Positions 1-32,626 of a stretch of DNA of 32,626 nucleotides are shown in pieces. This DNA is from Alphaproteobacteria bacterium. Lineage in GTDB: Bacteria; Pseudomonadota; Alphaproteobacteria; SMXQ01. The stretch lies in the NCBI GenBank assembly GCA_029863585.1, contig JAOTVC010000018.1, positions 1-32,626 on the forward strand. The letters are read 5' to 3'. Positions within the stretch are counted from its first letter, which is position 1; every line of letters starts with the position of its first letter. Made by a program: the position numbers and the translations under genes. Below the pieces are notes generated by a model. The model did no database searches and was not told the DNA's origin. It was given only the letters and a program-made list of their open reading frames with translations.

Positions 1-71
1 GCGGTCACCACGGCGGCGACGAGAATCGCGATGATGAAAACGGTGAACAGGTCGCTTGGCTTGAATGTCAT
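1..71 (-). CDS. TctB-like small membrane subunit of TTT transporter, N-terminal part only
   Basis: Only the first 23 codons are in the window; the gene runs off its left edge. The start is an ATG at 71, 10 bases after the TctA stop, with a GGGGA-type ribosome site overlapping that stop. The peptide begins MTFKPSDLF and then turns into a hydrophobic stretch (VFIIAILVAAVV), like the first membrane helix of TctB proteins, which usually open with a DL-containing turn. The call rests mainly on its position directly after tctA and on this helix. TctB is normally encoded between tctC and tctA, so the order here would be unusual. It could also be another small membrane protein. Confidence 0.5.
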   Translation of the reverse strand, partial: MTFKPSDLFTVFIIAILVAAVVT

Positions 72-81
72 CGCCCGTCCC

Positions 82-1569
82 CTATTGCGCCGCCTGGGCG
101 GCCGGTGCCGCCCGGCGCGCCTTCCACACCGGCCATAGCAGGGTGAAGGCGATCAGGGCGCCCAGGATCATGACGCCCGGGCGCCAGACCCAATCCATGT
201 CGTAGCGTGCCACCGACAGCCAGAGGTAAAGCTCTACCTTCTGGCCGAGGACGAACCCCAGAACGATGGGCGCGCGTGGCCAGCCCGTCACCTTCATCAG
301 GTAACCGAACAGCGACAGGATCAGCAGGGCGAATATGTCGAGGATCGAAAAATGGGCGGAAAAGGCGCTCAGGAAGGTCAAGCCCACGATCAGCGGCACC
401 AGGATATAGAAGGGAAAGAAGCAGACATAGGCGGCCGGCTTGATCATCGCCCAACAGATGCCCGAGGCCAGGATTTGGGATAGCACCAGGGCGACGACGA
501 TGATCATGATGTAATGCAGCTCGCCTTCCAGCATTTCGGGACCGGGGTTGAGGCCGACGCCGACGAAGGCGATCAACAGAAGCGCCATCGAGGTCGAGCC
601 CGGGATGCCGAAAGCCAGGGTGGTCAGAAGGGCGCCGCCCTCCTTGGCGTTGTTGGAGCTTTCCGGCGCGATCACGCCGCGAACGTCGCCCTTGCCGAAA
701 TTCTCGGTATTCCGCTCGGTCTGCTTGGCATGGGCATAGGCGAACCAGTCGGCGACATCGCTGCCGAGGCCGGGCAGGATGCCGACCCAGGTGCCGATGG
801 CGGCGGACCGCAAGACCAGCCATTTGTGGCGGAAGGCGTCCTTGATGCCTTCGAGGATACCCTTTTCGCCGAGTTCCGTAACCTCGGCCACCCGCCCCTT
901 GCGGGCGGCCAGGGCGATCATCTCCGGGATGGCGAAGATCGAGAGCGAGATCAGCACGACGCTGATCCCGTCCCAGAGATAGGGCTGGTCGATATCGAAG
1001 CGGATGACGCCGGATTTGATGTCCTGGCCGACGGTCGACAACAACACGCCGAGCACCGCCGCGGAAAGCCCCTTGAGCGGCGCGCCCGCGCTCATGGTGC
1101 CGATCATGGAAAGCCCCCAGATGGTAAACATGAACAGCTCCGGCGAACCGAAGCTGCGGACCACCGATTTCATCACCGGGATGGAGCCGAACAGGATCAG
1201 CGCGCCGATGATGCCACCCAGCATGGAAACCATGAAGGCCGCCGATAGCGCCCGCCGGGCTTGGCCGTTGCGCGCCATGGGGTAGCCGTCCAACACCGTG
1301 GCCTGGGCGCCGGAACCGCCGGGCACCGCCACCAGGACGGAGGTAAAGGTGTTGCCGGTGTTGCCCACGGTGGTGACGCCGATCAGGAAGGCGATGGCGT
1401 TGACCGGCTCCATCAGCATGGCGAAGGGCAGCAACACGGCGAGTTGGGCGGGGCCGCCGACCCCCGGCAAGGCCCCGCCCCAAACGCCAAGCACCACGCC
1501 AAAAAACAGCCAACCGAGGGGGACCGGCTGCGCGAGCGCGGTCAGTCCCTGCATCAAAGCCTCGAACAT
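82..1569 (-). CDS. TctA family permease of a tripartite tricarboxylate-type transporter
   Basis: Large inner-membrane subunit (495 aa) that moves a carboxylate substrate delivered by the periplasmic TctC protein, driven by an ion gradient. The family glycine-rich motif GGALPGVGGP is at about residues 31-40, followed by a second conserved block around 81-108 (AVPGGSGAQATVLDGYPMAR). The internal repeat carries a matching motif (GILPGLGSD) near the middle. Length and the many hydrophobic helices are normal for TctA. The ATG at 1569 is 33 bases after the tctC stop with an AAGAGG-like ribosome site. Its place at the end of a train of oxygenase and decarboxylase genes suggests uptake of an aromatic or other polycarboxylate, but the substrate is inferred only. 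Confidence 0.93.
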   Translation of the reverse strand: MFEALMQGLTALAQPVPLGWLFFGVVLGVWGGALPGVGGPAQLAVLLPFAMLMEPVNAIAFLIGVTTVGNTGNTFTSVLVAVPGGSGAQATVLDGYPMARNGQARRALSAAFMVSMLGGIIGALILFGSIPVMKSVVRSFGSPELFMFTIWGLSMIGTMSAGAPLKGLSAAVLGVLLSTVGQDIKSGVIRFDIDQPYLWDGISVVLISLSIFAIPEMIALAARKGRVAEVTELGEKGILEGIKDAFRHKWLVLRSAAIGTWVGILPGLGSDVADWFAYAHAKQTERNTENFGKGDVRGVIAPESSNNAKEGGALLTTLAFGIPGSTSMALLLIAFVGVGLNPGPEMLEGELHYIMIIVVALVLSQILASGICWAMIKPAAYVCFFPFYILVPLIVGLTFLSAFSAHFSILDIFALLILSLFGYLMKVTGWPRAPIVLGFVLGQKVELYLWLSVARYDMDWVWRPGVMILGALIAFTLLWPVWKARRAAPAAQAAQ

Positions 1570-1602
1570 GCCGGTCCCCTCTTATGGCGGCCCTTCAGGA
1601 CG

Positions 1603-3126
1603 CTATGGACAGATCACTTTACGGGCTTCCACGCGGTCGCCGCGCTTGGCCCAGTTCAGGCTGCAGGTCATGCCGGTCTTGAGGGCCGACCGCGGCTTCA
1701 TCGCGCCGCCCACGGTGATCTCCGACCGGCCGCCGGAAACGCGCAGCTTCATTTTCTTGCCGTCGTGGGTGAACAGCAGCACCCGGCCGTCGCGCTGGAC
1801 CTCGTCGAACTTCACCTTGGCAAGGCAATCGACCTTGCGGGCCTCCAGCCGGTCGCCCCGCTTTTCCCAGTTCATCAAGCAGGTCATGCCGGTCTTGAGG
1901 GCGTCCCGGGGCGACACCTTGCCGGCCACGGTGATTTCCGAGCGGCTGCCGGAGACGCGCAGCTTCATCGCCTTGCCCTTGTGCTTGAACAGCAGCACCC
2001 GGCCGTCGCGCTGGACCTCATCGAAGGTCACCGCGACCTTCGGCTTGCCGCCCCGGCTCACCGGAGGCAGCTTGTATTTCGCACGCAGGCGTTTGATGAC
2101 CTCGAGCCCCTCGGGATCCTGGGCGATCGCTCCGGCGATCGCCGCGTGAGTCTGTTCCCCCGAAAGGATTGTATAGCCGCCGCCGAATACGTTTTCGGCC
2201 TGCTTCATGAAGCCCGGATCCTTGGTGGCCGCGATGAAAGACGTGCGGAGAATCGCCAGCCGGTCCTGCGGCGTCTTGGGCGGCACCGAGAAGAACTTGT
2301 CCACCGCGCCCGCGCCGTTCCACTGGCGGAGGGCCGACCAGACCTCCTTGCTCAGATTTTTCTTCTTCAGCAATTCGGTGAATACCGGGACGCCCGGGTA
2401 ATCGGGCCGCGCGGTCTCCGTAACCAGGGCGACGGCGCCCTCATCCCTGATGAAACGATTGAGGATCTTGACGGTGCCGGAGCCGAACATGTCGATCTCG
2501 CCGCGGCCGTAGGCTAGGTAGATCGCGTTGGAATTGGGGTATCCCAGGACGAATTTCAGGTTCCAGCCGAGATACTCGGCGCCGAAAACCGCCGTCGAAT
2601 CCTGGGTGCGGTCGGTAGAGACCGAACCCATGGCTATCGGCTTCGCCTTGGGGTCGCGCAGCCGCGCCAGCGCCGACTTGCGGATGATCTGCACCGATGG
2701 CCCGCGATCCACGGTGCCGACATGGCCCCATTCCAAGAGGTTGTAGCGGACCGAGGAGGAGCCGCGCAGGACCGGGCCCAACGTGCCGCCGCCGGCGAAC
2801 ACGCCGACCGCCAATCCGTCGGGGTGCCCCTTGAGGTGAAGATCGTTGGCGGCGATCACCTGAAGCGTCTTGTTGCGCACCAGGACCTTGGGCTTGCCGG
2901 GGATCGTGTCGCCCCAGAAGCGGGCCACCAGGCGCCCGGTGGTATCGGTGCCGCCGCCCGCTCGCGACGCGATCACCACGGTCAAGGTCTTGTCCTTGTA
3001 GAAGTCGTCCGCGGCAGCGGCCGGCGGCGCAATCGCCAGGCCGGCTCCCACCACCAGGGCGGCCGCGGCAATTCGTGATGCGCGCCCGGCGATCATTTCG
3101 CGTGCGTGATCGTGGATGGTAGACAT
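1603..3126 (-). CDS. TctC-type periplasmic binding protein with a duplicated C-terminal domain
   Basis: Periplasmic solute receptor for the TctA permease encoded downstream; 507 aa. I chose the ATG at 3126 because a perfect AGGAGG sits just upstream; an upstream ATG at 3177 lacks such a site. Residues 1-39 look like a signal peptide (twin arginines, hydrophobic core, cleavage after PPAAAA). Residues 40-362 carry the TctC fold signature (FYKDKTLTVVIASRAGGGTD near the start), normal family length. Residues 363-436 and 437-507 are two nearly identical copies of a domain of about 71-74 aa with the core DEVQRDGRVLLF, then LRVSG, RSEITV, ALKTGMTC and EARKV-C. Each copy has two cysteines (GMTC and a C-terminal KVDC or KVIC) that could form a disulfide. 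I do not recognise this domain; ordinary TctC proteins stop before it. Confidence 0.9.
   Translation of the reverse strand: MSTIHDHAREMIAGRASRIAAAALVVGAGLAIAPPAAAADDFYKDKTLTVVIASRAGGGTDTTGRLVARFWGDTIPGKPKVLVRNKTLQVIAANDLHLKGHPDGLAVGVFAGGGTLGPVLRGSSSVRYNLLEWGHVGTVDRGPSVQIIRKSALARLRDPKAKPIAMGSVSTDRTQDSTAVFGAEYLGWNLKFVLGYPNSNAIYLAYGRGEIDMFGSGTVKILNRFIRDEGAVALVTETARPDYPGVPVFTELLKKKNLSKEVWSALRQWNGAGAVDKFFSVPPKTPQDRLAILRTSFIAATKDPGFMKQAENVFGGGYTILSGEQTHAAIAGAIAQDPEGLEVIKRLRAKYKLPPVSRGGKPKVAVTFDEVQRDGRVLLFKHKGKAMKLRVSGSRSEITVAGKVSPRDALKTGMTCLMNWEKRGDRLEARKVDCLAKVKFDEVQRDGRVLLFTHDGKKMKLRVSGGRSEITVGGAMKPRSALKTGMTCSLNWAKRGDRVEARKVICP
1606..2040 (-). repeat. Tandem in-frame duplication, unit about 216 bases, inside tctC-like gene
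   Basis: The 3' end of the TctC-type gene contains two tandem copies (1819-2040 and 1606-1818). Blocks such as 1771-1803 and 1987-2019 are identical over 33 bases and exactly 216 bases (72 codons) apart; another identical block starts at 1664 and 1880 with the same offset. Identity at DNA level as well as protein level points to a fairly recent duplication or ongoing gene conversion. Confidence 0.93.
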
Positions 3127-3152
3127 GTTCGAAGGCCTCCTTGCCAATGTTT

Positions 3153-3177
3153 GTGATGCCTTTGGGCGCGGCATCAC
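3153..3177. other. Stem-loop in the 153-base gap ahead of the tctC-like gene
   Basis: GTGATGCC at 3153-3160 and GGCATCAC at 3170-3177 are perfect complements around a 9-base loop. It lies between the stop of the SsuA-like gene (3280) and the tctC-like start (3126). It could be an intercistronic processing site or weak terminator separating the transporter genes from the enzymes; there is no clear T-run on the transcribed strand. Confidence 0.45.
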
Positions 3178-3279
3178 GTTTCTGGAACCGCCGGTGCGTT
3201 GTTTCCGGCTTTTCGTGTCGTAAAATCAGGCAACTAACATTCGTCCTCCCATTTGCCGCGGTTGTCGCGCGGGCGAAGA

Positions 3280-4245
3280 TTATTTGTAAAGCGAATCCAC
3301 GAAGCCGCTGTCATCAAGCCTCTTGACGTAGTGGAGATCCCACACCGATAGCGGATTGATGGTCGCGGCCTCTTTGTCCTGGCGCAGTGCTTCCTGGTAG
3401 ACATTGTCGATGGCGGCGAGCGTCGGGTAAAGCTTGGGCTCCAGCGCGTCGGCCAGTTCGTTGTAGACGATCTCGACCATCCCGTCGTCGAGCAGGCCCT
3501 CGCTGGTGTGGCGCGCCTTGATGATCTTCTTGGTCTTTTCCGGCTCTTGCTTGAAGAAGGCGATGCCTTCCATCAATCCCTTGAGGAACCGTTCGACGAC
3601 GTCGGGATGGCTCTCGACGAATTTCCGGCTGGTCGAGAGCGTCGTGAAGTGGATCATAGGCAGGGGGTCGATCTCGATGATCTTCATGCCCATATTGCCG
3701 GCCTGGATGGATTTGGGCGGGGTCAGGAAGGTGGCATCGGCCTTGCCGGTACGCACCCATTCCCATTTTTCGTCGCGGTAGGCGCTTTCCTCGCCCTCGA
3801 CCGCGTCCATCTCGCCCTTGGGGATGTTGAGCTGATTGATGATCTCGATGTCGTCGCGGTCGACGTCCAGGCCGTTCTGCTTCAGGAACAGCCAGTCGTT
3901 CAGCTCGGGATGGGAGCCGCGCGTCACGATCTTCTTTTCCTTGAGGTCGGACATGCCGGAGATGCCGGAATCCGGGGTGACGCAAAGCCGGTGATTCACG
4001 GCGTTTATGGTCTGGCCGATATAGACCCAATCGCTGCCCCGGGCCACGTGGCCATAGGGCGAGACGTGGTTGCCGCCGACGAAATCGACCGCTCCGCTGG
4101 TGATGTTGGCATGTGATTCGGTCGACGATATGCGGCGGTCGTAGTCCACCTCGACGCCGTGCTTCTCCCAGGACCCGGATTCGGCGATGACATGCAGCAC
4201 CGAGAGATGGGCGCTGGCGCGATAGGGAAAACTCACGTGGTCCAT
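3280..4245 (-). CDS. SsuA/THI5-like (periplasmic-binding-fold) protein without signal peptide, copy 1
   Basis: Protein of 321 aa with the NMT1/SsuA bilobed binding-protein fold, but its N-terminus (MDHVSFPYRASAHL) goes straight into the first strand of the fold with no signal peptide or lipobox. The ATG at 4245 has a good AAGGAG site, so a missing leader is not a start-site error. Signal-less members of this superfamily can be enzymes: 4,5-dihydroxyphthalate decarboxylase (Pht5) and the THI5/NMT1 pyrimidine synthases are known cases. Next to a Rieske oxygenase, a Gfo/Idh dehydrogenase and a UbiD decarboxylase, a Pht5-like decarboxylase or isomerase role is plausible. A paralogue (18618-19607) shares SFPYRA, HVI, VDY, GNHVS, the final GFVD-LY and other blocks. 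Most pipelines would call it an ABC transporter binding protein; function unproven. Confidence 0.82.
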   Translation of the reverse strand: MDHVSFPYRASAHLSVLHVIAESGSWEKHGVEVDYDRRISSTESHANITSGAVDFVGGNHVSPYGHVARGSDWVYIGQTINAVNHRLCVTPDSGISGMSDLKEKKIVTRGSHPELNDWLFLKQNGLDVDRDDIEIINQLNIPKGEMDAVEGEESAYRDEKWEWVRTGKADATFLTPPKSIQAGNMGMKIIEIDPLPMIHFTTLSTSRKFVESHPDVVERFLKGLMEGIAFFKQEPEKTKKIIKARHTSEGLLDDGMVEIVYNELADALEPKLYPTLAAIDNVYQEALRQDKEAATINPLSVWDLHYVKRLDDSGFVDSLYK

Positions 4246-4260
4246 GGCCTGCTCCTTTCG

Positions 4261-4282
4261 CCGGACATTTTGCGGCGTCCGG
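4261..4282. other. Intercistronic stem-loop between ubiD-like and SsuA-like genes
   Basis: CCGGAC at 4261-4266 pairs with GTCCGG at 4277-4282 around a 10-base loop in the 60-base gap. Short, with no T-run; possibly an RNA-processing or stabilising hairpin within the operon. Confidence 0.35.
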
Positions 4283-4305
4283 TCCGTTTTATCACCCTCA
4301 CCGCT

Positions 4306-5772
4306 CTATATTCCTTCCGGAAACGGTAGAATACCGCGGTACTTATCCATAACCTGGCGCAGCCGCGGGCGTTCGACTCGGTTGACCAGGGGAAAATCCT
4401 CACGCCAGGTCCAGGGACGGACGGCATAGAAAATGGCGCGGGTGTTCGTGTGGTCCTTTGCGGCCCGATTTTCTGGCGGCATCCTCGGGTCCAGAGGCGT
4501 GCTCCAGCATTTCTCCACCACTTCAATGTCGGTGGCGGGATCGACTCGGGTTTGCATTGCCCAAACCACCTCCTTTAGGTTGGTGGGGTCGATGTCCTCG
4601 TCCACCACCACGACATAGCGGCCGTTGCGCGCGCCCGCCGCGCATGTCATGGCACCGTGGCCGGCCTGTTTGGCGTGACCCCCATATTGCTGCTTGATGG
4701 CGACGGCGATCAGGTAGCCGCTATGGAAATAGACCCCGGTAATACCGGGAATTCCCGATGCTTCCATCTGGTCCCACAACAGGCCCGCCCGCTGGGCAAT
4801 GCCATGTGTGGGGGCGCCCGGCCATTGTGGCGCCTGGTTCATGAGGATGGGATCGTTGCGATGATAGATCGCCTTTATTCGTATGACAGGCTGCAGTTCG
4901 CCAGTGCCTCTCGTGCCTCCGGTGTAGTAGCCGGGCCATTCTCCGAACGGTCCCTCTTCGTGGGCCTGTTCCTCGGGCGGCGGAACCTCTCCTTCGATTG
5001 TGACTTCTGAATAGGCGGGTATGGGAAGCCCCGTGATCGGGCCTTCGATGACCTCAAGCGGCGTGCCGCGCAGTCCGCCGACGAAATCCAATTCCGAATG
5101 GCCCCAGGGGAATTTGATGTGGGAGGCCTGAAACACCAAAGGGTCTCCTCCGAACACGGCAACCACGGGGCAGGCCTCGCCCTTGTCCCAATGCCGCTGG
5201 CAGATTTGGCGTCCTTGCTGACCTGGGCTCATCCAAAGACCGAGAAGGTCGGGGCCGTGGACCTGCATGCGATAGGTGCCAAGATTGACATAGCCTGATT
5301 CGGGATCGCGGTTGATCAGGGAATCTCCGGTGCCGATATAGCGTCCGCCGTCATGGATGTGCGAACGAAGCGAAGGAAACTGCAAGATGTCGAGCGCGTT
5401 GCGCCCGCCTTCTCCCATGATATTTTCCATGACAGGGCCGTCTGTCACCAGCTTGGGGGGGATGGGCTGTACCCCCTTGATTTTCGCTGAATGAAGGCGG
5501 ACCAGTTCGAGCTTCGTCTTGTCCAGAGGAAACCCCATGGAGATTGCGGCGCGCTTTCGGCTGCCCACGGTCAAGCTGGAGACGCGGTAGCCCGGCGGAT
5601 GGCCCTTGATCCTATCGAACATCAGCAACGGCGGGTCGGCGAGGAACTCCGAACTGGCCTCGGTCAGGGCACCGATCTCGAGGTCCCAATCGGCGTCCTC
5701 GATCTCGGTATATTCGCCGGCTTCTTTGACGAGTTCGATGAAGCTTCTGAGGTCGTGATATTGGATGGTCAT
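4306..5772 (-). CDS. UbiD family prenyl-FMN-dependent decarboxylase
   Basis: Cytoplasmic reversible decarboxylase of unsaturated or aromatic carboxylic acids (488 aa), expected to use prenylated FMN with a divalent metal and potassium. The start MTIQYHDL at 5772 follows a GGGAGG site; a longer frame upstream lacks one. The family E-R-E catalytic set is visible: Arg168 in TYRMQ after INRDPESG (153-160), and Glu273/Glu278 in EEGPFGEWPGYY, with the same five-residue Glu-Glu spacing as in fungal Fdc1. The C-terminal region (ARNGRYVVVVDEDIDP, PATDIEVVEKCW) is typical. It lies in the oxygenase train 54 bases after a Rieske gene, consistent with removing a carboxylate from an oxygenated aromatic acid. 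No ubiX-like prenyltransferase gene is in the window, so cofactor supply must come from elsewhere. Confidence 0.92.
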   Translation of the reverse strand: MTIQYHDLRSFIELVKEAGEYTEIEDADWDLEIGALTEASSEFLADPPLLMFDRIKGHPPGYRVSSLTVGSRKRAAISMGFPLDKTKLELVRLHSAKIKGVQPIPPKLVTDGPVMENIMGEGGRNALDILQFPSLRSHIHDGGRYIGTGDSLINRDPESGYVNLGTYRMQVHGPDLLGLWMSPGQQGRQICQRHWDKGEACPVVAVFGGDPLVFQASHIKFPWGHSELDFVGGLRGTPLEVIEGPITGLPIPAYSEVTIEGEVPPPEEQAHEEGPFGEWPGYYTGGTRGTGELQPVIRIKAIYHRNDPILMNQAPQWPGAPTHGIAQRAGLLWDQMEASGIPGITGVYFHSGYLIAVAIKQQYGGHAKQAGHGAMTCAAGARNGRYVVVVDEDIDPTNLKEVVWAMQTRVDPATDIEVVEKCWSTPLDPRMPPENRAAKDHTNTRAIFYAVRPWTWREDFPLVNRVERPRLRQVMDKYRGILPFPEGI

Positions 5773-5826
5773 GGGACCTCCCTGGTGTTCCCAACCATTG
5801 TGAACACGCAACGATTCTTCATTCGG

Positions 5827-7107
5827 TCAGGTGCCATTTGCTCGGCTCTCTGTCGCGTATTTCTTCCAAAGCGTGCGGTGATCCGTTTCGTTGGGCACGA
5901 CCTCGGACAGCACGACGATATGGGACAGGTCGTTATCGGCTTCGTCGCGGATCGAATGGCGGGGTTCGCGCCCGTTCTCGACGTCCTTGATCCCTTCCAG
6001 AATCTGGCGCCGGGCGGCGGCGATGAACTTGTCCGTGGTGCCGAGATGCTCGCGGGTGCGGTCGTGGATCGGGCCCTGGCTCTCGCTGGCGAATGAATCA
6101 TGGGCCATGAAGTAGCCGCCCATGCCGGTGAAGGTGCGGCTCATCTCGTCCCGGTCCTGGAGGTAGCGGTTGGCTTGGTTGCGCACCATCCGGCCCTCGG
6201 GCGTGACCTCGGGGCCGATCGGCGCGGTATAGCGATCCAGGTCCAGGGGACGCTCGCGATTGATGGTGATGTCGAAACGCAGGTGATGGGTGTCGTCGAT
6301 CGGCACGTGCCAGTTGATCTGGTTGCCCTGATTGATGCGTCCTTCGTTGCCGACGATGGCGGCCTTGTTGGGCATGATGAAATTGGTCATGCGCACGTAT
6401 TTCTTGCCCGGCTCCGCGGCGCGGATCGAATAGATGCGGACGCCGAAATCCGCCAGTTCCAGCTCCAGCGTGGGCCGGCGGTCGTTGCCGTAATGGAAAT
6501 CCGCCGAACGCGCGCCGCCCGGCACCGCCCGGCGGTCGGGCGGCTTGACCGCGGTGTGCAGGTAGGACAGATGCACCGGGTCGATGTCGCCTTCCAGGGC
6601 CTGGAGGTAATTGCAGTCGATATAGGTCTTGGTGGTGTAGCGGTGCGCCTCGGGCACGTGGAGAAATTCATAATCCGGGAACAGCGGCGGGTCGTCGCCC
6701 CCCATATAGGTGAAAATGATGCCGGCCAGCTCCCTGCAGGGGTAGGCCTTGTGGCGGATTTCATCCTTGTAGGTGCTGTCGGCGGGTTCCCCGGGTTGTT
6801 CGAGGCAGCGTCCCGCGATATCGAAGAGCCAGCCGTGGTAGAGGCAGCGCAGGCCGCCGTCCTCGATGCGCCCGAAGCTGAGGTCCGCCGAGCGGTGCGG
6901 GCAATTGATGCCGAGCAGGCCGGGCCGGCCGGCTTCGTCGCGGAACAGAACGAGGTCTTCGCCGAGGATCCGAATCGGCCCCGGCGCGCCGCCCGCCGGA
7001 AGGTCGCCCGACAGCGCGATGGGCTGCCAATAGCGGCGCATCAAGGCGCCGCCCGGCGTCCCCGGTGCGGTGCGGGTGATCAGTTCGTTTTCCCTGGCGC
7101 TCACCAT
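5827..7107 (-). CDS. Rieske non-haem iron oxygenase, alpha subunit (divergent third copy)
   Basis: Terminal oxygenase (426 aa) of the phthalate 4,5-dioxygenase-like group. The N-terminal Rieske [2Fe-2S] domain has C69-P-H71 and C88-x2-H91 ligands (CPHRSADLSFGRIEDGG then CLYHGW). The mononuclear iron site has D176-x2-H179-x4-H184 (DIDPVHLSYLH), with Asp176 as the expected electron bridge. Length suits a homomultimeric alpha-only enzyme. The ATG at 7107 is 17 bases after the Gfo/Idh stop with a GGAG site. A dehydrogenase upstream and a decarboxylase downstream fit dihydroxylation, dehydrogenation and decarboxylation of a benzoic or phthalic acid; O-demethylation is also possible in this family. 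It differs clearly from the two copies at 9538-11934. No reductase gene is visible. Confidence 0.92.
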   Translation of the reverse strand: MVSARENELITRTAPGTPGGALMRRYWQPIALSGDLPAGGAPGPIRILGEDLVLFRDEAGRPGLLGINCPHRSADLSFGRIEDGGLRCLYHGWLFDIAGRCLEQPGEPADSTYKDEIRHKAYPCRELAGIIFTYMGGDDPPLFPDYEFLHVPEAHRYTTKTYIDCNYLQALEGDIDPVHLSYLHTAVKPPDRRAVPGGARSADFHYGNDRRPTLELELADFGVRIYSIRAAEPGKKYVRMTNFIMPNKAAIVGNEGRINQGNQINWHVPIDDTHHLRFDITINRERPLDLDRYTAPIGPEVTPEGRMVRNQANRYLQDRDEMSRTFTGMGGYFMAHDSFASESQGPIHDRTREHLGTTDKFIAAARRQILEGIKDVENGREPRHSIRDEADNDLSHIVVLSEVVPNETDHRTLWKKYATESRANGT

Positions 7108-7124
7108 CTATCGTCTCCGTTCCC

Positions 7125-8348
7125 TCACGCCGCCGGCCCGTCGTTCACCGCGACCTGCCGGGATAGGGCGATTTCCTCTCCGCTTTCCGACGATTCGACG
7201 ATGGCGAGGCAGACTTCCAGCGTCGCCATGGCCCAGCGCCCGTCGTGAAAGACGGGGCGATCCTCGACGATTCCCTGATAGAGCTCGGCGAGCTCGGCGG
7301 CGCGGCCCCGCAATTCCTGGCCCAGGGGAATTTCCCGCGGGCCGCCGTCGCCGTAAACGGTGACGCCGTTGCGCGACTGGCGCATGGTGCCTTGATCGCA
7401 GCTCACCACGGTGAGGCCGAAAAACGGCTGATATGGGGGCGGCGTGGTCTCCCCGGCCGCGGTTTCGCCTTGGGCGCCGTAGCGGCCCTCTTCCTTGGCG
7501 CGATCCAGCGCCTCGGCCTGGCCGTCTCGCCCAAGCGACGCTTTCTCCTGGTAGGCGCGCCGCCTCTTCCAGTTGAGATCGGGATCGCGGTCGAGCCCGC
7601 CCTCGCTGACCCACCAGAAGAGTTCCGCCGTGTCGAACAGGCTGCGTCCGTCATAGATCAGCGTCGCCGGGACGCCGGATTCGAACAGCAGCATGCAGCT
7701 ATAGCCGCCCGGGCACCCGGACAGGCTGTCCTCGATCACCCGGGCGCGGACCGAGGCCACCAGGCCGCCGCCGATCTGACGCACCACGTCGACCTGGTGG
7801 GGTCCCTGGTTGAGAATCGGCCCTCGGGTGGTTTCCAGTTCCTTGGGCAACCGCGAACGGTGGTTGAATTCGTTGTAGTTCCAGGTGTTGACCATGACGA
7901 GGTCACCGATCTCGCCGCTCCGGACGACCTCGCGCATCTTGCGGATCGGCGCATCGAAACTGTGGGTGTGGCCGGCCAGCATGCGGACGCCGTGACGGTC
8001 GGCGCATTCGATCATCGCCTCGCAATCCTCCAGGGTGAGGGCGAGGGGCTTTTCCACCACCATGTGCTTGCCGCAGCGGGCGGCGATTTCGGCATGCGCC
8101 CGGTGCAATTCCGGCGGTGTCGCAATGTAGACGACATCGACCGGGGAGCGTTCGCACAGCTCCGCGACATCGGCATAGGCCTCGCCGCCGAATTCCGTAG
8201 TAAAGGCCTCCCGGGCGTGGGGCCGGGGGTCCGCCGCCGCGGTGATCCGGTAGGGCAGGGTCTCGATCTCGTATTTCCGCTCCAACAGTTTGTTGGTCGC
8301 CTGCCCGAGTCCGACGAACCCTAGGGTGAGTTCACGCTGTGGTGCCGT
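7125..8348 (-). CDS. Gfo/Idh/MocA family dehydrogenase (dihydrodiol dehydrogenase-like), apparent ACG start
   Basis: NAD(P)-dependent oxidoreductase of 407 aa. The frame is open upstream of the first TTG (8285) and encodes the Rossmann loop LGFVGLGQATNKLL, which a TTG start would delete. Back to the preceding in-frame stop (8388, the bicupin stop) there is no ATG, GTG or TTG. An ACG codon at 8346-8348 lies exactly 5 bases after GGGAGG (8354-8359) and gives the family-like N-terminus TAPQRELTLGFVGLG. So either ACG is the start or an ATG was mutated or misread. EKP, the conserved cofactor/catalytic motif, is at about residues 99-101, and a GPHQVD block corresponds to the usual catalytic histidine region. 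Phthalate 4,5-dihydrodiol dehydrogenase (Pht4) belongs to this family, so a role after the Rieske oxygenases is likely. Confidence 0.87.
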   Translation of the reverse strand, partial: TAPQRELTLGFVGLGQATNKLLERKYEIETLPYRITAAADPRPHAREAFTTEFGGEAYADVAELCERSPVDVVYIATPPELHRAHAEIAARCGKHMVVEKPLALTLEDCEAMIECADRHGVRMLAGHTHSFDAPIRKMREVVRSGEIGDLVMVNTWNYNEFNHRSRLPKELETTRGPILNQGPHQVDVVRQIGGGLVASVRARVIEDSLSGCPGGYSCMLLFESGVPATLIYDGRSLFDTAELFWWVSEGGLDRDPDLNWKRRRAYQEKASLGRDGQAEALDRAKEEGRYGAQGETAAGETTPPPYQPFFGLTVVSCDQGTMRQSRNGVTVYGDGGPREIPLGQELRGRAAELAELYQGIVEDRPVFHDGRWAMATLEVCLAIVESSESGEEIALSRQVAVNDGPAA

Positions 8349-8359
8349 AACCGCCTCCC
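8346..8359 (-). promoter_or_regulatory. Strong ribosome site in front of an ACG codon
   Basis: Read on the minus strand, GGGAGG (8354-8359) is followed by a 5-base spacer and ACG (8346-8348). The optimal spacing supports initiation at ACG rather than at the TTG 63 bases further on, which would remove the nucleotide-binding loop. Confidence 0.65.
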
Positions 8360-8387
8360 GCCTAAAGCCGCACGGCCGCTTGCGGGA

Positions 8388-9512
8388 CTATTCCGCCGCG
8401 GCGTTCTCCTTTTCGGTGCAATACGGGTGATAGCCGCCCATGGCGCATTTCGCCCCGACCTTCCTGAGGGCCGCCTCGAAATCGGCGTGGACCTGGGGGT
8501 TCTCATCCTCGAACTCGATCTGGGAGCCGCCTTCCTTGATGCTCCGGAAGGTCTCATGGGCCCGGCTTTTCGGCTTCATGAAGCGGTAGCGCCAGTTGTT
8601 CCAGCGCAGCGCCAGATAACGCGCCGGCTTGGCGCCGGCGTTGAAATGCTGGTGGAACCATTGATCGGGGGGCACCACGACGCTGCCCGGTCGCCAATGC
8701 ACCCGCTGGAGCTCCGCCCCTTCCGGCCCGAGATCCGAATAGCCGATGCCGTCGACGATGATGACGTGCGCCCCCGGCCCGTGGCGGTGGCATTTCTTGT
8801 AGGTGCCGACCGGAAATTCCGAGATATGCGCCCCCATGGTGTTGCCGGCGAGGTCGAACTTCATGTTGGTCGAACCCTTGCCGCGCTCGGAATAGTCGGC
8901 CAGCCGCAGGGTCCGCGTGTCGGGCACGAAATTGGTGGTCATGAAGAAGCGGCCGAAGATCTCGCCCTCGCCGCTGAAGAAATCCTCGGCTTCGGGATCG
9001 AAGCGGTCGGCGAAGACGTAGTCGGAGTTGAACACGTAATCGACGCTATGGAACAGGTTCATGACGAAGCAGCAGTTGGTCACCGCGTAGTAGCGCACCG
9101 CTTCCGAGCCCGAGGAATTGAAATGCTGGTAATCGGCGTTGATGGGAATGGCGAACAGGCTGCCCGGCCCCCATTCGAAGCTGTGCTTGCGTCCGTCGCG
9201 CTGCCACACCGTCGTCGCGCCGTGGCCCTGGGTGACATAGACCATCTCTTCGTACATGTGGCGTTGCGGCGTGAGTTGGCCGCCGGGAGGGATTTCGCAG
9301 ATATAGGCGTCGTTGGTGCCGCCGGTGCCTTCCAGATTGACGAAGGCGGCGGGCCCGCCCTTCTTCTCCCAGTGGCCGAGTTCCGCCGTGTTGATATCCT
9401 CGATGAAGAAACCCTCGATGATCGGGATGTTCTGTTCCTTCTGCCACTCGACATAGGTGTCGAGCGGGTCCGGCAGCCATCTCTCGTCTTTCGGGTCTGT
9501 TACCTCTGCCAT
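8388..9512 (-). CDS. Bicupin protein, copy 1 (putative non-haem metal dioxygenase)
   Basis: Cytoplasmic two-cupin protein of 374 aa. The first cupin (about 70-145) has H85, E88/E89 and, in motif 2, H130 (PINADYQHFN). The second (about 225-300) has H242-x-H244 followed by H249 where cupins usually keep a glutamate, and motif 2 has H287 and H289 (PPDQWFHQHFN). A three-histidine site without the glutamate is seen in bicupin ring-cleaving enzymes such as gentisate 1,2-dioxygenase, so ring cleavage is one possibility; an isomerase or decarboxylase role cannot be excluded. The ATG at 9512 follows GGGGGAG. It sits between Rieske and dehydrogenase genes. A paralogue at 17414-18547 shares long blocks, including FVNLEG, YEEMVYV, GSLFAIP, FPVGTYKK and EDENP. 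Confidence 0.85.
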   Translation of the reverse strand: MAEVTDPKDERWLPDPLDTYVEWQKEQNIPIIEGFFIEDINTAELGHWEKKGGPAAFVNLEGTGGTNDAYICEIPPGGQLTPQRHMYEEMVYVTQGHGATTVWQRDGRKHSFEWGPGSLFAIPINADYQHFNSSGSEAVRYYAVTNCCFVMNLFHSVDYVFNSDYVFADRFDPEAEDFFSGEGEIFGRFFMTTNFVPDTRTLRLADYSERGKGSTNMKFDLAGNTMGAHISEFPVGTYKKCHRHGPGAHVIIVDGIGYSDLGPEGAELQRVHWRPGSVVVPPDQWFHQHFNAGAKPARYLALRWNNWRYRFMKPKSRAHETFRSIKEGGSQIEFEDENPQVHADFEAALRKVGAKCAMGGYHPYCTEKENAAAE

Positions 9513-9537
9513 GTCTCCCCCTTCGGTGATCGTGAAT

Positions 9538-10710
9538 TTAGGCGGCGGGCCGCGTTTCCGGCCGCGTCAGGCCGATTCGTTCGTTGATGACCTCAAGCTC
9601 GATGATCGGCTTGCCCTGATCCGCCGGCACCACGTTCAGCGGTGCGCCGCCCGCGGCGACGATGTCGATCTGTTCGCGCAACATGCGCCGCAATTCCACC
9701 ACGCCCTTGTCGGCCAGGCCCAGCTGCTCCTGGCTGCGGTCCATGATCGGCCCCTGGGTTTCCCAGGCCATGAAGTCTTGGAACGCGACCATGTCCATGC
9801 GGTATTCGTCGCGGTTCTCGCCGGTGCGGAACTCGAAATACTCAATCGGCACGTCGGCGTCCGTCGGCGTGTGAACGCCGGGATCGGGCTCGAAATTGCA
9901 GACCATGACCTGGGTGTGGGTGTCGTCGATCGGCATGCGGAACTGAAGGTTATGGCGGTGGCGCCCGGTCTTGCGGTCGTGGGACACGTGGCGCAGCGTG
10001 TTGGGGAACAGCAGCGGATGCTGGTCCACCTCGGGCCGGCCCCCGGGTTTCCGGGGCGGCGTCGTGCGGCGCTTCATGATGCCGTAATCGTCCTTGATGA
10101 AGTCGTGCTTCTCCTCGTAGTCGTCCATCATCGGCTTGAGGTGCGCCAAGTCCCCGTGCAGCCAGTAGAGGTGCGAGGGATCGACGGAATTCTCCATGCA
10201 TTGCAGCCAGTTGCAGCGCAACGGCTCGAATTTGCGGATGTAGCGGTGGCCGTGTTCCCAGGCCAGCACGTCCCAGCGCGGCAGGGCCGGGGCGGGCAGC
10301 GGGCCCATATAGGCGAACAGCACGCCGCCGAGTTTCTCCACCGGATAGGCGGTGTGGCGCACGGCGTCCTTGAGGGTCGCGCCGGGATCCTCGGCGGGGG
10401 TTTCGATGCAGCGCCCCGCGGCATTGAACTTCCAGCCGTGATAGGGGCAGCGGATGCCTTCGTCGTCGACCCGGCCGTAGGCGAGGGAGGCCATGCGGTG
10501 GGGGCATTGTTCGCCGACCAGGCCGTAGCCGCCCGCGGTGTCGCGGTACAGCACCAGGTCTTCGCCCAGGATGCGGATCCGGGTGATGGGCTTTTCGTCC
10601 GTCAACTCCGACGACGCGGCCACCGGCTGCCAATAGCGCCGCAGCAGCTCGCCCGCGGGGGTCCCCGGGCCGATCAGGGTCAGGCGTTCGTTTTCCGCTT
10701 TCGATAGCAT
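9538..10710 (-). CDS. Rieske non-haem iron oxygenase, alpha subunit (paralogue pair, copy B)
   Basis: Aromatic ring hydroxylase or demethylase alpha subunit of 390 aa. Rieske ligands C69-P-H71 and C88-x2-H91 (EQCPHRMASLAYGR, then CPYHGW) and mononuclear iron motif D177-x2-H180-x4-H185 (NSVDPSHLYWLH) are all intact. The ATG at 10710 has an AAGGAGG site; the gene ends 25 bases before the bicupin start. It is closely related to the neighbouring 10771-11934 protein across its length, with the same termini (ELEVINERIGL-RP near the C-terminus), so the pair arose by tandem duplication. Differences in the C-terminal substrate-pocket half could mean a different substrate range. The electron-transfer partner is not encoded nearby. 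Confidence 0.93.
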   Translation of the reverse strand: MLSKAENERLTLIGPGTPAGELLRRYWQPVAASSELTDEKPITRIRILGEDLVLYRDTAGGYGLVGEQCPHRMASLAYGRVDDEGIRCPYHGWKFNAAGRCIETPAEDPGATLKDAVRHTAYPVEKLGGVLFAYMGPLPAPALPRWDVLAWEHGHRYIRKFEPLRCNWLQCMENSVDPSHLYWLHGDLAHLKPMMDDYEEKHDFIKDDYGIMKRRTTPPRKPGGRPEVDQHPLLFPNTLRHVSHDRKTGRHRHNLQFRMPIDDTHTQVMVCNFEPDPGVHTPTDADVPIEYFEFRTGENRDEYRMDMVAFQDFMAWETQGPIMDRSQEQLGLADKGVVELRRMLREQIDIVAAGGAPLNVVPADQGKPIIELEVINERIGLTRPETRPAA

Positions 10711-10732
10711 GGCATCCTCCTTGGCAGTGGCA

Positions 10733-10747
10733 CCCGCCCGGGGCGGG
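10733..10747. other. Intercistronic GC hairpin between the two tandem Rieske genes
   Basis: CCCGCC at 10733-10738 pairs with GGCGGG at 10742-10747 around a 3-base loop in the 60-base spacer. It may stabilise the upstream mRNA segment or tune the ratio of the two paralogues. Short and GC-only, so chance is possible in this genome. Confidence 0.3.
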
Positions 10748-10770
10748 GACCGACTTCGTCATTCTCCGCC

Positions 10771-11934
10771 TTAAGCCGTGGCCGCGGCCTCCGTCTGAGG
10801 CCGGTCCAGCCCGATCCGTTCATTGATGACTTCCAGCTCGATGACCGGCGCGCCCTGGCCCGCCGGCGTCACGCCAAGCGGCGTGCCGCCCTTGGCCACG
10901 GTTTCGATCTGTTCCGCCACCAGGTTCCTGAAGATGTGGACGCCGCGATCGGCGGCGCCGAGGATTTCCGCGGCCCTGTTCATCACCGGTCCCTGGGTCT
11001 CCCACGCCATGACGTCCTGGGCCAGGACCTGATCGAGGCGATAGTTGCCGTCTTCGTCGCGCATGGGCACGAACTCGAACGGGGTATCGGCGTCCGGTGC
11101 GGTGCGGGCCTCGTCGTCGGGCGAAAACAGCACCATGAAGACCTGGGTATGGGTGTCGTCGACCGGCAGCCGGTATTGCAGATTGTGCACCAGCTTGCCG
11201 GTTTGCCGCGATTTCAGGACATGGCGCAGCACGTTGGGGAACAGCAGCGGGTGCTGGTCGACCCGTGCGCCCTCGTCGCCGGCCGAGGTGCGGCGCTTCA
11301 TGACGCCATGATCGAAGACGGTGAAATCGTGTTTCTCTTCGTAATGGTCCAAGGCCTTGGCAAGGTGGGCCGTCCGCCCGTGCAGCCAATAGAGATGCGA
11401 CGGGTCGACAGAGTTCTCCATGCATTGCAGCCAGTTGCAGCCGATCACCGAATGGCGCTGCACCCAGCGCCGCCCGTGCTCCCACGCCAGCACGTCCCAG
11501 CGCGGCAGGGCGGGCGCCGGCTTGGGCCCCATATAGGCGAACAACATGCCGCCCAGGCGCTCGACCGGGTAGGCGGGCTGCTTGACCGCGTCCCTAAGGG
11601 TGCTGTCCCTGGGTTCGGCCGGGGTTTCCAGGCAGCGGCCCGCGGCATTGAACTTCCAGCCGTGATAGGGACAGCGGATGCCGTCCTCGTCGATCCGCCC
11701 GTAGGCCAGAGACGCCCGCCGGTGCGGGCATTGTTCGGCCACCAGGCCGTAGTCGCCGGCCGTGGTGCGGTAGAGTACGAGGTTTTCGCCGAGAACGCGC
11801 ACCGCCTTGATCGGCTTTTCGTGCGTCAGTTCCGCGGCGGCGGCGACCGGCTGCCAATAGCGCCGCAGCAACTCCCCCGCCGGCGTGCCGGCCCCGACCC
11901 GGGTCAGTCTCTCGTTCTGTTCCTGCGTGAGCAT
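10771..11934 (-). CDS. Rieske non-haem iron oxygenase, alpha subunit (paralogue pair, copy A)
   Basis: Ring-hydroxylating oxygenase alpha subunit of 387 aa with the same ligand positions as its neighbour: C69, H71, C88 and H91 in the Rieske domain (EQCPHRRASLAYGR, CPYHGW) and D177, H180, H185 in the catalytic domain (NSVDPSHLYWLH). The shared tail LEVINERIGL-RPQTE confirms tandem duplication with 9538-10710. The ATG at 11934 has only a weak GGGAA-like ribosome site. A 211-base spacer with an inverted repeat precedes it, so this gene probably heads its own transcript running through the bicupin, dehydrogenase, UbiD and transporter genes. Family relatives include phthalate 4,5-dioxygenase and vanillate-type demethylases; which reaction occurs cannot be told from sequence. 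Confidence 0.93.
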   Translation of the reverse strand: MLTQEQNERLTRVGAGTPAGELLRRYWQPVAAAAELTHEKPIKAVRVLGENLVLYRTTAGDYGLVAEQCPHRRASLAYGRIDEDGIRCPYHGWKFNAAGRCLETPAEPRDSTLRDAVKQPAYPVERLGGMLFAYMGPKPAPALPRWDVLAWEHGRRWVQRHSVIGCNWLQCMENSVDPSHLYWLHGRTAHLAKALDHYEEKHDFTVFDHGVMKRRTSAGDEGARVDQHPLLFPNVLRHVLKSRQTGKLVHNLQYRLPVDDTHTQVFMVLFSPDDEARTAPDADTPFEFVPMRDEDGNYRLDQVLAQDVMAWETQGPVMNRAAEILGAADRGVHIFRNLVAEQIETVAKGGTPLGVTPAGQGAPVIELEVINERIGLDRPQTEAAATA

Positions 11935-12047
11935 GGCCTAATTCCCGTTCGCAAAGGCGCTCTCGTTCTTACCGCTACCGCTGCCGCCGCCGGATCCGGA
12001 CCCCGTGAGGACTCCATTGGATATTGCGGTAACGGCAAAGCCTTTTT

Positions 12048-12068
12048 GATATTTAACATAGAAATATC
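12048..12068. promoter_or_regulatory. AT-rich inverted repeat upstream of the Rieske operon, candidate operator
   Basis: GATATTT (12048-12054) and AAATATC (12062-12068) are perfect inverted arms around a 7-base spacer. The site lies about 115 bases upstream of the Rieske start at 11934, in an AT-rich island within otherwise GC-rich DNA. The geometry suits a dimeric regulator or promoter element for the minus-strand operon. The rest of the 211-base gap (11935-12145) shows no gene. Confidence 0.45.
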
Positions 12069-12145
12069 TGCCTCGGGAGTCCCATCCTTTGCCCGCTTAA
12101 ACGGCGAAAGGGGGACCTGGAATCTTTGTGAGAAGGCGCTCCATC

Positions 12146-12811
12146 CTAGGTTTTCTTGTCGAGCATCTGTTCATAGCCGCCCGATTCCATCACTTCGACG
12201 ATGGAGGCCCCCTTGCGGACGGCTTCGGCCATCCGGGCCTCCCGGGCGGCGATTTCCTCGCCCTTGGCGATCACCTCCTCGGCGCGGGCTTTGGGTACGA
12301 TGATGGTGCCCGACCCGTCGGCGACGACGTAGTCGCCGGGATGAACCTGGACGCCGCCGAACTGGATTTCCTCGTTCACGCTGTCCTGGATCACGCGGCC
12401 CCGGGCGGTAATGGGCACCACGGCCCGGGCGAAGACGGGGAACTGCGCCGCCGCCGAATCGTCGATGTCGCGGCAGGCCCCGTCGATCACGATCCCGGCC
12501 AGCCCCTTGGTCGCGGCGGCGAGCGAAAGCAGCCCGCCCCACCCCGGCACGTCGGTGCGCCCGGCCATTTCCATTACCAGCACGTCGCCCGGATTGGCGG
12601 TCTCGATCGCTTCGGTGCCGAGATGCCGGGTCGGCTTTTCCGTCCCTTGCGGCTTGAGCTTGACCGTCACCGCGCGGCCGGCGATTCGCGGGCACGGCCA
12701 TTGCGGCAGGATCCCCAGCGTCGCGCCCTTGATCGCGAGCGCATCGAGCGCGTCGGATACCGTGCAGGCATCCAGTGCCGAAAGCCGTTCGACCAGTGTG
12801 TCCTCGGTCAT
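12146..12811 (-). CDS. RraA-fold aldolase, 4-carboxy-4-hydroxy-2-oxoadipate (CHA) aldolase-like
   Basis: RraA-superfamily protein of 221 aa. Class II metal-dependent pyruvate aldolases of this fold (CHA/HMG aldolase) cleave the last intermediate of the protocatechuate 4,5-cleavage or gallate pathway to pyruvate and oxaloacetate. The core motif WGGLLSLAAATKGLAG then VIDGACRD places the key Arg114 and Asp115, which in characterised aldolases bind substrate and the metal-bound water. The start MTEDTL at 12811 follows GGGGGA at about 10 bases; longer in-frame starts upstream lack a site. It is the first gene of the minus-strand train and is divergent from the ABC operon. RraA-fold proteins also include RNase E inhibitors and other decarboxylases, so the exact substrate is inferred from context. 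Confidence 0.85.
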   Translation of the reverse strand: MTEDTLVERLSALDACTVSDALDALAIKGATLGILPQWPCPRIAGRAVTVKLKPQGTEKPTRHLGTEAIETANPGDVLVMEMAGRTDVPGWGGLLSLAAATKGLAGIVIDGACRDIDDSAAAQFPVFARAVVPITARGRVIQDSVNEEIQFGGVQVHPGDYVVADGSGTIIVPKARAEEVIAKGEEIAAREARMAEAVRKGASIVEVMESGGYEQMLDKKT

Positions 12812-13127
12812 GGTTGATGTGTCCCCCTGTTTTTTTTCCGTTCCACCCAATTTCCAGGCGGACATTGTAACCCGGCTTCGCCCCGGCGCCACCCGAAGGG
12901 CGAGACCCGACGCGCGTGCCCCTTTCGAAAATTCAAAGCTGTGTTAGTATTTCGAAAACAAATGGTTCCTAGGGGGAGGCCCGCCAACACATCCGAAGAA
13001 GGGCTGGCGAAGAAGGGCCGGGCCTGGAGAAACCGCTTCGCGGCGGAGGCTCCATCGGCATGAAACAGGCGTGGGCCGGGTGCGATCTTTCCGGCCCCCA
13101 GAGGCAGTCACGCAACGGGGTGGGGCG
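12812..13127. promoter_or_regulatory. 316-base divergent control region
   Basis: This gap separates the minus-strand aldolase gene from the plus-strand ABC operon and should hold promoters for both. I see no convincing gene in it. Its main features are a run of A/T around 12923-12960 inside GC-rich sequence, and two copies of the 9-mer TTTCGAAAA (12923-12931 and 12950-12958). A weak sigma70-like pair for the plus strand, TTTCGA (12923-12928) and TAGTAT (12945-12950) with 16-base spacing, overlaps the repeats. The stretch 12960-13127 would be a long 5' leader. Confidence 0.5.
12923..12957. promoter_or_regulatory. Two TTTCGAAA palindromes, 27 bases apart: candidate operators
   Basis: Perfect 8-base palindromes lie at 12923-12930 and 12950-12957, each followed by an extra A, in the divergent region between the aldolase and ABC operon. 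Paired palindromes of this size near overlapping promoters are typical of a dimeric regulator binding cooperatively. The cognate regulator is not in the window. Confidence 0.5.
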
Positions 13128-14327
13128 ATGCAAAGTGTGGTGGAGCAGGAACCGGCGCAGGCGGTCGCGAAGGCACCGTCGGACCCTCCGGCAATCCGGC
13201 TCGAGAATCTCTCCAAGACTTATCCCGGCAATTCCCAACCTGCCGTCGACGGCCTTTCCCTCGACATTGCCGATGGCGAGGTGTTCACGCTTCTGGGGCC
13301 TTCGGGCTGCGGCAAATCGACCACCTTGCGCCTTGTCGCCGGCCTGGAGGAGCCCGACCAGGGCACCATCACCTTCGCCGGAAAGACCATCGTTTCCGTG
13401 GCCGATGGGATCTCCCTGCCGCCGGACAAGCGCAATCTCGGCATGGTGTTCCAGTCCTATGCCATCTGGCCCCACATGACGGTCGAGGAGAACGTCGGCT
13501 TCCCCTTGAGGGCGCGCAAGTTTCCTTCCCACGGGATCAAGGACCGGGTGGCGGAGGTGCTGGACCTGGTCGGCATGGCGGGCATGGAAAAGCGCCCCGG
13601 CCCGCTGCTGAGCGGCGGCCAGCAGCAGCGCGTGGCGTTGGCCCGGGCCCTGGTGACGGAGCCCGGCATCCTGCTGCTGGACGAGCCGTTTTCCAACCTG
13701 GATGCAAAGCTGCGCGAACAGATGCGGCTAGAGGTCAAGCTGCTGCAGAAGCGGCTCAATATCGCGGTTCTGTTCGTGACCCACGATCAGGTCGAAGCGC
13801 TCAGCCTGTCCGACCGCATCGCCCTGATGAGTGCCGGCGTGGTGCAGCAGCAGGGCAACCCGCACATGCTGTACGAGGAGCCCGCCAACGAATTCGTGCG
13901 CGATTTCGTCGGCAAGACGCTTCTGTTCCGCGGCCGGGTGGAGACCGCCAATCCCGCCGGCCCCATGGCCATCCGTGTGGACGGGGCCCCCGATTGCGTG
14001 GTGTTCGGGCGCAGCTACGATCCCGACGGGGTCGCGGCGGGCACCGGCGTGTTTATCGCCGTGCGACCGGAGGATGTCGAGATCGTGCCGGCCGCGGGCG
14101 GCGCGGCCCCTGCCGGGATGATCGGCGGCACCGTGTCGGCCGCCTTGTTCATCGGCGAGAGGATCGAGTATCAGGTGGAGGTCGACGAACAGCGGGTGAT
14201 CATCATATACGGCGACCGTCACGATCCGCTGGCGGAAGGTGCCAGGATCTGGCTGCGCCTCAGGCCCGACGGGCATACCGCCTGGCCGAGCGACCGGTCC
14301 GCCGCGGAGGAAACCAAAGATCGATAA
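13128..14327 (+). CDS. ABC transporter ATPase, Fbp/Pot type
   Basis: Nucleotide-binding subunit of an importer, 399 aa, cytoplasmic face of the inner membrane. Walker A is at 57-65 (GPSGCGKST), Q-loop Gln109 in VFQSYAIWPHMTV, signature LSGGQQQ at 161-167, Walker B at 181-187 (ILLLDEP), switch His219 in VTHD. The C-terminal third is a TOBE-like regulatory domain (VRPEDVEIVP). I took the ATG at 13128, with a G-rich upstream site; the extra N-terminal 20 residues before the fold are not conserved-looking. It heads an operon with a binding protein and a fused permease, so it energises uptake of their ligand. The Fbp/Pot class covers iron, polyamines, thiamine, phosphonates and organic anions. Confidence 0.93.
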   Translation: MQSVVEQEPAQAVAKAPSDPPAIRLENLSKTYPGNSQPAVDGLSLDIADGEVFTLLGPSGCGKSTTLRLVAGLEEPDQGTITFAGKTIVSVADGISLPPDKRNLGMVFQSYAIWPHMTVEENVGFPLRARKFPSHGIKDRVAEVLDLVGMAGMEKRPGPLLSGGQQQRVALARALVTEPGILLLDEPFSNLDAKLREQMRLEVKLLQKRLNIAVLFVTHDQVEALSLSDRIALMSAGVVQQQGNPHMLYEEPANEFVRDFVGKTLLFRGRVETANPAGPMAIRVDGAPDCVVFGRSYDPDGVAAGTGVFIAVRPEDVEIVPAAGGAAPAGMIGGTVSAALFIGERIEYQVEVDEQRVIIIYGDRHDPLAEGARIWLRLRPDGHTAWPSDRSAAEETKDR

Positions 14328-14370
14328 CGCATCTGTTTATTGATACGTAACCAGAAATGGGAGACGCAGT

Positions 14371-15504
14371 ATGACGACGAAGACTTTATCAAACCTGGCG
14401 CTGGCCGGCGGTTTGGCGCTGGCGATGCTGCCCGGCCAGGCGCAATCGGCTTCCGCCGAATGGGATGCGCTGGTCGCGGCGGCGAAGAAGGAGGGCAAGG
14501 TCGAGGTCATCCTGGGCGGCCAGATGCCCCGGAAACTGCGCACCGCCATGCCCGCCTTCACCGAAAAATACGGCATCAAGGTCAATTTCCAGACCGGTTC
14601 CAGCCGGAGGCACGCCGCCCGCATCCGCGCCGAGCGCAATTCCGGCCGGTTCACCGCCGATGTCTGGATCGGCGGGGCGAATTCCGGGCTCTCCCTGTTG
14701 CTGCCCAACGGCGTGCTGACGCGGCTGGACACCCTATTGATCGACCCCGACGTCAAGGATCCCAAGAAATGGTACCAGGGCAAGCTGCATTGGGTGGATC
14801 CCAAGGGGCAGCACATCTTGGCCTGGGGGGCGTCGCCCTCCTACACCATCGCCATCAACACCAACCTGGTGAAGCCGGACGAGATCAAGTCCTATTGGGA
14901 CGTCCTGCAGCCGAAGTGGAAGGGCAAGATCGTCGCCCGCTCGCCGGCCCGGCAGGGTTCGGCGGCGTCCAGCGTGCCGATGCTGCTCAACCCGAAGATC
15001 GGGGAGAAGTGGTACAAGAAATTCGCCAATGAGATGGACGTGACCATCGTGCGCGATTCGCGCCAGGCGGTGGAATGGCTGGCCCTGGGCCGGTTCGCCA
15101 TCGGCATGTTCGGCCTCGGCACCCCCGGCGAGGAGATGCAGAAGCAGGGCTTTCCGATTCTGCCTTACCTGCCCCATGTCCTGAAGGAAGGCGAAACCCT
15201 GAGTTCTTCCGCCGCCAACATCATGGCCGTTGACCGGGCGCCCAATCCGAATGCCCAGAAGCTGTTCATCAATTGGGTGCTCAGCAAGGAAACCCAGACG
15301 CTGTTCATCAAGACCGGAAAGACCTCCGATTCGCTTCGCGTCGACGTGCCGGAGGACGCGGTGGCGCCGCAATACCGCATCCGCCGGGACCGCGAATACT
15401 ATATCGGGTTTTCCGATCCCAGCTTCGTCAACAATCAGCGCACGCATCTGAAGACCCTGCGCCGGATCATGAAGAACGCGCGCCGGGACAAGAAAACGAA
15501 ATAG
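14371..15504 (+). CDS. ABC transporter periplasmic substrate-binding protein, family 1 (Fbp-like fold)
   Basis: Periplasmic ligand receptor of 377 aa for the adjacent ATPase and permease. Residues 1 to about 29 form a signal peptide (MTTKTL, a hydrophobic core, cleavage near SASA). The mature protein has the extracellular solute-binding family 1 layout: EWDALVAAAKKEGKVEV at the start, FTEKYGIKVNF, then a C-terminal WVLSKETQTLF helix. I do not see the paired tyrosine motif of ferric-ion binders, so an organic anion is more likely than iron. ATG at 14371 after a GGGAGA site. It starts 43 bases after the ATPase stop. A strong hairpin follows it, which may favour higher expression of this subunit than of the permease. 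Confidence 0.9.
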   Translation: MTTKTLSNLALAGGLALAMLPGQAQSASAEWDALVAAAKKEGKVEVILGGQMPRKLRTAMPAFTEKYGIKVNFQTGSSRRHAARIRAERNSGRFTADVWIGGANSGLSLLLPNGVLTRLDTLLIDPDVKDPKKWYQGKLHWVDPKGQHILAWGASPSYTIAINTNLVKPDEIKSYWDVLQPKWKGKIVARSPARQGSAASSVPMLLNPKIGEKWYKKFANEMDVTIVRDSRQAVEWLALGRFAIGMFGLGTPGEEMQKQGFPILPYLPHVLKEGETLSSSAANIMAVDRAPNPNAQKLFINWVLSKETQTLFIKTGKTSDSLRVDVPEDAVAPQYRIRRDREYYIGFSDPSFVNNQRTHLKTLRRIMKNARRDKKTK

Positions 15505-15525
15505 CCTGCGAACAGGCGTGAGGGC

Positions 15526-15553
15526 CGGGGAGGGAGCAGCGGTTCCCTCCCCG
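15526..15553 (+). other. Strong hairpin between binding-protein and permease genes
   Basis: CGGGGAGGGA (15526-15535) pairs perfectly with TCCCTCCCCG (15544-15553) around an 8-base loop, a 10-bp stem in the 104-base spacer. It lacks a following T-run, so it is more likely a 3'-end stabiliser or partial attenuator that raises binding-protein expression over the permease, as seen in many importer operons. Confidence 0.55.
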
Positions 15554-15608
15554 CGCCAATTGATGGCACTCCCCGGCGGACCGGGCGGTACGGGAAAGAT
15601 CGAGCGGC

Positions 15609-17351
15609 TTGGCTACAGTCGATACAGTTGCGCCACCGGTGAGGCAGGGCGGCCGTTCGAACAAGGGCCTGTTCATCATGGCCCTGCTGATCGTGTTTTT
15701 CGGCTTCTACATCATCTATCCCGTCCTGCTGATCTTCATCCAGAGCTTCAACATCGCCGGTATCATCGACGGCACCTATGAGTTCAGCCTGAACAACTGG
15801 CGAGAGGCGTTCTCCGAACCGGACGTGTTCGAGAGCCTCGTCAACACCCTGATCGTCTTCGCCTCTTACACGGCGATCAGTTTCCCGCTCGCCGTCGTCA
15901 TCTCATGGATCCTGGCGCGCACCCCGATCCCGTTTTCCCGCGGGCTCGAGTTCATGTTCTGGGTTTCGTTCATGTTGCCGGCGCTGACCACCACCATCGG
16001 CTGGACGCTGCTGCTGGATCCGTTCTTCGGTTTCTTCAATGTCTGGCTCAAGGCGCTGCCTTTCATCAATGGGCCGGTGTTCAACATTTACAGCGTCGAG
16101 GGGATCGTTTTCGCCCACCTGATGGGCAACGCGCTGTCCCAGAAGGTGATGCTGCTGACCCCGGCCTTCCGCAACATGAACGCGACGCTGGAGGAAGCGG
16201 GCCGCGTCTCCGGCGCGGGGCGGCTTCGGACCATGATGCGCATCACCCTGCCGGTGATGATCCCCCCCATGGTGGTGGTGTTCCTGCTCAACCTGGTGCG
16301 CATGTTCAACACCTTCGAGATCGAGCAGATCCTGGGTACGCCGATCCGGTTCTTCGTCTATTCCACCCAGCTTTACGATTACGTGCGCGAGATGGAGCCG
16401 CCGGAATACGGCCATGCGACGGCACTGGCGAGCCTCACCCTGATCATCATCCTGTTCATCATTCCGCTGCAGCGCTGGCTGCTGAGCCGGCGCATCTACA
16501 CCACCGTGTCAGGCGATTACAAGCCGGGGCTGGTTCATCTCGGGGTGTTCCAGCCGATCGCGTTGGGGTTCGTGATCCTGATCGTGGCGCTGCTGACCAT
16601 CGTGCCGGTGCTGACCCTGTTGGGCGGCAGTTTCATGACCCGGGCGGGTTTCTTCCAGGCGGTGCCCGCCTATACCTTCAACCATTGGAACACGGTGCTG
16701 GCGGATCCCATCTTCTTCCGGGCACTGCAGACCACTTTCATCCTGTCGATTTCCACCGCCGTGATCTCGCCGCTGCTGTTCTCCATGGTGGCCTACGTGC
16801 TGGTGCGCAGGAACTGGAAGGGAAAGATCATCCTCGATTCGATCTTCTGGGGCTCGGCGGGAATCCCCGGCATCCTGTCGGGCCTCGGCCTGTTGTGGGT
16901 GATCACCGCCACGCCGGGGCTGAACTGGCTCTACGGCACCATCTGGATCCTGATCATCGTCGTCATATTGCAAGGCAAGCTCACCAGCATCCAGATGTTC
17001 AAGAGCATCTTCCTGCAGATGGGCGAGGACATGGAGGAGGCCGCGCGCATCGCCGGCGCCGGATGGTTCTATACCTATTTCAAGATCTGGCTGCCGTTGA
17101 TCGCGCCGACCCTCGTGCTGATGGGGATCTTGAATTTCGTCATCGCCGCGGGGTCGACCGGCAGCGTCGTGCTGCTGGCCAGCCGGGAAACCGTGACCCT
17201 CTCCCTGCTGGCCCTGGAATACATGACCACGTCGACAGGCTCGGCGCGCGAGGTGGCGGGTATCATCAGCCTGTTCATCGTCGCCATGACGGCGGGCCTT
17301 GCCCTGCTGGCGCGCTGGGTCGGCTTCCAGGTGGGGGTCAAGGAACGCTAG
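15609..17351 (+). CDS. ABC transporter permease, two permease units fused (FbpB-like)
   Basis: Inner-membrane permease of 580 aa made of two consecutive binding-protein-dependent transport modules, so one polypeptide supplies both halves of the channel. Each half has an EAA-type loop that contacts the ATPase: MNATLEEAGRVSGAGRL near residue 195 and EDMEEAARIAGAGWFYTYF near residue 475, both followed by LP. About 12 hydrophobic helices are visible. The start is a TTG at 15609 (MATVDTVAPP); the ribosome site is weak, and an ATG at 15678 would begin just before the first helix. It belongs with the ATPase and binding protein upstream. The bicupin gene follows 62 bases later on the same strand. Confidence 0.92.
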   Translation: MATVDTVAPPVRQGGRSNKGLFIMALLIVFFGFYIIYPVLLIFIQSFNIAGIIDGTYEFSLNNWREAFSEPDVFESLVNTLIVFASYTAISFPLAVVISWILARTPIPFSRGLEFMFWVSFMLPALTTTIGWTLLLDPFFGFFNVWLKALPFINGPVFNIYSVEGIVFAHLMGNALSQKVMLLTPAFRNMNATLEEAGRVSGAGRLRTMMRITLPVMIPPMVVVFLLNLVRMFNTFEIEQILGTPIRFFVYSTQLYDYVREMEPPEYGHATALASLTLIIILFIIPLQRWLLSRRIYTTVSGDYKPGLVHLGVFQPIALGFVILIVALLTIVPVLTLLGGSFMTRAGFFQAVPAYTFNHWNTVLADPIFFRALQTTFILSISTAVISPLLFSMVAYVLVRRNWKGKIILDSIFWGSAGIPGILSGLGLLWVITATPGLNWLYGTIWILIIVVILQGKLTSIQMFKSIFLQMGEDMEEAARIAGAGWFYTYFKIWLPLIAPTLVLMGILNFVIAAGSTGSVVLLASRETVTLSLLALEYMTTSTGSAREVAGIISLFIVAMTAGLALLARWVGFQVGVKER

Positions 17352-17413
17352 GCGGGGGCAGCTTCGAATCACGCCGACCGGCACGGGATAAGAGAGAAAG
17401 AGGGAGGGGGATT

Positions 17414-18547
17414 ATGGCCCTGGAACAACAGAAATCGGCGCCGCGCGTCACCCGGCTCAACACCTATGCCGAATGGCAGGCGAAGGAAGGGATCCCGGTC
17501 TACGACACCTTCTTTGTCCAGGACCTGAAGGAACTGGCGTTGGGTCCCTGGGAGCGGACCGGCGGTCTCGGCGCCTTCGTCAATCTGGAAGGGGCCGGCA
17601 CGTCCAACAACTGCTATGTCGCCGAGGTGCCCCTGGGCGGCTCCACCAAGCCCATGCGTCACCTCTATGAGGAGATGGTCTACGTACTGCAGGGCAACGG
17701 GGCGACCACGATCTGGAACGACGCCAACGACAAGCACACCTTCGAATGGCAGGCCGGCAGCCTGTTCGCCATTCCGCTCAACACCACTTTCCAGCACTTC
17801 AACACCACCGGCGCCCTGCCGGCCCGTTACATGGCGGTGATCAGCGCGCCGGTGGTGATGAACATGTTCCACAACGCGGAGTTCGTATTTGACGCGCCCT
17901 ACGATTTCCTCGACCGCTACAACGGCGAGCAGCATTTCGACGGCGACGGCGAGCTCTATTCCAACGACCGGGGCACCTACAACATCTGGGAAACCAACTT
18001 CGTCTCCAATGCCGACACGGTGCCGCTCTACAAGCGCGGCAACCGGGGCGCGGGCGGTTCCTACCTGGCCTTCGAACTCTCCCACAACACCATGGTCGCC
18101 CATATCTCCGAATTTCCGGTCGGCACCTACAAGAAGGCCCACCGCCACGGCCCCGGCGCCAATGTCGTGATCCTGGGCGGCCAGGGGTTTACCATCCTGT
18201 GGGAAGACGGCAAGTGGGACGAGCGCACCAAGGTCGATTGGGCGCCCGGCAGCATCGTCGTGCCGCCCAACCAGTGGTTCCACCAGCATTTCAATTCCGG
18301 CGCCGTTCCTGCCCGGTATTTGGCGCTGCGCTGGGGATCGAACCGCTACCAGTTCCGTCCCGACGGTTCCGACGAGGCCAAGGGCGGCACCGAAACCAGC
18401 ACCCGGGAGGGCGGCAACCAGATCGAATACGAGGATGAAAATCCCGAGATCCACGAGCTGTTCGAAGCGGAACTGAAGAAGGCCAGCGCGGTGTGCCAGA
18501 TGAAGAGCATGGTGTCCGGCTGCACCGGCGTGGAAATGGCGGACTAG
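17414..18547 (+). CDS. Bicupin protein, copy 2
   Basis: Paralogue of the 8388-9512 bicupin, 377 aa, no signal peptide. Cupin 1 has H83, E86/E87 and H128 (PLNTTFQHFN). Cupin 2 has H243-x-H245 (HRHGPGAN), with Asn250 where the other copy has His and typical cupins have Glu, then H290 and H292 (PPNQWFHQHFN). The conserved three-histidine set supports a metal centre in the C-terminal cupin. The ATG at 17414 follows a GGAGGGGG site. An open frame extends far upstream through the permease gene, but that is only codon-bias read-through. The next gene is the second SsuA-like copy, 70 bases on, which makes the pair a likely functional unit with the ABC importer. Reaction unknown; oxidative ring cleavage or isomerisation are guesses. 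Confidence 0.85.
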   Translation: MALEQQKSAPRVTRLNTYAEWQAKEGIPVYDTFFVQDLKELALGPWERTGGLGAFVNLEGAGTSNNCYVAEVPLGGSTKPMRHLYEEMVYVLQGNGATTIWNDANDKHTFEWQAGSLFAIPLNTTFQHFNTTGALPARYMAVISAPVVMNMFHNAEFVFDAPYDFLDRYNGEQHFDGDGELYSNDRGTYNIWETNFVSNADTVPLYKRGNRGAGGSYLAFELSHNTMVAHISEFPVGTYKKAHRHGPGANVVILGGQGFTILWEDGKWDERTKVDWAPGSIVVPPNQWFHQHFNSGAVPARYLALRWGSNRYQFRPDGSDEAKGGTETSTREGGNQIEYEDENPEIHELFEAELKKASAVCQMKSMVSGCTGVEMAD

Positions 18548-18617
18548 CTTTGCCGCCGACATCGGACCTGGGCTGGGCTTCCGGAGCCGCCAGGAAATGA
18601 GGGAGTAGAAGCAGAAG

Positions 18618-19607
18618 ATGGATAAGATCAGTTTTCCCTACCGTGCCCACAGCCATCTGGCGCTGATGCACGTGATCAACGATTGCGGCGCCTGGGAGCG
18701 CCAGGACCTCGACGTCGATTACGAGCGCGTCATCAGCCGCGAGGACGCCCATGATCTGGTGCCAAAGGCCGAGGTGGAGTTTGTCTCCGGCAATCATGTC
18801 TCGACCTATGCCGCCCAGGCGCGCGGCGATACCTGGGCCTATGTCGGCCAGACCATGTCGTCCAACAACGTCGCCCTGGTGACGCGGCCGGATCTCGGCA
18901 TCGACAGCCTCGCCGACCTCAAGCACCGCAAGGTGGGCGCCCGGGGCAACCATCCCTATCTCAATGCCTGGCTGTATCTGAAACAGCACGGCCTGGACAC
19001 CGACAGGGACGAGGTCGAATTGATCCGCCGGGCCCAGCAGGACGTGACGGAACCGGGCAAGCCCAACCGCAAGACCCTGCTGGACATGGTCAGGGATGGC
19101 GACGTGGAAGCTTGCTTCCTGACCAAGCCGATGGCCGATTTCGCCCGCCGGTCGGGGATGAAAGTCATCGATCTGGAGCCCCAGCACATGATCTTCTACA
19201 TGACCATGTCGACCTCCAAGAAACTGGTGGACGAGCGGCCCGACATCGTCGAGCGGGTGCTGAAGGCGACCATCGACGGGGTATCGTACTTCAAGCAGAA
19301 CCGCGAGGACGTGATCCGCATCCTGATGCAACGCTACGACAATGACGGGGTGCTCGACCGCGAGATGGCGGAGCGCGTCTACGACGATCTCGCGCCCAAG
19401 CTCGAGCCCTATCTCTATCCCTCCATGACGGCGATCTCGAACGTCTACCAGGAGGCGCTGAAGCAGGACGAAAAGAACGGCGATGCCGCCAACATCCACC
19501 CCTTGGCGCTGTGGGATTTCCACTTCCTGCGGAATATCGTCGATTCCGGATTCGTCGATGATCTTTATGCGGAAAACCCGGACATGTTGAAAGGCTACGG
19601 CGGCTAA
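18618..19607 (+). CDS. SsuA/THI5-like protein without signal peptide, copy 2
   Basis: Paralogue of the 3280-4245 protein, 329 aa. It again starts directly in the fold (MDKISFPYRAHSHLALMHVI) with no export signal, although the operon already encodes a proper secreted binding protein (14371-15504). Shared landmarks are VDYERVIS, GNHVSTYA, the TRPDLGI segment, MTMSTSKKLV, YPSM-AISNVYQEAL, and the end DSGFVDDLY. The ATG at 18618 has a GAGGGAGTAG-like site. A soluble cytosolic enzyme of the Pht5 decarboxylase type, or a cytosolic ligand-binding partner for the bicupin encoded just upstream, fits better than a transport role. If N-terminal export exists it must be by a non-classical route. Confidence 0.82.
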   Translation: MDKISFPYRAHSHLALMHVINDCGAWERQDLDVDYERVISREDAHDLVPKAEVEFVSGNHVSTYAAQARGDTWAYVGQTMSSNNVALVTRPDLGIDSLADLKHRKVGARGNHPYLNAWLYLKQHGLDTDRDEVELIRRAQQDVTEPGKPNRKTLLDMVRDGDVEACFLTKPMADFARRSGMKVIDLEPQHMIFYMTMSTSKKLVDERPDIVERVLKATIDGVSYFKQNREDVIRILMQRYDNDGVLDREMAERVYDDLAPKLEPYLYPSMTAISNVYQEALKQDEKNGDAANIHPLALWDFHFLRNIVDSGFVDDLYAENPDMLKGYGG

Positions 19608-19678
19608 GGTTCGCGTAAGAGGCGTGCCGGCGCCCCATGGCGGGGCCGGCGGCAACCCGCCGATCCAGGGAGGTGTCG

Positions 19679-20713
19679 ATGACGGAAACCTACGCCGAGG
19701 CGGTGCGGCGCAAACGCCTCAAGATGCGCGAGATCCTGGGCCGGGACACGCTGACGGTGATGCCCGGTGGCTTCGGGCCGGTCTATGCCAGGGTCGCGGA
19801 AATGGCCGGGTTTGAATGCTTTTTCGTCGCCGGATCGCAGGTTTCCGGTCATCTTTTGGGGGTGCCCGATTCGGGCATCCTGGGGCTGCGCGACATCGTC
19901 GATCATGCGCGGCATGTCGCGGCCCATTCCGGCATTCCCATCCTGCTCGACACCGATACCGGCTTCGGCAATGTGGTGAACGTCCATTTCACGGTGAACG
20001 AAGTGATTCGCACCGGTGTCGCGGCGCTTCAGATCGAGGACCAGGAAGCGCCAAAGAAATCCGGCACCCTACCCGGGCGCCGCTGCATCGGAATCGAAGA
20101 TGCCGTGGTCAAGTACCGCGCCGCCACCGCCGCCCGGGATGCGGCGGATCCGGATTTCGTGATCTGCGCGCGCTGCGACATTCTCGGCGCGGAAGGCAGT
20201 GATTTCGGCGAGGCCGTCGAACGATGCGTCGCCTATGTGGAAGACGGCGGCGTCGATTTCGTCTGGCTCAATTCGGTCGAAACCCGCGAGCAGATCGCGG
20301 AAGCGGCGAAAAAGGTCCCGGCGCCGCTGCTGATCATCTGGGGCGGCGGCGATCCAATGCCGACCTGGGAGGAATACCAGGACCTCGGAGCGCGCATCGT
20401 CCTCTACCCGACGCTGGCCTCCTCGGTCGGGTTGCAGGCCGCCTGGCACACGCTGCACGATCTCAAGGAGCGCGGCACCGACGCGCTGCTCGACGTCGCG
20501 ACGCGGGCGCAAACCTGCCCCTGGGGGAAGGCCGAACTGCGCCGCATCGTCGGCTTCGATATCGTCCAGAACCTGGAGGAATCCTTCCTGCCGGATTCCC
20601 AGCGGCGCAATTACGAAGATACCTGGGGTCATGTCGGGATGCTCTCGCGCCCGGGCCATCTGCCGGACCCTGCCGCCGCCGCCGACGATGGGGACAAAAA
20701 GGGGGACGAGTGA
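19679..20713 (+). CDS. Isocitrate lyase/PEP mutase superfamily enzyme with altered KKCGH loop
   Basis: Cytoplasmic (beta/alpha)8 barrel enzyme of 344 aa from the family that makes or breaks C-C or C-P bonds next to a carboxylate. The Mg-binding segment DTDTGFGN is at about 91-98, and IEDQ at 119-122. The catalytic loop is K126-K127-S128-G129-T130 instead of the KKCGH or KRCGH of lyases, so the catalytic cysteine and histidine are both replaced. Either it is not a lyase (PEP mutase, hydrolase and decarboxylase relatives also lack the cysteine) or its substrate differs. The ATG at 19679 follows GGGAGGTG. It ends the ABC-bicupin operon, 71 bases after the SsuA-like gene. The C-terminal tail is acidic and alanine-rich and looks unstructured. 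Confidence 0.85.
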   Translation: MTETYAEAVRRKRLKMREILGRDTLTVMPGGFGPVYARVAEMAGFECFFVAGSQVSGHLLGVPDSGILGLRDIVDHARHVAAHSGIPILLDTDTGFGNVVNVHFTVNEVIRTGVAALQIEDQEAPKKSGTLPGRRCIGIEDAVVKYRAATAARDAADPDFVICARCDILGAEGSDFGEAVERCVAYVEDGGVDFVWLNSVETREQIAEAAKKVPAPLLIIWGGGDPMPTWEEYQDLGARIVLYPTLASSVGLQAAWHTLHDLKERGTDALLDVATRAQTCPWGKAELRRIVGFDIVQNLEESFLPDSQRRNYEDTWGHVGMLSRPGHLPDPAAAADDGDKKGDE

Positions 20714-20793
20714 CCGCCAACCCGGGTCGGGTTGCGCCGCAATTGGCACGGGCGCCGGCTGGCGCCTGGCCTCGAAACCGGGAAGCTCGCGAT

Positions 20794-20824
20794 CCCCTAA
20801 CAGAAGGGGGCGCCCGTCCGGGCG
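20794..20824. terminator. Hairpins in a convergent gap, likely bidirectional terminator
   Basis: Between the stop of the PEP mutase-like gene (20713, plus) and the stop of the VOC gene (20838, minus) there are two short hairpins. One is CCCCT...AGGGG beginning near 20794; the other is CGCCCG (20811-20816) with CGGGCG (20819-20824) separated by two bases. No long T-run is present. The position between convergent genes is the main support. Confidence 0.4.
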
Positions 20825-20837
20825 GCGGCGACCGGGT

Positions 20838-21326
20838 TCAGCCGGTCTTGCCCATCAGCTTATCGTCGATGTCGCCTAGGGAATCGTAGGGATGGTCCAT
20901 GTGGCCGGTATAGCGCTCGCGCGGCTGGTTCAGGTAGATCTCGATCAAATTGCGGTCGGGATCGAGGAAATAGATGCTTTCGGTCACCCGGTGATCGACC
21001 GTGTGATGGATCTCGGCGCCGATCTCCTTGAGCCGCCGGTAGACCGTTTGCAGGGTGGCGAAATCATCGGAATCCAATTCGAAGGCCCAATGTTCCATGC
21101 CGATATAGGGATCGGGGTCGACGCCGGGGCGCTGGCGCTCTAGGTCGGGGGCCTGTTCCAAAACCAGGACCGGGGCCGTATCCTCGGCCGACGGCGCCAT
21201 ATAGAGCCGGCCCGCGGGGTCCTCGCCGATGACATGGAGGTTCAGCGCCCTTTCGTAGAACGCGCGGGAGCGCGCCAGGTCGGACGCCCTGAGGGTGATA
21301 TGGCTGGTGACGGCGGCGGCGGTCAT
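20838..21326 (-). CDS. VOC family protein with intact metal triad (dioxygenase-like)
   Basis: Small vicinal-oxygen-chelate protein of 162 aa. Two beta-alpha-beta-beta-beta modules carry a complete metal set: His9 (SHITLRASD), His79 (GMEHWAFELD) and Glu129 (NLIEIYLN). This His-His-Glu pattern is that of extradiol dioxygenases and glyoxalase/FosA relatives. One-domain length is shorter than classical type I extradiol enzymes, but small VOC dioxygenases exist. The ATG at 21326 has a GGGAGA site, 19 bases after the stop of the other VOC gene, so the two are co-transcribed and may act together, possibly as a heteromer. In a setting producing catechol-like compounds, ring cleavage is a fair guess, but glyoxalase-type chemistry is equally open. 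Confidence 0.8.
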   Translation of the reverse strand: MTAAAVTSHITLRASDLARSRAFYERALNLHVIGEDPAGRLYMAPSAEDTAPVLVLEQAPDLERQRPGVDPDPYIGMEHWAFELDSDDFATLQTVYRRLKEIGAEIHHTVDHRVTESIYFLDPDRNLIEIYLNQPRERYTGHMDHPYDSLGDIDDKLMGKTG

Positions 21327-21345
21327 GAACTTTGTCTCCCTGGTC

Positions 21346-21810
21346 TCAGGCCGGGGCCAGAAGGTGGTCGAGGGTGCCGCGGACCGTGTAGCGGTCGGCC
21401 AGCGCCGGGGGCCCCTTGCCTTCGCGGCAATAGAGCTCGAACAGGTTGCCGTCGGGATCGCGCACGAACAAGGCCTTGATGGCGCCGCGGTCCTCGCTGC
21501 GCTCCACCGTGGCGCCCGCCTTGAGCAGCCGGGCGTGAAGTGCCTTGAGGTCATTGAGAGTGCCGATGTCGAAGGAGGCCGAGGCCAAGCCGATCCGCCC
21601 GTCGCTGTCCGGCGCGGGGGCCTCGGGCCGCGCCGGGCGCACCAAGACCTGATGGTGGTTGGCGTCGAAATCGGCGGTCAGGAAGTACATCTGCCGCGCC
21701 TGGCTGCCGATCAACTTGAGGCCCAGCACGTCTTGGAAGAACCGGGCCGAACGTTCCACATCCGCGACCCTGAGCACGATATGGCCGGACCGCCTGACCT
21801 TGAAATCCAT
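21346..21810 (-). CDS. VOC family protein lacking one metal histidine
   Basis: VOC-fold protein of 154 aa. His10 (GHIVLRVAD) and Glu125 (NLFELYC) match two metal ligands. The third, usually in a GLHHIAFEV-type strand, falls in GLASASFDIG (about 75-83), where Ala77 or Ser78 takes the histidine's place. A tandem His pair at 52-53 (ANHHQVLV) lies where extradiol dioxygenases keep their acid-base histidine. So the fold and the auxiliary histidine resemble an extradiol enzyme while the metal site is incomplete. It may be a structural partner of the next VOC protein, a binding or resistance protein, or use another ligand. The ATG at 21810 follows GGGAGGA. It is the first gene of the two-gene minus-strand unit. 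Confidence 0.78.
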   Translation of the reverse strand: MDFKVRRSGHIVLRVADVERSARFFQDVLGLKLIGSQARQMYFLTADFDANHHQVLVRPARPEAPAPDSDGRIGLASASFDIGTLNDLKALHARLLKAGATVERSEDRGAIKALFVRDPDGNLFELYCREGKGPPALADRYTVRGTLDHLLAPA

Positions 21811-22000
21811 CGCTTCCTCCCGCCTGTGGGTCCCGGCGCCGTGGCGCCGGAAGGCCCGAAAAGCTTATCACGCCCCCCCCGTCGCCAACAAGCTGGCGGC
21901 TGCGGCACCCCGGCGGTTGGTCCATAATGTTTCTTTTCATAGGGCATGGGGCACCGCGCCGGCCGTGGTGCGGCGCGGTGCCCGGAATGGGGGGAGCAGG

Positions 22001-22789
22001 ATGGCGGAACTTCGGAACCCGGCCCGGGAGCGGCTGGCGGCGGGTGAGCTTTCGTTGGGCATGGGCGTGCGCCACACCCGAAACGTGGAGATTTGCAAGG
22101 CGGCGCGGGCGGTCGGGTTCGACTGGCTGTTCATCGACCTGGAGCATTCATCGATGTCGGTCGAGAGCGCCCAGCAGATCTGCGCCACCGCGCTGGATGC
22201 GGGCATCGCGCCGCTGGTCCGCGTGCCGGAAGGCGATAACGCCCTGGCGGTCCGCCTATTGACCGGCGGCGCGCTCGGCACCGTCATGCCCCATGTCGAC
22301 ACGGCGGCCGAAGCGCGGGCCATCGTCGATCAGCAGAGGTTCCCGCCGGTGGGCCGCCGGGGCTCGGGCGGGGTCACCGTCCATTTCGATTTCCAGCGTG
22401 TCCCCCACGAGGAAGCGACCCGGTTGATGAACGAGAACACGCTTCTGGTGGTGATGCTGGAATCCCGGAAGGCGATCGCCAATGCCGACGAAATCGCCGC
22501 CGTCGAGGGGGTCGACGTGTTGATGGTCGGGACCGGCGACCTGACGGCGGAGCTCGGCATCCATGGCAGCCCCGATCATCCCGACGTCGTCCAGGCGTAT
22601 GAGACGGTCACGGCGGCCTGCAAGGCGCACGGCAAATGGTCCGGTACCGGCGGCATCGGCTCGGGCGAGGTGATCGCCCGCTATGTCGATATGGGGGTGC
22701 GGTTCATCCTGGCGGGCGGCGACCTCAGCTTCCTGTTGCAGGCCGCCCGGGCCCGCACGGAATTCTTCCGCGGCCTTTCCCTCCCCTAG
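22001..22789 (+). CDS. HpcH/HpaI family class II pyruvate aldolase
   Basis: Metal-dependent aldolase of 262 aa that cleaves 4-hydroxy-2-oxo acids to pyruvate (or oxaloacetate) and an aldehyde; such enzymes end meta-cleavage routes. Conserved family points are His49 in IDLEHSSMS, Arg74 in PLVRVP, the metal glutamate in VVMLESRKA near 154, and the aspartate in GTGDLTAELG near 180. The ATG at 22001 has a GGGGGAGCAGG site. It is divergent from the VOC genes across a 190-base gap that should contain both promoters. The end is 32 bases from the convergent 2OG-oxygenase-like gene. Exact substrate unknown; HpaI family members are promiscuous. Confidence 0.88.
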   Translation: MAELRNPARERLAAGELSLGMGVRHTRNVEICKAARAVGFDWLFIDLEHSSMSVESAQQICATALDAGIAPLVRVPEGDNALAVRLLTGGALGTVMPHVDTAAEARAIVDQQRFPPVGRRGSGGVTVHFDFQRVPHEEATRLMNENTLLVVMLESRKAIANADEIAAVEGVDVLMVGTGDLTAELGIHGSPDHPDVVQAYETVTAACKAHGKWSGTGGIGSGEVIARYVDMGVRFILAGGDLSFLLQAARARTEFFRGLSLP

Positions 22790-22821
22790 CGGTCCGCGTC
22801 GGGCCCGCGACCAGGTGCCGC

Positions 22822-23451
22822 TCAGGATTCGCGGTCGAGGTTGAAGGCGATGGAGATGCGTTCGCCTTCGCCGTAGAAGGGATGCACCATGTGTTTCAGC
22901 CACCCGGGAAAGATCACCGTCAGCCCCGGTTCCGGCGAGACCAGGCATTCCTGGGGCAGGGCGCTTCCCTGCATGAGGATGGCACCGGCCGCGCTGCGCG
23001 GGTCCATGAACTCGATGCAGCCGTTGCGCCGGGTATCGTTCGTGCGGCTGCCTATGCCGACGTAATAGGCCCCGGACCAGAAGCTGTTGGGATGGGAATG
23101 CAGGGCGTGGTAGCCGCCGTTCCTCAGCACGTTCGCCCAGCACTGAAGATCGTAACTGACCACCCGGTCCAGGGGCTTTTGGCCGATCCACGAGACCATG
23201 GCCGAAAGCATGTGCTGGATATGGGCTTCCAGCGTCCGCACGCAGTCGGCATCCCAGGAGAAGAAATCCTTGGTACTCGCCCAGCCCCCTTCGATATGCC
23301 CGAATTTCGGGTTTCCCTTGGCTTCGGTTTCGAGGATCAGGGCCCGAAGCTCCCTGTTCACGGCCTCGCAGTCCTGCCAGATATGGGCGAAGATCGGCGT
23401 CGGGAAATGCCAACGCAGGTTGTTTTCGGGGCTGAGTTCGATTTCGGACAT
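22822..23451 (-). CDS. Putative 2OG-Fe(II) oxygenase (TIGR02466-like)
   Basis: Soluble protein of 209 aa with the double-stranded beta-helix pattern of small putative 2-oxoglutarate/iron oxygenases. Candidate iron ligands are in YHALHSHPNSFWSG (His118 and His120) and in FPGWLKHMVHPF (His187), with Arg198 in GERISIAFN as the likely 2-oxoglutarate carboxylate anchor. The conserved WANVLRNGGY and SGAYYVG segments support the family. I chose MSEIEL at 23451; its ribosome site is weak, but the extra upstream residues in the open frame are low complexity. Members of this family hydroxylate unknown substrates, and the gene stands alone on its strand, so a link to the catabolic genes is not established. 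Confidence 0.78.
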   Translation of the reverse strand: MSEIELSPENNLRWHFPTPIFAHIWQDCEAVNRELRALILETEAKGNPKFGHIEGGWASTKDFFSWDADCVRTLEAHIQHMLSAMVSWIGQKPLDRVVSYDLQCWANVLRNGGYHALHSHPNSFWSGAYYVGIGSRTNDTRRNGCIEFMDPRSAAGAILMQGSALPQECLVSPEPGLTVIFPGWLKHMVHPFYGEGERISIAFNLDRES

Positions 23452-23612
23452 GGCCGTGGGCGGCTGCGGTGGAACGGATCGAGCGCCAACGCTAGACGAG
23501 CGCGGGCGCTTCCGCAAGCGGGCCTCGCGGCCCTGCCAATATGGGGCGGTTTGGGATATCATGGCGCGCCGGGCGATGGTTCCGGCCAAGATACGAATTG
23601 GGAGCGAACAAG

Positions 23613-24398
23613 ATGGCGGATACGATGATCGGGGGCGCGCATATCGCCTCCCTGCGCGACACGGTCAGCGACGCGGAATGGGGGACGCGGGTCGATCTCG
23701 CCGCCGCCTTCCGCATCGCCTATCACCTCGGCTGGAACAACCGGCTGGTCAACCACATCACCGCCCGGGTCGCGGGCGAGCCCGACCACTTCCTGATGAA
23801 CCCCCATGGCCTCGGCTGGCACGAGGTGACGGCGTCATCCCTGGTGAAGGCGGATTTCGACGGCAATATCCTGAGCGAGGGCGCGGCGGAGCTGGCGCCC
23901 GCCGGCCTCAATTTCCACAGCGCCATCCTCAAGGCCAAGCCCGATGTCGCTTGTGTCTGTCACACCCACCCCACTCCCGGGGTGGTGATCTCGGCCACCA
24001 AATGCGGGCTCAAGATCCTCGACCAGACCGGCTGCCAGCTTCATGGCGAGGTCAGCTATCATGAGTTCGAGGGCTATGCCCGCGAAGCCGACGAAGCGCC
24101 GCGCATCGTCGGTGATCTGGGCGATAAAAAGACCATGATCATGTGGAACCACGGACTGCTTTCGGTCGGCCGTACCATCGGCGAGGCGATTTCCTATATG
24201 CGCCGGCTGATCGGCGCCTGCGAGTTGCAGGAGCGCGTCATGGCGCTGGGGACGGAAATCCGCGAAATTCCGGAAGACGTGCTTGATTACACCAAGCAGC
24301 AGGTGGAGGCGCGGCGCCCCAACCAGGCGCTCGGCGGCCCCGAATGGCGCATGAACCTGCGGCTCGTCGATCAGCTCTATCCCGATTACAAGACCTGA
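23613..24398 (+). CDS. Class II aldolase/adducin family protein
   Basis: Zinc-dependent fold of 261 aa related to fuculose-phosphate aldolase and adducin head domains. Zinc ligands His117-x-His119 (CVCHTHPTPG) and His180 (MWNHGLLSVG) are present. In place of the catalytic glutamate of sugar aldolases there is an APAGLNFHSAIL stretch (about 95-106), as in a broad uncharacterised subgroup often found in catabolic clusters, where decarboxylase or aldolase activities on hydroxy acids are suspected. The ATG at 23613 follows GGGAG at a slightly long distance. It is divergent from the 2OG-oxygenase-like gene over a 161-base gap. A strong inverted repeat follows its stop. Confidence 0.85.
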   Translation: MADTMIGGAHIASLRDTVSDAEWGTRVDLAAAFRIAYHLGWNNRLVNHITARVAGEPDHFLMNPHGLGWHEVTASSLVKADFDGNILSEGAAELAPAGLNFHSAILKAKPDVACVCHTHPTPGVVISATKCGLKILDQTGCQLHGEVSYHEFEGYAREADEAPRIVGDLGDKKTMIMWNHGLLSVGRTIGEAISYMRRLIGACELQERVMALGTEIREIPEDVLDYTKQQVEARRPNQALGGPEWRMNLRLVDQLYPDYKT

Positions 24399-24428
24399 CG
24401 GCGGCACATCCCGGTACCGGCTTTCCAC

Positions 24429-24467
24429 CGCGCCTCGATGGAGGCGCAAGGGTGTAATCGAGGCGCG
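24429..24467. terminator. 11-bp perfect inverted repeat between convergent genes
   Basis: CGCGCCTCGAT (24429-24439) and ATCGAGGCGCG (24457-24467) are exact complements. An alternative inner stem uses GCGCCTC (24430-24436) with GAGGCGC (24441-24447) around GATG. The structure fills the gap between the class II aldolase stop (24398, plus) and the Flp pilin stop (24478, minus), so a bidirectional terminator is the simplest reading. The competing pairings are unusual. Confidence 0.6.
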
Positions 24468-24477
24468 TGTGCGGTCC

Positions 24478-24660
24478 CTAGCTGCTCTTCATCGAATTCG
24501 CGAGATCGAGATAAGAACCGGTCAGTTCGCTGCCCACGAACCCCATTGCGGCGACCAGGACGACCGCGATGACCGTTGCGATGATGGCATATTCCGTCGA
24601 GGTCACGCCGCGGTCCTCGCCGATCACCGACCTCAATTGTTTCTTCGTTCCGAGGTCCAC
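24478..24660 (-). CDS. Flp/Fap-type prepilin, orphan
   Basis: Small class IVb pilin precursor of 60 aa. A short charged leader ends at a glycine before VTSTEYAIIATVIAVVLV (about 19-36), which is the Flp hallmark: a Glu-Tyr pair near the processing site followed by a hydrophobic helix. TadV-type prepilin peptidase would cut in EDRG-VTS. The start is GTG at 24660, 8 bases after GGGGAG. No tad/cpa assembly genes are in the window, so assembly would depend on a locus elsewhere. Its AT-rich upstream sequence (24661-24720) probably holds its own promoter. It has no obvious tie to the catabolic genes. Confidence 0.9.
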   Translation of the reverse strand: MDLGTKKQLRSVIGEDRGVTSTEYAIIATVIAVVLVAAMGFVGSELTGSYLDLANSMKSS

Positions 24661-24904
24661 TGCCGTTACTCCCCGTTAACTCGGATTTAACGATACGACT
24701 ACCAAAGGTAAGGGATGCTTGTCCACTCTTGGCCGGGGCCGGATCGCCGGGGGCGGCGGCAAAGCGGCACGAATTTCGAGACAGTGGCAGCGTCAATGTT
24801 TTAGGCTGACACGCGGCGAGAGCGCACTGTCGGCGTTGACGGCCATTGGGTGATCTCGCAAGGCTTCGGCCAAATCCAGCGGATGTTCCGAGGAGAACAG
24901 CTAG
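24661..24904. promoter_or_regulatory. Divergent promoter region between pilin and dehydratase genes
   Basis: This 244-base gap must contain the pilin promoter (minus strand) and that of the 3-dehydroshikimate dehydratase-like gene (plus strand). The stretch 24670-24715 is AT-richer than its surroundings and contains GTTAAC and ATTTAAC motifs close to the pilin start. I see no gene and no clear operator in the remainder. Confidence 0.35.
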
Positions 24905-26806
24905 GTGAAAACCTCGATCGCGACCGTGTCCATATCGGGTGATTTTGCGGAAAAGCTCGCGGCCATCGCCGACGCCGGCTTCGACGGCATCGAAATCTTC
25001 GAACAGGATTTCATCAGCTTCGATTTCAGCCCGTCCGATGTTTCCAAGATGGTCCGAGACCATGGGCTGGAGATCATGTTGTTCCAGCCATTTCGGGACT
25101 TCGAAGGCCTTCCCGAAGGCCCATTGCGGCACCGCTCCTTCTCCCGGGCGGAACGCAAATTCGAACTGATGAACCAGTTGGGGACCGACCTGATGTTGGT
25201 CTGTTCATCGGTCCATCCACAGAGTCTGGGCGGGATCGACCGCTGCGCGCAGGATTTCGCCGAACTGGGCGACATCGCCAAGGCCTTCGGCGTGCGCGTC
25301 GGCTATGAAGCGCTGGCCTGGGGGCGGCAGATCCATGACCACCGCGACGCCTGGGAAGTCGTGAGGCGGGCGGACCATGGCTCCATCGGCCTGATCCTCG
25401 ACAGCTTTCATACGCTGTCGCGCGGCATCGATCCGGAAAGCATCCGCAGGATCCCGGGCGACAAGATCTTCTTCGTCCAGCTCGCGGACGCGCCGATGAT
25501 CGAAATGGATCTGCTGTTCTGGTCGCGCCACTTCAGGAACATGCCGGGCGAAGGCGATCTCGATTTGCCGGCGTTCATGAAAGCGGTGATCGCGACCGAC
25601 TACAAAGGTCCCATCAGCCTGGAAATCTTCAACGATCAGTTCCGGCGCGGCAACGCGCCGATGGTCGCCAAGGACGGCCATCGGTCCCTCATCAGCCTCA
25701 TGGACTCGGTCCGGCGGGACCTCGGCGAAAACGCGGGCGGGGCAAGCGCCGGCTTGCCGCGGCTGCCCGCCAAGGCGAGGATTTCCGATGTCGCCTTCAT
25801 CGAATTCGCCACCCGCCCGGAGGGGAAGGACGGTTTCGAGGCCCTGTTCCGCCAATTGGGTTTCCGCCTCACCGGCCATCACAAGACCAAGGCGGTGTCG
25901 CGCTGGCAGCAAGGGGGGTTGAACCTCCTGGTGGATACGGAACCGACGGGCTATGCGGCCGAGGCGGTTTTCGAACACGGCACGACGGTGACCGATATCG
26001 CGTTCGTCGTCGACGATGCCGCCGCCGCCCATGCGAGGGCGCTTGCGCTGGGCGCCGACAACTTCGTGCAGGCGGTGGCGAAGGGGGAGGTGGAGATTCC
26101 CACCATCAAGGGGGTGGGGCACAGCGTGATCCGCCTGCTCGATGCAGGCATGGACATCTGGCGGACCGATTTCGCCGAAGCCGACGGCGGCGCCGACGAT
26201 CCCCCGGCCCTGCTGTCGCATATCGACCATATCGCGCAGACCATGGGCTATGACGAGATGCTCAGCTGGGCGCTGTTCTACACGACCATTTTCGACACGC
26301 TGAAATCGCCGCTTTTCGATGTTGTCGATCCGGACGGGTTGATCAAGAGCCAGGTCATCACCATGGAAGACCGCAGGCTGCACCTTACGCTGAACGGCAG
26401 CGACGCCCCCTATACGCGCGCCAGCCGGTTCGTATCCTCGGTCCGCGGCCCGGCGGTGCAACATATCGCCATCGCGACCGACGACATCTTCGCCCTTGGG
26501 GAACGGCTGCGGGACCAGAAATTCGAAATCCTGGCCCAGACCCAGAACTACTACGACGACGTTCTCGCCCGGTTCGATCTCGATCTCGATTTTCTGAACA
26601 AGATCAAGGGCCTGAATATCCTCTACGACGAAGACGAAAGCGGCCGGTACCTCCAGCTCTTCAGCAGGACCATCGATAACGGCCTGTTCTTCGAATTCGT
26701 CCAGCGGGAATCGGGATACGCCGGTTTCGGGGCGCCGAACGCACCGTTCAGGCTGGCGGCGCAGCGCCGGGCATCGGAGAAAACCCCGATCCCCGCCGCC
26801 GGCTGA
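24905..26806 (+). CDS. quiC: 3-Dehydroshikimate dehydratase (QuiC type) fused to an HPPD-like domain
   Basis: Bifunctional-looking protein of 633 aa. Residues 1-270 form an AP-endonuclease-2/xylose-isomerase barrel with the metal ligands expected for QuiC1-type 3-dehydroshikimate dehydratases: Glu135 (YEALAWG), Asp166 (LDSFHT), Gln192 (VQLAD) and Glu240 (SLEIFND). It would convert 3-dehydroshikimate from quinate or shikimate to protocatechuate. Residues about 295-610 are a two-module VOC domain like 4-hydroxyphenylpyruvate dioxygenase, with His442 (IDHIAQ), His520 (VQHIAIATDD) and Glu597 (FFEFVQ) at HPPD-like spacings, so the iron site looks complete. In characterised QuiC1 enzymes the role of this C-terminal half is not clear. 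The start is GTG at 24905 after GAGGAG. Its product would feed the same protocatechuate node suggested by the aldolase at 12146. Confidence 0.9.
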   Translation: MKTSIATVSISGDFAEKLAAIADAGFDGIEIFEQDFISFDFSPSDVSKMVRDHGLEIMLFQPFRDFEGLPEGPLRHRSFSRAERKFELMNQLGTDLMLVCSSVHPQSLGGIDRCAQDFAELGDIAKAFGVRVGYEALAWGRQIHDHRDAWEVVRRADHGSIGLILDSFHTLSRGIDPESIRRIPGDKIFFVQLADAPMIEMDLLFWSRHFRNMPGEGDLDLPAFMKAVIATDYKGPISLEIFNDQFRRGNAPMVAKDGHRSLISLMDSVRRDLGENAGGASAGLPRLPAKARISDVAFIEFATRPEGKDGFEALFRQLGFRLTGHHKTKAVSRWQQGGLNLLVDTEPTGYAAEAVFEHGTTVTDIAFVVDDAAAAHARALALGADNFVQAVAKGEVEIPTIKGVGHSVIRLLDAGMDIWRTDFAEADGGADDPPALLSHIDHIAQTMGYDEMLSWALFYTTIFDTLKSPLFDVVDPDGLIKSQVITMEDRRLHLTLNGSDAPYTRASRFVSSVRGPAVQHIAIATDDIFALGERLRDQKFEILAQTQNYYDDVLARFDLDLDFLNKIKGLNILYDEDESGRYLQLFSRTIDNGLFFEFVQRESGYAGFGAPNAPFRLAAQRRASEKTPIPAAG

Positions 26807-26826
26807 GGGCGGGTTCACCCAGAAAA

Positions 26827-26879
26827 CCGCTTCCGAGCCCGCGAAGCGGACAATCCCGGATTCAGGGGATATAGTCCCC
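26827..26879 (+). terminator. Two stem-loops after the dehydratase gene
   Basis: CCGCTTC (26827-26833) pairs with GAAGCGG (26843-26849), and GGGGA (26865-26869) pairs with TCCCC (26875-26879). They lie between the dehydratase stop (26806) and the MFS start (26911). They could terminate or attenuate transcription between the two genes; no T-run follows. Confidence 0.35.
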
Positions 26880-26910
26880 GCCGGAACGCAAGCGCCGGTG
26901 CGGGGGGCCA

Positions 26911-28122
26911 ATGACTGGGGAAACTGCCAAGACAGTGGCGTTGCGGACGCGTCTTGGGATTTATGGCTCCGGGCTTTTCTCCGACGGCGCGACCAACGTC
27001 GTCATCCCGCTTTGGGCGCTTTACCTGGAACCGTCTCCGTTCGCGTTCGGCATGGTGATCGGCGCCCGGTCGTTCTTGCCATTCCTGTTTTCGATTCACG
27101 GCGGCGTGCTCATGGACCGCTTCGGCGCGCGTCAGGTGATGCTTTACTTCGCGGCGATCGGCCTGGTCGTGCCGGTCCTGTTCCCGTTGCTGCCTTGGAT
27201 CTGGGTTGCCGGCATCTTGAACCTCATCCTCGGCCTGACTTCGACGATGAACTGGGTCGGGGCCCAGACCGTGGTGGGGCAATTGATGCAGGGCAACCCG
27301 TCGCTGACCTGGCAGGTCTCCTTCTGCAATCGACTCGGCCACTTGGCCTTCCCGGTGCTTGCCGGCGCCATGTGGGATGCGTTCGGCCCGTGGGGCGGAT
27401 TCGGCGTGACGCTTCTTGCGGCCGTGTTGTTCATCGCCGCCGCCTTGATGCTGCCGGGCCGCGGCGAGGACCGGAAGGCGGGGGGCGATGACGTGCCCTT
27501 CCGGCTGCGCGACATGTTCCCGCGTCTGGACGACTACACCAAGACGTTCTCATTGCTCGCCATCCCGCTCGTCGCCGTGGCGGTGACCGGTTCGGTGCTC
27601 AACATCGCCGGCAGCGCGATCCACGGCTCGTTCTTCATCGCCTATATGAAGGAGGTTGGGCTTACCGGGACTTTGATCGGCGTGATCTTCGCCGGCCTCA
27701 ATCTCTTCGGCCTCGGCGGCACGGCCGGGGCCACGGCGCTCGCCCGTCGAACCGGGGATATCTGGCTCCTCAATGCGACGGTGGTGGGGGCAATCGCCAC
27801 GATCATGGTCACGCCGCTGTTTGCGGCCTTCCTCTCCTTGCTTGCCCTTTCGGTCGTCCGAGGGTTCATGGTGGGCGTGAGCCAGCCCCTGATGATCGTG
27901 ATTCCCTCGAAAGCCGCGCCGCCCGGGTCCCAGGGTGCCGTGGTGGGATTGCGCATCTCGATCAATCGGCTGATGCAAACGATCGTGCCGCCGATCATGG
28001 GCGGGGTCGTCTCACTGGTCGGGCTGAAGGACAGCTTCTATTGGGTGGGCGGTTTTCTGCTCGTGCTCAGCTGCGGCCTTTGGGCGATCTTTCGCCCGCC
28101 CGCCTCGACGCAGCCGCGTTAG
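26911..28122 (+). CDS. MFS transporter
   Basis: Major facilitator superfamily inner-membrane protein of 403 aa with about 12 hydrophobic helices. The loop 2-3 signature is visible as GGVLMDRFGARQVM (about 65-78), and a long central cytosolic loop (GRGEDRKAGGDDVPFRLRDM) separates the two six-helix halves. The ATG at 26911 follows a run of G. It is downstream of the quiC-like gene on the same strand, so uptake of quinate, shikimate or a related acid, or export of an intermediate, is possible. It lacks obvious sugar-porter or aromatic-acid-porter motifs, so the substrate is left open. Confidence 0.88.
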   Translation: MTGETAKTVALRTRLGIYGSGLFSDGATNVVIPLWALYLEPSPFAFGMVIGARSFLPFLFSIHGGVLMDRFGARQVMLYFAAIGLVVPVLFPLLPWIWVAGILNLILGLTSTMNWVGAQTVVGQLMQGNPSLTWQVSFCNRLGHLAFPVLAGAMWDAFGPWGGFGVTLLAAVLFIAAALMLPGRGEDRKAGGDDVPFRLRDMFPRLDDYTKTFSLLAIPLVAVAVTGSVLNIAGSAIHGSFFIAYMKEVGLTGTLIGVIFAGLNLFGLGGTAGATALARRTGDIWLLNATVVGAIATIMVTPLFAAFLSLLALSVVRGFMVGVSQPLMIVIPSKAAPPGSQGAVVGLRISINRLMQTIVPPIMGGVVSLVGLKDSFYWVGGFLLVLSCGLWAIFRPPASTQPR

Positions 28123-28135
28123 ACCGGTTTTGTCC

Positions 28136-28190
28136 GGGACAGCCGAAGCGAGGCTTCCGACCTGAAGCCGGGTTGCAACCGGGCTGTCCC
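28136..28190. terminator. Branched inverted repeat between convergent MFS and ABC genes
   Basis: The outer arms GGGACAGCC (28136-28144) and GGCTGTCCC (28182-28190) are perfect complements. Inside are a small hairpin, GAAGC-GAG-GCTTC (28145-28157), stacked directly on the outer stem, and a self-complementary GGTTGCAACC (28171-28180). Together they could fold as a three-way junction. It sits between two gene stops (28122 plus, 28214 minus), so a bidirectional terminator or a REP-like element is likely. Confidence 0.55.
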
Positions 28191-28213
28191 ACAGAGGAAT
28201 CACCGCGAGCCGG

Positions 28214-29305
28214 TCAATGCGCCCGGATCGTGATCAGGGCCGCGGGATCGGCCTCGATGAAGACCTTTTGCCTTCTTTGGAAGGCGGATTTGGGGTGCAG
28301 CCTGGCGCGGACCAGTTCTTCCCCCACCTTGATCTGGCAGTCGACGACCTCGCCAAGGAACACCAAGGCCTCAATCTCGCCTTCGAAGACATTGGGTTTC
28401 CCGGCGGGCCGGGCCGCGGTCACCGCCACGTCCTCCGGCCGCAGGAAGATCACCACTTCGCCGCCGCCGTGATGCGCCACCGACGTGGGCCGGCAGAGCA
28501 GCCGGCCCATCGGCGTGTCCAGGCAGGAAAGCCCGTTTTCGCTGCCCGCGACCTTGCCCCGCAGGACGTTTGTCAGGCCGATGAAATCGGCGGTGAATTC
28601 CGAACGCGGCTGAAAATAGATGTCCCTGGGCCCGGCCACGTCCAGCAGATTCCCCTGGTTCATCACGGCGATCGAGTCCGAGACCGCGAGGGCTTCCGTC
28701 TGGTCATGGGTGACATAGAGCGTGGTGATGCCAAGCCGCTCCTGCAGTTCCTTGATCTCAAAGCGCATCTGTTCGCGCAGCTTCGCGTCGAGATTGCTGA
28801 GCGGCTCGTCCAGCAACAGCACCTTGGGCTCTTTCACGAGCGCCCGGGCAAGAGACACGCGCTGCTGCTGCCCGCCGGAAAGGGCCGGTGCCGGACGGTC
28901 CCCGAGACCTTCGAGACCCACCGTGTCGAGCGCCTTTTCGACCCGCGCGCGGATTTCGCGTCGTGCCACTTTCTGGATTTTCAGGGGATAGGCGATATTC
29001 TCGAACACCGTCATGTGGGGCCAGATCGCATAGGATTGAAACACCATGCCGATGTCCCGTCTGTAGGCGGGGACGGAGATGCCGCGCTCCGATGAGAACA
29101 CGGTCTCCCCGCCGATCTCGATGGTTCCCGAATCCGGCGTCTCCAGGCCGGCGAGGCATCTGAGGGTCGTCGACTTGCCGCAGCCCGAAGGCCCCAGAAG
29201 GGTGAAGAATTCCCCTTCGGGAACATGGATGGTGATGCCGTTGAGGGCATGAAAGGTCTCCCTGCCGCTCCGGAAGGTCTTTCGCAGATTCTTGATATCG
29301 ATCAT
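28214..29305 (-). CDS. ABC transporter ATPase, Fbp/Pot type (second system)
   Basis: Nucleotide-binding subunit of 363 aa. Walker A at 38-46 (GPSGCGKST), Q-loop Gln90 (GMVFQSYAIWPHMTV), signature LSGGQQQ at 142-148, Walker B at 162-168 (VLLLDEP), and VTHDQ switch histidine. The C-terminal TOBE-like part contains IFLRPEDVAV. The ATG at 29305 starts directly at MIDIKNLRKTF; an extended frame upstream is arginine/proline-rich and not part of the family. It is similar in sequence to the ATPase at 13128-14327 but belongs with the fused permease at 30976-32626. The MutL-like gene lies between the two transporter genes. No binding-protein gene for this system is in the window; it may lie beyond the right edge. 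Confidence 0.92.
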   Translation of the reverse strand: MIDIKNLRKTFRSGRETFHALNGITIHVPEGEFFTLLGPSGCGKSTTLRCLAGLETPDSGTIEIGGETVFSSERGISVPAYRRDIGMVFQSYAIWPHMTVFENIAYPLKIQKVARREIRARVEKALDTVGLEGLGDRPAPALSGGQQQRVSLARALVKEPKVLLLDEPLSNLDAKLREQMRFEIKELQERLGITTLYVTHDQTEALAVSDSIAVMNQGNLLDVAGPRDIYFQPRSEFTADFIGLTNVLRGKVAGSENGLSCLDTPMGRLLCRPTSVAHHGGGEVVIFLRPEDVAVTAARPAGKPNVFEGEIEALVFLGEVVDCQIKVGEELVRARLHPKSAFQRRQKVFIEADPAALITIRAH

Positions 29306-29387
29306 CGCCTCGATCCTTGTCCGCGGCGCCGCGAGAGGGCGCCCGGGAAATCCAGCCGGCATCGCCCGGCCGCCCGCGGGCATTCGT

Positions 29388-30893
29388 TCAGGCACAGCAT
29401 GTGTCGTCTCCTGCCATCGCCCCGTGATGGGCGTGGTCGGCGTGAAGGCCTGGGGGCCCGGCGGCGGGGAAATGGGCCTGGAAAAGGTCCATCGCGACGC
29501 CGGCGTGACTGTCGGCCAACAGGCCGATGGCGTGCAGGACGTAATCGCGGTCTGTGAAGATACGCGGGCGGATCGGCCGCAAGACCCGGCGGTGGTCGGG
29601 GCCGGGACCGGATCCGGTCAACACCCGCTCGGCGAAGGGGTTGTATGTGAAAACTCCCCCGGTGCCGATCAGGAGCGGTGTCTGGGTCATGTCCTTGCCG
29701 GACACCAGGTCCACCGTCCCTCCGCTGGAAAAATACGGCTCGGCGCTGCCGACATGGCGCTGGATGGCGATGTCGACGGCGGTGCGGGCCATCACCGCAT
29801 CGGCGGCGAATTGCCAGTCACAGCCGGGGACGCGGCCGGTCTCGGCACTCACGGCGGCGACGAAGTCCAGAACCTCCGCCCGGTCGGCATCGATCTCCGG
29901 GAAGGTGGCGGCAAAATCCTCCCAGAATCGGTCCGCCCCGGCGCGCGCCAGGATGGTCCGCGCGTTGAAGCGCAGCCCGAGATCGCCTTCCACCGTGCGC
30001 TTGGAATGGGGCTCCGGCAAGGAGGCGGGAATCATATCCTTGCCCCGGGGCTGGCCGTCGCCGATGGAATAGACATCGGTGGTGGCGCCGCCGACATCCA
30101 CCAGCATCAACTCGCCGCAGCCGGGGATGCCGTCAAGGCCCTCGGCCCCCAGTTCGGCCGCCTTCTGCACCGCCATCGGGGTCGGCAGCACCACCGGGAC
30201 ATGATCCTTGATGCGGTCGAGGCCCTTGGCGTCGGTGATCCGCTGCATGAACAGTTCGCGGATCGCCGCCTGGGCGGCCCGCGGCCGGACGATACCGGCG
30301 GCCGGCATGACGTTGTCGACGATGATCACATCCTTGCCCGCGGCCCCGAAGGCCCGGGCGATGTCGCCGGCGGCCCGCGCATTCCCGGCCGCGATGACCG
30401 GTACCATTAGGGGCGCGCGGGCGATCCGTGCCGCGTTATGGACGATGGTTGCCCGATCGCCGCCATCGGTGCCGCCGGTCAGCAGCACCATGTCCGGCTC
30501 GAGCGCTTCGATCTCCGCCATGGCGTCGTCGTTCAGCTTGAAACCAAAGGTGCCGACGACCTTGGCGCCGGCGCCGAGGGCCGCGGCATTGGCGGCCTGG
30601 ACGGTCAATCCGGGGACCAGCCCCACCACCACGATCTTGAGGCCGCCGGCGGCGCTGCTCGATGCCCGCACGAAAACGCGCTCAAGCCCATCAAGGTCGT
30701 CCCGCGGCAGGCCGGAAAGCTCGGGCGATACGGTCCTGAGTTGGCTCAGCGCCGCGAGCAGCCCGTCGGTGACGTCCCGGTCGATGGTGGACGGCGATTG
30801 GGCGCGGCCGATCAGCCGCGGCCTGTCGATGTCCACCGCCGTCACCTTCGTGAAGGTGGACCCGAAATCGATGAGCAGAGCCAGGGACGTCAC
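29388..30893 (-). CDS. GlmL/MutL family ASKHA protein, orphan (no mutase nearby)
   Basis: Cytoplasmic protein of 501 aa from the MutL/GlmL family, whose genes usually sit with cobalamin-dependent glutamate mutase and which is thought to act as an ATP-dependent reactivator or chaperone. The ASKHA phosphate-1 loop is LLIDFGSTFTKVTAVD near the N-terminus, and the second is VDVGGATTDVYS (about 280-291). GTGGVF follows in the C-terminal half. The start is GTG at 30893 after GGGGG. The far C-terminus is rich in His and ends in a Cys pair (HADHAHHG, then DDTCCA), suggesting metal binding, and is not a standard family feature that I know. The gene lies between a permease and an ATPase gene of one importer. 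No mutS/mutE-type subunits or B12 genes are visible. Confidence 0.87.
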   Translation of the reverse strand: MTSLALLIDFGSTFTKVTAVDIDRPRLIGRAQSPSTIDRDVTDGLLAALSQLRTVSPELSGLPRDDLDGLERVFVRASSSAAGGLKIVVVGLVPGLTVQAANAAALGAGAKVVGTFGFKLNDDAMAEIEALEPDMVLLTGGTDGGDRATIVHNAARIARAPLMVPVIAAGNARAAGDIARAFGAAGKDVIIVDNVMPAAGIVRPRAAQAAIRELFMQRITDAKGLDRIKDHVPVVLPTPMAVQKAAELGAEGLDGIPGCGELMLVDVGGATTDVYSIGDGQPRGKDMIPASLPEPHSKRTVEGDLGLRFNARTILARAGADRFWEDFAATFPEIDADRAEVLDFVAAVSAETGRVPGCDWQFAADAVMARTAVDIAIQRHVGSAEPYFSSGGTVDLVSGKDMTQTPLLIGTGGVFTYNPFAERVLTGSGPGPDHRRVLRPIRPRIFTDRDYVLHAIGLLADSHAGVAMDLFQAHFPAAGPPGLHADHAHHGAMAGDDTCCA

Positions 30894-30975
30894 GGCGTGC
30901 CCCCTGTTGTCCCATGGCGGGGAGCCTGCCCGCACGCCGCGGCGCGCCCGCTCGCGGATATCCCCACCCCGGCCA

Positions 30976-32626
30976 TCAATAGGCCAGCCGGTTGAAAAAG
31001 CGCAGGCGCGACACGATCGCTATCAAGCCGGTCAGAACCACGACGATGACGCTGAGTGCCGCCACCCCGCCGTAGCTGGTGCCTTCCTGCCAACGCGCCC
31101 AGATCAGCGAAGCCAGCATGATATTGGCCGGCGTCATGAGCATCACCGCCAGCGTCGCCTCGCGCAGGGAATGGACAGCCGTCCACATCCAGCCGTTCAT
31201 GAAGGACGGAAACATCAGTGGCAAGGTGATCCGCAGGAAGGTCTGCCAGCGCGAGGCGCTCGATACCTCCGATGCCTCTTCCAGTTCCTTGTGGATCTGG
31301 ATCACGGCGCCGCCCATGAGACGGGTGCAATAGGTCAGATACCGGGTGGTGAAGCCGATCACCAGGATCCAGATCGTGCCGTAGATCACCTGCAAGGCGG
31401 GAATCGAAAGGTAGACGAACACCAGCGCCAGGCCGAAGACGATGGTCGGAACCGCCAGGTTGATGAATGTCAGGAAATCCGGCAGGGCGCCGCCGCGATA
31501 CTGGCCCCGGGCCGCGTTCCAGGCAATCAGGGTGCTGAGCAGCATGGTGGCGGTTGCCACGATGGGGGCAATCAAAAGGGTATTGAACAAGGCCAGATGG
31601 AACTGGCTCAGTTCGATCAGTTCGCTGTAGTGCTCCAGGCTGACCCGCGCCAGGGCCTTGATGGAGGGGATCACATAGAACGGCTGCAGGCTGACCCAGA
31701 GCAGCGCCAGCATGGGCAGCACCGCGGCCAGCAGCAGATAGACGCCGACCCCGCCGAGGGCGGCGTATTTCCATTTGCCGAGGTGGAACCGCCGTGGCCG
31801 GTATCCCTTGCCCGTCACCACGGCGAACTTTTCGCCGCTGCGCACCACCCGGCGATAGATGACGATCAGCAGCAGGGCGACGAACAACAGAAGAAGCGAA
31901 TAGGTGCCGGCGAGGCCGAATTCCGGAAGGCCGTGGGTGGGGTGGGTGGCAAGGTAGATCTTGGTGCTGAAGACATGGATTTCCGCGTTGATGCCGAGGA
32001 TCGCGGGAATCTGGAAATCGTCCAGGCCGGCGGCGAAGAAATAGATGAAGGCCGCCAGCAGGGAGGGCTTCAGCAACGGCATGGTGATGAATCGCTGGGT
32101 CTTGGTCCAGTGGGCGCCGGAAAGCTCGCTGGCCTCTTCCAGGGCCGGGTCGAAATTGCGGAAGGCGCCGGCGATCATCAGTGCCACCGATGGCACGTGG
32201 GACAGGGCGCTGACGAATATGATGCCGGTGAGGGAGTAGATATTGAGCGGCCCAAGGGGGCCCTCCAGGGCGAAAATATCGCGAATGAACGAATTGAGCA
32301 GGCCGTTGGTGGGATTGCCCAGCATCGACCAGCCGATCGCCTTGACCATTCCGGGAATGGCGATCGGCAACAGGACCAGGCCGAAGATCAGATTGCGCGC
32401 CGGAAGGTCCGTGCGTTCGATCAGCCAGACCAGGGCCGCGGCCAGCGCCATGGAGACCACCACCGTGGCAAAGGCGTAGACCAGGCTGTTTTGGAACAGG
32501 ATGAAGGTGTCCGGGTCGCTGAACACCAGCATGTAGTTGTCCAGCGTCCAGGGACTGGGCTCGAGCGGGAGCGTGTCGCCCGTCGACTTGAAGGTCGAAA
32601 CCACCAGCAGGATCAGCGGCGGCAGG
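30976..32626 (-). CDS. ABC transporter permease, fused double unit (FbpB-like), 5' end beyond window
   Basis: Inner-membrane permease with two fused transport modules, at least 550 aa visible. The frame stays open to the right edge, and the upstream codons (LPPLILLVVSTFKSTG) look like the end of the first helix, so the true start is outside; a GTG at 32604 is not the start. EAA-type loops that dock the ATPase are visible in both halves (FDPALEEASELSGAHW and IHKELEEASEVSSASRW), each followed by a LP motif. It is the first visible gene of the minus-strand operon with the MutL-like and ATPase genes, 82 bases upstream of the MutL start. Its organisation parallels the fused permease at 15609-17351. 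Confidence 0.92.
   Translation of the reverse strand, partial: LPPLILLVVSTFKSTGDTLPLEPSPWTLDNYMLVFSDPDTFILFQNSLVYAFATVVVSMALAAALVWLIERTDLPARNLIFGLVLLPIAIPGMVKAIGWSMLGNPTNGLLNSFIRDIFALEGPLGPLNIYSLTGIIFVSALSHVPSVALMIAGAFRNFDPALEEASELSGAHWTKTQRFITMPLLKPSLLAAFIYFFAAGLDDFQIPAILGINAEIHVFSTKIYLATHPTHGLPEFGLAGTYSLLLLFVALLLIVIYRRVVRSGEKFAVVTGKGYRPRRFHLGKWKYAALGGVGVYLLLAAVLPMLALLWVSLQPFYVIPSIKALARVSLEHYSELIELSQFHLALFNTLLIAPIVATATMLLSTLIAWNAARGQYRGGALPDFLTFINLAVPTIVFGLALVFVYLSIPALQVIYGTIWILVIGFTTRYLTYCTRLMGGAVIQIHKELEEASEVSSASRWQTFLRITLPLMFPSFMNGWMWTAVHSLREATLAVMLMTPANIMLASLIWARWQEGTSYGGVAALSVIVVVLTGLIAIVSRLRFFNRLAY

Follow-up and report, generated by a model that had tools for sequence, protein, structure and literature searches.

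Why does a TctC/Bug-type periplasmic receptor of an alphaproteobacterium continue, past the point at which its untailed relatives end, into two nearly identical copies of a small cysteine-containing domain? The question is raised by a gene on a contig of 32,626 nucleotides, the whole of which was analysed and is called the window here. The gene, which encodes an N-terminal signal peptide and a C-terminal double tail, its parts and the adjoining permease gene are as follows:

1603..3126, minus strand: TctC/Bug-type periplasmic receptor gene, an open reading frame of 507 residues whose full-length model matches the TBP, TphC and BugD structures
2041..3126, minus strand: signal peptide and receptor core, aligned with the untailed relatives L063-L066, whose sequences end at the junction
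1822..2037, minus strand: tail copy 1, 72 residues, with cysteine codons at 1879-1881 and 1825-1827
1606..1821, minus strand: tail copy 2, 72 residues, with cysteine codons at 1663-1665 and 1609-1611, modelled as a six-stranded barrel
1986..2019, no strand: 34-base block identical to 1770-1803
1770..1803, no strand: 34-base block identical to 1986-2019
82..1569, minus strand: gene for the TctA permease, immediately downstream of that for the receptor (Pfam TctA, E 5e-113)

The tail copies repeat with a period of exactly 216 bases, at about 82% DNA identity over 201 aligned bases and 78% amino-acid identity. This is far beyond chance: Tandem Repeats Finder scores positions 1622-2032 at 584, with 82% matches and no indels, and the only other array in the window is an 18-base unit that occurs twice in tandem (16581-16616). 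The initial annotation had described two near-identical C-terminal copies, with two cysteines each, a beta-rich look and 33-base identical blocks 216 bases apart. The copies, the cysteines and the spacing are all borne out, and the beta-rich character reappears as six strands in a model with a mean pLDDT of 88; only the block length needs correction, the longest identical block being 34 bases.

The core to which this tail is attached is of a known kind. The full-length model (mean pLDDT 77) has the two-lobed TctC/Bug fold, the best Foldseek match being 8hk9 (E 2e-13; TM 0.72 by target length), followed by TphC, BugD and MatC, such that the terephthalate receptors TBP and TphC are the closest solved structures. 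The Pfam model for TctC (PF03401) matches an untailed relative (L063) and the paralogues L016, L017, L047 and L058 above its cut-off and leaves the window protein unmatched. Receptor and TctA genes are found in the same order at four further loci (L059, L060, L061 and L129).

Upstream of the receptor gene, positions 3280-11934 of the minus strand hold genes for an untailed NMT1-type binding protein, a UbiD decarboxylase, three Rieske/LigXa-like oxygenases, a Gfo/Idh/MocA oxidoreductase and a cupin. In content, this segment resembles an island dedicated to aromatic carboxylates of the lignin type, and the neighbourhood recurs in part at orthologous loci (L059, L060, L061, L062 and L129). Going by what these families usually do, the genes may serve to take up and degrade aromatic carboxylates.

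That the tail is foreign to the usual TctC receptor, as had been proposed, holds on two counts: the untailed relatives (32-41% identity) end where the tail starts, and none of the Pfam and NCBIfam models extends over it. It had also been regarded as a recent expansion, possibly varying in copy number and special to this one receptor, and none of these suggestions survives comparison with other genomes. Two tail copies are present in the orthologues L059 (81% identity), L060 (84%) and L061 (76%) and in two adjacent genes of the related genome G006, i.e., exactly two in five orthologues from two genera, and a single copy is present in a more distant sixth (L062, 62% identity). L059 and L061 are apparently the same contigs, equal in length and sequence, as those in the genomes G003 and G002, and are not additional to them. 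The adjacent G006 genes (L129, 6069-9180, minus strand) represent a tandem duplication of the double-tailed receptor gene itself, adjoining TctA. An assembly artefact is ruled out by the recurrence of the double tail in independent assemblies.

Because copy-specific residues have been kept in both genera (HKGK versus HDGK, with HGGK in one copy, and ends of the type DCL/NCL/KCL versus ICP), the duplication is most simply placed before the split of the genera. At synonymous sites, the two copies differ by 0.32-0.42 within the genus of the window and by 0.65-0.74 in G006, and orthologous copies compared across genera, taken from the window, differ by 0.56-0.83. The lower values within the window's own genus could reflect partial homogenisation of the copies, with which codon bias is also compatible. 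A signature of gene conversion confined to the window was sought and rejected, there being 0 private shared bases. The double tail is thus an old, fixed duplication in the orthologue group of the window receptor, and its copies have been maintained by purifying selection: both the tails and the core change several times more at synonymous sites than in their amino acids, and between genera (window versus G006) pN is 0.14-0.15 for the tail and 0.28 for the core. The tail changes less than the core between genera, and it is not junk.

Far from being confined to the window receptor, the domain occurs on some 60 proteins of the same genome. In this genome (G000; 4.09 Mb in 383 contigs, fragmented and with a listed contamination of 7%), a search located 62 tail places and a profile 67-69. 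The 61 tail-bearing open frames that were read include 51 TctC-type receptors and five ABC-type binding proteins, two of which were tested and belong to SBP_bac_8/SBP_bac_1; the remainder are small or partial and include proteins made of a signal peptide plus the domain (L048, L039). On the tailed receptors read in this genome the domain is C-terminal, and it is present in single copy on all except the window receptor. A TctC-core profile matches the same genome about 124 times, which points to a large expansion of receptors, the number being rough given its fragmentation and contamination. At one of its loci (L025; contig C365, 2600-8300), three tailed TctC genes form a tandem array, ahead of which is a short frame (450-623) resembling a decayed tail.

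A more complete relative shows the same distribution. In G006 (98% complete, 20 contigs), the tail is present on 35 of the 44 TctC receptors read, on five receptors judged by eye from their sequences to be of the ABC type, and on one stand-alone protein; on the sequence read, a TctA gene lies within 3 kb of only seven of the 35 tailed TctC receptors. Other genomes of the family add no further kind of tail partner, those seen being again TctC- and ABC-type receptors. The presence of one domain on so many different receptors, of two transporter classes, makes it almost certain that the tail is a shared modular accessory domain, and its spread as a module is directly visible in these genomes.

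A domain at the extreme C-terminus of unrelated exported proteins might serve as a sorting signal, read by a dedicated machinery for secretion to the outer membrane or the surface. Against this, the tail in the frames read is joined to a solute-binding protein or stands alone as a small protein, and is never seen on enzymes or adhesins, and receptors must meet TctA in the inner membrane, making such a role highly improbable.

Tail-bearing genomes are phylogenetically restricted. All 11 genomes of the host order that were searched (one family, five genera) have the tail, at 7-67 copies each, and among 385 genomes of the class the only other carriers are four genomes of family f105, with at least two to four copies apiece, and one of family f124, with at least one. 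A sample of 398 genomes of the phylum contained no tail beyond the window's own genome, and one tail used as a query had no match among plasmid records. On a receptor tree of G006 and G308, the tailed state is clustered (6 changes versus 15.5 in shuffles), the tree retaining two G308 rows (L132_3838 and L132_999) that resemble frames opposite a tailed gene, join on one very long branch and are disregarded in the count of seven untailed G308 receptors. Some f105 tailed receptors adjoin particular G006 tailed receptors with high support, implying either common ancestry or transfer. Distances between tails and between their cores are correlated (Mantel r 0.35; maximum of 999 shuffles, 0.28), and tails have therefore mostly moved along with their receptors; their presence on ABC-type receptors requires a separate grafting.

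Both the clustering and the correlation are what would be predicted if the tail were a passenger, stabilising or near-neutral, that spread through the duplication of tailed receptors. However, purifying selection acts on the tail at least as strongly as on the core, and the tail has crossed to ABC-type receptors and also exists alone, so that we regard a passive role of this kind as unlikely.

To what family, then, does the domain belong? When its repeat unit was searched against protein families, 37 diverse members had no match above the curated cut-offs of Pfam-A or NCBIfam, the hits being scattered and weak and each confined to a single member, and no match among PDB sequences; this fits the initial view of an extra domain, one that is uncatalogued. 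A single-domain AlphaFold model built from nine sequences (pLDDT 88, pTM 0.70) has strands at residues 2-9, 14-19, 22-28, 34-37, 52-60 and 63-71, and its closest folds are all OB barrels: CusF (2qcp/2vb2; TM 0.73, E about 4e-3) and cold-shock proteins (TM about 0.63). Foldseek returned no match for the tail at E < 0.001, and on the strength of the model the fold is probably OB-like. Two small domains, DUF5666 and DUF1344, have a sequence pattern that we take to resemble that of the tail, and were rejected as its family, since PF18914 and PF07076 match none of the copies in G000.

Because CusF is the best structural match, the tail might bind or deliver a metal as CusF does, with histidine and methionine, or else cysteine, as ligands. 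In the orthologue group of the window receptor, there is indeed a histidine near the end of strand 2 (absent in L062) and an invariant methionine in strand 3. Across the family, though, the columns nearest to the CusF-type ligands hold histidine in only 20 and methionine in only 13 of 88 distinct tail domains. Membership of the CusF family is itself rejected, as hhalign against CusF relatives gives a probability of 6% over 21 columns, and the CusF profile (PF11604) found nothing in G000. A metal role of this type is accordingly very doubtful.

What is conserved throughout the family are the cysteines, present in 87 of 88 and in 84 of 84 distinct domains, and the glycine, arginine and lysine residues of the loops, which are strongly conserved among distinct domains. 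By residue numbering, Cys53 and Cys71 face each other on the last hairpin; because the protein is exported and its mature core contains no cysteine, the pair likely forms a disulfide. The tail is also strongly basic. In G006, it carries a net charge of +28 per 100 residues; the corresponding values are +7 for the cores of tailed receptors and +12 for untailed receptors, and since the latter are basic as well, part of the charge of the tail may reflect lineage.

A possible explanation for a folded, locked and highly basic barrel shared by receptors that differ in family and transporter class is that it serves as a disulfide-locked electrostatic module for docking or retaining receptors in the envelope, a reading that we put forward tentatively and with somewhat less than even confidence. 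In the oxidising periplasm, the two cysteines would lock the last beta-hairpin, and the conserved basic residues of the loops (unit positions 10-13, 29-32, 44 and 48) would form a positive face. This face could engage either an anionic partner common to the tailed receptors or an anionic component of the envelope (peptidoglycan, LPS phosphates or lipid headgroups). Docking would then hold a large variety of receptors at their sites of use, and the window receptor, with its tandem tails, would gain in avidity. Occurrence on two unrelated receptor families and on stand-alone secreted proteins argues for this reading, and the lack of a tail on nine of the 44 TctC receptors in G006 argues against it. 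An untailed receptor gene (L063) also adjoins TctA; hence, the tail is not needed for permease pairing as such.

The same positive charge could instead serve to capture and pre-concentrate anionic substrates, such as aromatic or humic carboxylates, for the adjoining core, with a second copy raising capture. The carboxylate-type fold of the core, closest to the terephthalate receptors, and the nearby UbiD and LigXa-like oxygenase genes would accord with such a role. However, one and the same tail sits on very different cores, ABC-type receptors among them, whose specificities should differ, and it also exists without any receptor (L048, L039); substrate capture therefore appears improbable.

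Stand-alone secreted copies of the tail, with an extra cysteine pair, lie directly upstream of a tailed TctC gene in two genera:

L039 (G000), 2186-2488, minus strand: stand-alone copy, with the tailed TctC gene at 656-1909, minus strand
L139 (G006), 2541-2855, plus strand: stand-alone copy, with the tailed TctC gene at 2879-4246, plus strand

Such pairs would be expected if tails bound one another, or the stand-alone copies, and thereby clustered receptors, the double tail acting as a bivalent linker. A weak match between the tail and an S-layer self-assembly domain (9fs9; TM 0.49-0.60) points the same way and is a lead only. Nevertheless, domains that each carry +28 per 100 residues should repel one another in the absence of a bridging anion, and we consider homotypic assembly quite improbable. 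A bolder version of docking, to which we give rather little credence, is that the tail is a common plug of a new, supercharged OB-like family, with which one bacterial order attaches dozens of receptors, TTT and ABC alike, to a single shared scaffold in the envelope, and that, jointly with this, the free-standing copies are adaptors and the double tail the high-avidity form.

Few bacterial protein families have expanded as strongly as the TctC receptors, with within-genome expansions in Bordetella and Rhodoplanes, and how large receptor sets are used without a neighbouring permease is an open question (PMC5994714, PMC5812351). Over-representation of these receptors was thus already known (PMC5994714). 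The open-access papers that we searched describe no C-terminal OB-type domain on TTT receptors; what seems to be new is an accessory domain without a catalogue entry, attached to receptors of a familiar kind, of which the window holds the double form. The tail defines a domain family absent from the libraries searched, and its host order is one of little-known, uncultured alphaproteobacteria in which dozens of different receptors end in this domain. Being better conserved than the receptors and shared with the ABC type, it offers a concrete handle on large receptor sets, and finding its partner would tell what tailed receptors have in common.

Comparison with known systems sets the tail apart from each of its nearest counterparts. 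Cold-shock proteins share its barrel topology but are cytoplasmic nucleic-acid binders, whereas the tail is exported, contains cysteines and has 14% identity to them. CusF, a periplasmic Cu/Ag-binding protein of OB fold, is likewise a small periplasmic barrel, but the tail has two near-invariant cysteines and a very high positive charge, and leaves the ligand columns of CusF unconserved. Relative to the TctC/Bug receptors (TphC/TBP, BugD and MatC), the window core is alike in fold and in having its gene adjoin TctA; the C-terminal domain, in contrast, distinguishes the window receptor from its untailed relatives and from the known structures, all of which lack it.
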